DNA from: Halobacteriales archaeon QS_9_68_17
GTDB taxonomy: Archaea > Halobacteriota > Halobacteria > Halobacteriales > Natronoarchaeaceae
Assembly: GCA_003023565.1 (NCBI GenBank)
Contig: PXSA01000040.1
Location: 1-64,000 of the forward strand
Reading direction: 5' to 3'
DNA: 64,000 nucleotides
The position numbers and the translations under genes are program-made. Positions 1 to 64,000 of this stretch are shown here, one piece after another (positions within the stretch are counted from its first letter, which is position 1; every line of letters begins with the position of its first letter). The notes under the pieces are model-generated. The model worked only from the letters and a program-made list of their open reading frames with translations, searched no databases and was not told where the DNA came from.

Positions 1-1
1 G

Positions 2-610
2 GTCGACTACGTCTCCAGGTCGGGCGTCCCGGTCCGCGGCAACGACATCGACACGGACCAGATCATCCCGGCCCGCTTCATGAAGGTCGTCACCTTCGAC
101 GGTCTCGGCGAGTTCGCGTTCTTCGACCTGCGGTTCGACGAGAACGACGAGCCCGAGGACCACCCGTTCAACGAGGAGCGCTTCCAGGACTCCTCGGTGA
201 TGGTCGTCAACGCCAACTTCGGCTGCGGGTCGTCCCGCGAGCACGCTCCGCAGGCGCTGATGCGCTGGGGGATCGACGCGATCATCGGCGAGTCGTTCGC
301 GGAGATCTTCGCGGGCAACTGCCTCGCGCTCGGCGTCCCGACAGTCACGGCCGGCAGCGAGACCGTCGAGGCGCTGCAGGACTGGGTCGACGAGAACCCC
401 GACGGCGACATCGAGGTCGACGTCGAGGCGGAGACGGTCACCTACGGCGACCGAACGGTCGACATCACCGTCGACGACGCCCAGCGGAAGGCGCTGGTCG
501 ACGGCATCTGGGACACCACCGCGCTGATGAGGTCCAACGCCGGCGCGGTCCGCGAGAAGGCCGAGGAACTGCCGTACGTCGAGGACTCGGCGATTCCTGA
601 AGCAGAATAA
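2..610 (+). CDS. leuD: 3-isopropylmalate dehydratase small subunit, 5' end cut by window
   Basis: Frame is open from base 2 (VDYVSRSGVPVRGNDIDTDQIIPARFMKVV...GCGSSREHAPQAL), typical LeuD; leuB follows downstream. Confidence 0.92.
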   Translation, partial: VDYVSRSGVPVRGNDIDTDQIIPARFMKVVTFDGLGEFAFFDLRFDENDEPEDHPFNEERFQDSSVMVVNANFGCGSSREHAPQALMRWGIDAIIGESFAEIFAGNCLALGVPTVTAGSETVEALQDWVDENPDGDIEVDVEAETVTYGDRTVDITVDDAQRKALVDGIWDTTALMRSNAGAVREKAEELPYVEDSAIPEAE

Positions 611-902
611 CTCGTACCGTTTCGAACGTCCGCGACGCTTGGCACCGTTCGACCGGCGTCCTTCTTCCGGGGTAGCGGTCTACCCGGTTCTCGCATCCGG
701 CCGCAACGGCAACCTCGGGGACGACTCGCCGACGCGGGACTGAAACGCTTTCGCGTTCCCGCCGGCTCCGTGAGAGTGGCCTTCTTGAGGTCGGAAGTCC
801 GGCCCGCGTGTCACCGCGTGGATGCGTCTCAATACCTCTCCAGCGGCAGGTCTCCCGACTGTGAACTACCGGATCCGGCGCGGCCGACGAGACGGCCGGC
901 CG

Positions 903-1126
903 CTACTTCGGCACCCAGACCGACGGAACGTGCCGCCACGCCTACCGCTTCTCTGGCTGCTCCGTCACCTCCCGGAGGCTTCGGGGCCACGCGTCGAGCG
1001 CGTCGCGGATCCGCCGGTACGAGAGCGTGCTCTCCTCGTCGAGGACGAGCCGAAACCGCCGTCGTCGTCCGCCGCTCGCCAGAACCGGTTCCAGTCGACG
1101 GTGTCGTCGTGGGTCGCGTCTGTCAT
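903..1126 (-). pseudogene. Remnant of class I SAM-dependent methyltransferase (N-terminus and C-terminus joined, frameshift, in-frame stop)
   Basis: Minus strand reads MTDATHDDTVDWNRFWRAADDDGG, then in another frame RFRLVLDEESTLSYRRIRDALDAWPRSLREVTEQPEKR*AWRHVPSVWVPK*; the SAM-binding core is absent. Confidence 0.6.
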
Positions 1127-1175
1127 GGTGAAAACGGTGTCGCTGACGGCTGGTCGCCGTTCGATACCTCGCCCC

Positions 1176-1745
1176 TCAGTCGAGGAACCGCGCGACGTCG
1201 TTCCCGGACTGCATCCCGGCGTTGGCGAGGCCCTCGGGCATCTCGGAGAGCCAGAGCGCGCTGGCCTCTGCATCGGGGTCGGCCGCTAACTCGGCGGTCG
1301 GCTTCGAGTCGTCAGCCGTCGGCGTCGCGCGGAAGACGACCTGTCGCGTCGTCTCGACGGGATCGTCGTCGCCCTCGACCCGGTGATGTACCGTGCGGAC
1401 GTGCTCCGGCGCGTCGATGCGGGCGGGGACGCCGGTCATCTCCTCGACGGCCCGCTCGGCGGTCGCGACGTAGTCCTCTCCGGGTTCGACTTTCCCGTTC
1501 GGGAGCACCGCCGCGGGCTCGTCGGCGTCGAAGAGGGCGAGGACGGCGTCGTCCGTCGCGACGCCGACGATCGCTCGACCGGCGTAACCGGCCTCGCAGT
1601 AGTCTCCGTTTTCGTGGACGACCGTCTCCTCGCTGTGTTCGACGGCCGGACGGTCGAGGAGTTCGGTGGGGTCGGTGATTCCCCCGTCGTCGGGAAGGGC
1701 GGTGTCTTCAGCGGGACTGTCAGACGTTGGCGTGTGTCGTGTCAT
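1176..1745 (-). CDS. NUDIX hydrolase-like protein
   Basis: ORF with LPNGKVEPGEDYVATAERAVEEMTGV, a degenerate Nudix box. Confidence 0.75.
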   Translation of the reverse strand: MTRHTPTSDSPAEDTALPDDGGITDPTELLDRPAVEHSEETVVHENGDYCEAGYAGRAIVGVATDDAVLALFDADEPAAVLPNGKVEPGEDYVATAERAVEEMTGVPARIDAPEHVRTVHHRVEGDDDPVETTRQVVFRATPTADDSKPTAELAADPDAEASALWLSEMPEGLANAGMQSGNDVARFLD

Positions 1746-2162
1746 GTGTTAGCTCGGGTGAGCCGCGTGGTCCGTCGATCGATGCTCCGCGGTCAACCGG
1801 CGCAGTAGTCGTTCCCCTCCGAGACGGCGTCGCCGCTCCCGACGGTCGGAGCAGTCGCTGGCCGCGGCTGAACGGCCGATCGAGGTCGTGACGGGTCGGC
1901 TTTCGAACGCCGGACCGGTAGCTACAGGGAACTCCTACAAGAAAACACCGATTTCGTTTCAGCTGTTTCCTTTATGTAATAATTCGTCATCCGGGGTTAA
2001 ATATCTTCGGGTGGCACGGACGCTCTCCGGCGCGCTCGACCCGACAGTCGCGGAGGTGCGACCGGCGATGTCGGTCCGCCGTTCGTTCGACTCGGTCGGG
2101 AACTGACAGAACACCTGCCGATACCGAACCCCTTTCTAACCCCGGACGCGTCGGACAGAGCA

Positions 2163-3143
2163 ATGACTCACCGGATCGCCGTCGTCCCCGGCGACGGGAT
2201 CGGCCAGGAAGTGACGCCCGCCGCGGTCGAGGTGCTCGAAGCGCTGGACGTGGACTTCGAGTTCGTCGAGGGCGACGCCGGGGACGCCGTGAAGGCGGAG
2301 ACCGGCGAGGCCCTGCCGCTGGAGACCCGCGACCTCGCCGCGGACGCCGACGCGACGCTGTTCGGCGCAGCGGGAGAGACGGCGGCCGACGTGATACTCC
2401 CGCTCCGGGAGGTCGTCGGATCGTTCGCGAACGTCCGTCCGGCGGTGACCTATCCCGGCCTCGATGCGGTACGGGAAGACACGGACCTCGTGTTCATCCG
2501 GGAGAACACGGAGGGCGTCTACACCGGCATCGAGTCCGAGATAACCGAGGGCGTCACGACGCTCACGCGGGTCATCACGGAGGAGGCGTCCCGCGACATC
2601 GCCGAGTTCGGCTTCGACTACGCCGCGGAGAACGGCTACGACGACGTGACCATCGCGCACAAGGCGAACGTGATGCGCGAGACGGACGGGTTGTTCCTCG
2701 AAACGGTCGAAGCGGTCGCCGAAGAGCGCGACGCGGTGTACGACACGGCGCTGATGGACGCGCTGGCGATGCACCTCGTCATGCATCCCGAGGAGTACGG
2801 CGTCGTCATCTGTCCGAACCTCGCCGGCGACATGCTGTCGGACCTCGCCGCGGGCCTCGTCGGCGGTCTCGGCCTGCTCCCCTCCGCGAACGTCGGCCGG
2901 GACAACGCGCTGTTCGAACCGGTCCACGGCTCCGCCCCCGACATCGCGGGCGAGGGCGTCGCGAACCCGACCGCGATGGTCCTCTCGGCCGCGATGCTGC
3001 TCGACCACCTCGGCCGCGGTGAGGCGGCAGAGCGCGTCCGCGCCGCGACCGAGACGGTCCTCGACGAGGGGCCGCGGACGCCGGACCTCGGCGGCGACGG
3101 CACGACCGACGGGGTGACGCAAGCGATCGTCGAGGAACTCTGA
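2163..3143 (+). CDS. leuB: 3-isopropylmalate dehydrogenase
   Basis: [25 protein letters not shown]...[22 protein letters not shown]; isocitrate/isopropylmalate dehydrogenase family. Confidence 0.93.
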
Positions 3144-3209
3144 AGGCGCGGGCGTAGCGGTTCGACCCCCGGACGGACGAGAAAAGGCTAGGGTCGTAGT
3201 TCGACGTGG

Positions 3210-3417
3210 GTGTACGACAGCGATCGATACGGCAACGCTCCTGTTCGCCGCGCCCGGCGGCGTCGAACCCGTCGCGATACTGCTGCTCGCCGCGCTCCTG
3301 TTCGGCGCACGGAAGATCCCGCAACTCGCCAGGGCCAGCGGTGAGGCGATAGGCGGGTTCAAGAAGGGCCGCGAGAAGACCCGACAGGAGCTCGAAGGAC
3401 TCCGCGAGGAGAACTGA
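3210..3417 (+). pseudogene. TatA-like twin-arginine translocase subunit with apparent 4-bp duplication frameshift near the start
   Basis: VEPVAILLLAALLFGARKIPQLARASGEAIGGFKKGREKTRQELEGLREEN* is TatA-like; no ATG/GTG/TTG in frame upstream; removing one copy of CGAT from CGATCGAT (3221-3228) links GTG-YDSD to TATLLFAAPGG. Confidence 0.65.
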
Positions 3418-3550
3418 CGCCGCCGCCGTTTTCCGCCCCGCGACGCGCCGACAGCGCCGTGGCCGCGGTACGTCACCGCACCCCTGCCGACGCCACCGCC
3501 GACCGTTAGCGCGGGCCACGCTTAAGACGGTCCCCCGTGTTGACCACGCT

Positions 3551-3697
3551 ATGCCCAAGGTCCATCTGGACGAGGAAACCGTCGAGCGACTGGACGGCCT
3601 GCGCGTCGACGACGAGACCTACGACGACCTCGTCAACGAACTGATCAACATCTATCAGGCCGAGGAGCTGACCCTGTTTCGCTCGGGCGACGGTTAG
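3551..3697 (+). CDS. Small 48-aa antitoxin-like haloarchaeal protein
   Basis: MPKVHLDEETVERLDGLRVDDETYDDLVNELINIYQAEELTLFRSGDG*; resembles VapB-like RHH antitoxins. Confidence 0.65.
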   Translation: MPKVHLDEETVERLDGLRVDDETYDDLVNELINIYQAEELTLFRSGDG

Positions 3698-4155
3698 CGC
3701 TCGGCGACGGACCGGATCTCGTCCCACTTCCCCCGCTGTTCCAGATGCGCCTGCAACTCGTCAGCGTAGTCCTGCGCCAGCGACGCGGCGGCCCGTTCTC
3801 GCTCGTCGTTCCCGCCGCCGTCACCCCCGCCGAGACCGAGCGCGTCCTTGATACCGCCGAGGAGGCCGCCGCCGGAGGACCCGCCCGTTCCGCCACCGCC
3901 GCCGGCACCGCCCATCTGGCCCATCTTCGAGCGCGACTCCTCGATGGCCGGCAACACCTGCCCGATCTTGCTCGTGTCGGCGACGATGCGGGCGGCCTCG
4001 GGGTCGCTCGGGTTCTCTATCTCCAGTTCGACGGCGGTCATGATCATCCCCCACTCCTGATTGGAGAACCGGGAGTCGCGGACGTGCTGCGAGAACTCCT
4101 GGTCGACCGTCATCCGATCGCCGACGATGCGGTCGGTCCACTCGCTGTCTGTCAT
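3694..4155 (-). CDS. Haloarchaeal conserved protein (DUF5799-like)
   Basis: MTDSEWTDRIVGDRMTVDQEFSQHVRDSRFSNQEWGMIMTAVELEIENP with Gly-rich linker. Confidence 0.75.
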   Translation of the reverse strand: MTDSEWTDRIVGDRMTVDQEFSQHVRDSRFSNQEWGMIMTAVELEIENPSDPEAARIVADTSKIGQVLPAIEESRSKMGQMGGAGGGGGTGGSSGGGLLGGIKDALGLGGGDGGGNDERERAAASLAQDYADELQAHLEQRGKWDEIRSVAER

Positions 4156-4277
4156 ACCTCTCGGTTGGGAGAGAAGCGGTATCAGGGTTTCCCCCGGCGG
4201 TCGCCGACCGCGGCTACGATACCGGCTTGCGGTGCGGTCGGTCCCACGGTCGCCCGGGCACCGGATCGCCGGCCCGA

Positions 4278-4661
4278 CTACTGGATCGTCACGTCGGCTT
4301 CGAGGCTCTCCTTGAGCGCGTCCCCGACCTTGCAGAGCTCGTGGGCGCGCTCGATCACGGCCTCCTTCCTGTCCTCGTCGAGGTCGCCGTCGGTGGAGAC
4401 GTCGAAGGCGACCGACTCCAGTTTGTCGTCGTCGTTCAGGTCGCCGGTCGCGTCGATCTCGATCCGGCCGAGGTCGCCCGCGTCGCGCTGCTGCGCTCCG
4501 ACGCGAAGCGCGGGCACGTAACAGGACGCGTACGCGCCGAGCAGGGCCTCCAGCGTGTCCGGAGCCTCCTCACCCTGTGCGTCGACCGTCGACTCGAAAT
4601 CGCCGGTCTGGTTCGTCGTGCTGTACCCCTCCTCGGAGACGCTGTGGACTTCCTTCGCCAT
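4278..4661 (-). CDS. OsmC family protein
   Basis: MAKEVHSVSEEGYSTTNQTGDFESTVDAQGEEAPDTLEALLGAYASCYVPALR. Confidence 0.8.
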   Translation of the reverse strand: MAKEVHSVSEEGYSTTNQTGDFESTVDAQGEEAPDTLEALLGAYASCYVPALRVGAQQRDAGDLGRIEIDATGDLNDDDKLESVAFDVSTDGDLDEDRKEAVIERAHELCKVGDALKESLEADVTIQ

Positions 4662-4815
4662 GGCAGTTCGAGTCGTCAACGGCGGTCGTCGTAAGCGTTG
4701 TTCCACCGGCGGAACCGGCAGGTAGGCGGCGCGTCCCGGTGCCGGCCGCGAGGGTCTCGGCGGGAAACGGGGCCGGCCCGAGACGCGGCGGCGTCAGCGA
4801 CAGAGGTCGTCGGGG

Positions 4816-5547
4816 TCAGTACCCCTCGCTCAGGTCGAACGTCTCGTCGCCGTCCAGCACGTGGACCTCGGCGTCGCTCCCCGTGTCTTTCACCTCGTTC
4901 ACGAAGTCGTCGGTGTCTATCTCGATCGGCGGGAAGGTGTCGTAGTGCATCGGGAACGCGTGGTCGACGTCGAGCCAGTCGACCGCGATGGCGGCCTGCA
5001 TCGGTCCCATCGTGAAGTGGTCGCCGACGGGCACGGCCGCGGCGTCGGGTTCGAGGTACGGTCCGATCACGTCGCGCATCTCCGTCATCAGGCCGGTGTC
5101 GCCGGCGTGGTAGAACGTCGTGCTCTCCTCGTCGGCGACCTGCGCGGGCTTCGTGTCGCTGACGACGAAGCTCGCGGGCGGGCCTGCGGAGTACTCGTAG
5201 CCCGTGTTCACGCCGTTCGTGTGGTCCGCGCGATGCATCGTCACGCACGCGTCGCCGCACTCGACCGTACCGCCGAGGTTCATCCCCATCCCGCCGACGG
5301 CGTCCTCGAAGCCGAACTCGTCCTCCGCGAACGAGACCAGCTCCGGCACCGCGACCAGCGTCGCGTCCGAGTAGTGCTCGGCGTGCCCGACGTGGTCCGC
5401 GTGGCCGTGCGTGAGCAGGACGTAGTCCGGGTCGACCTCCTCCGGGTCGGTGTCCGTCTCGGGGTTGTCGAAGAACGGGTCGATCAGCAGGGACGTGTCG
5501 CCGACGTCGACGTGCCAGGTCGAGTGGCCGTACCAGGTCAGTTGCAT
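4816..5547 (-). CDS. Metallo-beta-lactamase-fold metal-dependent hydrolase (UPF0173-like)
   Basis: [29 protein letters not shown]...[12 protein letters not shown]. Confidence 0.88.
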
Positions 5548-5746
5548 CGGTCGTTCCGAGGTACGGTCGATCGACACTTAAACCCGGACGGTGGTCGGAA
5601 CGGATCGCCGCCGTTTCTCGCCGTCGCGGGGCCGCACGGCCGACACTGGTGGCGTCGGTTCCGGTGCTCGCAGGGACTCGGCCCGCCACCGATCTCGCGG
5701 AGACCGACCCGCTCACCGTTATACCGTCCCCGGTCGAAGGAGGGGT

Positions 5747-6010
5747 ATGCTCACGCTCCGGTTAGACGAGTTCACGGTCGAACTGAAGGACGGCGCGGTC
5801 AAGAACGTCGGACCGTCGAACAAGTCCGCGTCCACGAAGCTGTTCGACGTGACCGACGCCGAGGCGCGGGAGTTCGGCGACAAGCGCGTGAAACTCGTCT
5901 TCGAGGACGAGGACGGCAACGAGGTGCAGGTGGCGCTGTTCCCGGAGGACGTCCGCTCGATAGTCGCCGACGTGGAGGCGATGGAGGACGACAGCCCGGT
6001 GTTCGAATAA
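5747..6010 (+). CDS. Conserved haloarchaeal hypothetical protein
   Basis: MLTLRLDEFTVELKDGAVKNVGPSNKSASTKLFDVTDAEAREFGDKRVKLVFEDEDGNEVQVALFPEDV; good start context. Confidence 0.7.
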   Translation: MLTLRLDEFTVELKDGAVKNVGPSNKSASTKLFDVTDAEAREFGDKRVKLVFEDEDGNEVQVALFPEDVRSIVADVEAMEDDSPVFE

Positions 6011-6069
6011 AGCCCCCGGTCGAAACGTTTCGACAACCGTTTTAGTCCGGGGGCATTTGTCTCCGGCAA

Positions 6070-8301
6070 ATGGGTACCTGTATCATCTGCGGTACGCCCA
6101 CGGACGGGCGGATCTGCAGTAGCCATGAAGAAGACGTCGCTTTCGAATTCAGAGGCGACAGCGCGGACGAACTGACCCCGGGCCGCTACTACCGCGGCAC
6201 CGTCGACGGCTTCGCCGACTTCGGCGTCTTCGTCGACATCGGCGACAGCGTCACCGGCCTGCTACACAAGAGCGAACTCGACCAGCGGCTCGACAGCCTC
6301 GACTGGGACTCCGGCGACACCGTCTACGCGCAAGTGACGGACGTCCGGGACAACGGCAACGTGGACCTCGGCTGGTCCATACGTCAGTCAGAGGACAAGT
6401 TCCGCGGGTCGCTGGTCGACGACCCGAACGCCGACGCGCCGGAGGCGAGCGCGGCGGGAAATGAAGACGCGGTCGCAGAGCCCTCGGGGGGCGGTGCGGC
6501 CGCGGCGAGCGCGAGCGCGGTGACGACGGAAACGGTCGAAGGGCCGGAAGCCGTCGAGGAGTCGGAAGAGACCGCCGAGGAGCCCGAGGAGACCGAGGAG
6601 ACGGTCGACGAGACCGACCCCTCGCGTGTCGCTATCGGGACGCTCTCGGACCGCGTCGGCGACGTCGTCCGCATCGAGGGCGAGATCACCGGCGTGCGCC
6701 AGACCAGCGGCCCCACCGTCTTCGAACTCAGCGACGAAACGAGCGCCATCGAGTGCGCCGCCTTCGAGGAGGCCGGCGTCCGCGCGTACCCCGGGGTCGA
6801 CGTCAACGACTACGTTCGGCTGGAGGGCGAAGTCGAACTCCGCCGCGACGAGTTGCAGGTCGAGACGGAGTCCCTCGTCGTCCTCGACGGCGAGGACGCC
6901 GAGGCTGTCGAGGATCGGTTGACGGCCGCGATGACGGACAAAGCGCGACCCGACGAGGTCGAGACCCTCGCCGACAGCGAGGCGCTACGCGCCTCGGGCG
7001 ACCGGACGCAGTCCGGTGACGACGACCCCGCGGCGGTCGTCGAGAGCGAGGTTCGCGACGCCGCCGAGGCGATCCGCCGGGCCGTCTTCGAGGCCCGCCC
7101 CGTCGTCGTGCGTCACAGCGCCACCGCCGACGGCTACGCCGCCGGCGCGGCGATAGAGCGCGCCGTCCTGCCGCTGGTCCGCGAGGAACACGTGAAGGCC
7201 GACGCCGAGTACCACTACTTCGAGCGTCGCCCGCTCGACGGCGAAGTGTACGACATGGACGCCGCGACGAACGACGTCACCCGGATGCTGGAGGCGCGCG
7301 AGCGCCACGGCGAGCAACTGCCGCTCGTCGTCCTCGTCGACGCGGGGAGCACGCTGGAGTCCCGCGACGGCTACCGCCTGCTCGACCTCTACGGCGCGGG
7401 CCGCGTCGCCGTCGACGCCAGCCACCCCGACGAGGCCATCGTCGACGAGGTCGACACCGTCGTCAACCCCAGCCTCGCCGACGAGGGCGAGGGTGACGGC
7501 ATCACCACCACGGCACTGGCCGCGAACGTCGCCGCGAACGTCCGCGAGGACGTCCGCGACGACCTCCGCCACCTCCCCGCCGTGAGCTACTGGACGGACG
7601 CCCCCGAGCAGTACGTCGACCTCGCCGAGGCGGCGGGCTACGACGAGACTGCCGTCCGCGAGCGTCGGGAAGCCATCGCGCTGGAGGCGTACTACCAGTC
7701 CTACGACGACAAGCGCGAACTCGTCGCCGACCTACTGTTCGGCGACACCGACGCGCCCGGCGACGCCGAGTCGCTGGCCGCACACGTCAGCGAGCAGTTC
7801 CGCGAGAAGCTCGACACCGAGGTCGAGACGGCCGACCGGAACCTCTCGCTGCGCGGCGAGAACGGCATCACCTTCGCGGTGCTCGACACCGACTCGTTCA
7901 CTCACCGCTTCGACTTCCCCCCGACGACGCTGCTGCTCGACGAACTCCACCGCCGCCGCGAGGACGGTCGTAGATCGCAGCGCGATTTACGAGCCAGTCA
8001 GAACGCGGAGCGTTCTGACGACGCCGTCGGAACTCGTTCCGACGAGTCCCCGCTCGACGATGCTCGCGAGGACGCCGACGAGCCGTTCGTCACCCTCGGC
8101 GTCGGCGACGACGAGCTCCACCTCCGCAGCACCGCCCCCGTCGACGTCCGCGCGGTCGGCGAAACCGCGCGCGAACACGCCGACGAGGCCGGTATCGCCG
8201 TCGTAGGTGGCCGCGACGGTCACCTCGAGTTCCTCACGGGCGAGCGCGACGCCGTCATCGACGGCGTGGTCGCCGCCGTGGCCGAGGAACTGGGCGAGTA
8301 G
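6070..8301 (+). CDS. S1/OB-fold and DHH-family phosphoesterase (RecJ-like) with N-terminal zinc ribbon
   Basis: CIICGTPTDGRICSSH zinc ribbon, S1 domain GRYYRGTVDGFADFGVFVDIGDSVTGLLHKSEL, OB domain, DHH-like RHSATADGYAAGAAIERAV. Confidence 0.88.
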   Translation: MGTCIICGTPTDGRICSSHEEDVAFEFRGDSADELTPGRYYRGTVDGFADFGVFVDIGDSVTGLLHKSELDQRLDSLDWDSGDTVYAQVTDVRDNGNVDLGWSIRQSEDKFRGSLVDDPNADAPEASAAGNEDAVAEPSGGGAAAASASAVTTETVEGPEAVEESEETAEEPEETEETVDETDPSRVAIGTLSDRVGDVVRIEGEITGVRQTSGPTVFELSDETSAIECAAFEEAGVRAYPGVDVNDYVRLEGEVELRRDELQVETESLVVLDGEDAEAVEDRLTAAMTDKARPDEVETLADSEALRASGDRTQSGDDDPAAVVESEVRDAAEAIRRAVFEARPVVVRHSATADGYAAGAAIERAVLPLVREEHVKADAEYHYFERRPLDGEVYDMDAATNDVTRMLEARERHGEQLPLVVLVDAGSTLESRDGYRLLDLYGAGRVAVDASHPDEAIVDEVDTVVNPSLADEGEGDGITTTALAANVAANVREDVRDDLRHLPAVSYWTDAPEQYVDLAEAAGYDETAVRERREAIALEAYYQSYDDKRELVADLLFGDTDAPGDAESLAAHVSEQFREKLDTEVETADRNLSLRGENGITFAVLDTDSFTHRFDFPPTTLLLDELHRRREDGRRSQRDLRASQNAERSDDAVGTRSDESPLDDAREDADEPFVTLGVGDDELHLRSTAPVDVRAVGETAREHADEAGIAVVGGRDGHLEFLTGERDAVIDGVVAAVAEELGE

Positions 8302-8397
8302 CTCGCGTCCTTCTCTCACGTCCGACCCCCGATCAACGGTAGCGCGGCCCTCCGCCGAGCGACACGCTTAACCCGGCGACGCCGCGAAAACTGGGTA

Positions 8398-10101
8398 ATG
8401 AGTACCGAGTCGGACGCCACGGAGTCCGAGGCGTTCAAGCGGGTCTGCGAGGAGCTGATCGACCGCATCCTCGCGGGCGAACTGGAGCGCGACGACGTCG
8501 AGTCAGCGAAGCTGGACGTCTGTTCGGAGCACTCCTCGCCGAAGGTGCCGAAGAACTCCGAGATCCTCGATCACGCGCCGCAGGAGCGCCGCGAGGAGCT
8601 CGAATCGGTGCTGCGGCGCAAACCGGTGCGGACGGCGTCGGGCGTCTCGCCCGTCGCCATCATGACCAGCCCGCACAACTGTCCCCACGGGAAGTGCCTG
8701 TACTGCCCGGGCGGTCCCGACTCGGAGTTCTCCAGTTCGCAGAGCTACACGGGCAACGAGCCGGCCGCCGCCCGCGGCGTGCAGAACGACTACGACCCGT
8801 ACGGGCAGGTCCGCCTCCGACTGGAACAGCTCCGGGAGATCGGCCACCCGGTCGACAAGGTCGAACTCATCCTGATGGGCGGGACGATGACCGCGCGGAG
8901 CCACGACTACCAGGAGTGGTTCGTCAAGCGCGCCCTGCAGGCGATGAACGAGTACGACGTGGACGGGGAGCCGGAACCGGCCGAGGGCGAGAGCTTCGCG
9001 CAGGACCCCGAGGAGTACGACTTCGAGTACGTCGAGGACGTTATCGCCCGCAACGAGACCGCGGACGTCCGCGACATCGGGACGACGTTCGAGACGAAGC
9101 CCGACTGGTGCGACCGGGAGCAGATAGACCGGATGCTTCGCCTCGGCGGGACGAAGGTCGAGGTCGGCGTCCAGACGACGTTCGAGCGTATCAACCGCGA
9201 GATGCACCGCGGCCACGGCGCGCAGGCCTCCATCGACGCGAACCGCCGCCTCCGCGATGCCGCGTTCAAGGTCGGCTTCCACATGATGCCCGGCCAGCCC
9301 GGCATGACGAAGGAGATGTGCCTGGAGGACTTCCGCCGCCTCTTCGAGGACGAGAAATGGAGGCCCGACTACCTGAAGATATACCCCACTCTCGTCGTCC
9401 GGGGCACGCGGACCTACGACATGTGGCACGATGGCGAGTACGACCCGCTCACCAACGAGGAGGCGGCCGAACTCGTCGCCGAGATCAAGTCGATGATCCC
9501 GAAGTACACGCGCCTCCAGCGCGTCCAGCGGGACATCCCCGCGGACTTCATCGACGCCGGCGTCTGGAAGTCCAACCTCCGGCAGCTCGCCAGACAGAAG
9601 ATGGCGGACCACGGCTGGACCTGCGACTGCATCCGCTGTCGCGAGGTCGGCATGAACGACCAAGCGCCGGGGGACGTGGAACTCGACGTGATGACCTACG
9701 AGGCCGCGGGCGGCACGGAGCACTTCATCAGCTACGAGGACCCGGACAACGACCTGCTGGTCGGCTTCTGCCGCCTGCGGTTCCCCGGAAACCCTCAGCG
9801 CGCGGAACTGCGGGACGCCGCGCTCGTCCGCGAACTCCACGTGTACGGGCCGATGGTCGAAGTCAGCGAGGCGCGAAGCGCCTCGGAGACATCGAGCGGC
9901 GACGAGCCGCGAGACGGCGACGAGAGCTACGACTGGCAGCACAAGGGGTACGGCCGGACACTGCTCCGGAAGGCCGAAGCGCTCGCCGCCGACGCCGGCT
10001 ACGAGACGGTGAGCGTCATCAGCGGTATCGGCGCGCGGGAGTACTACCGGGAGCAGCTGGGCTATCACCAGGACGGGCCGTACGTGAGCAAGCGGCTGTA
10101 A
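8398..10101 (+). CDS. tRNA uridine(34) 5-carboxymethylaminomethyl modification radical SAM/GNAT enzyme Elp3
   Basis: CPHGKCLYCPGGP radical SAM motif, GGTMTARSHDYQEWFVKRAL, C-terminal GNAT domain. Confidence 0.93.
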   Translation: MSTESDATESEAFKRVCEELIDRILAGELERDDVESAKLDVCSEHSSPKVPKNSEILDHAPQERREELESVLRRKPVRTASGVSPVAIMTSPHNCPHGKCLYCPGGPDSEFSSSQSYTGNEPAAARGVQNDYDPYGQVRLRLEQLREIGHPVDKVELILMGGTMTARSHDYQEWFVKRALQAMNEYDVDGEPEPAEGESFAQDPEEYDFEYVEDVIARNETADVRDIGTTFETKPDWCDREQIDRMLRLGGTKVEVGVQTTFERINREMHRGHGAQASIDANRRLRDAAFKVGFHMMPGQPGMTKEMCLEDFRRLFEDEKWRPDYLKIYPTLVVRGTRTYDMWHDGEYDPLTNEEAAELVAEIKSMIPKYTRLQRVQRDIPADFIDAGVWKSNLRQLARQKMADHGWTCDCIRCREVGMNDQAPGDVELDVMTYEAAGGTEHFISYEDPDNDLLVGFCRLRFPGNPQRAELRDAALVRELHVYGPMVEVSEARSASETSSGDEPRDGDESYDWQHKGYGRTLLRKAEALAADAGYETVSVISGIGAREYYREQLGYHQDGPYVSKRL

Positions 10102-10159
10102 ATCAGAGTGCGAGCGTAGCGTACGTCTCTGTCTGACCGGCCGACCGCCGGCGACTAAG

Positions 10160-10468
10160 TCACCCGTCGTCGGGCGTCCTGACGACCACGCGGCCGTCGC
10201 CGTGGACCGTTACGTCACAGCCGCTCAACCGGAACGAGAGCGTCGCTCCCTCCCGACTGGTTCCGCCGTACGAATCGGCGAAGATAGCGTTGAGCGCGTC
10301 GGGATCGACGGTCTCGTTGAGCGCGTCGACCGCTCTCGGTTCCAGGGTCCGCACCGCGGCGACCGCGGTGACGACCGTCGCGCCGAGCGAGTCGTCCTCC
10401 TCCCAGTCGTGACGAGCGACGTGGACGTCCTGCACGGAGCGCGTGTCTTCGGTGTTGGCGTCTGTCAT
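10160..10468 (-). CDS. HalOD1-type output domain protein
   Basis: LGATVVTAVAAVRTLEPRAVDALNETVDPDALNAIFAD...LSFRLSGCDVTVHGDGRVVV. Confidence 0.75.
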   Translation of the reverse strand: MTDANTEDTRSVQDVHVARHDWEEDDSLGATVVTAVAAVRTLEPRAVDALNETVDPDALNAIFADSYGGTSREGATLSFRLSGCDVTVHGDGRVVVRTPDDG

Positions 10469-10599
10469 ATGGGTTCGAAGTCGTTTCCGTGGCGGCCCCG
10501 CGATCGCTCCGTCCGCCGGCCTCGTGTCACGGATCGGATACGGGATCGGATAAGAATTGTGGCAAATAATAGCACGTCAAGGAGACGTATCCGTGTAGT

Positions 10600-11421
10600 T
10601 CAAACGGTAAACGTGGTGTCGATGAACGTCATAACGGCGAACCCGGCGACGAAGGTGAGCGTGGAGGCGTCGGCGTAGCCGTGGGCGTGGCTCTCGGGGA
10701 TCATCTCGCGGAAGATGACCGCCATCATCGCGCCCGCCGCGACGCCCGCCGCGAGCGGAAAGGCGTCGACGATGTACTCGACGAGCAGGAAGCCGACGAC
10801 GGCCGCGACCGGTTCCGGCACGCCGCCCGACAGCGTCGTGTAGGACACCGTCTTCAGTTTCGACACGCCGGCCTGGTCGGCGGGGACCGCCATCGCGAAG
10901 CCGTCGGGGACGTTCTGAACGGCGATGGCGCTTGCGATGGCGAGTCCGATGCCCTCCTGTCCGCTCGCGAAGGCGATACCGACCGCGAGGCCCTCGGGGA
11001 TATTGTGGATAGTGATCGCACTTCCCACGAGAACCGCCTTCCGGATCCTGTCGTCCACGTCCGGGTCTTTCGGAACGTCCACGATCGCCTCCGCGTCGAT
11101 CGGCGTCGCGTCCGTCCCCCGCCCCTCACCTCGCTCGCGGCCGAACAGCAGGTGGATATGTGGGACGAGGCGGTTCGCGGCCAGCAGGAACAGGCCGCCG
11201 ATCCCTAACCCCGCGATCACCTCCCGCACCGACCCGAGTTCGAGGCCCGGGACGACGAGCGTGAACACCGCCGCTCCGAACATGATCCCCGCGGCGAACC
11301 CGAGCGCGGAATCGTACGCCTTGTGGCTGATCCGGGAGGTGACGAGGACGGGCAACGCACCGATCCCGGTCGCGCTCCCCGCGAGAAGCGCGACCACGAC
11401 TACTTCGCCGAGCGTCGACAT
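10600..11421 (-). CDS. ZIP family metal transporter
   Basis: MSTLGEVVVVALLAGSATGIGALPVLV...HNIPEGLAVGIAFASGQEGIGLAIASAIAVQNVPDGFAMAVP. Confidence 0.9.
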   Translation of the reverse strand: MSTLGEVVVVALLAGSATGIGALPVLVTSRISHKAYDSALGFAAGIMFGAAVFTLVVPGLELGSVREVIAGLGIGGLFLLAANRLVPHIHLLFGRERGEGRGTDATPIDAEAIVDVPKDPDVDDRIRKAVLVGSAITIHNIPEGLAVGIAFASGQEGIGLAIASAIAVQNVPDGFAMAVPADQAGVSKLKTVSYTTLSGGVPEPVAAVVGFLLVEYIVDAFPLAAGVAAGAMMAVIFREMIPESHAHGYADASTLTFVAGFAVMTFIDTTFTV

Positions 11422-11551
11422 GGGTCCGGAAACGATAGCCACAATCAAAAAGTGCGACGGCATGGGACGGAGACGAGTCGTCGGTTCGCTAACCGAGCGT
11501 ATCCGAACCCGTGAGAGGGAAATGTTAGGAAACGAACTATAATATCTCGAT

Positions 11552-11740
11552 CCACGACGTGGCACGCACGTCTCCGGGATCGCCGCCGGCGCGCGGAACG
11601 ACCTCGGTATCGTCGACACTGCTCCGGACGCGGGGACCGCGGCGCTGCGCGTGTTCTACGCGGGCGACGGCGGCCTCGCCACGACGAGCGCCGGCGTCCT
11701 CACGGCCGCCGACTACGCGGCGTCGTTCGACGAACTGTAG
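11552..11740 (+). pseudogene. Fragment of subtilisin-like (S8) peptidase around the catalytic His
   Basis: PRRGTHVSGIAAGARNDLGIVDTAPDAGTAALRVFYAGDGGLATTSAGVLTAADYAASFDEL*; no start, Asp and Ser regions missing. Confidence 0.65.
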
Positions 11741-11779
11741 TCCCGTTCCGCCGACCGCCGGCGAGCAGACCGATCCCGT

Positions 11780-13930
11780 ATGGACCAGAAGCGGGAACTG
11801 ACGAGCGTCGACCTCGCGGCGCTCGTCGGCGAACTCGGCAGTTACGAAGGGGCCAAACTCGACAAGGCCTACCTCTACGGCGACGGCTTCCTGCGGCTCA
11901 AGACCCGGGACTTCGACCGCGGGCGGGTGGAGCTACTGGTGGAGGTCGGCGACGTCAAGCGCGCGCACGTCGCGGACCCCGGGAACGTGCCGGACGCGCC
12001 CGGACGGCCGCCGAACTTCGCGATGATGCTGCGGAACCGCCTCTCGGGGGCGGACTTCGCGGGCGTCGAGCAGTTCGGCTTCGACCGGATCCTCCAGTTC
12101 CACTTCGAGCGCGAGGACGAGGACACGACGATCGTCGCGGAGCTGTTCGGGCCGGGCAACATCGCCGTGCTGGACGCCAACGACGAGGTGGTCGACTCGC
12201 TGGACACCGTCCGCCTGAAGTCCCGGACGGTCGCGCCCGGGTCGCAGTACGAGTTCCCGGACACGCGGGTGAACCCCCTCGACGTGGACTACGAGGCGTT
12301 CGCGGGGCTGATGGACGAGTCCGACACCGACATCGTCCGGACGCTGGCGACCCAGCTAAACCTCGGCGGCATCTACGCCGAGGAGGTCTGTACCCGCGCC
12401 GGCATCGAGAAGACCACCGACATCGCCGACGCCACGGACGACCAGTATCGGGCGGTCTTCGACGCGATAGAGCGCCTCCGCGCGGAACTGGAGAACGCCG
12501 AACTCGACCCGCGGGTCTACGTCGAGGGCGACCGATACGTCGACGTGACGCCGTTCCCGCTCTCTGAGTACGAGGGCCGCGAAGCGCGAAGCGCCGCGGG
12601 GAGTCGGTCGGAAACCGACGGGATCCACAGCGAGTCCTACGACACGTTCAACGCCGCGCTGGACGAGTACTTCTACGAACTCGACCGCTCCGACGACGAG
12701 GACGAGGTCGTCACCGACGACTCGCCGGACTTCGAGAACGAGATAGAGAAGAAGCGACGCATCATCGAACAGCAGGAGAGCGCCATCGAGGGGTTCGAGC
12801 GGCAGGCCGAGCAGGAGCGCGAGCGCGCGGAACTACTGTACGAGCGCTACGGACTGGTCGACGACGTGCTCTCGACGATCCAGGACGCCCGAAGCCGGGA
12901 CACGCCGTGGGACGGGATCGAGGAGCGCTTCGAGGAGGGAGCCGAGCGCGGCATCGAGGCGGCCGAGGCCGTCGTCGGCGTGAACGGCGACGAGGGGACC
13001 GTGACGGTCCGCCTCGACGGCACGGACGTCGAACTCGACGCGAGCGAGGGCGTCGAGCACAACGCCGACCGCCTCTACACCGAGGCCAAGCGCGTCGAGG
13101 AGAAAAAGGAGGGCGCGCTGGCCGCTATCGAGAACACCCGCGAGGAGTTGGAGGGAGTCAGAGAGCGCAAGCGCCAGTGGGAAGAGCGCGGCCCCGAAGA
13201 CGGGGACGAGGGCGAGGCGGACGAGGAGACCGAGAACGTCGACTGGCTCTCCCGGCCCTCGATCCCGGTTCGCCGTTCCGAGCAGTGGTTCGAGCGGTTC
13301 CGCTGGTTCTACACGAGCGACGACTTCCTCGTCATCGGCGGCCGCGACGCCGACCAGAACGAGGAACTCGTCAAGAAGTACCTCGAACCCGGCGACCTGT
13401 TCTTCCACGCGCAGGCCCACGGCGGCCCCGTCACCGTGGTCAAGGCCACCGGGCCGAGCGAGTCGGCGAAGGACGTGGCGATCCCGCAGCAGAGCAAGGA
13501 GGAGGCCGCGCGGTTCGCCGTCTCGTACTCCTCGGTGTGGAAGGACGGCCGCTTCGCCGGCGACGCGTACATGGTGACGCCGGACCAGGTGAGCAAGACG
13601 CCCGAGAGCGGCGAGTTCCTGGAGAAGGGCGGCTTCGCGATCCGCGGCGACCGAACGTACTTCCGGGACGTGGCGGTCGGCGTGGCCGTCGGTATCACCT
13701 GCGAGCCGTCGACCCGGGTCGTCGGCGGCCCGCCGTCGGCCGTTCGCGACCAGGCCGAGACGCATATCGAGGTCGAACCCGGCCAGTTCGCGCAGGCAGA
13801 TGCCGGGAAGAAGCTCTACCGCGAGTTCCGGGAGCGCTTCGCCGACACCTCCTTCGTCCGGAAGGTGGCCAGTCCCGACCGGATCCAGCACTTCCTGCCG
13901 CCGGGCGGCAGCCGGATCGAAGGGGACTGA
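11780..13930 (+). CDS. NFACT-family ribosome quality control protein RqcH
   Basis: MDQKRELTSVDLAALVGELGSYEGAKLDKAYLYGDGFLRLK...FRWFYTSDDFLVIGGRDADQNEELVKKYLEPGDLFFHAQ. Confidence 0.93.
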   Translation: MDQKRELTSVDLAALVGELGSYEGAKLDKAYLYGDGFLRLKTRDFDRGRVELLVEVGDVKRAHVADPGNVPDAPGRPPNFAMMLRNRLSGADFAGVEQFGFDRILQFHFEREDEDTTIVAELFGPGNIAVLDANDEVVDSLDTVRLKSRTVAPGSQYEFPDTRVNPLDVDYEAFAGLMDESDTDIVRTLATQLNLGGIYAEEVCTRAGIEKTTDIADATDDQYRAVFDAIERLRAELENAELDPRVYVEGDRYVDVTPFPLSEYEGREARSAAGSRSETDGIHSESYDTFNAALDEYFYELDRSDDEDEVVTDDSPDFENEIEKKRRIIEQQESAIEGFERQAEQERERAELLYERYGLVDDVLSTIQDARSRDTPWDGIEERFEEGAERGIEAAEAVVGVNGDEGTVTVRLDGTDVELDASEGVEHNADRLYTEAKRVEEKKEGALAAIENTREELEGVRERKRQWEERGPEDGDEGEADEETENVDWLSRPSIPVRRSEQWFERFRWFYTSDDFLVIGGRDADQNEELVKKYLEPGDLFFHAQAHGGPVTVVKATGPSESAKDVAIPQQSKEEAARFAVSYSSVWKDGRFAGDAYMVTPDQVSKTPESGEFLEKGGFAIRGDRTYFRDVAVGVAVGITCEPSTRVVGGPPSAVRDQAETHIEVEPGQFAQADAGKKLYREFRERFADTSFVRKVASPDRIQHFLPPGGSRIEGD

Positions 13931-14253
13931 CGGCAGGTGACCGTCGATGATGGCCGAAGACGCGCTCAACTGTTCGTTCCGCGGCGACCGGACGCCTGGT
14001 ACGTTCGCCGGCGGCGGCGTCCTCGCCGTCTTCGCCGCGTTCTACTGTCACCTCGTCGCGACGCGGTACGTCGGCCTCGCCTGCGCCCGAGCGGGCGGGC
14101 CGGCGGCCCGCTGTGACCGACCGCGGGAACGCGCTGCTGCTCGCGGGCACCGCCGGCTGGATGGTCGGCCTCGCGATGCCGCGTTTCGGCTACGCTTGCC
14201 CCCCCCCGCGCCGAATGGCAGGGCACTTATCCGGGTAGGCCGGAGGTGAGGAC

Positions 14254-15339
14254 ATGAGGATACAGAGCCGGAGCCCCGCCGAGGAGGGCAAGGAGCGGGT
14301 CTCGCTGGTCCCCGAGAGCCTCGATGACCTCTGGCACCTACAGTACGTGCTGGAGCCCGGCGACCTCGTCGCGGGCGACACGACACGGCGCATCCAGCGC
14401 GACGACGACAGGATGCGCGACACCGGCGGTCAGCGCGAGCACATGCACGTCACCATCGAGGTGGACACTGTCGAGTTCGCCAAGTTCGCCAACCGGCTCC
14501 GGGTCGGCGGCGAGATCATCGACGCCTCGCGCGAGGACCAGCTCGGCTTCCACCACACGGTCAACGTGGAGGAGCGCGACGAGATCACCGTCACGAAGCG
14601 GTTCAAACCGGACCAGATGGACCGCCTCGAAGAGGCCGCCGAGGCGACCGACGCGCCCGACGTCGCCATCGCGACGGTCGAAGAGGGGGAAGCCCACATC
14701 CACACCGTCGCCCAGTACGGCACCGACGAGTACGGGTCGTTCACGGGGACGACCGGCAAGGGCGAGTACGCCCGCTCCCGCGACGAGCTGTTCGGCGATC
14801 TCACCGCCGCGCTCGGCCGCATGGACGTCGACGCGGTCATCCTCGCGGGTCCCGGCTTCACGAAGCGGGACGCGCTCGACTTCATCGAGGACGAAACGCC
14901 GGCGCTGGCCGAGAAGATCACGACCGTCGACACGAGCGCCGTCGGCGACCGCGGCGTCCACGAGGTGCTCAAACGCGGCGCGGTCGAGGACGTCCAGCAG
15001 GAGACCCGCATCGCCGCGGAGGCGGAACTTATCGACGAACTCATGCACCGCATCGGCGAGGGAGCGAAGGCCGCGTACGGCCCCGACGAGGTCGCGAAGG
15101 CCGCCGACTTCGGCGCGGCGGAGACCCTGATCGTGCTCGACGAGCGCCTCCGGAAGGAGCGCGGCGCGGTGACCGAGGACGAGGAGGGCCGCGAGTGGGA
15201 CGTGGACGTGAACGAGATCGTGACGAACGTCGAACAGCAGGGGGGCGATGTCACCGTCTTCTCCTCCGACTTCGCGCCGGGCGAACAGCTCGCCAATCTG
15301 GGCGGCATCGCGGCGCTGCTGCGGTACCGGATGGAGTGA
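14254..15339 (+). CDS. pelA: mRNA surveillance protein pelota
   Basis: [48 protein letters not shown]. Confidence 0.95.
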
Positions 15340-15578
15340 TCGGGTCGCCCGCGTTCGCGCTCGCGTGAAGGGATCCGACCCGGACAGGCCGGTGATAACC
15401 CCGATTGGTCACGTCCGGGCGGTCCCGTTCGGCGTTCGATAGTGTCCCGACCGTGAAATCAACGCTCGGCGGAACAAAACACTTCAGGGTATCGAGACGG
15501 TCCGAACCGGCTCGACACCGCCGTCCGAAGCCATCGGTGTGGACCACGGACTGACCGCACCCGTCCACCACGCCGGCG

Positions 15579-15971
15579 ATGAACGAACAACGTCAGCGGC
15601 TCCTGCGACGGACGAGACGCCGCTCCGGACTGGTCGGCGAGGACCCGCCGGAGGAGACAGACGTACAGGGGACGGCCGTCGAACCGAGCGCGTTCGTGTT
15701 CGACTGCAAGCGCCTCGGTGCGGTCCCCGACGGGGAGCGAGCGCATCGAAGAGACGAAAACGCGACTCGAGCGGGAACGGCTCGAACGCCGACAGCGGAT
15801 CGAGCGCGGCGGTATCTCCTCCGAAGAGGGCGAGCGGTTCGTCGAGACCGTCAGGGGGATCGAGCGCTCGACGCGCTGGAGGGGACCGGCTCTCCGAGCG
15901 TCGAGGAGCTGCGACGAAAGGAGACCGCCGACGCGGACCGGTTGCGGACCCTGGTCGACCGGTTGCCGTAG
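15579..15971 (+). pseudogene. DUF5788-like conserved haloarchaeal protein with two compensating frameshifts
   Basis: Frame 0 MNEQRQRLLRRTRRRSGLVG...FVFDCKRLGAVPDGER, frame +1 ERIEETKTRLERERLERRQRIERGGISSEEGERFVETVRGIER, frame 0 RALDALEGTGSPSVEELRRKETADADRLRTLVDRLP*; the listed ORF stays open throughout. Confidence 0.6.
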
Positions 15972-15999
15972 CGGTGCTACGTCGTGCGCCGGTCCCCGC

Positions 16000-16797
16000 C
16001 TACCGGTTTTCGAGCGACCGCGCGCAGGACTCTTCGAACGAGCCGATGCTGTTGTCCATCAGTTCGATGAGCACCGACGCGAAGTTCGTTCCGACGCTCC
16101 AGAACGCCGTCTCCCGGTCGATACCCGGGACCTCGCCCTCGCCGAGCACCGAGAGGAGCACGCCCTCGCCGTCGACACGAACGATGCGTCCCGTGCTGGA
16201 CCCCTCCTTCTCGAACATCGGCGGCGGCGCGGTGACGACGACGTTCTCGTCGGCGGCGAAGGCCTCGCGGACCACGTCGTTGACGCTGACGACCGTCGTC
16301 GGGACCCCGTCCGCGGCGCGGTCGCGGAGCGCGGCAGCGATGTCGTCGGTGACGAGGTCGGCGTTCGGCGTGCCGAAGACGACCGACTCGTCGGCTTCGC
16401 GGACCAGTTCGACGATCCGGTCCTCGATCTGGTCGCGACCGCGGATCGTCCAGATGTCCTCCTGCTCCTCGTCGTCGTCGCTGTGTTGTTCGCGGACGGT
16501 TTCGACGTAGTCGAACGCCTGCTCCTGCTCCTGCTCGAAGCGTTCGCGGAGCGTCGACCGCGCCGCCTCGATGCTGACGGGGCGGTACCGCATCGGGTTC
16601 GACTGCTGGACTTCGATGAGTCCGCGCTCCTCGAGGCTCTCGGTCGCGCTGTACACCTGCGATCGCGGCACGTCCGCGACGCGGTGGACCTCGCGAGCGG
16701 TTCCGGCCCCGAGTTTCTGTAGGGCGATGAACACCTTCGCCTCGTAGCCGGTGAGGCCGAGGCGTTCGAGCGACTCGACCGCGTCGCCCTCGTTCAT
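16000..16797 (-). CDS. TrmB family transcriptional regulator
   Basis: LERLGLTGYEAKVFIALQKLGAGTAREVHRVADVPRSQVYSATESLEERGLIEVQQSNPMRYRPV. Confidence 0.92.
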   Translation of the reverse strand: MNEGDAVESLERLGLTGYEAKVFIALQKLGAGTAREVHRVADVPRSQVYSATESLEERGLIEVQQSNPMRYRPVSIEAARSTLRERFEQEQEQAFDYVETVREQHSDDDEEQEDIWTIRGRDQIEDRIVELVREADESVVFGTPNADLVTDDIAAALRDRAADGVPTTVVSVNDVVREAFAADENVVVTAPPPMFEKEGSSTGRIVRVDGEGVLLSVLGEGEVPGIDRETAFWSVGTNFASVLIELMDNSIGSFEESCARSLENR

Positions 16798-19700
16798 CAG
16801 TCCTCACCACCGTCGGTCTGGACGGGCACTTCGGCCTCGCGCCCCTCGGCACTCACGCCGTCGGGAGCGAGATAGCGCATCCAGACGACGAGCAGGCTCG
16901 GCAGGACGACGACGCTCGCGACGAACGCGTAGACGATCGTCAGTCCCGTAATGACGCCGAACTGCTGGAGCGCCGGGAAGATGGCGAGCGAGAGCACGCC
17001 GAACCCGCCGACCGTGGTCGCGGCGCTCCCGAGCAGCGCGCCGCCGGTGCCCGTCACGCTCGTGTCCATCGCCTCCCAGACGTCGTCGCTGCGCTCCAGT
17101 TCGAGGTTGAACCGTTCGCTCAGGTGGATGCTGTACGCGACCCCAAGCCCGATCGTCAGGCTGGTGATCATCCCCGTCAGGACGTTGAACGGCATCCCGA
17201 TGAGGTACATCGTCCCGAGGATCCACGAGACGGAGAGCGCGACGGGCAACAGCGTCACGACGCCGAGCGTCGCGCTCCCCTCGGTGATCCGGTACGCGAC
17301 CATCAGGAACGCGAACACCGCCGCGAGGGTGATCAGCAAGCTCTCGATCACGGTGTCCAGTAGCTGTCCCTGCACGATCTCGTTGACGATGGGGCTCCCG
17401 GTCGCGGTCGCCGTCCAGCGACCGCTCTCCCCGTCGTCGTCGACCGCGGCCGCGGCCGACCGCATCCTCTCGGTCGTCTCGGCGGTCGTCAGACCGCCCC
17501 GGACCGACACCTCGACCTGCACCGCGCGGTACTCGCCGCCGTCGCGGTGGACCACCGTCGAGGCCTGCTCCGGCGCAACCTCGTACAGCGTGTCGTACAC
17601 CGCGGTGAGGTTCTCGTCGGGGATCCCGTCGCCGTCGGTGTCCGTCTCGTCGACGACGGCGGCCATCGTGTCGTTCCGTTCGGCGACGCCGCTGATGACG
17701 GAGTTGGGGCTCGTCACCGAGGGATCGCCGCCGGAGGTGACGAACGCCACCTCGTTCTCGGACACGCTCTCTTCCGCGCGGTCGACGCGTTCGAGCGTTT
17801 CGGGGTGCGTGACGTTCCCCTCTATCAGCACGTTGGCGGCCTGGTCCTCGCGCTGGAAGTTGTCGTTGATGTACTCCAGGTTCTGCTTGACGGAGTACTC
17901 ACCGGGCTGGAACGGCTCCGGCAGGTCGTACATGTAGTCCGGCGGGTCGTCCGCGATGAAGTCCTCGTCAGAGAAGCTGGTGTCGACCTGCGTCGCGCCG
18001 TACGCGCCGGCGACGCTGACCGAGAGCGCCAGCACGATGACGACGGTCGGTGCGACCTTCGCGGCGGACGACCCGACGGCGAGTACCTGACTGAAGCGGC
18101 CGCCGCCGGTCCCGAACGCCCGCTTCTTCCGGTCGAGGCCCCGGCGTTCGAGGAAGCCGTCGAGTTCGACCTTCAGCGCGGGGACGAACGCGCCGAACAC
18201 GACCAGGGCGACGGCGATACCGAACGAACTCACGACGCCGAAGTCCTGAATGGGACCGAGGGGACTGGTGAGGTTCGACAGGAACCCGATGACGGTCGTC
18301 GCCGTCACCCAGACGAGGGCGATGCCGACGCCGGCGAGCGCGGCGCGCATCGACCCCCGGACGCTCTCCCCGCCGACCGCGTCGCCCTCCCGGCGCTGCT
18401 CGCGGTGGCGCATGAAGATGTGGATCGCGTAGTCGATGGAGAGCCCGATGAGCAGGACGGGCACCGCGATCATGATCTGGTTGAACGTGATGTCGACCCA
18501 GCCCATGAACCCGAACGTCCAGACGAGGACGGTGAAGATGCCGACGAACCCGAGGACGATGTCGAGCAGGTCACGGTACGCGACCAGCAGCGTCACGAGG
18601 ACGAAAAGCAGCGCCAGCGGGCCGACGATGGCGATGCTGTCGCTCATCGACTGGTCGGTCTCCTGGCTGATGATGCCGAAGCCGAAGATGACGTGCTCCT
18701 CGTCACTGCCGCCCGAGCGCTTCGCGAGCTCCTGGATCCGCAACTGCGTCCGGGAGAGGTCCTCCGAGACCGCTCCGGGGGCCGCGGCGTCCGACTGAGT
18801 CGACTGGAACACGACCGTCATCCGGGCGTCGGCCGTGGTCGACCCCGGTTCGTAGCTCGCCGACATGAAGCCGATCGGGCCGTTCCCGCCGCCCTCACCG
18901 TCGGAGAGGAGGGTCTCGACGACCGCCTCGACTTCGGAGGCGTTCATCCCCTCCAGTTGGCTCTCCTGCTCGTCGAGCGGCGGCAGTTCCCCCGCCTGAA
19001 CGTCTTCGTTCAGGTCGCGGAGGTCCTCGCCTTTCTCCCGGACCTCCTGCTGCCGTTGTTCGAGTTCAGCCGAGCGGTCCTGCAGCGCCGCGTACTCCTC
19101 GCTGAGGACGCTCTCGTTGCCCGGTCCGGCGTAGGTCGCGAGGGCGTACGCCGCCTGACGCTCCCGTTCGGACTCGGCTTCGCGAACCATCCGCGAGGCC
19201 CGCTCGAACGTCGCAGCGTCGTCGTCGGTGAGGGTCACCGGCGTGTCCGCGTCGACGCGCTCGAACACCGCGCTCTGGTTGGCCTCGGGGTCCCGTTCGA
19301 CGGTCCCCAGTCCGCGCCGGAGGGCGTCGGTGGTCTCGTTCAGCGCCTCCTGGCGCGCCCGGAGGTCCGCGTAGTCCTCCCGGAGGCTCTCGTTCATCGC
19401 CTCGAACTCCCGCCGTTCCTCCCGGAGCATCCCGAAGGCGGCGACGTAGTTCGACACGCCGACGATCGGGTTCTCGTCGTCGAGCGAGGCGTTTATCGAC
19501 TCGTTCTCCCGGAAGGACTGCTGAAGCCGAACCGACCGTAGCAGCGACGCCTTCGAGAGGACGTTACCGCTCTCGTTCCGGACGATCACCTGTACGGTCG
19601 TCGTGTTCTCGCGCCCGGACGTGAAGTTCGTCTCGATGTACTCCTGTTTCGCTTCCTCGACCGACCCGGTCTCGAACTGGTCCAGCGAGGACGACTGTTC

Positions 19701-19808
19701 GACCATCCCCGCGCCGCTTCCGACGACCATCGTCAGCACGAGCATCGCCGCGATCACTGTCTTCGTGTGGCCCGTGACCGCCGCGGTAAGGCGATCAATG
19801 ATGCTCAC
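16797..19808 (-). CDS. MMPL/RND family exporter-like membrane protein
   Basis: Two blocks of TM segments (GPLALLFVLVTLLVAYRDLLDIVLG...DYAIHIFMRHREQR; AYSIHLSERFNLELERS); stop overlaps regulator start by 1 nt. Confidence 0.9.
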   Translation of the reverse strand: MSIIDRLTAAVTGHTKTVIAAMLVLTMVVGSGAGMVEQSSSLDQFETGSVEEAKQEYIETNFTSGRENTTTVQVIVRNESGNVLSKASLLRSVRLQQSFRENESINASLDDENPIVGVSNYVAAFGMLREERREFEAMNESLREDYADLRARQEALNETTDALRRGLGTVERDPEANQSAVFERVDADTPVTLTDDDAATFERASRMVREAESERERQAAYALATYAGPGNESVLSEEYAALQDRSAELEQRQQEVREKGEDLRDLNEDVQAGELPPLDEQESQLEGMNASEVEAVVETLLSDGEGGGNGPIGFMSASYEPGSTTADARMTVVFQSTQSDAAAPGAVSEDLSRTQLRIQELAKRSGGSDEEHVIFGFGIISQETDQSMSDSIAIVGPLALLFVLVTLLVAYRDLLDIVLGFVGIFTVLVWTFGFMGWVDITFNQIMIAVPVLLIGLSIDYAIHIFMRHREQRREGDAVGGESVRGSMRAALAGVGIALVWVTATTVIGFLSNLTSPLGPIQDFGVVSSFGIAVALVVFGAFVPALKVELDGFLERRGLDRKKRAFGTGGGRFSQVLAVGSSAAKVAPTVVIVLALSVSVAGAYGATQVDTSFSDEDFIADDPPDYMYDLPEPFQPGEYSVKQNLEYINDNFQREDQAANVLIEGNVTHPETLERVDRAEESVSENEVAFVTSGGDPSVTSPNSVISGVAERNDTMAAVVDETDTDGDGIPDENLTAVYDTLYEVAPEQASTVVHRDGGEYRAVQVEVSVRGGLTTAETTERMRSAAAAVDDDGESGRWTATATGSPIVNEIVQGQLLDTVIESLLITLAAVFAFLMVAYRITEGSATLGVVTLLPVALSVSWILGTMYLIGMPFNVLTGMITSLTIGLGVAYSIHLSERFNLELERSDDVWEAMDTSVTGTGGALLGSAATTVGGFGVLSLAIFPALQQFGVITGLTIVYAFVASVVVLPSLLVVWMRYLAPDGVSAEGREAEVPVQTDGGED

Positions 19809-19854
19809 GACCGGTCACCTCCGTCACTGACGGTGTTGGTGTATATCTCATACG

Positions 19855-19867
19855 ACAACTCTGTTGT
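19855..19867. promoter_or_regulatory. Inverted repeat ACAAC-TCT-GTTGT upstream of MMPL-regulator operon, possible operator
   Basis: Perfect 5-bp arms in the AT-rich leader of the 16797-19808 gene. Confidence 0.4.
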
Positions 19868-19941
19868 TATGGCTCTACTAACAGTATCTCGGTCTTAAGG
19901 GTGATGGTTCCGCCTCCGACGGCGAGGAAGTACCCTACCGG

Positions 19942-20676
19942 CTACTCGATCCGGAGCGTCGTGAGGTCGGAGGCGATCCGTACGTCGCCGTCGTAGCCCC
20001 TTTTCACGGCCTCGATCATCTCCTCGTGGTTGCCCTCCGCGTGCGGGTAGAAGTGGGTGAGGTAGACGCGACCGGTCTCCGCGCCGGCGAGGGCCTCGCC
20101 CAGTTGCGAGGGCGTGGGGTGGTTCGACACGTCGACGCCGTCCGGGAACGAGCAGTCGTGCGCCAGCACGGCCGCGCCGTCGGCGAAGTTCGCGAGGCCC
20201 GCGAACGCCTCGGAGTCGCCGCTGAAGACGAACGCGTCGCCGAACCGGTAGGCGAGACAGGGCATCGAGTGGCGCGTCTCGTAGCCCTCGACGTCGAACC
20301 CGGCGACGGTGAACTCCCGCGCCCCGACCTCGCGGATCCGGAGGTCGACCTTCCCCTGCAGGTAGTCGTGAACGTCGAGCAGGTCGTCGACCAGCGCCTT
20401 CGTCCCGGTCGGGCCGGCGACCGCCAGGTGTTTCTCGCCGGCGAGCCAGCGCGCCTTCAACAGCGGGAGCAGGTCGGCGACGTGGTCGAGGTGGTGGTGC
20501 GTGAGCAGCACCGTCGAGACGCCCTCGTAGCCGGCGTCGGTCCGCGCGAGGCGGTTGAGGACGCCGCTCCCGCAGTCGACCAGCAGTCGCCGGTCGCCGT
20601 CTTCGAGGAGGATGCCGGTCTGTGCCCGCTCGCCCGTCGGCATCGCGCTCCCCGTTCCGAGAAAGGTCACGTGCAT
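19942..20676 (-). CDS. MBL-fold hydrolase, RNase Z-like
   Basis: MHVTFLGTGSAMPTGERAQTGILLEDGDRRLLVDCGSG...LLTHHHLDHVADLLPL. Confidence 0.85.
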   Translation of the reverse strand: MHVTFLGTGSAMPTGERAQTGILLEDGDRRLLVDCGSGVLNRLARTDAGYEGVSTVLLTHHHLDHVADLLPLLKARWLAGEKHLAVAGPTGTKALVDDLLDVHDYLQGKVDLRIREVGAREFTVAGFDVEGYETRHSMPCLAYRFGDAFVFSGDSEAFAGLANFADGAAVLAHDCSFPDGVDVSNHPTPSQLGEALAGAETGRVYLTHFYPHAEGNHEEMIEAVKRGYDGDVRIASDLTTLRIE

Positions 20677-20826
20677 GCCCGTCCCTGCGGGGAGACGGCC
20701 GAAAAGCGTTGCGTCGTCCGCGGCCGCGGTCCCACTACCGACCCCCATCGCGGCCGGCGACGCGCTGCGTTTCACTTTCGCTTCGCCTTCCAAACCCTCT
20801 TGCCCGCCGGGACCCTGGTACCGCTG

Positions 20827-23583
20827 ATGGATGAGAACGGGGTGCCGGTCGACGAGCGCGATCCGCCGTTCGACCCCGACGACGCGACGATCACGGACGG
20901 GGACGTCCTCGAACTGCTGGAACCCGCCGTGCGGGAGTGGTGGGTCGAGGAGTTCGGCGAGTTCGTCCCCGAGAACGACGGCTTCTTCACGCCGCCGCAG
21001 GAGGGGGCGATCCCCCTCGTCCACGAGGGGACGAACGCGCTCATCGCCGCGCCGACGGGGAGCGGGAAAACTCTCGCATCTTTTACATCTATTATCAACG
21101 AGCTGTTCCGCCGCGAGAAGGCGGAGGGACTGGAGAACTCCGTCTACTGCCTTTACGTCTCGCCGCTGAAGTCGCTCGCGAACGACATCCACCGGAACCT
21201 GGAGGTGCCGTTAGACGGCATCACCGGGATCATGGAGGATCGCGACGAGTCGGTCGACGAGGTTCGCCACGCCATCCGGCACGGCGACACCAGCGACAGC
21301 GAGCGCCAGAAGATGCTGCGGGAGACGCCGCACATCCTCAACACGACGCCGGAGACGCTGGCGATCCTGCTCAACTCGCCGAAGTTCCGCGAGAAGCTCC
21401 GCACCGTCGAGTACGTCGTCGTCGACGAGATACATTCGATCGCCGACGGCAAGCGCGGGACGCACCTCTCGGTCAGCCTCGAACGCCTCGAACGGATCGC
21501 CGACTCGTCGCCGACCCGGATCGGCTGTTCCGCGACGATCGAACCGCTCTCGGACGTGGCGGAGTTCCTCGTCGGGCAGGACGACCCCGGCGGCACTCAC
21601 AGGGACTACGAGATAGTCGACGCCCGCTTCGCCCGGGAGTTCGACATCGAACTCCACTGCCCCACGGACGACCTCATCAACACGCCGCGGGAGGTGGTCC
21701 AGAGCCGCTTCTACGACGAACTGCACGACCTGATACGGGACAACACGAACACGCTCGTGTTCACGAACACGCGCTCGGGCGCGGAGCGGGTCCTCCAGAA
21801 CCTCCGCGAGCGCTTCGACGCCTACGACGAGGGCAACTCCGGGTGTCACCACGGCAGCCTCTCGAAGGAGGCCCGGCAGGACATCGAGGGGCGGCTGAAA
21901 GACGGGACGCTCGACGTGGTCACCTCCTCGACCAGCCTCGAACTCGGCATCGACATGCCCCACGTCGACATGGTGGTGCAGGTCGGATCGCCGAAAAGCG
22001 TCGCCGCCCTGCTCCAGCGGGTCGGTCGCGCGGGCCACCGCGTCGGCCAGACCGTGACGGGCCGCGTGGTCGCGCTCGACCGCGACGAACTCGTCGAGTG
22101 CGCGGTCATGCTGAAGAAGGCCGAGGAGGGGTTCGTCGACAGCGTCTCGATCCCGGAGAACGCGCAGGACGTCGCCACCCAGCACGTCTACGGCATGGCG
22201 ATAAACGAGGTGATGCCGGAGCCGGAACTCCGCGGCGTGCTTCAGCGCGCCTACCCGTACCGGAACTACGGCGAGGACCGGTGGGAACAGCTCATGCGCT
22301 ACCTGACGGCCGACTACGAGGGGCTGGAGGACAAGAACGTCTACGCGAAGGTCTGGCGCGACGAGAACGACCCACCGGACGGCGAGCACCACTACGAGGA
22401 CTTCCCGGTCGGCGAGTTGCTGATCGGTAAACGGGGCCGCCTCGCCCGCGTCATCTACATGACGAACATCGGCACCATCCCGGACTCGTTCACCTGCGAC
22501 GTGTACACCCGCGGGAGCAACGAGTGGGTCGGCAACTTGGACGAGAACTACCTCGACACGCTGGAGAAAGGCGACGTGTTCGTCCTCGGCGGCCGGAACT
22601 TCCAGTTCAGCTACCGCCGCGGGTCGAAGGTGTACGTCGACCGGACGAGCGCGCGCCCGACCGTCCCCTCATGGTTCTCCGAGCGCCTGCCGCTGTCGTA
22701 CGACCTGGGCAGGGAGATACTGGCGTTCCAGGGCGAACTCGTCGAGCGCCTCGAAGCCGGCGGCGCGCCCGCCGTGCGGCGCTGGCTCCGGGAGTACCCG
22801 CTGGACGACGACAGCGTGCGGGCCATCGCCCGGATGTTCGACCAGCAGACCCGCTACGCAGGCCCCGAGAGCGTCAGCACGGGCGAGCGCATCGCGGTCG
22901 AGGAGGAGAAGGACCGCGACGAGTACGAGCGCCACTACTACGTCCACTCCAACTACGGCCGGCGGTTCAACGACGGCCTCTCGCGGGTGCTCGCCTACCG
23001 GTGTGCGCAGGAGACCAACGCCAACGTCTCCGTCGCCGTCGCGGACAACGGCTTCACGCTCTCGATGCCGCTCAACCGGAAAGTCGACGTGGCGGGCGTC
23101 CTGCGCGACCTGAACGCGGGCGACGTGCGCTCGCTCCTGCGCGAGAGCATCGGGGACACCGAACTGCTCCAGCGGTACTTCCGGATCAACGCGACGCGCT
23201 CGCTGATGATCCTGAAGCGGTACAAGGGGTACGAGAAGTCCGCGCAGGAACAGCAGGTCTCCAGCGAGATGCTGCTCGGCTTCGCGGAGGACCTCGACGA
23301 CTTCGCCGTCATCGAGGAGACGTACCGCGAGATCCTGGAGGACAAACTGAACGTCGCCGGCATCGAGGAGGTGGTCGCGGCCATCGGCGCGGGCGAGGTG
23401 ACGGTCGCCGAGCGGACGGTCGCGTCGCCGTCGCCGCGCGCGTTCGGCCTCGCGACGCTGATGGCCAGCGACGTGGTGCTCGCCGACGACGAGAGCGCCG
23501 CGCTGCAGGCGTTCCACGAGCGCGTCGTCGACGCCATCGGCGACGAGGTGGAGACGACGAGCGTCCTCGCGGGCGACGAGTGA
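20827..23583 (+). CDS. ATP-dependent helicase, Lhr-type (DEXH box)
   Basis: NALIAAPTGSGKTLASF, VVDEIHSIADGKRGTHLSVSLERLERIA, VGRAGHRVGQ. Confidence 0.92.
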   Translation: MDENGVPVDERDPPFDPDDATITDGDVLELLEPAVREWWVEEFGEFVPENDGFFTPPQEGAIPLVHEGTNALIAAPTGSGKTLASFTSIINELFRREKAEGLENSVYCLYVSPLKSLANDIHRNLEVPLDGITGIMEDRDESVDEVRHAIRHGDTSDSERQKMLRETPHILNTTPETLAILLNSPKFREKLRTVEYVVVDEIHSIADGKRGTHLSVSLERLERIADSSPTRIGCSATIEPLSDVAEFLVGQDDPGGTHRDYEIVDARFAREFDIELHCPTDDLINTPREVVQSRFYDELHDLIRDNTNTLVFTNTRSGAERVLQNLRERFDAYDEGNSGCHHGSLSKEARQDIEGRLKDGTLDVVTSSTSLELGIDMPHVDMVVQVGSPKSVAALLQRVGRAGHRVGQTVTGRVVALDRDELVECAVMLKKAEEGFVDSVSIPENAQDVATQHVYGMAINEVMPEPELRGVLQRAYPYRNYGEDRWEQLMRYLTADYEGLEDKNVYAKVWRDENDPPDGEHHYEDFPVGELLIGKRGRLARVIYMTNIGTIPDSFTCDVYTRGSNEWVGNLDENYLDTLEKGDVFVLGGRNFQFSYRRGSKVYVDRTSARPTVPSWFSERLPLSYDLGREILAFQGELVERLEAGGAPAVRRWLREYPLDDDSVRAIARMFDQQTRYAGPESVSTGERIAVEEEKDRDEYERHYYVHSNYGRRFNDGLSRVLAYRCAQETNANVSVAVADNGFTLSMPLNRKVDVAGVLRDLNAGDVRSLLRESIGDTELLQRYFRINATRSLMILKRYKGYEKSAQEQQVSSEMLLGFAEDLDDFAVIEETYREILEDKLNVAGIEEVVAAIGAGEVTVAERTVASPSPRAFGLATLMASDVVLADDESAALQAFHERVVDAIGDEVETTSVLAGDE

Positions 23584-23611
23584 ACGGCCGCCGCCCGCGA
23601 CCGACTTCTAA

Positions 23612-24355
23612 ATGGCTCGCGCCCCTTGGGAGCGTATGGGACCGTCGCTACTGTCCATGGAATGGCGCGACCTCCTGTTCGCGCACTACCCGGTCGCGCC
23701 GGAGCGCCTCCGCGCGCGACTGCCCGAGCGCGTCTCGGTCGACACCTACGAGGGACAGGCGTGGCTCGGCGTCGTCGCGCTCACGATGGGCGACGTGCGG
23801 CCGCGGTTCGCCCCGTTCGGCCGCACGTTCCCGCAGGTCAACCTCCGCACGTACGTCACGATAGACGGGGACCCGGGCGTCTACTTCCTCAGCATGGACG
23901 CCGACGACCGACTGGCGGTCACCGCCGGTCGCCGAGCGCTCGGCGTCCCGTACTTCGTCGCGGACACGTCTCTCAGTCGGCGGGGCGCGGAGGTCCGCTT
24001 CGAGAGCGAGCGGACCCACGCCGGAGCGGCCGACGCGACGTTCCGCGCCACGTACGGCCCCGACGGGACCCCCGACCCCGTCCGCTCGGGGACGCTGGAG
24101 GAGTTCGCTATCGACCGCTACCGGTTCTACCTCCCCGGTCGAGACGCCATCTACACGGGAGTTCTGGACCACGACCCGTGGACGCTCCGGACGGCGTCGG
24201 TGACCGTCGACGAGAACACGCTGTTCGCGGCGAGCGACATCGGTCGCCCCGCGGCGGAGCCGCGCTGTCACGTCGCGCCCGCCAAAGCGGTGACGCTCGG
24301 CGACATCGGGCGGCGGGCCGAAGCGGAACCGCGGCAGGAACCGGTCCGGATCTAG
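23612..24355 (+). CDS. YqjF-like DUF2071 family protein
   Basis: MEWRDLLFAHYPVAPERLRARLPERVSVDTYEGQAWLGVVALTM. Confidence 0.8.
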   Translation: MARAPWERMGPSLLSMEWRDLLFAHYPVAPERLRARLPERVSVDTYEGQAWLGVVALTMGDVRPRFAPFGRTFPQVNLRTYVTIDGDPGVYFLSMDADDRLAVTAGRRALGVPYFVADTSLSRRGAEVRFESERTHAGAADATFRATYGPDGTPDPVRSGTLEEFAIDRYRFYLPGRDAIYTGVLDHDPWTLRTASVTVDENTLFAASDIGRPAAEPRCHVAPAKAVTLGDIGRRAEAEPRQEPVRI

Positions 24356-27099
24356 GACCGCGCCCACTCGACCATCCGGGCGTACGCGTCGTCCGTCGCG
24401 AGCGCGTCCGCGTCGCCGACGAGCACCAGCGACCGCTTGGCCCGCGTGAGCGCCACGTTCACACGACGGTAATCCTCGAAGACCGGGCCGTCGAGGTCGC
24501 CGCTGGCGACGAACGAGACGAGTATGACCTCCTTCGAGGAGCCCTGGAACCGGTCCACCGTGTCGACGGTGACCGCGTCGGGCACCCGTCGGGATATCTC
24601 CGCGACCTGCGCGCGGAACGGCGCGATGACGCCGATATCACCCCGTTCGACGCCCGCCGCGGCGAACGCCTCGACCGTCTCCGCGACCCGCTCGGCCTCG
24701 ACGGCGTCGGTGTGGCGCGACCCGTCGCCCGGCACGTCGATCATCGTCACGGGGTCCCGCAGGTGGTCCGGGAGCGCGCTCACGTCCGCTTCCGGGAGGT
24801 CCGAGAGGCGTTGGGCCGCCACCTCGCCGGTCGCGGGCCGGAGTTGGCCGTCGTAGAACTCCCGGGAGGCGTAGGCCTGAATCCGCTGGGCCATGCGGTA
24901 CTGGCGGTCGAGCATGACGCCGGCGTTCGGGTGCTCGTCGATGAGGCGCTCGAACAGCGACTCGGTGAGGTCGTTCTCGGCGCGGACGACGGGGGGCAAC
25001 TGCTCGTGGTCGCCGACGAGGACGAACCGGTCGGCGAGGTTGATGGCGGCAAGCGTCTCCGGCTCGGTCAACTGGGCCGCCTCGTCGACGACGGCCACGT
25101 CGAACGACTGCTCGCGCATCACCCGGGACCCGCAGGTGGCCGTCGTCGCGGCGACGACCGGGGCCTCGCGGAGTTCCCGGACGCGCTCGCCCGGGTCGCC
25201 GCGCTGTTCTAAGCGCACGTCCTGCATGTCCTCGCGGACGCCGGACTCGGTGCCGACTCGGAGAACGGCCTCGAAGTCCCGGTCCCGAACCGCCTCCAGC
25301 GCGTTGTCAACCGCGCGGTTGGTGAACGCCGACAGCAGGACGCGGTCGCCCCGTTCGACGAGCGCCCGGATCGTCCGGGCGATGGTGTACGTCTTGCCCG
25401 TCCCCGGCGGCCCGTGGACCAGCGCGAACTCCTCCGCGGCGACGGCCGTCGTCACGGCATCGTTCTGCGCCGCGTTGTTGTCGATGAACGTCTCGCTCAC
25501 GTCCCCGAACGCCGGGTCAGCCCGGTCGAACAGCACGTCCTTCCGGCGCTCGCTCCCTTTCAACAGGCCGTCGTGGAGCGCCGTGAGCATGCGGTCGGCG
25601 GAGAGCTCCGAGGGGTACACGTCGAGCCGACACAGGTCCACCGGTTCGTCGGCGCTGACGACGACTGCCTCGTCGAGTCGTTCGACGCGGGCCAGTTCGG
25701 CGTGTCCGTCGACGGGGTCGCCGTCGCTGGCCAGTACCACGTCGCCCTCGCGGATCTTCGAGACGGCGTAACCGGACTCCGTCTCGCTGCCCGACGAGCG
25801 TCGCTCGTCGACGTCGTCCGTGCGTTCGGCGCGGAGTTCCCACCGGCCGCCGTCGAGTTGCCGGCGGTCGGTCGGCTCCAGGTCTACGAGCGCGCGGTCG
25901 TCGTCGGCCCGCTCCTCGCCGGTCTGTTCCCACAGTTTCGCGTACTCGCGGTGGGTCTCGCGGCGCTCCTCCTCGATGGCGCGGTAGAACCGGTCGAAGT
26001 ACTCGCGCTCCTCAGCGGGGATCGCCCGGCCGATCCGTCCGGCCTTCGACTCCTGGTCGAGGCGGCCCGAGACCACCTGACAGGTGTCCTGCTCGAAGCA
26101 GTAGTCGCAGGTGGCGTCCGCCTCGTACCCGGTCGGCACGTCCATGTCGTGTTCCATCGCCGCGATCTCGTTGCGCGTGCGGACGACGAACTTCAGCAGC
26201 CCGTCGCCGACGGAGAACTCCTTTGCCGGCGAGAGGTCGCCGGTCGCCTCGGACCGGTCGAGCGCGGAGTTCTTCGTGTACAGCAGCGTCCCCGTGTCGG
26301 CGGGGACGCCCCGCTCCTGTAACAGGAGCGCGTAGCAGGCCGCCTGGATCTTGTCGTGGAACCGCGGCTCCCGCTTCGTGTTCTTCCCGGTCTTCAGTTC
26401 GACCGGCATCCCGCGACGGACCGCGTCGGCCCGACCCTTGATGCCGAACGTCTCGCTGATGAGCGTCTGCTCGCTGCGCCACTCGCTCTCCGCGGGCGCG
26501 AACGCCCGCTCCGAGGATTCGTCGGCAGCGGCCGACCTCTCCTGGTCCGTCAGCACGCCCTGGTTCAGCCAGCTCTCGATGGCCATCGCGTTCCGGCGGA
26601 CCTCCTCCTCGACCTCCTCGCGCGTCCGCCCGAGCAGGCCCAGTTCCAGCCCCGCCTCCTCGACGCGGTCCGGGATCGACTCGTCCAGGTCGCGCCCGCG
26701 GAGCAGGTCGCCGAACACCTCGTGGACGATGGTCCCCTTGACGACCGGGTACGCAAGCGGGATCCCCGAGAGCTTGTTCAGGTAGTACATCCGGGGGCAC
26801 TGCACCCACGAGCGGACGTCGGTCACGTCGACGAGGAAGTCCGGTTCGAGCACGACGTACGAGTCGCCGGTCGTGGCGTAGCCGCCGTCGTAGTCGTCTC
26901 GCTCCGCGTCGGTGACGAGTAGCTCCATCCCCGGTTCGACGAGTTCGGCCGTCGCCGTCCACTTCCCCCACAGCGTTACCGGCACCGGCTCCGCGCCCGC
27001 CGAGAGCCGGACCGGCACCTCCGCGAGGTCGCTCTCGCCGTACTGCGTCGAGACGGTTCGAACCTCGGCCGCGCCCGCGGCGGTTCCCCGAACGTTCAC
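24352..27099 (-). CDS. Dna2-like superfamily 1 helicase with N-terminal RecB/Cas4-type nuclease domain
   Basis: SWVQCPRMYYLNKLSGIPLAYPVVKGTIVHEVFGDLL, C-X2-C pair CDYCFEQDTC, Walker [19 protein letters not shown]. Confidence 0.88.
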   Translation of the reverse strand: MNVRGTAAGAAEVRTVSTQYGESDLAEVPVRLSAGAEPVPVTLWGKWTATAELVEPGMELLVTDAERDDYDGGYATTGDSYVVLEPDFLVDVTDVRSWVQCPRMYYLNKLSGIPLAYPVVKGTIVHEVFGDLLRGRDLDESIPDRVEEAGLELGLLGRTREEVEEEVRRNAMAIESWLNQGVLTDQERSAAADESSERAFAPAESEWRSEQTLISETFGIKGRADAVRRGMPVELKTGKNTKREPRFHDKIQAACYALLLQERGVPADTGTLLYTKNSALDRSEATGDLSPAKEFSVGDGLLKFVVRTRNEIAAMEHDMDVPTGYEADATCDYCFEQDTCQVVSGRLDQESKAGRIGRAIPAEEREYFDRFYRAIEEERRETHREYAKLWEQTGEERADDDRALVDLEPTDRRQLDGGRWELRAERTDDVDERRSSGSETESGYAVSKIREGDVVLASDGDPVDGHAELARVERLDEAVVVSADEPVDLCRLDVYPSELSADRMLTALHDGLLKGSERRKDVLFDRADPAFGDVSETFIDNNAAQNDAVTTAVAAEEFALVHGPPGTGKTYTIARTIRALVERGDRVLLSAFTNRAVDNALEAVRDRDFEAVLRVGTESGVREDMQDVRLEQRGDPGERVRELREAPVVAATTATCGSRVMREQSFDVAVVDEAAQLTEPETLAAINLADRFVLVGDHEQLPPVVRAENDLTESLFERLIDEHPNAGVMLDRQYRMAQRIQAYASREFYDGQLRPATGEVAAQRLSDLPEADVSALPDHLRDPVTMIDVPGDGSRHTDAVEAERVAETVEAFAAAGVERGDIGVIAPFRAQVAEISRRVPDAVTVDTVDRFQGSSKEVILVSFVASGDLDGPVFEDYRRVNVALTRAKRSLVLVGDADALATDDAYARMVEWARS

Positions 27100-27239
27100 T
27101 ATCCCGTCACAGGTCGCCCGGCCCCAAAAGCGCTACTGGTCCGGGTCACCGTTCGGAGCCGCGGACGGACCCGCCCTCCGAGCCTGCCCGGGTCGCCACG
27201 ACCGACACGTTCTTTCCGATAGGTTCGCAACGTCCCGAC

Positions 27240-27791
27240 ATGCGGGTTCGCGACTGGGACGACATCGTGGAGGACGTCGTGGAACAGGACGTCGACCCAC
27301 AGGGCTGGCGCGCCGTCGCGGGCGACCGCGGGGGCGGCGTCGGCGAGGACCTCTACGTCGGTCACCCGGCCGCGGGCGTCTACCAGCTGAAGACGTACGC
27401 CAAGAACCCGTTCAACGTGCGAGGGGTCGGCGCGCGCGTCGCCCGGCACCTCGACGACGAGATCGGGTCGTACCTCCCGGCGGAGTCCGACACCGGACGG
27501 TTCGCCGTGCGGTCGCCCCCGGACGACGAGGACGAGGCCGAGGACAGGGCGTCCCACCTCGAAGCGGTGATCGAGGCCCACGCCGACGCGCCGACGACGC
27601 CCGGCGACCTGTTCGACGACGTGATGGAGGCGCTGGACAGCCCCGCGTTCGGCCCGATGGAGTACGACCAGTACGACCGCCCCGACGAACTGGACGAACT
27701 CTCGTCGACGTTCGAGGAGGCCGAGGAACTGCTCGACGCGGAGTTAGAGGACCTCGTCGACGACGACGGCGTGGGGCGCGGTTTCCAGTGA
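27240..27791 (+). CDS. Conserved haloarchaeal hypothetical protein
   Basis: MRVRDWDDIVEDVVEQDVDPQGWRAVAGDRGGGVGEDLYVGHPAAGVYQLKTYAKNPF. Confidence 0.75.
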   Translation: MRVRDWDDIVEDVVEQDVDPQGWRAVAGDRGGGVGEDLYVGHPAAGVYQLKTYAKNPFNVRGVGARVARHLDDEIGSYLPAESDTGRFAVRSPPDDEDEAEDRASHLEAVIEAHADAPTTPGDLFDDVMEALDSPAFGPMEYDQYDRPDELDELSSTFEEAEELLDAELEDLVDDDGVGRGFQ

Positions 27792-27822
27792 GTACAAACG
27801 CGCGGCTCCCGTGTAGTGCGGT

Positions 27823-28215
27823 ATGACCGCCGCCGACACGGTCCGCGAGTACTACGAGTCGCTGCGCCGCGGGGAGCCGCTGTACCCGTACTTCGTCGAA
27901 GACCCCCGGACGGCCAAGTTCGGGGTCTCGGAGTCGCTGCTTGGCTACGACGACGTGGCCGAGGCGCTCCGCGAGCAGAGGCGCACGACCGAAGCGTGGA
28001 CGGTCGACTCCCGCCGGCTCAGCGTCGCCGAGCGCGACGGTTATGCCTGGTTCAGCGACGAGGTGGACCTCGGGTGGACCGATTCGTCGTCGGGCCGCAG
28101 GCGCGCGTATCCGACCCGCTGGAGCGGCACGCTGGAGCGACACGACGGCGAGTGGCTGTTCGCCGAACTGCACGTCAGCGCGCCGGACGAGTCCCTGGCG
28201 GCGGCCGGTGACTGA
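27823..28215 (+). CDS. SnoaL/NTF2-like family protein
   Basis: MTAADTVREYYESLRRGEPLYPYFVEDPRTAKFGVSESLLGYDDVAEALREQ...WSGTLERHDGEWLFAELHVS. Confidence 0.75.
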   Translation: MTAADTVREYYESLRRGEPLYPYFVEDPRTAKFGVSESLLGYDDVAEALREQRRTTEAWTVDSRRLSVAERDGYAWFSDEVDLGWTDSSSGRRRAYPTRWSGTLERHDGEWLFAELHVSAPDESLAAAGD

Positions 28216-28216
28216 G

Positions 28217-28420
28217 ATGGTCGGCCCGTCGATCTCGGAGGAGCAGCGAGAGCGGAGTCGAACGCGACTGAAGGCCGGGTTCGTCCTCCTCGTCGGCGTG
28301 TCGGCCGGCATGATCGCGGTCCAGGGGAACGCGTCGCTGCCGAGCGTCCTCGCCGTGGTCGCCGCGGGGCTCGTCCTCGGCGTCCTCCTCGTGTACTACC
28401 TCTCATCGATCGTTCCCTGA
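28217..28420 (+). CDS. Small two-TM membrane protein
   Basis: MVGPSISEEQRERSRTRLKAGFVLLVGVSAGMIAVQGNASLPSVLAVVAAGLVLGVLLVYYLSSIVP; start follows the preceding stop by 1 nt. Confidence 0.7.
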   Translation: MVGPSISEEQRERSRTRLKAGFVLLVGVSAGMIAVQGNASLPSVLAVVAAGLVLGVLLVYYLSSIVP

Positions 28421-28516
28421 CCGGGGGCGGGCCTGGAATCACCTAACCGAAACCGTCCGCCTACCTCGCGGTCGGCGACGGTCGCGACGGGTCGCTCTCC
28501 GGCGACTCCTCGGACG

Positions 28517-28714
28517 TTAGCCGTCGTGGACGACGTAGAACCGTTCGTCTTCCGGGTCCTCGACCACCGCAGCGTCGCTGTCGATAGCGACGTCGACAGG
28601 ATCGCCGAGCGACACCGCCTCCGCCCGGGGAAGCTCGCGGACCGCCGGCGGGAGCGAGACGACGCTTATCCACTCGTCGTGCTCCGCTCGCGCCGCGTCG
28701 AAGGCGAGCCGTTC
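28517..28714 (-). other. Start-less coding-like segment (possible small gene or 5'-truncated remnant)
   Basis: PERLAFDAARAEHDEWISVVSLPPAVRELPRAEAVSLGDPVDVAIDSDAAVVEDPEDERFYVVHDG*; no ATG/GTG found in frame before running into the upstream gene. Confidence 0.35.
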
Positions 28715-29669
28715 AGGGATCGACGCGGCGGATCCACGACCGCGGCGAATCGACCTCGTCGGGCGTCGGGAGGGTCTCCGGGCGCTCCCACACCGCGCCG
28801 GCGGCGGCCACGCCGCGTTCCTCGGCGACCGTCTCGAAGAACGCCTTGCCGCGTTCGTACTGGCGGCGCTTCAGCCCGAGCCCGAGCGCGCGGCGGACGA
28901 GGTGGGCGAGCGGGCCGCGGCCCTGCCGGCGCTGGTCGAGTTTCCGCCGGAGGTCGGCGTACTCGTCGTCGAACGCGTGGTCCATCAACAGCTCGGCGTA
29001 CCCCTCGACGACGGTCATCACGGCGTCGAGTTCCTTGAACGCGTCGCGGTCGAGCGACCCGTCGGCCACCGCGCCGATGCCGCGTTCCATGTGTTCTTCG
29101 AGGTGTTCTGAGAGCCACGGTGCCGCGCCGAACTCGGCCGCGTGTGTCACCTCGTGGAACGCGATCCACCGTCGGAAACGGGCGTACTCGACGTTCAGCG
29201 AGTCGGCGGTGCGGCGGATGTTCGGGCGGACGAAGTAGAGCGCGTGGTCGTCCGGCTCCTCGGCGAGCAACAGCGGGTCGTACTGCCCGAGGACGTTGCG
29301 GGCGAGAAAGCCGAGCATGAAGCTCGTCGATCCGGTGTTGACGACGCGCGCCGCGCCGGGGAAGAAGTCCGCCGTCTCCTCCTCCAGCGGCCGCATCAGG
29401 CGGCCGAACGTCTCGACGTTGGCGTCGATCCAGTGATGCCGGTTCTGGATCTCGACGGCGCGGGGCACGTCGAACTCCAGGTCGGCGACCCCGCGGACGC
29501 GGCGGCGCGCGTCGCGAACGTCGTCCGCGTAGCCGTCAGCCTCGGCCTCCGAGACGTCGATCGATCCCGCTTCTGTCGACGCCTTCGCGGCCTCAGCGAC
29601 CGCGCTCCAGTCTATCGGTCCCTCGCCGGAGGCGGACGTAACGGCCCGGACGCTACGGTAGAGGTTCAC
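28713..29669 (-). CDS. Zinc-dependent metalloprotease-like protein (zincin, F420-biosynthesis-associated family)
   Basis: RWIAFHEVTHAAEFGAAPWLSEHLEEHMERG, HExxH-like; DHALYFVRPNIRRTADSLNVEYARFRRW. Confidence 0.82.
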   Translation of the reverse strand: MNLYRSVRAVTSASGEGPIDWSAVAEAAKASTEAGSIDVSEAEADGYADDVRDARRRVRGVADLEFDVPRAVEIQNRHHWIDANVETFGRLMRPLEEETADFFPGAARVVNTGSTSFMLGFLARNVLGQYDPLLLAEEPDDHALYFVRPNIRRTADSLNVEYARFRRWIAFHEVTHAAEFGAAPWLSEHLEEHMERGIGAVADGSLDRDAFKELDAVMTVVEGYAELLMDHAFDDEYADLRRKLDQRRQGRGPLAHLVRRALGLGLKRRQYERGKAFFETVAEERGVAAAGAVWERPETLPTPDEVDSPRSWIRRVDP

Positions 29670-29740
29670 GGTGAGTTCAATTGCGGCCGAGCGGACAAAA
29701 CCCTTCTCCCGATGGAGACGAACGCCGCCCGGTTCGGCGG

Positions 29741-30010
29741 TTACGCGGGTTCCTCGACCGTGTATTCGGGTTCGGCGTCGAACTCCTCCTCGTCGTCGCC
29801 GCCGCGGACCTTGCGGACGACGGCGGCGGTGAGGACGAGCGCGACGAGGCCGATCAGGACCTTGCCGCCGCTGCCCCCGTCGTCCGCGTCCTCGACCTCG
29901 ACCGCGGTCCCGCCGTCGGACCGGGAGCGGCCCTCGTCGCCGCTCAGCCAGCTGGGAGAGAACTGCGGGTTGCCATCAACTTCCACCTTCAACAGGGTAA
30001 TGTCGACCAT
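29741..30010 (-). CDS. Small haloarchaeal membrane protein
   Basis: MVDITLLKVEVDGNPQFSPSWLSGDEGRSRSDGGTAVEVEDADDGGSGGKVLIGLVALVLTAAVVRKVRGGDDEEEFDAEPEYTVEEPA. Confidence 0.7.
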   Translation of the reverse strand: MVDITLLKVEVDGNPQFSPSWLSGDEGRSRSDGGTAVEVEDADDGGSGGKVLIGLVALVLTAAVVRKVRGGDDEEEFDAEPEYTVEEPA

Positions 30011-30118
30011 GTCTCGACGTTCGACGGGCACGGTCTTAGACGTGGGGGGCGGTCCGGGTCGGCACCCGGGGACTTCCGGAAGGGACAGGGTTTCGTCGCC
30101 GCGGTGGCAAGCGGACGC

Positions 30119-31174
30119 ATGGACGATCTCGAACGGGCCTTGCTCGACGACCTGCTCGCGTCTTCGACCCCCTCCGGCTACGAGGCACCGGGCCAGCGGG
30201 TGTGGGTCGACTACGTGAGCGACTTCGCCGACGAGGTCCGCACCGACGACTACGGCAACGCCGTCGCGGTCGGCGAGGGGAGCGGCCCCGAGATCGCGGT
30301 CGCGGGCCACGCCGACCAGATCGGTCTGCTCGTCCGCGAGGTCGACGACGACGGCCACCTCCACGTCAGCCCGGTCGGCGGGATGGACGTGACGGTGACC
30401 CGCGGCCAGCAGGTGACCGTCCACGCGGGCGACGGCGAGGTGCCCGGCGTCATCGGACAGACCGCGGTCCACGTCCGCGAGGACGACGACGACGAGGAGC
30501 GCGTCGCCGACCAACTCGTCGACGTGGGCGCGGCGGACGGTGAGGCGGCCCGCGACCTCGTCTCCGTCGGCGATCCGATAACGATAGACGGCGACGTGAC
30601 CGACTTACAGGGGTCCCGCGTCGCCGGCCCCGGCATGGACAACCGCGCGGGGATGTGGACAGCGGCGGAGGCGCTCCGCCGGTCGGTCGCGGCCGGCGTC
30701 GACGCGACGGTGTACGCCGTCAGCACCGTCCAGGAGGAGGTCGGCTTGCGGGGCGCGCGGATTGTCGGGTTCGACCTCGACCCGGACGCCGTCGTCGCCG
30801 TCGACGTCACGCACGCGCTCGACTACCCGGACGCGCCCGATGACCGCGCCAGCGACGTGGCGCTCGGCGACGGCCCGGTGCTCTCTCGCGGGAGCGCGAA
30901 CCACCCCGTCCTCGTCGACGCGCTCCGCGCGACGGCCACCGACGCGGGCATCGACGTCCAACTGCAGTCGGCGTCGACGGCCACCGACACCGACGCCGAC
31001 GCGTTTTACACGTCCAGAAGCGGGATCCCGTCGACGTATCTCGGGGTCCCGAACCGCTACATGCACACGCCGGTCGAAGTCGTCGACACGGCGGACCTCT
31101 CCGCCGCGGCCGACCTGCTCGCGGCGTTTCTCGCCGGCGCGGGGAGTTACTCCCCCTTCACCGTCGATATCTGA
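30119..31174 (+). CDS. M42 family metallopeptidase
   Basis: MDDLERALLDDLLASSTPSGYEAPGQRVW...GHADQIGLLVREV...VSTVQEEVGLRGAR...RYMHTPVEVV. Confidence 0.9.
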   Translation: MDDLERALLDDLLASSTPSGYEAPGQRVWVDYVSDFADEVRTDDYGNAVAVGEGSGPEIAVAGHADQIGLLVREVDDDGHLHVSPVGGMDVTVTRGQQVTVHAGDGEVPGVIGQTAVHVREDDDDEERVADQLVDVGAADGEAARDLVSVGDPITIDGDVTDLQGSRVAGPGMDNRAGMWTAAEALRRSVAAGVDATVYAVSTVQEEVGLRGARIVGFDLDPDAVVAVDVTHALDYPDAPDDRASDVALGDGPVLSRGSANHPVLVDALRATATDAGIDVQLQSASTATDTDADAFYTSRSGIPSTYLGVPNRYMHTPVEVVDTADLSAAADLLAAFLAGAGSYSPFTVDI

Positions 31175-31221
31175 CCCGCCTTTCCGGTACGTTTAAGCAC
31201 GAGTCGAAAGCCGTTCACGGT

Positions 31222-31413
31222 ATGAGCGAACGTCCGCTCGACGTCCTCGAGGCGTCCGTCGGCGAGGAAGTGACCGTGCGACTCAAAGACGGCGAGGAGT
31301 ACGGGGGCCACCTCACGGGCTACGACCAGCACATGAATCTCGTCCTCGAAGACGCCGAGGGCGAAGACACAACGATTATACGCGGCGATAACGTCGTGTC
31401 GATCATCCCATGA
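31222..31413 (+). CDS. LSm/Sm-like archaeal protein
   Basis: [63 protein letters not shown]. Confidence 0.95.
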
Positions 31414-31583
31414 CCGGTGCAGGAACCCCGAGCCAGGGCAAAAAGAACACCACGACCCACACGAAGTGCCGACGGTGTGGTGAGAAGTCGTATCACGTCA
31501 AGAAAAAGGAGTGTTCGTCGTGCGGTTTCGGCAAGTCGAGCAAGCAGCGCGGCTACGAGTGGCAGTCGAAGGCCGGCGAGTAA
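31410..31583 (+). CDS. rpl37e: 50S ribosomal protein L37e
   Basis: [61 protein letters not shown] overlap with LSm; below the ORF-track length cutoff. Confidence 0.95.
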
Positions 31584-31840
31584 CCGCTGTCTGACGAACT
31601 CTCCAGGCGCTGACGTGGTCTTCTCGAACCCCGACCGCGTAGCGGCCGCTCCGTCTCTAACCGGGGACTCGCGTCCAGTGATCGGTCCTTCCGACCGCCC
31701 GTACCTGCCGCTCGCGGCCGTGAGAGACGGTAACTCACGATCCGGGATGCGATACAAGAACGTGTATATTCTTCGCTAAAGAGACGGAGAATAGGGCACG
31801 GTTGCGAGGATTTATCCCCGGTGGCTCGCTACGGTCGCGT

Positions 31841-33283
31841 ATGTCAGACGGGCATGCCGAGAGGCAGTCCCGGACGGGACTGACGGAGAAGTGCGGCGTG
31901 GTCGGCGTCTCGCTCTCCGACCGCGACGCCGCGCGCCCCCTCTACTACTCCCTGTACGCGCTCCAGCACCGCGGGCAGGAGTCGGCGGGCATCGTCACGC
32001 ACGACGGGTTCCAGCAGCACAGCCACGTCGAGATGGGTCTCGTCGGCGACGTCTTCTCCGAGGACGACATCGAGAGCCTGAACGGACCGGCTGGCATCGG
32101 CCACGTCCGCTACCCCACCTCCGGGAGCGTCGACTCCTGTTGCGCCCAGCCCTTCTCCGTCTCGTTCAAGAGCGGGTCGCTGGGGCTCTCGCACAACGGA
32201 AACCTCGTCAACGCGGACGAGATCCGGGACGAGCTCGCCGAACTCGGCCACGCCTTCACCTCGGACGGCGACACCGAGGTGATCGCTCACGACCTCGCGC
32301 GCAACCTGCTGGAGGAGGACCTCGTCCGCGCGGTCAAGCGCACGATGGGGCGCATCCACGGGTCGTACTCGCTGACGATCACGCACGACGACACCGTGAT
32401 GGGCGTCCGCGACCCGCAGGGCAACCGACCGCTCTGCATCGGGACGCTCGACGACGGCTACATCCTCGCCAGCGAGTCCGCGGCCATCGACACGCTGGAC
32501 GGCGAACTCGTGCGCGACGTGCGGCCGGGCGAACTCGTCGTCCTGCAGTCCGACGGACAGGGGTTCGACACGTACCAGTTAGTGGAGCGGGAAAACACCG
32601 CGCACTGCTTCTTCGAGCACGTCTACTTCGCCCGCCCCGACAGCGTCATCGACGGCAAGCGCGTCTACGAGGTGCGCCGCGACCTCGGCCGCGAACTGTG
32701 GGCGGAATCCGGCGTCGACAGCGACGTGGTCCTCCCGGTCCCCGACTCCGGCCGCGCGTTCGCCTCGGGCTACGCCGAGGCCGCGGACGACGTGGAGTTC
32801 GCCGAGGGCCTGATGAAGAACCGCTACGTCGGCCGGACGTTCATCATGCCGACACAGGACGGGCGCGAGCGCGCGGTCCGCCTGAAACTGAACCCCATCA
32901 AAAGCACCATCGAGGGCAAGACCGTCACCATCATCGACGACTCCATCGTCCGCGGGACGACCTCGACCCAACTGGTCGAACTCCTCAAAGACGTCGGCGC
33001 GGAGGAGGTCCACGTCCGCATCGGCGCGCCGCCTATCGTCGCGCCGTGTTACATGGGCATCGACATGGCCAGTCGCGACGAACTGATCGCGGCCGACCGA
33101 ACGGTCGAGGAGATCGCCGACGAGATAGACGCCGACAGCCTCGCGTACCTCTCGAAAGACGCCGTCGCCGAGGTGCTCGAACAGTCCCGCGGCGACCTCT
33201 GTATGGGCTGTGTCACCGGCGAGTACCCGTACGACATCGACGGCGAGGGGACCGACCGCCCCGCGGCCCCGAGCGACGACTGA
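31841..33283 (+). CDS. purF: Amidophosphoribosyltransferase
   Basis: CGVVGVSLSDRDAARPLYYSLYALQHRGQESAGIVTHDG...IIDDSIVRGTTSTQLV. Confidence 0.95.
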   Translation: MSDGHAERQSRTGLTEKCGVVGVSLSDRDAARPLYYSLYALQHRGQESAGIVTHDGFQQHSHVEMGLVGDVFSEDDIESLNGPAGIGHVRYPTSGSVDSCCAQPFSVSFKSGSLGLSHNGNLVNADEIRDELAELGHAFTSDGDTEVIAHDLARNLLEEDLVRAVKRTMGRIHGSYSLTITHDDTVMGVRDPQGNRPLCIGTLDDGYILASESAAIDTLDGELVRDVRPGELVVLQSDGQGFDTYQLVERENTAHCFFEHVYFARPDSVIDGKRVYEVRRDLGRELWAESGVDSDVVLPVPDSGRAFASGYAEAADDVEFAEGLMKNRYVGRTFIMPTQDGRERAVRLKLNPIKSTIEGKTVTIIDDSIVRGTTSTQLVELLKDVGAEEVHVRIGAPPIVAPCYMGIDMASRDELIAADRTVEEIADEIDADSLAYLSKDAVAEVLEQSRGDLCMGCVTGEYPYDIDGEGTDRPAAPSDD

Positions 33284-33370
33284 TCGGCCCGGCTCCGCCG
33301 ACCGCAGGCGATCCCGGCACGATAGCACACCACAAACACTGTTTTAGTGTGGCTTGCCCGACACTCTTCC

Positions 33371-33895
33371 ATGACAGGACCGGCGTTTCTGGAGGGCGAA
33401 ACGGTATCGCTCCGGACCGTCGAGGAGGAGGACCTGGAGTTCCTCCGCGACGGCGTGAACGACCCCGACGTGTGGCGCACCACGCTAATGCACGGACCGA
33501 AAAACGTCGAACAGGAGCGGGAGTTCTTCGAGGAAGTCGTTTGCGAGGAGGGGTCGGTCGACCTCGTCGTCGCGGACGGCGAGGACCCGGTCGGGATGGT
33601 CGGACTGAACGGACTGGACGAGGGCAACGGCGTCGCCGAACTCGGCTACTGGATCGCGCCCGACCACTGGGGGAACGGCTACGCGACCGACGCCGCGCGG
33701 ACGGTGACCGAGTACGGCTTCGAGCAGCGACGCCTGCACCGCGTGCAGGCCCGCGTCGTCGGCTTCAACGAGGCCTCGGCGTGCGTACTGGAGAAGGCCG
33801 GCTTCGAGCGCGAGGGCGTCCACCGCGGTGCGGCGTTCGTCGACGGCGAGCACAGGGACGTAGTCCGGTACGCCCGCCTCGCGACGGACGAGTGA
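33371..33895 (+). CDS. GNAT family N-acetyltransferase
   Basis: MTGPAFLEGETVSLRTVEEEDLEFLRDGVNDPDVWR...LGYWIAPDHWGNGYATDAARTV. Confidence 0.9.
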   Translation: MTGPAFLEGETVSLRTVEEEDLEFLRDGVNDPDVWRTTLMHGPKNVEQEREFFEEVVCEEGSVDLVVADGEDPVGMVGLNGLDEGNGVAELGYWIAPDHWGNGYATDAARTVTEYGFEQRRLHRVQARVVGFNEASACVLEKAGFEREGVHRGAAFVDGEHRDVVRYARLATDE

Positions 33896-33916
33896 CCGGC
33901 CTCGGACGCCGCCGTG

Positions 33917-34477
33917 TCAGTAAATCACGTACAGCATCGCGTACACTACCTCGCCGAGCGCGAACGAGACCAGCCACAGGGCGGCCGCGACGCGGCCGAC
34001 CCGCGCGTGAACCGTCTCCCGGAGTTCGCTCGCCGACCGCGTCCACGCGAGCAGGAGCGCGTAGTAGACGAACGGGAGCGTCAGGACCGCGAGCGTGATG
34101 TGAATCGCCAGAACCGGGAGATAGACGTACGTGTAAACGCCGTCCGGGCCGGGAAACGCGGCCGGCCCCTCCAGCGCGATCCGGTACAGGTACAGTACGA
34201 GGAACGCGACGAACAGGGCGAACGAGGCGAGCATCAGTCGTCGGTGCCGCCCGACGCGACCGCGTCGGATCGCCCGGACGCCGGCCGATATCGTCCCGAT
34301 GGCCGCCGCGCTGACGACGGCGTTGGCATGCGGGATCGCTGACAGTACCGCGTCGGGGGCGTGCGGGAGCGCCGCCCCCGGCACCGCGCCGAGCGCGGCC
34401 CCGAACACGAGCGCGAGCGAGACGACGGTGAGCAGGCCCGTGGCCGCGGGGACGTGTTCCCTCATCCGGCGTTGCAT
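33917..34477 (-). CDS. DUF420-like membrane protein
   Basis: Multiple TM segments; IHITLAVLTLPFVYYALLLAW...HARVGRVAAALWLVSFALGEVVYAMLYVIY. Confidence 0.8.
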   Translation of the reverse strand: MQRRMREHVPAATGLLTVVSLALVFGAALGAVPGAALPHAPDAVLSAIPHANAVVSAAAIGTISAGVRAIRRGRVGRHRRLMLASFALFVAFLVLYLYRIALEGPAAFPGPDGVYTYVYLPVLAIHITLAVLTLPFVYYALLLAWTRSASELRETVHARVGRVAAALWLVSFALGEVVYAMLYVIY

Positions 34478-34663
34478 GGTCAGGGGTTGGGTCCGTGGCC
34501 CCAAAGACGTTCCTTTCGCGGACCGCCGGCCGCGTGGACTCGACCGGAGACGACCGTTTCGAGAGCACTGTGGAGTTCTCACCACTCGTATGTATAAAAG
34601 AAAAAGTACCCCGTGATCTGTTACTACCGTATCCATTTGGGGGTCCGCGCCGATATCGGAAGC

Positions 34664-35369
34664 ATGGAACGCGGGTACCGGGTCGTGCTGGTCGCCCTCC
34701 CCGTGGGGGGCCGCCGGCTGTGCCGGCACCGACCCCAATATCGACGCCGGGTCCGACGACGGGGCGAGCGCGACGACGACCGCCGCGAGCGGGAACGCCA
34801 CCGACGGAACGCTCGGGGTCCATCTCATCAGCGTGGGACAGGCCTCCACGATGCTGGTCGTCGGCCCATCCGGCGAGACGATACTCGTCGACACCGACGA
34901 TCACGGCGACGACGGGGAGTACGTCCTCGACTACCTCCGCGACCGGACCGACTACCTGGTGACGACCCACGCCGACGCGGACCACACCGGCGGCCACGCG
35001 GCCGTCATCGAACACTACGAGACGCAGTCCGGCGGGATCGGCGCGGCGTACGACCCCGGCATCGCGGCCGGCACCGCGACGTACGACGAGTACCTCGACG
35101 CGGTGGAGGACTACGACGTGACGCTGTACGAGACGAGAGCGGGCGACGCGATCCCGATGGAGGGAGCGACTGTCGACGTGCTCGGTCCTCCCGACCCGTA
35201 TCCCGACGGTGGCGCGTGCAACGAGAACGATGTCGTCCTCCGCGTCGCGTACGGGAACACGTCCGTCCTCCTGCCGGGCGACGCCGAGGACCATCAGGAG
35301 ACGCATCTCGTCGACACCTACGGTGACGACCTGAACGCGACGCTGCTCGCCGCCAGGCGAGGACGATAA
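34664..35369 (+). pseudogene. Secreted MBL-fold (ComEC-type) lipoprotein, frameshifted in signal peptide and truncated at C-terminus
   Basis: MERGYRVVLVALPVG then, after a G6 run (34705-34710), AAGCAGTDPNIDAGSDDG...GTLGVHLISVGQASTMLVVGPSGETILVDTDDHG...TTHADADHTGGHAAVIEHY...LNATLLAARRGR*; the usual GHHGS continuation is missing. Confidence 0.7.
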
Positions 35370-35382
35370 TCCTTGGCCGCCC

Positions 35383-35406
35383 AATAATTTCGCCACGGAA
35401 ATTATT
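35383..35406. repeat. AT-rich palindrome AATAATTTC-GCCACG-GAAATTATT
   Basis: Perfect 9-bp arms with 6-nt spacer between truncated MBL gene and 45-aa ORF. Confidence 0.8.
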
Positions 35407-35480
35407 AGTAACGTACTACGTTAATTTATCCGAATTATTAAGATAAATTCATATTACTATGCGTAGAGGTATGAAGTGCA

Positions 35481-35618
35481 ATGTCATCCACTAACTCACT
35501 CAAGGCATATCTCGCAGACCACCCGCGAATGATCGGCGCGCTGTTTACGATCCTGATGTTGCTGTCGCAAGCCGGTACCGTGGCAGCCGGTGGCGTGCAA
35601 GCCCAACCGGGTCCATGA
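35481..35618 (+). CDS. 45-aa micro-protein with hydrophobic/signal-like segment (resembles haloarchaeal DUF7503-type peptides)
   Basis: MSSTNSLKAYLADHPRMIGALFTILMLLSQAGTVAAGGVQAQPGP*; AT-rich promoter-like upstream region; below the ORF-track cutoff. Confidence 0.7.
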   Translation: MSSTNSLKAYLADHPRMIGALFTILMLLSQAGTVAAGGVQAQPGP

Positions 35619-35619
35619 A

Positions 35620-37728
35620 TTACAGGTCGAGATCGGAGACTGGACCGTTCCACTGAAGTTTCGATCCGAACTTCACCGGGAACTGGTGAGAGGAGAGATA
35701 CTCTTGGAGTTCAGCGCTATTGAGTTCTATCGACTCCGTTTTGCCCGGGAGAAGCACGTTCTCGTCGAAACCTTCTACCGTCGGAGTTATATAAGATCCT
35801 AGCTGGTACTCTCGGGTCGGATACGCCGTGATCTGAAGTTCGAACGTCTCATCATCTGTTGGATTGACGTCACAGACTATCGCCGCCCCTCCGTCTGACT
35901 GAGCCATATCAGCACCGCCGTCGCCGACGATGAGATACTGGTCGCCGATCGAGGTGTGGTCTCGAACGAGCTGCAATGCTCCGCGAAGCGGAAAACCGAC
36001 GTGAAGGAGACGCGCCAGTGCCTCGCCGATTTCGACCGCCTGTTCATTAACGACATCGCTTAGCGTGCCGACGCCGCCGGTCGCACCGCGCTCCGCGAGC
36101 GCCTTTGCCTGATTGAACGATCGGCAGGCGTTGAGGAGGAACACATCGATATCGACGGTATTGAGGTCTCTCACGTCCAGTTTACCGTCGGCACACCGCA
36201 ATCCATTCGGCGTCGCGTGACCGATGTAGTGAAGAAAGTCGTGGCCGCCATGCTGCAATACATCAGACAACTGTTCTATCGACAGTTGAGTGTGCGATTC
36301 GACGTTGAATGGGAGTTCCTCGCGACTGCCGTAGACACCGTCAAGCGAATCGAACTCGTCGATCATCCGCTCGTCGTTGCAGACGACTGTGATGTCGATC
36401 CGGCTCGTCCGTTCGTCTCTGGACAGGCGATTTTCGAACGCTTCGACGGTTGCTTTGGTCGCACCCCTGGGAATGTGGTTTCCGAACCAGGCATGTTCGA
36501 TGGACTCGTTCGTTGTTTCCGGCTCAACCAGAACATTAGAGTCCGTCGCTTTCTGGGCGTCAGAACGCAACAGCGCTTTCGAAGCGTCTTGATTACCAGA
36601 GTCAGATATGCCTCCGGGCGACCGTGAATACGTCGGCGCGGGCGTCCTGGGTTGAGAGATCCGTGTGCCGCGTGGTTCTCGAACGATTCCGAGGTCGTTG
36701 ACCACGAACGGGAGCGGCCGGATACCGTCGGGATTCGACGGGATATGAGCCGTGAGACACCAGTCCGGAACGTACTCAGTCACGAGGTCGTACGGAACCT
36801 TGAGGTACTGCTGGATTTGCTCTTGCAACGGTCGACCGTGAACTTCCTCCAGATCGAAGGGGAGGTGAGGTTCGACCATCTGTCGCTCTTGCAGTTCTAT
36901 CTGGTACATCCCCTCGGTCCGGAGGATGCAATCCAGGAAGAAGATCTGTTTGAGGACGCGGGCAACCTCATCCTCGAACCACCGCCGACTCGCGAGTTCC
37001 CACTCGAACCCACCGGCGGTTTCGATACGCGGCACCTCGCCGGGCACCACGTCGGCACCGAGGTAAAACGCCAACGACGAGACGGTGTAGATGTGCCTGT
37101 ACTTGGGCGGGACGTAGATCCGGATACCCGTGTTCGGCGTTTCGAGCTCGTCGGGTATGTGGAGCTCCTCGCCGCGTTCGAGAAGCGGCGGGTGGCCCCT
37201 GAGGGTGGGATACGACCGCTCGCACGACGCCGTCTTCAGCGCCGATGGAAGGGCGCTGACGGCGGTCATCAGGTCGTGTGGGTCGTCGGGAACCGTGATC
37301 GTGGCAGCGGGGTTCTTGTGGTACGACCGCGATCCGAAGTCGATCACTGGTGTCCCTCCGAACTCGATGTATAGGTGGTTGGCCCCGGTCTCGACGGTCA
37401 TCGAGTCGGCGACCCGAAAGTATATTTTTATCGGTCCGCCCATATCGACGCTGTACGAGCCCGAATCGAACGAATACTGTTCGTGTGAGTTTATCTTAGA
37501 GAGGAAGTCACCGTCCGAATTACGGATGCAAACGCCGTCGAGCCTGTCGAAGTACATCCCATCCGTCTCGAACCGGCAGGCGTGCGTTACGGGGAAGTTG
37601 AACCTGTCCGTGTCGATCCTCGTCGGTTCGACTGGACCCGCGGTCCGAAACGTCAACTGGCGCTGTTCGACGCGGTCGACGATCCTGACGCCAGTCGGAT
37701 CGTCCGTCGCGGAGTAATTGATAGTCAT
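35620..37728 (-). CDS. CHAT domain-containing caspase-like protein
   Basis: C-terminal half has HDFLHYIGHATPNGL (catalytic His) and DVFLLNACRSFNQAKALAERGATGGVGT (catalytic Cys); large N-terminal region of unknown function. Confidence 0.85.
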   Translation of the reverse strand: MTINYSATDDPTGVRIVDRVEQRQLTFRTAGPVEPTRIDTDRFNFPVTHACRFETDGMYFDRLDGVCIRNSDGDFLSKINSHEQYSFDSGSYSVDMGGPIKIYFRVADSMTVETGANHLYIEFGGTPVIDFGSRSYHKNPAATITVPDDPHDLMTAVSALPSALKTASCERSYPTLRGHPPLLERGEELHIPDELETPNTGIRIYVPPKYRHIYTVSSLAFYLGADVVPGEVPRIETAGGFEWELASRRWFEDEVARVLKQIFFLDCILRTEGMYQIELQERQMVEPHLPFDLEEVHGRPLQEQIQQYLKVPYDLVTEYVPDWCLTAHIPSNPDGIRPLPFVVNDLGIVREPRGTRISQPRTPAPTYSRSPGGISDSGNQDASKALLRSDAQKATDSNVLVEPETTNESIEHAWFGNHIPRGATKATVEAFENRLSRDERTSRIDITVVCNDERMIDEFDSLDGVYGSREELPFNVESHTQLSIEQLSDVLQHGGHDFLHYIGHATPNGLRCADGKLDVRDLNTVDIDVFLLNACRSFNQAKALAERGATGGVGTLSDVVNEQAVEIGEALARLLHVGFPLRGALQLVRDHTSIGDQYLIVGDGGADMAQSDGGAAIVCDVNPTDDETFELQITAYPTREYQLGSYITPTVEGFDENVLLPGKTESIELNSAELQEYLSSHQFPVKFGSKLQWNGPVSDLDL

Positions 37729-37966
37729 TGCTGATGTACCTGCAGATATATCCCAATTGCAGCCCAGCGATAAAAGACTATTCCAGACATGAAGGGCCGG
37801 TGTCAGAAGCCCTGTCCTATTCGTATCCCCGGCTACCGACCGCGATGGCTCTCATCGAGCCGTTTCGTTAGAAGTTGTGCGTGGGTGATGTCCGCGAAGG
37901 GAGATCACCCGCATCGACTTCGGCGGCAGGGCCGTCAGTTCCGGTGGACTGTGTCCGCCAATGCGA

Positions 37967-38051
<85 letters not shown>

Positions 38052-38210
38052 TCGCGGTGTCTTACTGCGATCTCTCCTATCCGGGGAAGGAAGTAAAGGG
38101 CTTTCGTTTCGCTTGCCGAGATCGACGGGAACGCCGTCCGAGTCCGACCGCTGGTATCATCTATCACGGAAAAGCGGGTGCTTAAGAACGCCTCGGCGTT
38201 AACCCCGAGT

Positions 38211-38723
38211 ATGGCAAAATACTCGACGGGCGGGTCATCGGGCTCCGGCGGCGGCGACGCCTGCGAACTCTGCGGTACAGAGAGCGAGTCGCTCCGCGGG
38301 GCCAACGTCGCCGGGGCGCAACTGCAGGTCTGCCCGGACTGCGCGCCCCACGACGACAACGCCCACAAAGACGAGAAGAAGCGGACCGGAGGAGACGGCG
38401 ACGGGGACCGGACGCGGGAGGCGGTCAGCAACGCCGCGAAGGCGAGTCCCGCCTGGAACGACGACTCCGAACACTGGGAGGAAGAGGGGACGAACTACGA
38501 CGACGACCAGTTGCCGTATCTGGTGTCGGGCTACGGCGAGGAACTCCAGTCCGCGCGGCAGGACGCGGGGCTCCAGCGGTCCGAACTCGCCGAGGAACTC
38601 GACGCCGACGAGTCCGACCTGCTGGCGATCGAACAGGGTCGCGCGACGCAGGCGGGCGTCGGTGGGAGCCTCGTTCGAGCGATCGAGCGACGTCTGGACG
38701 TGACGCTGGTCGCGTCGGCGTAG
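38211..38723 (+). CDS. Multiprotein bridging factor aMBF1-like (zinc ribbon + HTH)
   Basis: CELCGTESESLRGANVAGAQLQVCPDC...LQSARQDAGLQRSELAEELDADESDLLAIEQGRAT. Confidence 0.88.
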   Translation: MAKYSTGGSSGSGGGDACELCGTESESLRGANVAGAQLQVCPDCAPHDDNAHKDEKKRTGGDGDGDRTREAVSNAAKASPAWNDDSEHWEEEGTNYDDDQLPYLVSGYGEELQSARQDAGLQRSELAEELDADESDLLAIEQGRATQAGVGGSLVRAIERRLDVTLVASA

Positions 38724-38761
38724 CGGTCGATTTTTCCCCGTCGGGCGTGTGGACCCATCCG

Positions 38762-39967
38762 ATGAGCACGTTAGCGGCCGCGGAGCCGTACACCACCCGG
38801 TTCCAGACGGCGGTCAGTACGGTCGACGGCAGGGACGTGACGCTGGAGACGACGTACTTCTATCCGGAGAGCGGCGGTCAACCGGCCGACCGCGGCGAGA
38901 TCGACGGGATCGACGTCGAACACGTTCGGAAGGAGGGCGAGCGTGTCGTCCACACCCTCTCGACGGCCCCGGCATGGAGCGCGGGACACCGCGCGCTCTG
39001 TGAGGTGGACTGGTCGTTCCGGATGTACTGCATGCGAGCGCACACGGCGAGCCACGCGCTGTACGGCGCGGGCCGCCGCGTGCTCGACGACCTCGGGTAC
39101 GGCGGCTTCGGCATCGACGAGGAGAAGGTGCGGATCGACTTCCGAACGTCGACCGATGTCACCGACTCGACGCTCGTGGAACTGGAGCGACTGGTGAACG
39201 AGGCGGTCTGGGACTCCCGAGACGTCTCCTGGGAGGAGGTCCCGCTGTCGGAGGCCCGCGAACGCGACGACGTGGCGTTCAATACGAGGACCGAGGAGGG
39301 CGTGTTCGGTGAGGCCGACACGGTGCGGATCGTTACGGTAGAGGAGTGGGACGCGGCCGCCTGCGGCGGGACGCACGCCCGGAACACGCGCGAGGTCGGT
39401 CCCGTGACGCTGCTCGACCGGTCGAACCCCGGCGAGGGTCTCACTCGCGTCGAGTTCGCCGTGGGCGGCGCCGGCATCGACCGGCGGGCGACGGAGAAAG
39501 CGGCGGCGCTCGACGCGACCACGGCGCTCGGGACGAGCGTTGCCGACCTCCCGGCGGCGGTCGAGCGCCTCCAGGCCGAACGGTCCGAGCTGGCGAAAGA
39601 GGTCGAACGGCTCCGGTCCGAGGCGCTCGACCACCGGCTAGAGCGACTGTGCAGCGACCCGGTCGAACGGGAGGGACGGACCTGGGTCGTAGGTACGGTC
39701 GACGGGGTCGGTCCGAACGACGTGGACGACCGTGCGCGAGAACTCGCGGGTCAGCGCGCGGACGTCGTGGCGCTCGTCGGGAGAGACGACCCTCCGTTCG
39801 TGGTAGTGGGTGCTGCGGCGGGCGCTGACGCCATCGTCGACGACGTCACCGCCGCGTTCGGCGGAGGCGGTGGCGGTTCGGACCGCGTCGCGCAGGCTGG
39901 CGGACTGTCGGGCGACCCGGAGACCATCGCTGCCTACCTGAAGTCGGGCGAGATCCCCGACGGGTGA
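38762..39967 (+). CDS. Alanyl-tRNA editing protein (AlaX-type, DHHA1 domain)
   Basis: ETTYFYPESGGQPADRGEIDGI...MRAHTASHALYGAGRR...AACGGTHARNTREVG, C-terminal FGGGGGGSDRVAQAGG. Confidence 0.92.
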   Translation: MSTLAAAEPYTTRFQTAVSTVDGRDVTLETTYFYPESGGQPADRGEIDGIDVEHVRKEGERVVHTLSTAPAWSAGHRALCEVDWSFRMYCMRAHTASHALYGAGRRVLDDLGYGGFGIDEEKVRIDFRTSTDVTDSTLVELERLVNEAVWDSRDVSWEEVPLSEARERDDVAFNTRTEEGVFGEADTVRIVTVEEWDAAACGGTHARNTREVGPVTLLDRSNPGEGLTRVEFAVGGAGIDRRATEKAAALDATTALGTSVADLPAAVERLQAERSELAKEVERLRSEALDHRLERLCSDPVEREGRTWVVGTVDGVGPNDVDDRARELAGQRADVVALVGRDDPPFVVVGAAAGADAIVDDVTAAFGGGGGGSDRVAQAGGLSGDPETIAAYLKSGEIPDG

Positions 39968-40198
39968 GGGCCGTTACGGCAGGGTCGAGCGGCATCGTTG
40001 TCACCGCCACACTGCAGAGGCATGACCTGACAGCAATCTTACCTCTTAGTTCTCCCTTCTAAATTTTTATTCTAAGAGCAGTAAACCTCTCCACAGCCTC
40101 CGGAAACAAACGGTAGCGTCGACCACAGTGTGGTTCACGGTAACGTCATACTCATCGGTGAGAGATCGTGGTCTTCGACCGAACGGAGAGCCGTACCG

Positions 40199-40378
40199 AT
40201 GGATAGCCTGTCCTTCGTCGCGGGGTCGACCGCCCGGCGCGAGGTGCTGTCGGTACTCGCTTCCGACCCGGCCACGCGGTGCTCGATCCGTCGGGGTCGA
40301 GCAAGTCGTCGGTGTACGACGCGCTGAACAAGCTAGAGGAAAAGGGGTTCATCTACCAACGCCACGACGTTGCTTGTC
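40199..40378 (+). pseudogene. Truncated, frameshifted winged-HTH regulator remnant
   Basis: Frame A MDSLSFVAGSTARREVLSVLASDPATR, frame B SGSSKSSVYDALNKLEEKGFIYQ; nothing recognisable afterwards. Confidence 0.6.
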
Positions 40379-40524
40379 CGCTTCGCGGACTGCGCTGTCG
40401 CCCGAAAATCGGAGGGTTGGGATCACGAGGATCTTCGGTTCTCGTACGACTCCTTGAGGGTGGGGCATTGCCCTGTCTTCCAGATAACGTTCACCTTTTT
40501 TACTCCACCACCGAAGAGGCGAGT

Positions 40525-41697
40525 ATGGAGCTATCCGACGAGCAACGCGCGGTCCGAGACGTGGTGCGGGAGTTCGCGGAGGAGGAGATCCGCCCGCTGG
40601 CGCGCGAAGCGGACGAGACGCAGTCGTTCCCCGAGGAAGCGTGGGACGGCCTCGCCGACCTCGATCTCACCGGCCTGACGGTTCCCGAGGAGTACGGCGG
40701 CTACGACGCCGACCGGCTGACCTACAGCGTGGTGAACGAGCAGGTCGCCTACGGCATGCTCTCGGTCGCCACCGCGCTCTCGGTCCACTGCCTCGCGACC
40801 TCCTGTATCGCGACGTTCGGGAGCGAGGACCAGAAGGCGCGCTGGCTGCCGGAGATGGTCGACGGCCGCCCGGTCGGCGCGTTCGCGCTCTCGGAACCCG
40901 AGGCCGGATCGAACCCGGCCGAGATGACCACCGAGGCTCGCAGAGAGGGCGACGAGTACGTCATCGACGGCGACAAGCAGTGGATCACGAACGGCGAGCG
41001 CGCGGGCGTCGTCATCGTCTTCGCCAAGACCGACCGCGACGACCCGAACAGCGTCACGCAGTTCCTCGTCCCGAAAGACGCCGCCGAGGAACCCTCGGCG
41101 AGCAGCCGGACTGCGTCCGGCGACGCCGACGGACCGCAGGTCGGCAAGAAGGAGGACAAACTCGGCCTGCGCGCCAGCGACACCACGTCGCTCAGCTTCG
41201 ACGGCGTGCGGATCCCCGTCGAGAACCGCCTGACTGAGGAGGGGAAGGGGATGAGCGCCGCTCTCTCGATCCTCACCGGCGGCCGGATCGGCATTGCATC
41301 GCAGGCCGTCGGTCTCGCCCAGTCGGCGCTCGACGAGGCGGTCGACTACGCCGGCGAGCGCGAGCAGTTCGGCAAGCCGGTCGGCGACATCCAGACGATC
41401 CGGCACAAACTCGCCGACATGGGGACGCAGGTGCGGGCGAGCCGCCTGCTGACGCGGGACGCCGCCGCCCGCGAGGACCGCGGCGACGACGTGCGCATGG
41501 CTGCGAGCATGGCGAAGTACTTCGCCAGCGAGGCCGCGATGGACGTGACCAACGAGGCGGTCCAGATCCACGGCGGCTACGGCTACGTCACCGAGGGCGA
41601 CGTCGAGCGGCTCTACCGCGACGCGAAGATCACCACTATCTACGAGGGCACCAGCGAGGTCCAGAAGACGGTGATCGCCCGCGAAATGCTGGAGTAG
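40525..41697 (+). CDS. Acyl-CoA dehydrogenase
   Basis: MELSDEQRAVRDVVREFAEEEIRPLAREADE...ALSEPEAGSNPAEM...IHGGYGYVTEGDVERLYRDAKITTIYEGTSEVQ. Confidence 0.95.
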   Translation: MELSDEQRAVRDVVREFAEEEIRPLAREADETQSFPEEAWDGLADLDLTGLTVPEEYGGYDADRLTYSVVNEQVAYGMLSVATALSVHCLATSCIATFGSEDQKARWLPEMVDGRPVGAFALSEPEAGSNPAEMTTEARREGDEYVIDGDKQWITNGERAGVVIVFAKTDRDDPNSVTQFLVPKDAAEEPSASSRTASGDADGPQVGKKEDKLGLRASDTTSLSFDGVRIPVENRLTEEGKGMSAALSILTGGRIGIASQAVGLAQSALDEAVDYAGEREQFGKPVGDIQTIRHKLADMGTQVRASRLLTRDAAAREDRGDDVRMAASMAKYFASEAAMDVTNEAVQIHGGYGYVTEGDVERLYRDAKITTIYEGTSEVQKTVIAREMLE

Positions 41698-41730
41698 TCG
41701 TCGCGGAGCCTCCGCCGAGCGTCGGTCGAC

Positions 41731-42396
41731 CTACTCCGAGACGGGCGACTCGTCGGGGTCGACCGGACCCGTACCGATCCCGTCGGCCGCGTCCGACTTC
41801 TCGTCGACCGATGCAGAGGCGTCGTTCGTCGGGGTCGTCTCGTCGCCGTTCGACTCCGGATCGTCGTCTCCCCCGTCCGACTCGTCGCCGCCGACCGGAC
41901 TGGCGGGGACGCCGACCATCGTCTCGCCCGGGTCGACGTCGTCGACGACGACCGCGCCCGCACCGACCGCCGCCCCCTCCCCGACGGTGATGTCGCCGAC
42001 GAGCGTCGCGTTCGCCCCCATGACGACCTCGTCCTCGACGGTCGGGTGGCGCTTCACCGGCCGTGGGTCGTTCCCGCCGAGCGTACAGCCGTGATGCATG
42101 TGCACGTCGTCGCCGACCTCGGCGGTCTCGCCGATGACGACGCCCGCCCCGTGGTCGATGAACAGGCGGCGACCGATCTGGGCGGCCGGGTGGATCTCGA
42201 TCCCCGTGAGAAAGCGGCTGAACTGCGAAAGGAGACGCGCCGTCAGGCGGAACCCGCGGTTCCACAGCGCGTGGGCGATCCGGTGGAACCACACCGCGTG
42301 CAGGCCGGCGTAACACAGCGCAACCTCCAGTTTGCTCTTTGCGGCGGGATCGCGCTCAAGCGCGGCGCGCACGTCCTCGCGAGGGCCTTCAAGCAT
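41731..42396 (-). CDS. cysE: Serine O-acetyltransferase
   Basis: HRIAHALWNRGFRLTARLLSQFSRFLTGIEIHPAAQIGRRLFIDHGAGVVIGETAEVGDDV; ~50-aa acidic tail. Confidence 0.92.
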   Translation of the reverse strand: MLEGPREDVRAALERDPAAKSKLEVALCYAGLHAVWFHRIAHALWNRGFRLTARLLSQFSRFLTGIEIHPAAQIGRRLFIDHGAGVVIGETAEVGDDVHMHHGCTLGGNDPRPVKRHPTVEDEVVMGANATLVGDITVGEGAAVGAGAVVVDDVDPGETMVGVPASPVGGDESDGGDDDPESNGDETTPTNDASASVDEKSDAADGIGTGPVDPDESPVSE

Positions 42397-42630
42397 GTCG
42401 CGTCACCCGTCGGGACGACGGCGGTCGGACGCGCGCGGCGGCCGCTTCCCGACCCGACGGGCGGCACCCACAGCGACACCGGGTCCGGCGAGCGCGCTCG
42501 CGGTCGACGGCGGTGCCGACGGTGTGGCTGTGAGACGCCATACGTACGGATCGGCCGCTCGGACCCAAAACCCGTTCGGTTCGTCCTGTCGACCGCAGTG
42601 CATTTGCGCCGGCGGCGCGTACGGCCGGGC

Positions 42631-43158
42631 GTGCCATACGAGGAGTACGACGCCGTCGTGTACGACCTGGACGGAACCCTCGTCGACCTCGTCGTCGACT
42701 GGGGCGCGGTCGCCGCCGACGTGGAGACGGTGTACGAGGACGCGAGCGTCGATCCCGCCGGCCGGAGCCTGTGGGACCTGTTAGCGGAAGCGCGCGACCA
42801 CGGCCTGTTCGACGACGTGAACGCGGCGATCGCCGCACACGAGTGCGAGGGCGCGCGGCGGTCGCGTCGCCTGCCGCTCGCGGACGAACTGTCGTCGCTC
42901 GACCGGCCGGCGGCGGTCTGCTCGCTCAACTGCGCCGAGGCCTGCACCGTCGCGCTGGCGGAGCACGGCTTATCCGAGTTCGTCGAGGCGGTCGTCGGCC
43001 GCGACACCGTCGAGACGTGGAAGCCCGACCCGGAGTCGCTGCTGGCCGCCGTCGAAGCGACCGGCGTCGATCCGTCTCGGGCGGTGTTCGTCGGCGACTC
43101 CGAGCGCGACGCGCGGGCGGCCGAACGCGCGGGCGTTGACTTCGTCTACGTGGACTGA
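42631..43158 (+). CDS. HAD family hydrolase
   Basis: YDAVVYDLDGTLVDL...WKPDPESLLAAV...AVFVGDSERDARAAERAGV; GTG start. Confidence 0.88.
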   Translation: MPYEEYDAVVYDLDGTLVDLVVDWGAVAADVETVYEDASVDPAGRSLWDLLAEARDHGLFDDVNAAIAAHECEGARRSRRLPLADELSSLDRPAAVCSLNCAEACTVALAEHGLSEFVEAVVGRDTVETWKPDPESLLAAVEATGVDPSRAVFVGDSERDARAAERAGVDFVYVD

Positions 43159-43412
43159 ACGCGGCGGCGCTCCCGGAGGAAGATACCGACGCCGGTCACG
43201 AGCCAGACGAGCGCGCCGACTCGGACCGCGAACCCCGCGCGGGCGGCCCACGTGGGGAGCGTGGCGAACAGCGACAGGACCACCACCAGCGGGACGCCAG
43301 CGAGGATGGTCGTCACGAAGGTGAGCTGCATCACTCGCGCGTAGTCGACCTCGTCTGGGGGCGTCCCGTGGGCCGCGTCCTCGGCGTCCCCGGAGTCGAC
43401 GCGTTCGGGCAC
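43146..43412 (-). CDS. Small membrane protein (DUF5822-like)
   Basis: MPERVDSGDAEDAAHGTPPDEVDYARVMQLTFVTTILAGVPLVVVLSLFATLPTWAARAGFAVRVGALVWLVTGVGIFLRERR. Confidence 0.75.
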   Translation of the reverse strand: MPERVDSGDAEDAAHGTPPDEVDYARVMQLTFVTTILAGVPLVVVLSLFATLPTWAARAGFAVRVGALVWLVTGVGIFLRERRRVQST

Positions 43413-43464
43413 GGGTAGTGGCTAGGAGCGCGCGGTGTAATGCGTGGCGGTTCGGCGCGGCGGT

Positions 43465-43698
43465 TCACAGCATCGGCCGGGCGAGGATGTACAGGCCGAC
43501 CGCGACGGCGGCCGCGCCGAAGGCGCGGACGACGCGGGCGTATCTCGCCGGCGGGTTCCAGCCCTGCCCGTACTGGCCGGGGTCTCTCGGACCGCGGCCG
43601 ACCGTCTGCAGTCGGAGGAACGCGCCGGGGAACCCTATCAGGAACAGTCCGAGACCGATCGACAACGCGATCGCGAGGAGTTCGCGGAGGCCGTACAT
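43465..43698 (-). CDS. Small membrane protein
   Basis: MYGLRELLAIALSIGLGLFLIGFPGAFLRLQTVGRGPRDPGQYGQGWNPPARYARVVRAFGAAAVAVGLYILARPML. Confidence 0.7.
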   Translation of the reverse strand: MYGLRELLAIALSIGLGLFLIGFPGAFLRLQTVGRGPRDPGQYGQGWNPPARYARVVRAFGAAAVAVGLYILARPML

Positions 43699-43797
43699 AT
43701 CGGAGCGCTCGCACGCCCCCACCGAAAAGGTACCTACGGCGGACGGTCACGGCCGAAGACGCTGTCCTTTTATCGTGAGGAAAGCGAAGGGTCGCGT

Positions 43798-44610
43798 ATG
43801 CCAACCGTTCCGGAGGTCCGTGAGCAGGCCGGGTCGGAGCCGATCACGATGATCACCGCGTACGACGCGCCCACGGCGTCGCTGGTCGACCGGGCGGACA
43901 TCGACGTCGTTCTCGTGGGAGACAGCATGGGCAACGTCTCGCTGGGCTACGAGTCGACGCTCCCGGTCACGGTCGAGGAGATGGCGAGCAGGACCGGGGC
44001 GGTCGTCCGCGGCACGGACGAGGCGCTCGTCGTCGCCGACATGCCCTTCCTCTCCGTCGGGGTGAGCCGCGAACGGAGCGTCGAGAACGCCGGCCGGATG
44101 GTCAAAGAGGAGGGCGCGGACGCGGTGAAACTGGAGTGTGGTTCTCACACCGTCGACCTCACCGAGCGCCTCGTCCGGCTCGGCGTTCCGGTGATGGCTC
44201 ACCTCGGCCTGACGCCCCAGCAGGTCAATCAGCTCGGCGGGTTCACGCGACAGGGGACCAGCGACGACGCCGCGCGGGAGATCATCGACCTGGCGGTCGA
44301 GCACGAGGAGGCGGGCGCGTTCTCGCTCGTCCTCGAACACGTCCCGTCGAACCTGGCCGCGGCGGTCACCGACGCCATCGACATCCCCACCATCGGCATC
44401 GGCGCGGGCCCGGAGACGGACGGGCAGGTGCTCGTGTTCAACGACGTGGTCGGTCTCAGCGAGCGTGCGCCGCCGTTCGCGGAGCAGTTCGGCGACGTTC
44501 GGAGCGAGATCGAGGGCGCGGTCGGCGACTACGCGGAGGCGGTGCGCTCCGGCGAGTACCCCGCCGAGGAGCACAGCCACGAGACGGAGTACGACGACCT
44601 CGGGTACTGA
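43798..44610 (+). CDS. panB: 3-methyl-2-oxobutanoate hydroxymethyltransferase
   Basis: ITMITAYDAPTASLVDRADIDVVLVGDSMGNVSLGYESTLPVTVEEM...MAHLGLTPQQVNQLGGF. Confidence 0.94.
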   Translation: MPTVPEVREQAGSEPITMITAYDAPTASLVDRADIDVVLVGDSMGNVSLGYESTLPVTVEEMASRTGAVVRGTDEALVVADMPFLSVGVSRERSVENAGRMVKEEGADAVKLECGSHTVDLTERLVRLGVPVMAHLGLTPQQVNQLGGFTRQGTSDDAAREIIDLAVEHEEAGAFSLVLEHVPSNLAAAVTDAIDIPTIGIGAGPETDGQVLVFNDVVGLSERAPPFAEQFGDVRSEIEGAVGDYAEAVRSGEYPAEEHSHETEYDDLGY

Positions 44611-44617
44611 GCCCCGG

Positions 44618-45391
44618 CTACTCCAGTCCGCTCAGGAAGTTCCCGACCGCCGCGTTGAACGACCCCGGCCGCTCCAGCATCGCGAGGTGCGCGGCGTCGT
44701 CGATGACCGCGAGCGCCGCGTCCGGCAGTTCGTCCGCGAGGTACTCGTGGAACCACGGCGGCGTCAGGCGGTCGTTCTCGCCGACGGCGGCGAGGGCCGG
44801 CACGGCTATCTCGCCGACCCGGTCCCGGACGTCGAACCCGTGGCAGGTCCGGAAGTCCCGCGCCGTCACCTCCCGGCCGCACTCGCGCATGGCGGCCTCG
44901 GAGAGTTCCACGAGGTCGTCGTCCGGGTCGTCGAACAGCGTCCCGGGCTCGTGGAGGAACTCGACCGCGCGGTCGAAGTCGTCCGCGAGCCAGCCGAGCA
45001 GGTCCTCGTTGACGGAGAGCCGCGCGCCCGTGCCCGCGAGGACGAGCGCCTCGGGGTCGAAGTCGCGCTCCAGCGCGACGTGCATGACGACGGCTCCGCC
45101 GAGCGAGTTGCCGACGAGGACCGCCGCGTCGGTCGCCTCCGCGACCGCGATCACGTCGTCCGCGTACGCGGAGAGGGTGCTGTACCCCTCCTCCGCGTCG
45201 ATGTCGTCGGAGTCGCCGTGGCCGGAGAGGTCCATCGCGACGACCGGGCGGTCGTCCGCCAGACGGAACTGCGACTTCCAGACCCCTTTGTTGCCGCCGC
45301 TGCCGTGGACACACAGGAGCGGCGCGCCGTCGCCGCCCCTGTCGGAGCGCCGGTAGGCCGTCTCGCGGCCCCGGTGCGTGACGGTTTCCAT
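44618..45391 (-). CDS. Alpha/beta hydrolase
   Basis: PLLCVHGSGGNKGVW...VLVGNSLGGAVVMHVAL (GNSLGG nucleophile elbow). Confidence 0.88.
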   Translation of the reverse strand: METVTHRGRETAYRRSDRGGDGAPLLCVHGSGGNKGVWKSQFRLADDRPVVAMDLSGHGDSDDIDAEEGYSTLSAYADDVIAVAEATDAAVLVGNSLGGAVVMHVALERDFDPEALVLAGTGARLSVNEDLLGWLADDFDRAVEFLHEPGTLFDDPDDDLVELSEAAMRECGREVTARDFRTCHGFDVRDRVGEIAVPALAAVGENDRLTPPWFHEYLADELPDAALAVIDDAAHLAMLERPGSFNAAVGNFLSGLE

Positions 45392-45504
45392 ACCGTCGGT
45401 TCGGCGGGAAACCCCTTAAAACTCGACGCGCCCGTCGGTATCGATCGCTGTGAACCGCAATTCATCCGGAACGCCTTCTGGCCGTTGCGTGTGGGGATCG
45501 TCAA

Positions 45505-45520
45505 CGAAAAGTATAAATAC
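45505..45520 (+). promoter_or_regulatory. Putative BRE/TATA promoter CGAAAAGTATAAATAC
   Basis: Canonical archaeal TATA placed for a near-leaderless transcript starting at the ATG 45548. Confidence 0.6.
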
Positions 45521-45547
45521 TATTGGAGCTAACTTCGGGTTAGTCAC

Positions 45548-45802
45548 ATGAACATCGACCAGTTCGCGGAGGAGGACGGGCGGGTCGTCCGCGAGTACGG
45601 CTACGGCGACGACGTAGTGATCGCGGCCGACCTCGGTCCGTCGGTTGCCGACGCCGACGTCGACGTGCTGGCGGACACGGCTATCGTCGTCACCGGCGCG
45701 GGCGAGGACGAACCGCGGATCGAACTCGATCTCCCGGAGGGGGACGCGGAAGTGTTTATCAAAAACGGCGTCCTCACTATCGAACTGAAGGAGGAAGCAT
45801 GA
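45548..45802 (+). CDS. Hsp20/alpha-crystallin-like small protein (DUF7127-like)
   Basis: [30 protein letters not shown]...[27 protein letters not shown]. Confidence 0.8.
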
Positions 45803-48063
45803 AGCTCACTGTCAAACCACTCAAACAGAAGGACGCGGGGCGGGGACTGGCGGCCATCGACCGGGCTACGATGCAGGAGCTCGGTCTCGAAAACGGCGAC
45901 TACATCCTCATCGGGGCCGGCGAGGACCGCGCGGTCGCGCGGGTCTGGCCGGGCTACCCGGAGGACGAGGGCAAGGGCATCGTCCGCATCGACGGGCGTC
46001 TCCGTCAGGAGGCGGACGTCGGCATCGACGACCGCGTGGCCGTCGAGACGGCGGACGTCAGCCCGGCGACCAGCGTGACGGTCGCGCTCCCCCAGAACCT
46101 CCGTATCCGGGGCAACATCGGCCCTCTCGTCCGCGATAAGCTCTCCGGACAGGCCGTCACCGAGGGCCAGACGGTGCCGTTCCCGCTCTCGTTCGGCCCC
46201 ATGTCCAGCAGCGGGCAGTCCGTCCCGCTGAAGATCGCGTCGACCGAGCCCGGCGGCACGGTCGTCATTACTGACTCCACCGACATCCAGATCAGCGAGA
46301 AGCCCGCCGAGCAGATCTCCGGCGCGGCGGCGGGTGCCGGCGGCGGCGACACCCCCAGCGTCACCTACGAGGACATCGGCGGCCTCGACGACGAGCTGGA
46401 ACAGGTCCGCGAGATGATCGAGTTGCCGATGCGCCACCCCGAGCTGTTCCAGCAGCTCGGCATCGAGCCGCCGAAGGGCGTCCTCCTACACGGCCCGCCG
46501 GGCACCGGGAAGACGCTCATGGCGAAGGCCGTCGCCAACGAGATCGACGCCCACTTCGACACCATCTCCGGCCCGGAGATCATGTCGAAGTACTACGGCG
46601 AGAGCGAGGAGCAGCTCCGCGAGGTGTTCGAGGAGGCCGAGGACAACGCCCCCGCGATCATCTTCATCGACGAGCTCGACTCCATCGCCCCCAAGCGCGA
46701 GGAGGCGGGCGGCGACGTCGAACGGCGCGTCGTCGCGCAGCTGCTCAGCCTGATGGACGGTCTCGACGAGCGCGGCGAGATCATCGTCATCGGCGCGACG
46801 AACCGGGTCGACGCCATCGACCCCGCGCTCCGCCGCGGCGGTCGCTTCGACCGCGAGATCGAGATCGGCGTCCCCGACAAGGAGGGCCGCCGCGAGATCC
46901 TGCAGGTCCACACGCGCGGCATGCCGCTGGTCGACGGCATCGACCTCGAGCAGTACGCCGAGAACACCCACGGCTTCGTCGGCGCGGACCTCGAGTCACT
47001 GACGAAGGAAACCGCGATGAACGCGCTCCGGCGCATCCGCCCGGAACTCGACCTCGAGTCCGAGCAGATCGACGCCGACGTCCTCGACGAGCTACAGGTC
47101 ACGCAGGAGGACTTCCGCGAGGCGCTGAAGGGGATCGAACCCTCGGCCCTGCGCGAGGTGTTCGTCGAGGTCCCCGACGTCACGTGGGAGCAGGTCGGCG
47201 GACTGGAAGACACCAAGGAACGCCTCCGTGAGACCGTCCAGTGGCCGCTCGACTATCCCGAGGTGTTCGAGCAGATGGACATAGAGGCCGCGAAGGGCGT
47301 GCTGATGTACGGCCCCCCGGGCACCGGGAAGACGCTCATGGCGAAGGCCGTCGCCAACGAGAGCCAGAGCAACTTCATCTCCATCAAGGGTCCCGAACTG
47401 CTGAACAAGTTCGTCGGCGAGTCCGAGAAGGGCGTCCGCGACATCTTCAGCAAGGCCCGCGAGAACGCCCCCACGGTGGTGTTCTTCGACGAGATCGACT
47501 CCATCGCGGGCGAGCGCGGCCGCGGTACCGGCGGCGGCAGCGAGGTCGGCGAGCGCGTCGTCTCGCAACTGCTGACCGAACTCGACGGCCTCGAAGAACT
47601 GGAGGACGTGGTCGTCATCGCGACGACCAACCGCCCGGACCTCATCGACAACGCCCTGCTCCGGCCGGGTCGCCTGGACCGGCACGTCCACGTGCCCGTC
47701 CCCGACGAGGAGGCGCGCGAGAAGATCTTCGAGGTCCACACCCGGAGCAAGCCCCTGGCCGACGACGTCGACCTGGAGTGGCTCGCCGGCGAAACCGAGG
47801 GCTTCGTCGGGGCCGACATCGAAGCGCTCGTCCGCGAGGCCTCGATGACGGCGTCCCGCGAGTTCATCAACTCGGTCGACCCGGACGAGGTCGGCGACAG
47901 CGTCGGGAACGTCCGGGTCAGTCGCGAGCACTTCGAACAGGCGCTCGACGAGGTAACTCCCAGCGTCACCGAGGAGATCCGCGAGCAGTACGAGGAGATC
48001 GAAGAGCAGTTCGACCGGACCGAGGTCGAACCCGAGGAACAGGTCAGCCGGACGTTCCAGTAA
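45799..48063 (+). CDS. CDC48 family AAA ATPase
   Basis: N-domain [22 protein letters not shown]; two AAA modules [18 protein letters not shown] / [18 protein letters not shown]. Confidence 0.97.
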
Positions 48064-48137
48064 GACGGGCGGCGACCGTCGTCACACCGTTTTACCCTCC
48101 CGCTCCTTTTTTGAGTCTCCGATACAGAGCATAGAAC

Positions 48138-48614
48138 ATGGCCAGTTCGACCACCAACACCCTCCTGAAAGCCCTCGGCGCGGCAGTCCTCGTGATGGTC
48201 CTCCTGAGCGTCGTGGGGACCATCGTCTCCATCGTGATGGGCGTCGTCGCCACCGTCGTCTCGCTGGTCCTGTCGTTGCTGGTTCTCGGCGTCGTCGCGT
48301 GGGCCGTTCTCGGCCTGGTCTCCTTTCTCGGTGATGACTCCACCGCGGCGACCGGACGCCGCGGGAAGCCGTGGGACGACGCGGTGACCGAGAGCCGGGG
48401 ATGGCGCAAGCACCTCCCCGGCGGCGGGGACACGACCGGGACCCGACGCGACGACCCCGCGGACCGACTTCGCGAGCGGTACGTCGCCGGCGAGATCGAC
48501 GAGGCCGAGTTCGAACGGCGCATGGACCGACTGCTGGATCGCGACTCGACCGACAGAACGGGCGGACGGAACGGGACCGGTCGGAGCAGCCGCGACCGGA
48601 ACTGGGAGCGGTAA
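48138..48614 (+). CDS. SHOCT domain membrane protein
   Basis: Two hydrophobic segments then DDPADRLRERYVAGEIDEAEFERRMDRLLDRD. Confidence 0.85.
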   Translation: MASSTTNTLLKALGAAVLVMVLLSVVGTIVSIVMGVVATVVSLVLSLLVLGVVAWAVLGLVSFLGDDSTAATGRRGKPWDDAVTESRGWRKHLPGGGDTTGTRRDDPADRLRERYVAGEIDEAEFERRMDRLLDRDSTDRTGGRNGTGRSSRDRNWER

Positions 48615-48637
48615 CCGTCGCCCGGAGCAGCCGCGAC

Positions 48638-48841
48638 CTCCAGGTCCGAGAGGATCCCTTCGGCGTGATCCTCCGGTGAGACGCCCTCGTGCGCGCGTCG
48701 TATCGCTCCGTCCGGCCCGATGACGTACGTGTTCCGGAACACGCCGTCGAAGGCGTCGCCGAACGTCTGCTTCTCGCCGTCTGAGTCGTACGGCGTCGCC
48801 ACCTCGCCGAACTCGTCCGAGAGGGGGGTGTACGGGATCTT
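48638..48841 (-). pseudogene. C-terminal fragment of AhpC/TSA-type peroxiredoxin
   Basis: KIPYTPLSDEFGEVATPYDSDGEKQTFGDAFDGVFRNTYVIGPDGAIRRAHEGVSPEDHAEGILSDLE; starts at the GINS stop codon, catalytic N-terminal part absent. Confidence 0.7.
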
Positions 48842-49833
48842 CAGTCGAGGCGCTTTGCGGCGTCGCGCTGGACTAGCGGTTCGACGTTCTGTTCGGGGAG
48901 CGTGACGACGTCCTCGGCGGTGAGGTCGTACTCCCGCTCGTCGACGCCGAGGATCTGCCCGACGTCCTGCGTGATCCGGACCGTGACGCGGTCGGTGTCC
49001 GCGGCGACTTCGGACGCGGCCGCGTCGGCCGGTCCGGCGGAAGACGCGCCCTCGCCGACCCACTCGCCGTCGGCGACCGTCTCGTCGCCCGCCGAGTCCC
49101 GTCTCGGCGCGTCGGTGTCGGCAGTGCCGGCGGGATCAGGGGCCATCGCCGGACCCGATGCGGTCGGGGCGTCCGCCGGCGTCCTGGCGTCGCTCGGATC
49201 CGCGTCTACCGCTCCCGGGTCGGCTTCGTCCGGGCCGTCCGCCGAGGCGCGCTGTCGCTCCGCCTCTGCGACTGGGTCCGGAACGCCGTTTCCCGGCTCC
49301 GGCGGTGACTCCGGATCGCTCGCTCCGTCCGCAACGTCCGGGTCGTCGCCCATCAGGTCGGCGGCGCTGACGCCGCCGTCGTCGGCCGTCGAGGGGTCGG
49401 GAGTCGGGTCGTCGGGGGCGGGTTCGGCGTCGCCGGACGCCGCGTCCTCGCCGGCCAGCACGTCCAGCACGCGGCCCTTGTTCGCCTCGATGCGGTCGAC
49501 GATGTCTGCGAACAGCTCCTTCTCCTCGGTCGTCAGCCCCTCTTCGTCGGACGGCATCCCGGCCGCCGCGAAGCTGGCTCGCTTGACGATCTTGCCCATC
49601 CGCCGCTCGTACACCGCCTCCACGACCTCCTCGGCGGTCTCTATCTCGTCGGTAAGCCGACCCACTTCGGGGTTCGAGAACGGGTCGTCGGCCTCCTCGG
49701 CCGCGCGGTCCCGCTGGGCCTTGAGGCCGGCGACGTACTGGCCTACGTCCTCGTAGAACGAGTCGCGGAGACGCTGCAGGCTGTCCTTCCGGCGTTCCTT
49801 GTTCTGGACAGACCGCAGTTCGTCTAAGTTCAT
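48841..49833 (-). CDS. Archaeal GINS complex subunit-like protein with long acidic linker
   Basis: MNLDELRSVQNKERRKDSLQRLRDSFYEDVGQYVAGLK; C-terminal VRITQDVGQILGVDEREYDLTAEDVVTLPEQNVEPLVQRDAAKRLD. Confidence 0.88.
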   Translation of the reverse strand: MNLDELRSVQNKERRKDSLQRLRDSFYEDVGQYVAGLKAQRDRAAEEADDPFSNPEVGRLTDEIETAEEVVEAVYERRMGKIVKRASFAAAGMPSDEEGLTTEEKELFADIVDRIEANKGRVLDVLAGEDAASGDAEPAPDDPTPDPSTADDGGVSAADLMGDDPDVADGASDPESPPEPGNGVPDPVAEAERQRASADGPDEADPGAVDADPSDARTPADAPTASGPAMAPDPAGTADTDAPRRDSAGDETVADGEWVGEGASSAGPADAAASEVAADTDRVTVRITQDVGQILGVDEREYDLTAEDVVTLPEQNVEPLVQRDAAKRLD

Positions 49834-51038
49834 TCTTCACCTTTCTCCGCGTCGCCGCGGGCCATCAGGAAGACGCCCACGTGCTCCGGTAGTGTCTGTG
49901 CACCGTCCGAAACCGTAAAGGTATGGTCACCGAGAGAGACGTCGCCGTAATCGGGGTTGCCGACCGGCGGCAGGCCCGTCACGTCGGTCACGTCGACGTT
50001 GATCGAGTTCCCGCGGAACGTCTCCGGGACGGCGTCGACGAGCGGGTCGAAGTCGTCGAGGTCGTCGCGGTCGAGCCGCTGGACCTCCAGTCCGCTCCCG
50101 CCGTGGAGGCTCCCCGGCAGGCGGATGAGGCGGTTGGTGTCGGTCGTGACCGGTTCGTCGATGGGTGCACTCTCCGTTTCGAGCACGTCCTCGGCGAGCG
50201 TCCGCGCCAGCTGGAAGAAGGCGGGATGAACGTCGACGTTCCCCCCTCGGATCCGGTCGGCGTTCGACCGGGCGGCGGTGAGCACCGCTTCGGACCGCTC
50301 CGCGCCGATGCCGTCGAACTCCTGTAGGCGCTCCAGCGCGTCGTCCTCGTCCAGCCCGAGCAACTCGTCGACGAACGCGTAGATCCGGTCGTTGACGCGC
50401 TTGCTCCACCCGCCCGACGGGTCGAGCGTCCGTTTCTGCGCCGGCGTCTCGCGGCCCATGCCCGCGACGGCCTCCGTGTCGACGAGGTCCTCGAAATCGA
50501 CGTCGATGCCGCGGACGTAGTCGACGACCTCGCGGCGGCGCTCGCTGTCGAGCGCCCGGACGCCCTCGTCGCGGACGTGGACGTGGTAGCCCCGCCCGCC
50601 GGAGAAGACGACCGTCAGGTCCTCGACGCCGAAGTCGTCTTCGAGGAAGTCGAGCAGGCGCAGGAGCGCGTCCTTGCAGGCCGCCAGCATCTCGGGGTAG
50701 CCGGCCTCTTCGGGGTCGACGCTGGGCAGGTGGTCGGCGTCCAGGTCGAAGACGAGGTCGGCGGAGCGCCACCCCTTCTCGCCCATCGAGTTCGCGCTCG
50801 GTTCCTCGTAGCGCCCGGCGGAGAAGTAGACGTGTCGCGGGCGCTTTCGTTGGAGGAAGTCATCGAGTGAGCCGACGTCGAACAGCGACCGGTGTCGGAC
50901 CATCGTCGTCCCCGGCCCTTTCGTCCACGGGATAAATCCCCACTCGCGGTCGGGGGCGTCCGGCGGGGGCGTGATCGACGTGCGGCGGTAGTGGTCGCGG
51001 AACCGGCCGCGGAGATACCCCCGAGTGCGCTCCTCCAT
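49830..51038 (-). CDS. priS: DNA primase small subunit
   Basis: PDREWGFIPW...DLVFDLDADHLPS...LTVVFSGGRGYHVHVRDEGV; ATGA overlap with GINS. Confidence 0.95.
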   Translation of the reverse strand: MEERTRGYLRGRFRDHYRRTSITPPPDAPDREWGFIPWTKGPGTTMVRHRSLFDVGSLDDFLQRKRPRHVYFSAGRYEEPSANSMGEKGWRSADLVFDLDADHLPSVDPEEAGYPEMLAACKDALLRLLDFLEDDFGVEDLTVVFSGGRGYHVHVRDEGVRALDSERRREVVDYVRGIDVDFEDLVDTEAVAGMGRETPAQKRTLDPSGGWSKRVNDRIYAFVDELLGLDEDDALERLQEFDGIGAERSEAVLTAARSNADRIRGGNVDVHPAFFQLARTLAEDVLETESAPIDEPVTTDTNRLIRLPGSLHGGSGLEVQRLDRDDLDDFDPLVDAVPETFRGNSINVDVTDVTGLPPVGNPDYGDVSLGDHTFTVSDGAQTLPEHVGVFLMARGDAEKGEE

Positions 51039-51129
51039 GTCGTCACCTCGGTTAACGGGGCGGCGATAAAACAGTGCCGAACCGGGTCGTCGAACGGGCC
51101 GCCCGCGAGGTGGTCTCCCGAGTGGGTCG

Positions 51130-51606
51130 CTACCCGCGGATGATGTCGGAGAGCCGTTCCGCGATCCCGGCGTCGGTACCGAGTTTCAGGTAGTACGCGT
51201 CGCCGCCGTCCTCGTAGTAGTTGTCGATACGGCGTTTGATCTCGAAGCCGAGATGCTCGTAGAACTCCAGCGCGTTCTCGTTGGTCGTCCGGGCGTGACA
51301 GGTGACGGTCGCGTGGTCGTCGACAACGCGCGCGACGAGTTGCTCGCCGAGACCATCCCCGCGATGCTCGGGCGCGACGGCGAGAAAGAGGATGTAACCG
51401 TCGCGGCGGGCCGCGACGAAGCCGACTAGCTCGTCGTCCACGAAAGCGACGTGGACCGTCGAGCGGCGGTAGGCGTCGGTGAAGAAGCCGCGGCGTTGCT
51501 TGAGCACGCCGTCGCGGGTCCGGATCTGCTCTTTCAGGTCCCACGCGTCCTCGACGTACCCGTCGCTGCCGGCCCCGACGACCCGGATGTCGACCTTGAC
51601 GCTCAC
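51130..51606 (-). CDS. GNAT family N-acetyltransferase
   Basis: FLAVAPEHRGDGLGEQLVARVVDDHATVTCHARTTNENALEFYEHLGFEIKRRIDNYY; GTG start. Confidence 0.85.
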   Translation of the reverse strand: MSVKVDIRVVGAGSDGYVEDAWDLKEQIRTRDGVLKQRRGFFTDAYRRSTVHVAFVDDELVGFVAARRDGYILFLAVAPEHRGDGLGEQLVARVVDDHATVTCHARTTNENALEFYEHLGFEIKRRIDNYYEDGGDAYYLKLGTDAGIAERLSDIIRG

Positions 51607-51710
51607 TGTGTCTTCGTTGTGGATCGGCGAATATAACTCCACCGGCCCCCTCTATCGACCGGAACGACGCGGTCCGAAACCACAAGCGGACGGCACGGCA
51701 ACGGGCACCC

Positions 51711-52168
51711 ATGCCGTACGAACTCCGCGACCACACCGCGGACGTCGCAGTCGCCGCCACGGGCGAGACACTCGGCGGAGTCTTTGCCGCCGTCGCCGAC
51801 GGACTGGCGGCGGCGATGGCCGACGAGGTACCGGCGGACGGCGAGCGCTTCGACGTGACCGTCGCCGCGGAGAACCGCGAGGCGCTGCTGTTCGACTACC
51901 TCGACGACCTCATCTACCAGCGCGACGTGCGGGGCGTCCTCCCGGTCGCCCACGAGGCGACCGTCGAGCGCGTCGGGGACGCCTCTGCGGACGGGGGCGG
52001 AACAGCGACCCGAGAGACGACGCCGACCGCTGGTCGCTCTCGGGGAGTGCCCGCGGTGTGCCCCTCTCCGAGCTCCACGCTCGCGAGGTGAAAGCCGTTA
52101 CCTACTCCGGGATGGACCTCGCGCGCATCGACGAGGGCTGGCGCGCGTACGTCGTCTTCGACGTGTGA
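51711..52168 (+). pseudogene. Archease, frameshifted at G5 run 51993-51997
   Basis: MPYELRDHTADVAVAATGETLGGVFAAVADGLAAAM...GDASADGG then, in another frame, RNSDPRDDADRWSLSGSARGVPLSELHAREVKAVTYSGMDLARIDEGWRAYVVFDV*; adding one G restores the ORF. Confidence 0.8.
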
Positions 52169-52229
52169 GTCAGTGCGTCCACCCCGTGGAGACGAAACCT
52201 ATTCCCGGGTTCCGGCGCGACTGTCGCCT

Positions 52230-53687
52230 ATGACCACGTACGACGCGAACGGCATCACCCTGCACAAGGTGCGGGACTACGTCTGGGAGATCCCGCAGGA
52301 AGGCGGGATGCGAGCGCCGGCGCGCGTGTTGGCGAGCGAGGCGCTGCTGGACGAGATCGGCGACGACAAGACGCTCCAGCAGATCAAAAACACGACCCAT
52401 CTCCCCGGCAGCACGAAGTACGCCGTCTGTATGCCCGACGGCCATCAGGGGTACGGCTTCCCCGTCGGCGGCGTCGGCGCACTGGACGCCGAGAACGGCT
52501 GTATCTCTCCGGGAGCGGTCGGCTACGACATCAACTGCGGCGTCCGGATGATGACGACGAACCTCACCTACGACGACGTGCGTGGGAAAGAGGAGGAACT
52601 CGTCGACTCCCTGTTCGCCGACGTCCCTTCGGGCCTCGGCGGCGGCGGCATCGTCGAGGGCGACGCCGACGCTGTCGAACAGATCCTCGCCCGCGGCGTG
52701 GAGTGGGCCGTCGAGGAGGGGTACGGCGTCGAGGACGACCTCCGCGCCTGCGAGGACGAGGGTCGGCGGCCGGACGCCGACCCCTCGGCGGTGTCCCGGA
52801 AGGCGAAGGACCGCGGCCGAAACCAGATCGGGAGCCTCGGCAGCGGGAACCACTTCCTGGAGGTCCAGCGCGTCACCGACGTGTTCCGCGAGGACGTCGG
52901 CGCGGCGTTCGGCCTCGAAGCGGCCCGGATCGTCGTGCTGATCCACTGCGGGAGCCGCGGGCTGGGCCATCAGGTGTGCAACGACTACCTGCGGCAGATC
53001 GAGCGGGAACACGGCGACCTGCTCGCGCGGTTGCCCGACAAGGAACTCGCCGCCGCGCCCGCCGGCTCCGACCTCGCCGAGGACTACTACGGCGCGATGT
53101 GCGCCGCGATCAACTTCGCGTGGGTGAACCGCCAGCTAATCATGCACCGCACCCGGCGGGTGTTCGAGCGTGTCTTCGACCGGACGTGGGAGCAGATGGA
53201 GATGGAACTGCTGTACGACGTGGCGCACAACATCGCGAAAAAGGAGACGCACAGCGTCGGCGGCGAGGACCGCGAACTGTACGTCCATCGTAAGGGCGCA
53301 ACGCGGGCGTTCCCCGCCGGGCGACCCGAAGTCCCCGCGGCGTACCGCGACGTGGGTCAGCCCATCATCATCCCCGGGAGCATGGGCGCGGGGAGTTACG
53401 TCCTCCGCGGCGGCGAGGAGTCGGTGGACCTCACGTTCGGGTCGACGGCCCACGGTGCCGGCCGGCTGATGAGCCGCACGCAGGCGAAGCAGGACTACTG
53501 GGGCGACGACGTGCAGGACGACCTCGAACAGCGGGGCGTCTACGTGAAGGCCCGGAGCGGCGCGACGGTCGCCGAAGAGGCCCCCGGCGTCTACAAGGAC
53601 GTGGACGAGGTCGTTCGCGTCTCGGACGCCCTCGGTATCGGTGACAGGGTGGCGCGGACGTTCCCGGTCTGTAACGTCAAGGGTTAG
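52230..53687 (+). CDS. rtcB: RNA-splicing ligase RtcB
   Basis: PDGHQGYGFPVGGVGALDAENGCISPGAVGYDINCGVRMM...GSLGSGNHFLEVQ...HCGSRGLGHQV. Confidence 0.97.
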   Translation: MTTYDANGITLHKVRDYVWEIPQEGGMRAPARVLASEALLDEIGDDKTLQQIKNTTHLPGSTKYAVCMPDGHQGYGFPVGGVGALDAENGCISPGAVGYDINCGVRMMTTNLTYDDVRGKEEELVDSLFADVPSGLGGGGIVEGDADAVEQILARGVEWAVEEGYGVEDDLRACEDEGRRPDADPSAVSRKAKDRGRNQIGSLGSGNHFLEVQRVTDVFREDVGAAFGLEAARIVVLIHCGSRGLGHQVCNDYLRQIEREHGDLLARLPDKELAAAPAGSDLAEDYYGAMCAAINFAWVNRQLIMHRTRRVFERVFDRTWEQMEMELLYDVAHNIAKKETHSVGGEDRELYVHRKGATRAFPAGRPEVPAAYRDVGQPIIIPGSMGAGSYVLRGGEESVDLTFGSTAHGAGRLMSRTQAKQDYWGDDVQDDLEQRGVYVKARSGATVAEEAPGVYKDVDEVVRVSDALGIGDRVARTFPVCNVKG

Positions 53688-53893
53688 CCGGTCCGGAACT
53701 CGCTGACGCCGTCGTCGCCATCGTCGTCTTCTTCGAAGAGTTTCCGTGCGGTGAGCGTCACCGTCGCCTCCGGCGAGTCGTCGTCCTCCCAGGGGCTCTC
53801 GTAGACGGATATCTCGGCCTCGGTGACGTCCCAGCCGGCGTCTTCGAGTAACGATACGAGTTCGCGCTGTTCGTCGAGTGCGTCGTCGTTCAT
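53684..53893 (-). CDS. Small acidic haloarchaeal hypothetical protein
   Basis: MNDDALDEQRELVSLLEDAGWDVTEAEISVYESPWEDDDSPEATVTLTARKLFEEDDDG; overlaps the upstream gene's stop. Confidence 0.65.
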   Translation of the reverse strand: MNDDALDEQRELVSLLEDAGWDVTEAEISVYESPWEDDDSPEATVTLTARKLFEEDDDGDDGVSEFRTG

Positions 53894-54231
53894 GGGTTGA
53901 AGTCGAACCGCGGCGTGTCTTCGAGCGACGGGCCGTCGTCGACCTCGCGCCCGTCCTCGTACTTGACGTAGTTCAGGTAGAAGGTCCGTCCGCAGCCGTC
54001 GTCAGAGTCGGGCGAGCCGATCTCATCGGACGACGTCCGACCGCCCGGAACGCTCTGCGTTCCGATGCAGACGAACTCGATGCCGTCGGCGTCCTCGTAC
54101 TCGCCGGTCGTCGCGGCGTACTCCCGGTCGCCCTGTGGCTCTTTCGTGACGGACTTGTCCCGCAGGTACGGGTCCCGGTCGATGGAGACGACGGCGTCGC
54201 AGTACGGACAGGTGTACGTGACGGAAACCAC
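53890..54231 (-). CDS. Zinc-ribbon-containing haloarchaeal hypothetical protein
   Basis: MVSVTYTCPYCDAVVSIDRDPYLRDKSVTKEPQGDREYAATTGEYEDADGIEFVCIGT...GCGRTFYLNYVKY. Confidence 0.7.
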   Translation of the reverse strand: MVSVTYTCPYCDAVVSIDRDPYLRDKSVTKEPQGDREYAATTGEYEDADGIEFVCIGTQSVPGGRTSSDEIGSPDSDDGCGRTFYLNYVKYEDGREVDDGPSLEDTPRFDFNP

Positions 54232-54454
54232 GACGACCCGTACGGGCCGCGCGAAGTTATCTCCGACGGGTCGGACGCCGAGACGCAGGCCGCACTAACG
54301 GATAGCGAACAGACGGCCTGCGAGTCCGCGAGGGGGATCGCCGTACGCCCGCCTCGTCCGCCCTCGCGGCGATTCGTCAGTTCACGTCGGGTCTGGTCCC
54401 GGGTTGGGTGATAAACCTTCGGCTGCCAGTTGCCTACAGTAACCGACCGGCCGC

Positions 54455-54760
54455 GCTCGGATGCGCGACCGAAGTGAGCGCTCCGAGCGGACACCGGAAG
54501 ACGCTTCGCGCCTTCCGAGCTGCTTGCAAACGCGAAGCGTTTGCAGCATCACGAAACGGCTTCGCCGTTTCGGTCGACCTCCTTCGCTTCGCTCGGGAGG
54601 ACGGGGAAGGGCAGGCGCTAGGAGCGTGCCTCGGCGACCGCCGAGGCTCGCGCAAACTGGCGGCCCTGGTGTCTTCGCGAACGAAGTGAGCGAAGGCTCG
54701 GAGCGGCGAAGCCGCTCCGGTGGACATTGAAACGGCGACGAGATCGCTGCCAAGCGATTT
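54455..54760. repeat. Dense cluster of short GC-rich hairpins with GAA/TTC loops
   Basis: e.g. TGCAAACGC-GAA-GCGTTTGCA (54525-54545), CGAAACGGC-TTC-GCCGTTTCG (54552-54572), GCCTCGGC-GACC-GCCGAGGC (54628-54647), CGGAGCGGC-GAA-GCCGCTCCG (54699-54719). Confidence 0.9.
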
Positions 54761-54811
54761 CGAGGGCTTTCTTGGGCAAGGGCTTTGTCGGGCGGGAGTC
54801 AGGATCACGGT

Positions 54812-55663
54812 ATGATCGACGAGACGGTCGAGGAGATCGAGGAGATGCAGACTCACAGCTCCTCCGTCGTCGCGGTTAAGGCGACGCGCGCGCTGGGGGA
54901 ACTGCTCGACCGGGAGTTCGCGACGGTCGAGGAGTTCCACCGCGACCTGGAGCGCAACAGCAGCACGCTCCGCCGGGCGAACCCCTCGCACGCCTCGCTG
55001 CAGAACGCCCTCCGCGAGGTCGAGGAGTCGGCGCTGGAGGCGGACGACGCCTCCGTCGACGCGGCGAAAGAGCGCCTCGGCGACGTGATCGAGCGGGTCG
55101 TCGACGACGTGGAGTCCGGCAAGCGGCAGGCGGCGGCAAACGCCGCGTCGATGCTGCAGGACGGAACGACGCTTTTGACCCACGCCTACTCGTCGACGTT
55201 CCTCGAAGCGCTCGAACTCGCCGTGCAGGAGGGCAAGTACTTCGAGGTGTACGTGACGGAGGCCCGGCCGCGCTATCTCGGCCGGAAGACGGTGCGGACG
55301 CTCGCGGCGATGGACCGGGTCGACCCGACGCTCGTCACCGACGCCGCGAGCGGGCACGTCATCGAAAAGGTCGACCGCGTCGTAACCGGGATGACTTGCA
55401 TCGCGGACGGGAAACTGTACAACAGGGTCGGCACGCTCCCCGTCGCGGCGACGGCGGCGCAGGTCGGCGTACCGATGACCGCAGTCGGCTCCGGCGCGAA
55501 GATCATCGAGGAGGGGTTCGTCTTCGAGAACGAGTTCCGCTCCGGCAGCGAGGTGATGCGCGAACCCCCCGAAGGGTTCGACATCGAGAACCCGAGCTAC
55601 GACGCGACGCCGGTCGACCTGCTCGACGTGGTCGTCACCGATACCGGGCGACGGGAGCTCTGA
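54812..55663 (+). CDS. eIF2B alpha/beta/delta-like family protein
   Basis: MIDETVEEIEEMQTHSSSVVAVKATRALGELL...LTHAYSSTFLEAL...VYVTEARPRYLGRKTVRTL...NKxG-like VFENEFRSGSE. Confidence 0.88.
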   Translation: MIDETVEEIEEMQTHSSSVVAVKATRALGELLDREFATVEEFHRDLERNSSTLRRANPSHASLQNALREVEESALEADDASVDAAKERLGDVIERVVDDVESGKRQAAANAASMLQDGTTLLTHAYSSTFLEALELAVQEGKYFEVYVTEARPRYLGRKTVRTLAAMDRVDPTLVTDAASGHVIEKVDRVVTGMTCIADGKLYNRVGTLPVAATAAQVGVPMTAVGSGAKIIEEGFVFENEFRSGSEVMREPPEGFDIENPSYDATPVDLLDVVVTDTGRREL

Positions 55664-55704
55664 GCCCCCGGGAGTTTTTCCGAGGCCGAACGTAGACCCA
55701 GGCG

Positions 55705-56643
55705 ATGAGCGACGCACTCGCACGGACGGCCTGGTCCCACGAACACGTCGCGGTCAACGGGGTGCGCCTCCACTACGTCGCCGCGGGTCCGGCATCGGGG
55801 CCGACGGTGGTGCTGCTTCACGGGTTCCCGGAGTTCTGGTACTCCTGGCGTCACCAGATCGAAGCGCTCGCCGACGCCGGCTATCGCGTCGTCGCGCCGG
55901 ACCTGCGGGGCTACAACGTCTCGGAGAAGCCCTGCGGCGTAAGCGCCTACCGGGTCGGGACGCTGGCCCAGGACGTGGCGTCGCTGGTCGAGCGCGTCGC
56001 CGGCGGCGAGGCCCACCTCGTCGGTCACGACTGGGGCGGCGTCGTCGCCTGGGAGACGGCTGTCCGCTACCCCCGTACGGTCTCGTCCCTCACGGCGATG
56101 AACGCGCCCCATCCCGGTCCTTTCCTGCGGGAGCTCCGTCGCCCGGAGCAGGCGAAGCGGTCGTGGTACACGTTCTACTTCCAGCTACCGCGCCTACCGG
56201 AGGCGGGCTTTCGCGCGGGGGACTTCCGCGTCCTGGACAAGATGTTCCGCGAGGACCCCGCCCGCCCCGACGCGTTCACCGACGAGGACGTGCGCCGCTA
56301 CAAGCGAGCGCTGACCCGTCCCGGCGCGCTGACGGCCGCGCTGAACTACTACCGCGCCCTCGGCCGCGGGATGCTCCGACAGGCGGCCAGAGAGGTCGTG
56401 TACGGCGACGGCGGCGTGACGGAGGCGACGCTGTCGCCCGTGCGGGTCGACCAGCCGTCGCTGGTGCTGTGGGGGATGGAGGACACGGCGCTGTCCCCGC
56501 GCTTGCTCGACGACCTCGAAGAGTGGGTCCCGAACGCCAGGGTCCAGCGGCTAGTCGATGCGAGCCACTGGGTGCAAAACGACGCGCCGGCGGAGGTGAA
56601 CGACCACCTCGTCTCGTTCCTCGCCGGCGAGAGCGAGCGGTAG
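55705..56643 (+). CDS. Alpha/beta hydrolase (epoxide hydrolase-like)
   Basis: VVLLHGFPEFWYSWRHQIEALADAGYRVVAPDLRGYNVSEKP...HLVGHDWGGVVAWETAVRYP. Confidence 0.92.
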   Translation: MSDALARTAWSHEHVAVNGVRLHYVAAGPASGPTVVLLHGFPEFWYSWRHQIEALADAGYRVVAPDLRGYNVSEKPCGVSAYRVGTLAQDVASLVERVAGGEAHLVGHDWGGVVAWETAVRYPRTVSSLTAMNAPHPGPFLRELRRPEQAKRSWYTFYFQLPRLPEAGFRAGDFRVLDKMFREDPARPDAFTDEDVRRYKRALTRPGALTAALNYYRALGRGMLRQAAREVVYGDGGVTEATLSPVRVDQPSLVLWGMEDTALSPRLLDDLEEWVPNARVQRLVDASHWVQNDAPAEVNDHLVSFLAGESER

Positions 56644-56713
56644 GCTGTCGCGACCCAGCGCGGCCTCGACCCGTTCTCCGCTCTCACCCGCCCGGGAGCG
56701 GTGCGGTCGCCGT

Positions 56714-57865
56714 TCAGGCGACCTCGACCCACTCCCCGGACTCATCGCTCCGTGCGATGGCGTCCAACACCTCCTGAGCGGCGTAGCCCTCCTCGAAACC
56801 GGGCGTGAACTCGCCGTCGTTCTCTCCGGCGGTTGCGTCGCTTTCGCTTCGGGACGCCGTCGGCGTCTCGCCTGCCACCGCCGAGAGGAACTCGTAGTTC
56901 TCGTGGACGAACGTGTGCTCCCAGCCGATGACGTGGCCCGGCGGCCACCAGTGGTCGACGTAGGGGTCGTTCTCCTCGGTGACGAGGACCGTCTCGTAGC
57001 CGCGGTCGCCCTCCCGGTGGAGTTCGAGTTCGTTCAGTCGCTCCAGCGAGAACCGGAGGCTCCCCTCGGAGCCGTGGATCCCGATCCGGTTGTCGTTCTT
57101 GTGGCCGGTCGCGAACCGCGAGGCCTCGAACGTCCCCATCGCGCCGTTCTCGAACTCCGCCTGCGCGCTGTAGGCGTCGTCGACGGTCACCGGGCGTGTC
57201 TCGTTTTCCCCCTCGACGGGCCGCTCGTCGACGAACGTCTCCAGGTGGCCGGACACGCGCTCGATATCGCCGATGAGAAAGCGGGCGAGGTCGACCGTGT
57301 GCGACCCGAGGTCGCCGAGCGCGCCGCTGCCGGCCATCCCCTCGTCGTTGCGCCACGACCACGGTGCGTCGGGGTCGACGAGCCAGTCCTGCAGGTAGGT
57401 GCCGCGGAAGTGCCGTATCTCGCCGAGTTCGCCGGCGTCGATCAGGTTCCTCGCGTACCGGATCGCGGGGACGAAACGGTAGTTGAACGCACAGCCGGCG
57501 GGAACGCCGGCGTCGCGGGCGGCGTCGCGCATCTCGCGGGCCGACTCCAGCGTCGGCGCGAGCGGTTTCTCGCAGAACACGGGCGTGCCGGTGTCGAGCG
57601 CGGCGATAGCGGGTTCGGCGTGGACGTGGTTCGGCCCGAGGTTGTAGAAGACGTCGACCTCCTCGATCACGTCGCGCCAGTCCGTCGCCGTCCGGGAGAA
57701 GCCGAGGCGGTCCGCGGCGTCCGCGAGGGCGTCCTCGTCGCGGCCGACGATCACGTCGCGCTCGACGTCCGGCGCGTCCGGGAAGAACATCGGCAGGCGC
57801 GCCAGCGCGTTCGCGTGGGCCTTGCCCATGAACCGATACCCGAGTACGCCGACCTGTAGGCTCAT
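56714..57865 (-). CDS. Gfo/Idh/MocA family oxidoreductase
   Basis: MSLQVGVLGYRFMGKAHANALARL...YNLGPNHVHAEPAIAALDTGTPVFCEKPLAPTLESAREM. Confidence 0.92.
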   Translation of the reverse strand: MSLQVGVLGYRFMGKAHANALARLPMFFPDAPDVERDVIVGRDEDALADAADRLGFSRTATDWRDVIEEVDVFYNLGPNHVHAEPAIAALDTGTPVFCEKPLAPTLESAREMRDAARDAGVPAGCAFNYRFVPAIRYARNLIDAGELGEIRHFRGTYLQDWLVDPDAPWSWRNDEGMAGSGALGDLGSHTVDLARFLIGDIERVSGHLETFVDERPVEGENETRPVTVDDAYSAQAEFENGAMGTFEASRFATGHKNDNRIGIHGSEGSLRFSLERLNELELHREGDRGYETVLVTEENDPYVDHWWPPGHVIGWEHTFVHENYEFLSAVAGETPTASRSESDATAGENDGEFTPGFEEGYAAQEVLDAIARSDESGEWVEVA

Positions 57866-57966
57866 GGCCGTTGGTTCGGCAGGGCGGTCTTTCAGTGTTT
57901 CCCGACCGCTGCGGGGCCGTCGTTTCGACCGGCGCGTCCGGCGTCGGGGAGGACCGGAGCGAGGCG

Positions 57967-58229
57967 GTGACCCTCCGGCTGCGGCGCGAGGCGGCGGTCG
58001 ACGTGGACGCGGTCCGGCGGGCGATCCACCGGACGCGCCACGCGGAGTGGACCTCCGTCGGGTCCGTTCCGACGTGGAGCGACGGGACCGCGTCCGACTC
58101 AACACGCTGGAGGACGTGGTCGACGTCGCTGTCGACGGCGACGGGCGGGTCGTCCACGACGAGCGGTGGGACCTCTTCGCCGTGTTCGACGGGGACGTGG
58201 TCTACCACTACTGTCGGACCGGCGAGTGA
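57967..58229 (+). pseudogene. Small conserved haloarchaeal protein with single-base frameshift
   Basis: VTLRLRREAAVDVDAVRRAIHRTRHAE then, in another frame, VDLRRVRSDVERRDRVRLNTLEDVVDVAVDGDGRVVHDERWDLFAVFDGDVVYHYCRTGE*; duplicating G58047 restores one ORF. Confidence 0.6.
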
Positions 58230-58422
58230 GAGGAGATAGCGTGCCCGAGCGTCGGCCCGACGGACGGCGTCTCGGGGTCCCCGGCCGGTGGGCCGCAGGG
58301 GATCGGCGGAGACGGCGACCCCTGACGGCGTCTCACCCGTCGACGAGGGTGGGAACGGGCGTGAAAACAGCGCCGGAACGCGGCCTGCGGTGCGGACGCG
58401 GGGCCGTCGGTCGGTGTCTCGA

Positions 58423-59394
58423 CTACTCCGCCCAGTACGCGTCGCCGGGCTGGGACTCGAAGACGGCCCGTCGGAGCACGTCGACGGCCTTCTCTAACCC
58501 CTCTGTCGAACTGGTGAGCGAGTCCTCGTGTTCGATCGAGAGCGCGCCGTCGTAGTCGACCATCCGGAGCGTCGAGACGACGTCCTTCCAGTGGCTCTCG
58601 CCGTGCCCGTAGCCGATAGAGCGGAACAGCCAGGAGCGGTTCGGCTCGTCGGTGTACGACGTCGTGTCGAGCACCCCCTTCTCGCGGGCGTTCGCGTCGT
58701 ACACCTTCGTGTCCTTGGCGTGGAAGTGGTGGATAGCGTCCTCCTCGCCGAGCAGGCGGATCGCGTCGGTCACCTCGATCCCCTGCCAGTAGAGGTGGGA
58801 CGGGTCGAAGTTCGCGCCGATGCGCTCGTTCGTCGCTTCCCGCAGGCGCAGCATGCCGTGCGGTTCGTACACCAGCATGTTCGGGTGCATCTCGATGGCG
58901 ACGTCGACCCCGCGGTCGGCGGCGTGCTCGGCGACTTCCTCCCAGTAAGGGATGGCGACGTCCTCCCACTGGTACTCGTGGGCGTCGGCGTGCTCGCTCG
59001 GCCACGGCGCGGTGATCCAGTTGGGCACCTCGTCGTCCGGGCCGCCGGCGGGCAGACCGGAGAAGGTCGTGACCGTGTTCACGTCCAGTTCCGCGGCGAG
59101 GTCGATCGCTTCCCGCAGTTCGCGGTCCGCATCGCTCGCCGTCTCCTCGTCGGGGTGGATGGGGTTGTTGTGGGTCGCGAGCGCGCTGACCCGCATGTCG
59201 TGCTGGGAGAGCAGGGCGTGCAGGTCCGTCCGGGCGTCCTCGTCACCGAGGTGCTCGTCGCGCGGCAGGTGGTCGTCGCCCGGATAGCCGCCGCAGCCGA
59301 GTTCGACGGCGTTGACGCCGATATCGTCCAGATACTCCAGCGCGTCGTCGAGGTCGCGACCGCCCAGCGGGACGGTCAGTACGCCGATGTCCAT
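58423..59394 (-). CDS. Sugar phosphate isomerase/epimerase (xylose isomerase-like TIM barrel)
   Basis: MDIGVLTVPLGGRDLDDALEYLDDIGVNAVELGCGGYPGDDHL...VAIEMHPNMLVY...GANFDPSHLYWQG...HFHAKDTKV. Confidence 0.9.
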   Translation of the reverse strand: MDIGVLTVPLGGRDLDDALEYLDDIGVNAVELGCGGYPGDDHLPRDEHLGDEDARTDLHALLSQHDMRVSALATHNNPIHPDEETASDADRELREAIDLAAELDVNTVTTFSGLPAGGPDDEVPNWITAPWPSEHADAHEYQWEDVAIPYWEEVAEHAADRGVDVAIEMHPNMLVYEPHGMLRLREATNERIGANFDPSHLYWQGIEVTDAIRLLGEEDAIHHFHAKDTKVYDANAREKGVLDTTSYTDEPNRSWLFRSIGYGHGESHWKDVVSTLRMVDYDGALSIEHEDSLTSSTEGLEKAVDVLRRAVFESQPGDAYWAE

Positions 59395-59520
59395 GTGTGT
59401 TCGTACCGACCGCGCCGGGCAAAAATCAGGGGGGTGCCGCAACGGGACCGCGTGACCGACCCCCGCTCACGGACGCTCGTCGGGGTCCGGGCGGACGCCG
59501 GGTCTCACGGAGGCAGTCGT

Positions 59521-60609
59521 TCAGTCGAGCTGTACTTCGTTCGCCGTCCGCAACTGGACGGCGCGGTTCTCCTCGCTGGATCGGTAGATGGCGTCGATGA
59601 CACGCTGGACGGTCAGAGCCTGCTCCATCGTGTTGCGGTCGGGCGCTTCGCCGGCCTCGACGGCCGCGAGGAACGACTCCTGCTCGGCATGATGCGCGTC
59701 GTTGGGACGGGTCTCGACCTGCGTGTCGGTCAGGTGGTCCGTCCCGACGCCGCTGGACCCGTAGATGGTGAGGTCGCCGTTGGCCTTATCGAACTTCGCG
59801 CCGGCCTCGGTCCCGCGGATGATGAAGTCCTGGTTGTTCTCGCGGTTCGTCGCCCACGCGGACTCGAGCGAGACCGTCGCCCCGTTCGCACAGCGGATGA
59901 ACGCGCTGGCGGAGTCGTCGACGTTGAACCCCTCGGGACCGATGTCCTCGCCCCACATCTCGATGAAGGAGTACTCCTCGCGGTCCCCGAACTGTGCGCG
60001 GGTCTGGCCCGACACCTCGACGACCTCGGGGAAGTCGAGGAAGTACAGCGCGAGGTCGATGGCGTGGACGCCGATGTCGATCAGCGACCCGCCGCCCGCG
60101 ACCTCCTTCGAGGTGAACCACGACCCGCGGCCGGGGATCCCCCGGCGACGGATGTAGTTCGCCTCGACGTGCCGGACGTCGCCGAACCGACCGTCGGCCT
60201 GATGGGCCTTGACGACTTCGACGGGGTTGGCGAACCGGTTGTTGAATCCGGCCATACAGAACGCGTCGGCATCCTTGGCGGCGGCCGCGATGCGCTCGGC
60301 GCTCTCCACCGAGTGCGCGAGCGGCTTCTCCAGCAGCACGTCGATCCCGGTTTCGAGCGCGTCGGTCGCGTACTCCTCGTGGAACTTGTTCGGGGTGGTG
60401 ATGATGACCGCGTCAGACACCTCGAACAGCTCGTGATGGTCGTCGTACGCGGCGATCCCGTACGTCGCCGTGAACCGCTCGCGGGCCTCGGCGTCGATAT
60501 CCATGCCGCCGACCACGTTCGCACCGAGCTCGCGAAGCCGGTCGACGTGGTACTGACCGATGTTCCCCAGCCCGATGATCCCGACCCGGGCCGACGTGTT
60601 CTCGCTCAT
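59521..60609 (-). CDS. Gfo/Idh/MocA family oxidoreductase
   Basis: ARVGIIGLGNIGQYHVDRLRELGANVVGGMDID...TPNKFHEEYATDALETGIDVLLEKPLAHSVESAERI. Confidence 0.92.
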   Translation of the reverse strand: MSENTSARVGIIGLGNIGQYHVDRLRELGANVVGGMDIDAEARERFTATYGIAAYDDHHELFEVSDAVIITTPNKFHEEYATDALETGIDVLLEKPLAHSVESAERIAAAAKDADAFCMAGFNNRFANPVEVVKAHQADGRFGDVRHVEANYIRRRGIPGRGSWFTSKEVAGGGSLIDIGVHAIDLALYFLDFPEVVEVSGQTRAQFGDREEYSFIEMWGEDIGPEGFNVDDSASAFIRCANGATVSLESAWATNRENNQDFIIRGTEAGAKFDKANGDLTIYGSSGVGTDHLTDTQVETRPNDAHHAEQESFLAAVEAGEAPDRNTMEQALTVQRVIDAIYRSSEENRAVQLRTANEVQLD

Positions 60610-60696
60610 AGTTATACTTCACCGATCGTCGCGTTTAACTCTTTCACGTCGCCTCGTAGCGTCATACGTCGGTCCTGATAGGTCTTCGTCGATATC

Positions 60697-60912
60697 TCAG
60701 TACAGTTGGCGCTCCTGCTCCTCTCGCTCTTCCTCCTGCTCCGCCTGCTGCTTGAGTCGCCGCCGACCTCGCCGGTACTGGCGGATGCCCGGGACGATCT
60801 TGTTTTTCAGGTCTAGGAAAAACGACACGATGCCGTAGATCCAGAAGAAAAACAGGACCGTTCCGCCGCCGAAGTAGACGAGTTCGGCGGTGCCGACCAT
60901 CTCAGACGTCAC
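60697..60912 (-). CDS. Small single-TM protein with charged coiled C-terminal tail
   Basis: MTSEMVGTAELVYFGGGTVLFFFWIYGIVSFFLDLKNKIVPGIRQYRRGRRRLKQQAEQEEEREEQERQLY; start overlaps the ABC ATPase stop. Confidence 0.7.
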   Translation of the reverse strand: MTSEMVGTAELVYFGGGTVLFFFWIYGIVSFFLDLKNKIVPGIRQYRRGRRRLKQQAEQEEEREEQERQLY

Positions 60913-62095
60913 CTCCGGTCTCGCCGGTCTCCCGCCCGGTGCGTTCCCCGGCGACCTGCCGCGAGGGCATGCCGTGGAGGATCGCCTCGCCGCTGCTGGA
61001 GTCGAACAGGTGGATCTTCGACCGGTCGAGGACGACCTCGATGGTTTCTTCGCCCCGGATGTCGGAGTCCGGGTCGACGCTCATCAGCAGCTGGCCTGCG
61101 CCGCGGCCCTCCATGTCCATCGACGCCTCGCCGTCGCCGAGCAGCAGATAGACGAATATCTCGTCGCCCATCGGTTCGAGGACGTCGGTGGTCGCACCGA
61201 TCCGCTTCGTCGGCTCCGGGAGCGCCCCCGCGGTCTCGACCGGGTACACGTCCTCCGGGCGGATCCCCATCGTGACGTTCTGGCCGGTCGCGACGCTGTC
61301 GACGGTCGCGGGGTCGAAATCGAGGTCGAAGTACTCCGTCTCCAGCCCCGACTCAGTGATCGAACCGCTCATGAAGTTCATCGAGGGCGACCCGATGAAC
61401 CCGGCGACGAAGAGGTTCGACGGCTCGTTGTAGCAGGTCAGCGGCGGGTCGATCTGCTGCAGTTCGCCGGCGTCGAGCACCGCGATGCGGTCGGCCATGG
61501 TCATCGCCTCCGCCTGGTCGTGGGTGACGTAGATGATCGTCGTGTCCAGTTCCTTGTGGAGGCGCTGCAGTTCCGTCCGCATGTGGACGCGGAGCTTCGC
61601 GTCGAGGTTGGCGAGCGGTTCGTCCATGAGGAACACGTCCGGTTCCCGGACGATGGCGCGGGCGATGGCGACGCGCTGTCGCTGGCCGCCCGACATCTCG
61701 TCCGGCATCCGGTCGAGCATCCCCTCTAGCTGGACGATGTCGGACGCCTTCTCCACCCGGCGGTCGGTCTCCTCCTTATCGTAGTCGCGGAGCTGGAGGC
61801 CGAAGCTGATGTTGTCGTACACGTCCATGTGGGGAAACAGCGCGATGTTCTGGAACACCATCGCCACGCCCCGGTCTTTCGGCGGCAGCGTCGTCACGTC
61901 GCGGTCGCCGATGTGCACCGTCCCCTCGGAGGGTTTGGTCAGTCCGGCGACCATCTCCATCGTCGTTGATTTCCCGCAGCCGGACGGGCCGACGAGACAG
62001 ATGAACTCGCCGTCTTGCAGGTCGAGGTTTATGTCGTCGACGGCCGTGACGTCCTCGTAGCGTTTCGTGATGTGTTCGAGTTTGACTTGTGCCAT
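60902..62095 (-). CDS. Sugar ABC transporter ATP-binding protein (MalK/UgpC-like)
   Basis: VGPSGCGKSTTMEMVAGLTKPSEG...MSGGQRQRVAIARAIVREPDVFLMDEPLANLDAKLR, C-terminal TOBE-like region. Confidence 0.95.
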   Translation of the reverse strand: MAQVKLEHITKRYEDVTAVDDINLDLQDGEFICLVGPSGCGKSTTMEMVAGLTKPSEGTVHIGDRDVTTLPPKDRGVAMVFQNIALFPHMDVYDNISFGLQLRDYDKEETDRRVEKASDIVQLEGMLDRMPDEMSGGQRQRVAIARAIVREPDVFLMDEPLANLDAKLRVHMRTELQRLHKELDTTIIYVTHDQAEAMTMADRIAVLDAGELQQIDPPLTCYNEPSNLFVAGFIGSPSMNFMSGSITESGLETEYFDLDFDPATVDSVATGQNVTMGIRPEDVYPVETAGALPEPTKRIGATTDVLEPMGDEIFVYLLLGDGEASMDMEGRGAGQLLMSVDPDSDIRGEETIEVVLDRSKIHLFDSSSGEAILHGMPSRQVAGERTGRETGETGGDV

Positions 62096-62101
62096 TGTGT
62101 A

Positions 62102-63061
62102 TCACTCCTTGAGTGCGCCTGCAGTGAGGCCGCTGACGATGCGTTCCTGCGCGACGACGACGAGGATGACGACGGGGAGCACCCCGATGATGCTCGCCGC
62201 GGCCATCAGATGGAAGTCGGTGGTGTACTGACTCTGGTAGCTCAGGATCCCGCCGACCAGCGGCGACCACTGCGCGGCCTGGTTGTCCAGCGCCATGATC
62301 GACGAGAAGAAGTACTCGTTGTACACGGCGATGAACGTCAGCACCGCGGCGGTCGCGACGCCCGGCGCGGACAGCGGGATGATGACCCGGAACAGCGCGC
62401 CGAGCCGCGTCGTCCCCTCGACCCTGGCCGCGTCCTCCAGCCCGTCGGGGATCTGGCTGTAGAACGTCGTCAGGATGAAGATGGCGAGCGGCAGGAACAG
62501 CGCGCTGAACGGCAGCACCATCGCCGTCGGCGTGTTGACGAGTCGGGGTGCCTGGAACAACTCGACGCCGAGGAACGGCACCGCGACGGCGTTCCCGGTG
62601 AACGCGTCGAACAGCGGCACCAGAAACGCCGCGGGCGGGAAGTACGAGATCGCGAGGATCCCGAGCATCAACGCGCCCCGTCCCGGGAACTCCAGCCGTC
62701 CGAAGACGTAGCCGGCGAGGCTGGCGATGAACAGCACGATGATCGTCGTGACGATCGCCAGCACGAAGCTGTTGAAGACGTAGAGGTGGAACGGTATCTG
62801 CTGGAACACGTCGCCGAACGCCGCCCAGTTCGCCTGTCCCTGCGGGCGGAGCAACGGGAGGTCCCACTCCCCGCCGAGGATGAGGCGACTCGGCGTCAGC
62901 GCCAGCACCAGCAGCCAGTAGAAGGGGAACAGCGTCGTCACCAGGAAAAACACCGTGACGATGTAGAACAGCGCCCTGTAGAGGCGCTTTCGCTGCTCGT
63001 CGTCGTGAATCACGCCCTGCGTCCATCGGGCAAGCGCCCCGTCTGAAGACTCTGATGACAT
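62102..63061 (-). CDS. Carbohydrate ABC transporter permease (MalG-like)
   Basis: Multi-TM; LEDAARVEGTTRLGALFRVIIPLSAPGVATAAVLTFIAVYNEY EAA loop. Confidence 0.93.
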   Translation of the reverse strand: MSSESSDGALARWTQGVIHDDEQRKRLYRALFYIVTVFFLVTTLFPFYWLLVLALTPSRLILGGEWDLPLLRPQGQANWAAFGDVFQQIPFHLYVFNSFVLAIVTTIIVLFIASLAGYVFGRLEFPGRGALMLGILAISYFPPAAFLVPLFDAFTGNAVAVPFLGVELFQAPRLVNTPTAMVLPFSALFLPLAIFILTTFYSQIPDGLEDAARVEGTTRLGALFRVIIPLSAPGVATAAVLTFIAVYNEYFFSSIMALDNQAAQWSPLVGGILSYQSQYTTDFHLMAAASIIGVLPVVILVVVAQERIVSGLTAGALKE

Positions 63062-63062
63062 G

Positions 63063-64000
63063 TTAGAACCCCTCCCTGTACTGCTGGTAGATCACGCCGG
63101 CGACCGCTATCGCGATCACTCCGGCGGTGACGAACGCGACCGCGGCCGAGAGGCCCCGCGCCGTGATGAACGTCGAGACGACCATACAGGACAGCGACGG
63201 GACGACGGTGCAGTCCGACGTGATGTCGATCAGCCCGTAGATCCGCATCGCTTGGATGGTCCGAAACAGGATCGCGACGCCGAGCGTCGGCAGGATCAGC
63301 GGGAACGTGATCATCCGGAACTGCTGCCAGCGCGTCGCGCCGGCGACCTTCGCCACGTCGTAGAGGCTCCGGTCGATGCTCTGTAGCCCCGCCAGTATCA
63401 GCAGCGCCATGAACGCCGACGTCTTCCAGATGTCGGCGACGATCACGATGAGCAGTGCGCTCGACGGGTCGTTGAGCGTGTTCCGTGCGGCGACGACGCC
63501 GAGGGGCGCGAGCACCTGCGTCGCGAACCCGGCGCTCGGGTGGAACATCAGGTGGAAGATCATCCCCTGAATGACGATGGGGATGGCCCACGGGATGATG
63601 ATGGCGACCCGCACCCATCGGCGTCCGTAGAAGTCCTGGTCCAGCACTAGCGCCTGTCCGAGGCCGATGAGCGTCTCGAAGAAGACGCTCACACCGGTGA
63701 AGATGAGCGTCACCGCGAGCGCGCTACGCAGGAGCCCCTCGACGTGGACGAACGGGAACGATCCGTCGACGACCACCTCTCCCCACAGGAACCGGGGACC
63801 ACCGAACAGCCTGTCGGCCTGTCCGGTGAAGAGGTCGACGTAGTGTTGGAAGCCGACCCACTCGGGGTCGCCCGTTCCCACGATGCCCGTGTACAGCGAC
63901 AGCTCGAACGTCCGGATCAGCGGGTACAACGCGACAGCGCCGAGCAGGAGAAACACCGGCGTCAACAGCAGGTAGGCGAACCCCGTCTCGCCGAGGTTCT
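63063..64000 (-). CDS. Sugar ABC transporter permease (MalF-like), 5' end beyond window
   Basis: Frame stays open to the window edge (NLGETGFAYLLLTPVFLLLGAVALYPLIRTF...); EAA-type loop YDVAKVAGATRWQQFRMITFPLILPTLGVA. Confidence 0.92.
   Translation of the reverse strand, partial: NLGETGFAYLLLTPVFLLLGAVALYPLIRTFELSLYTGIVGTGDPEWVGFQHYVDLFTGQADRLFGGPRFLWGEVVVDGSFPFVHVEGLLRSALAVTLIFTGVSVFFETLIGLGQALVLDQDFYGRRWVRVAIIIPWAIPIVIQGMIFHLMFHPSAGFATQVLAPLGVVAARNTLNDPSSALLIVIVADIWKTSAFMALLILAGLQSIDRSLYDVAKVAGATRWQQFRMITFPLILPTLGVAILFRTIQAMRIYGLIDITSDCTVVPSLSCMVVSTFITARGLSAAVAFVTAGVIAIAVAGVIYQQYREGF

Follow-up and report, generated by a model that had tools for sequence, protein, structure and literature searches.

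A two-hairpin palindromic repeat found in frame in unrelated protein genes of Halobacteriales

The window, a stretch of 64,000 nucleotides (C40:1-64000), belongs to a 2.88-Mb draft genome of 42 contigs (G000; 68% GC, 89% complete) and is syntenic with the congener G001, mostly at 81-93% DNA identity. The gene at 6070-8301 had been described in a sequence-only reading as a DHH/S1 protein. The S1 part held; Pfam DHH had no match in this protein at E<=0.001. The same reading had placed two hairpins in this gene, one in elp3 and one in an acyl-CoA dehydrogenase gene, and the coordinates and arms of all four (6978-6996, 7001-7017, 9867-9885 and 41105-41121) held exactly. It missed a second species-specific insertion, with two further hairpins, in the same S1/OB-fold gene. 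The features of the gene are as follows; types A and B are defined below.

6070..8301, plus strand: open reading frame of the S1/OB-fold protein, 743 aa (Pfam S1 at aa 37-100, OB-fold at aa 200-272)
6976..7020, plus strand: type B two-hairpin insertion, 45 nt, aa 303-317 (SEALRASGDRTQSGD); absent in 29 orthologues, with an empty site in the DNA of four congeners
6978..6996, plus strand: hairpin 1, CGAGGCGC-TAC-GCGCCTCG; arms seen in the sequence, and folding
7001..7017, plus strand: hairpin 2, ACCGGAC-GCA-GTCCGGT; arms seen in the sequence, and folding
7966..8070, plus strand: second species-specific insertion, 105 nt (35 aa); absent in four congeners, boundary slides by a few nt

The 15 residues SEALRASGDRTQSGD were missing from 29 of 29 orthologues from other Halobacteriales genomes, four of them Halostella congeners, and the residues on both sides aligned. 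At the empty site, the congener DNA read ...CTCGCC/GACGACGAC... (the slash marks the site) or near variants, to which this genome adds 45 nt with GAC at each end; the repeated GAC lets the boundary slide to 6973-7017. The hairpins had been proposed to belong to a dispersed palindromic family that inserts in frame, a claim that orthologues of equal length without the palindrome would have refuted. No such orthologue was found, and the claim held, supported by the orthologue gaps and by the motif enrichment described below. The 105-nt insertion is located near the end of the gene, with hairpins at 7997-8019 and 8025-8044. It has CGCGAGGACG on each side, the longest flank repeat seen, which could be either a target duplication or a chance repeat.

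Five further in-frame insertions were found in the window, together with a non-coding stretch of related hairpins:

9864..9914, plus strand: type A insertion in elp3 (8398-10101), 51 nt, encoding SEARSASETSSGDEPRD; empty site in four congeners
12583..12627, plus strand: insertion in an NFACT-family gene (11780-13930; Pfam NFACT_N), 45 nt; gap in four congeners
25767..25811, minus strand: insertion in a Dna2-like helicase gene (24352-27099; Pfam Dna2, AAA_11 and AAA_12), 45 nt, reading DERRSSGSETESGY; empty site in three congeners
41077..41121, plus strand: type B insertion in the acyl-CoA dehydrogenase gene, 45 nt, inside Acyl-CoA_dh_M; empty site in three congeners
54468..54739, no strand assigned: non-coding stretch rich in related 3-nt-loop hairpins; mostly missing from congeners
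56823..56873, minus strand: insertion in a GFO/IDH/MocA oxidoreductase gene (56714-58105; Pfam), 51 nt; empty site in two congeners

The elp3 insertion carries hairpins at 9867-9885 (CGAGGCGC-GAA-GCGCCTCG) and 9896-9910, and the acyl-CoA dehydrogenase insertion carries CGCCGAGG-AAC-CCTCGGCG (41082-41100) and GCCGGAC-TGC-GTCCGGC (41105-41121), with the flank repeat GACGCC. The hairpins of the NFACT-gene insertion are less regular, and the oxidoreductase insertion has one clear hairpin, GACGCCG/CGGCGTC. The host genes are unrelated. A check of position relative to domain boundaries, which had also been proposed, showed that insertion is not restricted to them: by Pfam, the elp3 insert lies inside the GNAT region and the acyl-CoA dehydrogenase insert inside the middle domain, and the insertion points include loops inside catalytic domains.

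In the non-coding stretch, hairpins lie at 54525-54545, 54552-54572 and 54699-54719. A repeated, structured-looking non-coding sequence was observed at 54604-54772, at G000:C7:26782-26989 and in locus L131 upstream of its position 1501, with the motif order GGGAAGGGCAGGCGC...GAGCGTGC...CTCGCGC..ACTGGC...GACATTGAAAGGGCG...AAGGGCTTTCT and without a match in Rfam at the gathering score. Hairpin inserts distinguish its copies: a 59-nt two-hairpin element is present at C7:26904 and in L131, and none in the shorter relative at C7:30080. This sequence might be an undescribed haloarchaeal RNA or a repeat that hosts the elements.

Insertions in this genome relative to G001 were measured on two contigs, this one and a second of which a 240-kb stretch was covered to about two thirds. 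Their lengths peaked at 51 nt (six insertions), 45 nt (five) and 54 nt (two). In alignments of 16 sites, G001 always showed a clean gap, as did other congeners wherever their sequence was available, and the element was inserted cleanly, in whole codons, in otherwise conserved genes. A few insertions in this style are found in G001 itself and are missing from this genome. No regular target-site duplication was seen (the shared flank bases numbered 0-7, without a fixed length), nor were terminal inverted repeats found spanning the unit, and on both counts identity with a MITE was rejected. Separately, an 81-nt intergenic repeat at G000:C20:121797, with GTAGAAATTGAA-like ends, contains a long palindrome at its center (TCGAACGGCACCC/GGGTGCCGTTCGA); its site is empty in G001 and G002, and a similar intergenic repeat is present in G001 at the place matching window position 54301. 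This repeat may represent a separate MITE-like family.

The hairpins had been read as separate palindromes with common arms. That part was refined, since in this genome each of the 11 CGAGGCGC-N3-GCGCCTCG hairpins was followed by a second, different hairpin at near-fixed spacing, and therefore the real unit is the pair. One element of 45-54 nt consists of hairpin 1 (arms of about 8 bp, 3-nt loop), a short linker, hairpin 2 (arms of 5-7 bp, mostly a 3-nt loop) and a short tail. Type A (51-54 nt) reads AGCGAGGCGC-NNN-GCGCCTCG, a linker near GGNCNNN(T/G), CGA, then GCGGGC-NNN-GCCCGC and GAGA(AGA). Type B (45 nt), which includes the element at 6976-7020, reads (GAC)AGCGAGGGAC-GCA-GTCCCTCG, GGCA, ACCGGAC-GCA-GTCCGGT and GAC. 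When four elements were folded as single-stranded DNA, each formed the two hairpins and none of 200 shuffles folded as well, a computed result only. The bases before hairpin 1 have the consensus RYAG (ACAG, ATAG, GTAG, GCAG), with GTAG in only some copies. The loops GAA, GGA, GTA or GCA (or the complement) accounted for 29 of 90 long-stem 3-nt loops, compared to about 11 expected with equal base use; many copies have other loops, and a strict GNA-triloop rule was rejected in favor of a tendency. In an intergenic hairpin chain at G000:C37:120912-120985 (locus L106), a type B end runs directly into a type A element, which could mean that the hairpins are modular.

The motif CGAGGCGCNNNGCGCCTCG occurred 11 times in the 2.88-Mb genome and its reversed pattern not at all. 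The shorter motif CCGGACNNNGTCCGG, with nine occurrences and one for its control, is weaker evidence because several of the nine lie outside elements. In 490 kb of the genome, 90 perfect hairpins had a 3-nt loop and arms of 8 or more, compared to 37 expected from order-3 Markov sequence, and those with arms of at least 10 numbered 14 compared to 2; no excess of such hairpins was seen in congener stretches. Motifs no commoner than expected would also have counted against the proposed family, and what was found was strong enrichment, with the composite element spread order-wide. A referee may suggest chance palindromes of a GC-rich, codon-biased genome that overlap ordinary lineage-specific indels. 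In support of this, 68% GC and codon bias do make many short hairpins, as the 37 in the Markov controls demonstrate. Against it, the motif was present in 107 of 151 genomes and its reversed-pattern control in 0 of 151; the inserts are of fixed length with conserved linkers; the stems show compensatory changes; a covariance model of the element (below) found no matches in the same-family genomes G005 and G007; and the empty sites and the sequence common to unrelated genes contradict it. Chance is all but excluded.

To follow the stems between copies, 62 copies were aligned. In total, 95.7% of the pair cells were paired, both sides had changed in 9 of 14 pairs, and the covariation score was 0.258, compared to 0.058 when shuffled and at most 0.018 with partners slid. 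Because this alignment was fitted to the structure, the type B pattern search is the cleaner check: among about 20 matches with two mismatches, about 17 placed both in one base pair with pairing restored (counted from the listed matches). A type B twin in merA of a Natrinema zhouii plasmid, GACAGCGAGGGACGAGGTCCCTCGGGCAACCGGACACAGTCCGGTGAC, has hairpin 1 altered on both arms relative to the window copy. A common type A insertion in merA was found in four lineages with proteins about 82% identical. At this site, three of the four sequences show uncompensated changes in hairpin 1; pairing persists in hairpin 2, and the peptide is still hydrophilic. Pairing is thus kept between dispersed copies and not fully within a settled copy, as judged from this one merA site, and the uncompensated decay suggests that pairing matters for spread, not for the host. 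Among these plasmid-borne merA loci (L251-L256), those of Natrinema zhouii and Salinigranum also carry a type B element at a second site; many further haloarchaeal matches to merA are shorter by about 55-60 nt.

Covariation also bears on a local origin of the hairpins, in which replication or break repair at a small inverted repeat would create them through template switching or snap-back synthesis. Such synthesis would yield perfect arms and small loops and could homogenize the arms, giving compensatory-looking changes. However, neither arm is present at the empty sites, and unrelated genes, as well as other families, share the same linkers and arms. As the origin of the copies, in-place synthesis is already contradicted and is very improbable.

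A covariance model was built from 12 copies, including the window copy, whose own match is therefore by construction. The model found 45 matches with E<0.01 in this genome and matches in 53 of 61 Halobacteriales genomes (0 to 53 per genome), and none in 123 genomes of the phylum outside Halobacteriales, which possibly have lower GC, for which no correction was made. The congeners G002-G004 have 5-8 copies each; from these counts, we infer that many copies were probably gained recently in this lineage. The type B pattern occurred in 18 of 201 genomes, and its reversed control matched once. The same element type was found in unrelated genes of different families, and on plasmids of Halorussus, Halobacterium, Natronococcus, Salinigranum, Natrinema, Haloplanus and Halorubrum. 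Non-coding copies also exist. No match was found in 50,697 phage records. A known structured RNA family was considered and rejected: Rfam returned nothing at the gathering score for the window or six loci.

A further possibility is a REP/BIME- or PATE-like origin, with the elements as remnants mobilized by a Y1 transposase (IS200/IS605 or RAYT) through recognition of single-stranded hairpins. The two-hairpin layout is in line with this, many copies start with GTAG or ATAG before hairpin 1, and the lack of a regular target duplication fits Y1 chemistry. On the other hand, the Y1 domain PF01797 was unmatched in this genome, G041 and G063, which have 41-53 copies (completeness 89% for this genome and 97-99% for G041 and G063), and it was present in the copy-free genomes G007, G016, G017, G058, G065 and G068. 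The IS200/IS605 or RAYT mechanism is therefore very unlikely.

Codon statistics, without use of the element itself, gave an inferred coding frame for each flank. For type A, 52 of 61 copies had both flanks in one same strand and frame (reading like SEARSASDRSSGRSPRE), none was in genes in the other five frames, and strict thresholds gave 39 of 39. For type B, the counts were 20 of 25 overall and 14 of 14 under strict thresholds, reading like DSEGRSPSGNRTQSGD, with none in genes in another frame. Annotated plasmid genes (merA in several genera, cobN twice and a mismatch-repair protein) agreed in strand and phase, as computed from coordinates. These counts are not all independent, since merA and some other copies share descent; many unrelated genes are nonetheless included. 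Each insert gives its host protein a hydrophilic stretch of 15-18 residues, as inferred by translation of an open frame without stops. When 51 coding-length elements were translated in six frames, the used frame proved stop-free, with hydrophobic residues at 1% and a mean net charge of -0.3. Net charge is about +4 in the other forward frames, of which one contains stops in 26 of the 51 elements; in the reverse frames, hydrophobic residues make up 22-27% and net charges run from +1.2 to +4.4. No other frame is at once stop-free, nearly without hydrophobic residues and close to neutral, and therefore purifying selection in an acidic halophilic proteome is a sufficient explanation.

The frame rule could also be taken as a sign of an adaptive linker, a peptide useful to halophilic proteins (flexibility, solubility, salt tuning) that is spread or retained by positive selection. 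The single reading frame and hydrophilic peptide speak for this, as does the merA insertion retained in plasmids of five genera (Halobacterium, Halorussus, Salinirubellus, Salinigranum and Natrinema). In other orthologues of these genes the insert is missing, however, and the hosts are unrelated; the DNA palindrome, not the peptide alone, is kept between copies, of which some are non-coding; and purifying selection alone can explain the frame. We consider an adaptive linker unlikely. A bolder reading is that these are clade-wide, undescribed coding mobile hairpins of Halobacteria whose insertion is itself strand- and frame-aware, through an unknown enzyme, possibly acting on mRNA or co-transcriptional single strands and reseeding host proteins with a single type of peptide. 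Frame-aware insertion is not ruled out; the reading as a whole is doubtful.

Clean whole-codon insertion, dispersal over unrelated genes, genomes and families, stem covariation, one coding orientation and frame, and loss of hairpin 1 pairing in an old copy at a single site are shown. The preferred reading, which we hold to be likely, is that each hairpin pair is a copy of a non-autonomous, probably selfish, mobile haloarchaeal repeat. A trans-acting factor would recognize the folded single strand (DNA or RNA), an inference made because the stems co-vary, and would copy or paste the unit into new sites; active copies would stay well paired and settled copies would decay. The one-frame rule would arise after insertion via purifying selection, with only the used frame giving a stop-free, Ser/Gly/Asp/Glu/Arg-rich, nearly uncharged and non-hydrophobic stretch that may be tolerated in a surface loop of an acidic halophilic protein. 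By inference, the insert most likely serves no useful function in the host protein. Mobility itself remains inferred: no enzyme has been identified and no copy has been caught moving, with one genome per species.

The closest behavior is that of the Rickettsia palindromic elements (RPE; Ogata et al. 2000, 2002) and the Wolbachia coding palindromic repeats (Ogata et al. 2005), which sit in the reading frame of conserved protein genes, and in RNA genes as well, with a peptide that is tolerated and a palindrome lost with age (PMC2229807, PMC6649704, PMC2996958). Like these, the haloarchaeal repeat is in frame in protein genes, absent from orthologues and dispersed over unrelated genes, and loss of the palindrome with age was seen in one case, hairpin 1 at the merA site. 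RPE proper are described as 105-146 bp in size, with one long stem-loop, and are Rickettsia-specific, whereas the haloarchaeal element is 45-54 nt, GC-rich, with two adjacent hairpins, and occurs in many genera of one archaeal order. The coding palindromes of Methanocaldococcus jannaschii (Suyama et al. 2005; cited in PMC2229807, PMC2996958) are likewise archaeal palindromic repeats within protein genes; this species belongs to another phylum, outside the covariance-model search, and a sequence relation was not tested. REP/BIME and GTAG- or CGTC-tagged repeats are also small hairpins, often paired and some inside genes (PMC3733652), but they are mainly intergenic, repeats of the GTAG class are linked to RAYT (Y1) transposases (PMC3733652), which are absent from the copy-rich genomes here, and the haloarchaeal pairs are two different hairpins in one orientation.

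Transposase-free mobile repeats are known from a haloarchaeon in the PATEs, MITEs and small mobile repeats of Haloquadratum (PMC3119063), where 80 bp is quoted as exceedingly short. In contrast to our element, those have near-terminal palindromes or terminal inverted repeats and are described as inserting chiefly into other mobile elements, and in-frame insertion was not seen in the relevant passages of PMC3119063. The absence of a Y1 transposase speaks against identity with PATEs, which are defined by near-terminal palindromes related to IS605-type transposons, without a direct sequence comparison. Nematomorph mitochondrial coding palindromes are perfect inverted repeats inside translated genes, but of up to 142 bp per arm and maintained in place rather than dispersed as insertions (PMC6649704). 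No earlier description of the haloarchaeal element was found in the open-access full text searched; subscription papers were outside that search.

In-frame selfish palindromes were already known from Rickettsia, Wolbachia and one methanogen. The haloarchaeal family extends this behavior, at scale, to a class of archaea open to experiment: a single genome holds about 45 copies, and most of its relatives carry some. Comparison of copy-rich and copy-free genomes makes the mobilizer searchable, and the one-frame rule offers a clean test of selection versus frame-aware insertion. The elements show a repeated route by which proteins gain hydrophilic segments, and they may account for many of the species-specific insertions in haloarchaeal proteins.

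Follow-up and report, generated by a model that had tools for sequence, protein, structure and literature searches.

What is a tight run of three hairpins doing inside the coding sequence of a protein gene? The question is raised by a 64-kb stretch of haloarchaeal DNA (hereafter the window), for which an earlier note had described three hairpins at 7969-8043 within the coding sequence of a DHH protein. A check of the sequence found all three as described, and the ORF at 6070-8301 and its frame agree with their placement in the gene; the third hairpin has an arm of 9 bp, one pair more than had been given. The gene and its hairpins are:

6070-8301, forward strand: host gene for an S1 - OB-fold - DHH protein of 743 aa (ORF, Pfam and fold match)
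7969-7991, forward strand: hairpin 1, CGTAGATCGC-AGC-GCGATTTACG, with one G-T pair; first hairpin of putative unit 1 (sequence and fold)
7997-8019, forward strand: hairpin 2 (the B hairpin), GTCAGAACGC-GGA-GCGTTCTGAC, a 10-bp perfect stem; second hairpin of putative unit 1
8025-8044, forward strand: hairpin 3, CGTCGGAAC-TC-GTTCCGACG, 9 bp; first hairpin of putative unit 2

Pfam places S1 and OB domains in the host protein, and its fold matches 5yh1, the closest solved structure, as well as structures of RecJ; the protein is a relative of Pyrococcus PF0399. Across the hairpin segment the ORF reads ...RSQRDLRASQNAERSDDAVGTRSDES.... In DNA of such high GC content, a lone hairpin of at least 8 bp is often a chance product: the window holds 56, against about 32 in Markov-3 simulations. 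Three hairpins within 85 bp were seen at one place in the window, and likewise only once among 60 simulated windows of 64 kb. The segment folds more stably than its own shuffles (z of -3.7 as DNA and -4.0 as RNA), and an Rfam search of the window gave no match. Because hairpin density is only modestly above background, inserts defined by comparison between genomes were used as evidence instead.

Orthologs were aligned from four congeners and some 24 further haloarchaea: every one of them lacks a 105-bp segment spanning the hairpins, and its flanks are contiguous (loci L009-L012). The ortholog of the closest relative, with 95% protein identity, has an empty site with contiguous flanks. Since orthologs lack the 105 bp and join the flanks directly, the hairpins represent an in-frame, 35-codon insertion of the source lineage:

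7960-8064, forward strand: in-frame insertion of 105 bp (35 codons), absent from all orthologs examined
7957-7966, forward strand: CGCGAGGACG, found again at 8065-8074, at the opposite edge of the insert (read from the sequence)

The suggestion that this was a tolerated, possibly strain-specific polar-linker insertion is supported: it is absent from all four congeners and from all other haloarchaeal orthologs examined, and the alignment revealed no conservation of the linker across genera. An AlphaFold model places the insert as a linker between a helix and a strand, in part extending the helix and for the most part at low confidence. The 75-bp extent originally proposed covers the hairpins and falls short of the inserted unit. 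The two copies of CGCGAGGACG lie 108 bp apart, compared with an alignment gap of 105 bp, so by this reading of the sequence they are apparently not a plain target duplication of the insert. Its first two hairpins, with the spacer AGCCAG and the second stem TCAGAACGC, have the layout of an insert in PurA and of the left end of an IS605-type transposon, in which the stem of hairpin 2 recurs; hairpin 3 resembles a hairpin copy in a gene that we take to be cheA. Given these likenesses, the 105 bp most likely comprise two tandem two-hairpin units of about 51 and 54 bp, the last hairpin having decayed.

To regard this as a single insertion is correct as far as it goes, and too narrow: it is one of many related elements in the genome and in haloarchaea. 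Inserts were found by aligning the window to a congener (G001), and the comparison was extended to about 180 kb of aligned sequence of the source genome (42 contigs, 89% complete); stretches outside the window were chosen around hairpin matches, which inflates the insert density there. The aligned sequence yielded about 20 inserts of 42-110 bp, all of them coding and in frame, with lengths clustering at 45, 51 and 54 bp. Those in the window, besides the 105-bp insertion, are as follows (the A type is defined below):

6973-7017, forward strand: second insert in the S1-OB-DHH gene, A-type, 45 bp, encoding DSEALRASGDRTQSG, absent in congeners G001 and G004; hairpins at 6978-6996 and 7001-7017, covariance-model match at 6975-7020 (E 3e-6)
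9864-9914, forward strand: A-type insert in the adjoining Elp3 gene, 51 bp, encoding SEARSASETSSGDEPRD (covariance model E 5e-15)
12579-12623, forward strand: in-frame insert with hairpins, 45 bp, encoding REARSAAGSRSETDG
25767-25811, reverse strand: in-frame insert, 45 bp, CGACGAGC-GAC-GCTCGTCG and a decayed second hairpin
41076-41120, forward strand: in-frame insert, 45 bp, CGCCGAGG-AAC-CCTCGGCG and GCCGGAC-TGC-GTCCGGC
54004-54060, reverse strand: about 42 bp not present in G001, split over two gaps of the alignment (54004-54036, 54052-54060), with hairpin GGAACGC-AGA-GCGTTCC and less sharply defined ends
56823-56873, reverse strand (judged from the peptide): insert, 51 bp, hairpin GACGCC-GAC-GGCGTC

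Most inserts are made of short perfect hairpins, typically two per unit of 45-54 bp; some have only one clear hairpin. A stem of at least 7 bp is present in 75% of them and in 3.8% of random segments, and two hairpins (at least 7 and at least 6 bp) in 40% as opposed to 0.15%. Inserts at unrelated loci also resemble one another, with a mean best score of 34 compared with 20 for random segments. Their hosts include PurA and Elp3, and presumably CheA and SufB, which were recognised by sequence; the functions are unrelated. Inserts are located in linkers or turns, the one in PurA at a turn that is absent from the solved structure 4m0g. Congener G001 carries only a couple of similar inserts, and G004, where alignable, also lacks those of the window.

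Three further features are of note. The window segment 54473-54775, missing in G001, contains a group of hairpins whose loops are of the GAA/TTCG type, among them TGCAAACGC-GAA-GCGTTTGCA, CGAAACGGC-TTC-GCCGTTTCG and CGGAGCGGC-GAA-GCCGCTCCG. At the position matching 54294 of the window, G001 carries an insertion of 88 bp bounded by long inverted sequences (GTAGAAATTGAA...TTTCAATTTCTAC); it has the look of a MITE in its own right. An ORF of 1117 aa near 14936 of another stretch (L080; G000 C20:80000-99999) contains an intein/homing-endonuclease-like stretch (FLRGYYLGDGSISGG).

The A type has the consensus AG-CGAGGCGC-NNN-GCGCCTCG-GAnnnnnCGA-GCGGY-NNN-RCCGC-GAG. The pattern CGAGGCGC-NNN-GCGCCTCG, followed by the spacer and GCGGY-NNN-RCCGC, matches in 172 of 295 haloarchaeal genomes, and the reversed-pattern control in 0; that of the B hairpin matches in 121 of the 295, its control in none, and named records with a B hairpin are nearly all haloarchaea. 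Related elements are found in single-contig haloarchaeal genomes as well. When a covariance model was built from other genomes alone, six of the inserts known from genome comparison reached significant E-values; the model gives at least 33 copies in the source genome versus at least 6-12 in congeners, these being lower bounds with 61 candidates scored per genome. Two-sided (compensatory) changes occur at 8 of 13 stem pairs, in both A-type stems, a number attained by 0 of 500 shuffles, and slid pairings are near zero; the alignment used was fitted to the covariance model and favours it. Hairpin 2 also covaries in a MAFFT alignment (A2) that was not fitted to the model and whose copies had been collected with a pattern constraining hairpin 1 alone.

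One copy is nested. The 99-bp insert at 9691 of locus L078 is made up of two elements: an A-like one of 51 bp sits within the second hairpin of an A element of 48 bp, and rejoining the two halves of the interrupted element restores the consensus. Insertion, retention in frame, recurrence throughout the genome and the order, covariation of the stems, the bias in frame described below and this nested copy are direct observations. They point, with a probability of roughly 75%, to a family of very small, non-autonomous mobile elements that insert into haloarchaeal genes. A classical MITE was considered as a model and rejected, as the units have two separate hairpins, no terminal inverted repeats and no fixed-length target-site duplication. 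Insert junctions had no target duplication of fixed length, only slides of 0-5 nt.

Such elements may spread as follows. Units of about 45-54 bp, typically two tandem hairpins with loops of 3-5 nt, insert into genes; they probably travel as single-stranded DNA in folded form, with the shape of the hairpins as the recognition signal, and the movement leaves no fixed-length target duplication. A copy landing in a permissive loop, on the right strand and in the right frame, would be read as an open, acidic, hydrophilic peptide, and the protein would survive and the copy persist. Other outcomes of insertion would be purged. A unit of two hairpins, the absence of target duplication and the link to IS605 suggest transposition of single-stranded DNA by an HUH enzyme in trans, and the leading guess for the mobilising enzyme is an IS200/IS605-type HUH transposase or a relative. 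This step is considered less likely than not, since no Y1 transposase (PF01797) was found in the source genome, which is 89% complete, and copy number is unrelated to Y1. A Y1 transposase as the driver was itself rejected on the latter ground: across 295 genomes, A copy number showed no association with Y1 presence (1.49 versus 1.67 copies, p 0.55).

The same link to IS605 could be read in another way, namely that the units are decayed ends of IS605-type transposons, deleted internally as in the PATEs of Haloquadratum, and constitute no separate family. In an IS605-type transposon (L290, 1300-1360, reverse strand), the left end lies upstream of tnpA and is a tandem pair of hairpins, each with a 3-nt loop; the nearer hairpin is 104 bp from the matched part of tnpA, and the second stem is the B stem. 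Of 150 loci with B hairpins, 13 have TnpA/TnpB nearby, and terminal-only copies are among the PATEs (PMC3119063). Against this, 0 of 37 A-type copies in the loci examined are near a transposase, A copies do not track Y1, and no full pairing of left and right ends could be established for any unit. This origin is on balance unlikely.

Palindromes may also be made locally, when template switching or snap-back synthesis inverts nearby sequence and no mobile element is involved. Stem sequences do differ much between inserts, and this too would account for the lack of a fixed target duplication. Such an origin predicts inverted matches to the flanks, and there is no excess of them: the longest match to an insert's own flanks averages 6.4 nt compared with 7.0 nt for random flanks, on which ground snap-back and template switching are disfavoured. 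The near-identical units at unrelated loci and across the haloarchaeal order, and the nested copy, further make local synthesis improbable.

The family of mobile elements must also account for a strong bias in reading frame. For 56 A copies the coding frame could be assigned with confidence, and 53 of these use one and the same strand and frame, giving SEAxxAS(D/E)xxSGxxPR(D/E). It is the only net-acidic frame (-1.1 versus +1.9 to +4.7 in the others); each of the others is free of stop codons in anywhere from half to all of the A copies. Selection in the acidic proteomes of halophiles probably keeps the acidic frame, and a directional insertion mechanism may be a source of the bias. The acidic, hydrophilic peptides and the placement in linkers or turns would equally suit ordinary flexible linkers evolved for function, such as salt adaptation, in which case the palindromes would simply follow from repeated Ser/Ala/Glu/Arg codons in DNA of high GC content. 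Codon usage would not explain, however, that the stems covary in the manner of base pairs while slid pairings score near zero, that such stems are rare in random coding segments of the source genome, that reversed-pattern controls are absent, or that non-coding copies exist, although A copies are found mostly in coding sequence; we regard functional linkers as very improbable. The strong RNA fold and a genome in 42 contigs at 89% completeness might suggest that the hairpins work as mRNA structures, that the inserts are spliced out or otherwise processed, or that they are an artefact of assembly. All of these are hardly credible: the inserts are in frame and their lengths divisible by three, which implies translation; other genomes, single-contig ones included, contain the same elements; and the window has no Rfam match. 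The earlier idea of mRNA processing accordingly finds no support: insert lengths in multiples of three and open frames indicate translation rather than removal.

Protein-coding palindromes are known from bacteria. Rickettsia palindromic elements (RPEs), of about 150 bp, lie in frame within unrelated protein genes, and the host protein is apparently tolerant of them (PMC10969869). As in the description of RPEs, the haloarchaeal inserts are palindromic, in frame within an ORF and absent from orthologs, with similar copies in unrelated genes (here those of PurA, Elp3, the DHH protein and others). They differ from these bacterial elements of about 150 bp in their units of 45-54 bp, their two hairpins and their strongly preferred acidic frame. 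REP elements are small palindromes, often dimers, some of which lie inside ORFs and encode 20-30 aa, and those of the CGTC type are without a dedicated transposase (PMC3733652). The haloarchaeal elements are likewise small, often made of two hairpins and found inside ORFs, and as with the CGTC type no dedicated transposase was found for them. Unlike REP/RAYT systems, they have neither a GTAG nor a CGTC tag, the sequence preceding hairpin 1 being variable in 23 aligned A copies; they had no dedicated Y1 (RAYT) transposase in the incomplete source genome; and A copies were found mostly in coding sequence, whereas REPs are mostly intergenic.

The PATEs of Haloquadratum are transposase-free elements with near-terminal palindromes, no terminal inverted repeats and no target duplication (PMC3119063). 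They share with the present elements the haloarchaeal host, the near-terminal palindromes, and the lack of target duplication and of a transposase gene. The B hairpin recurs in the left end of an IS605-type transposon; no such partner was found for the A type in the loci examined. In-frame coding inserts, by contrast, are not described for PATEs in the sections consulted (PMC3119063). The haloarchaeal hairpin elements are best explained as an archaeal counterpart of RPEs and intragenic REPs, retained where they add an acidic disordered loop, and partly related to PATEs.

Protein-coding palindromic elements have so far been mostly bacterial, centred on Rickettsia, with scattered intragenic REPs in addition, and no earlier report of protein-coding palindromes in archaea was found in the open-licence literature. 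In haloarchaea, mobile DNA appears to write new protein segments in the form of short acidic polar loops. The elements explain many of the odd SEARSASD/QNAERSD-type inserts in haloarchaeal proteins, which should not be taken for functional linkers or regulatory mRNA hairpins. Their order-wide occurrence in archaea means that two questions can be put to the test in organisms amenable to genetics: by what means such elements move, and how frequently new polypeptide segments come from mobile DNA. A bolder proposal, to which we give somewhat less than even odds, is that these protein-embedded mobile palindromes are haloarchaea's own, are moved by non-Y1 machinery and, through their acidic frame, serve as pre-adapted donors of disordered, salt-compatible loops to core enzymes across the order.

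Some A-type inserts occupy the same protein site in different genomes. Near position 1500 of L266, L296 and L298, which come from three genomes of different genera, they lie at one site in a protein (context MTYYNLIYQYG) that is probably TrpA. Inheritance, gene transfer or a preferred site may underlie this sharing, and a similar sharing of site is seen among the A-type inserts of L285, L299, L301 and L312.
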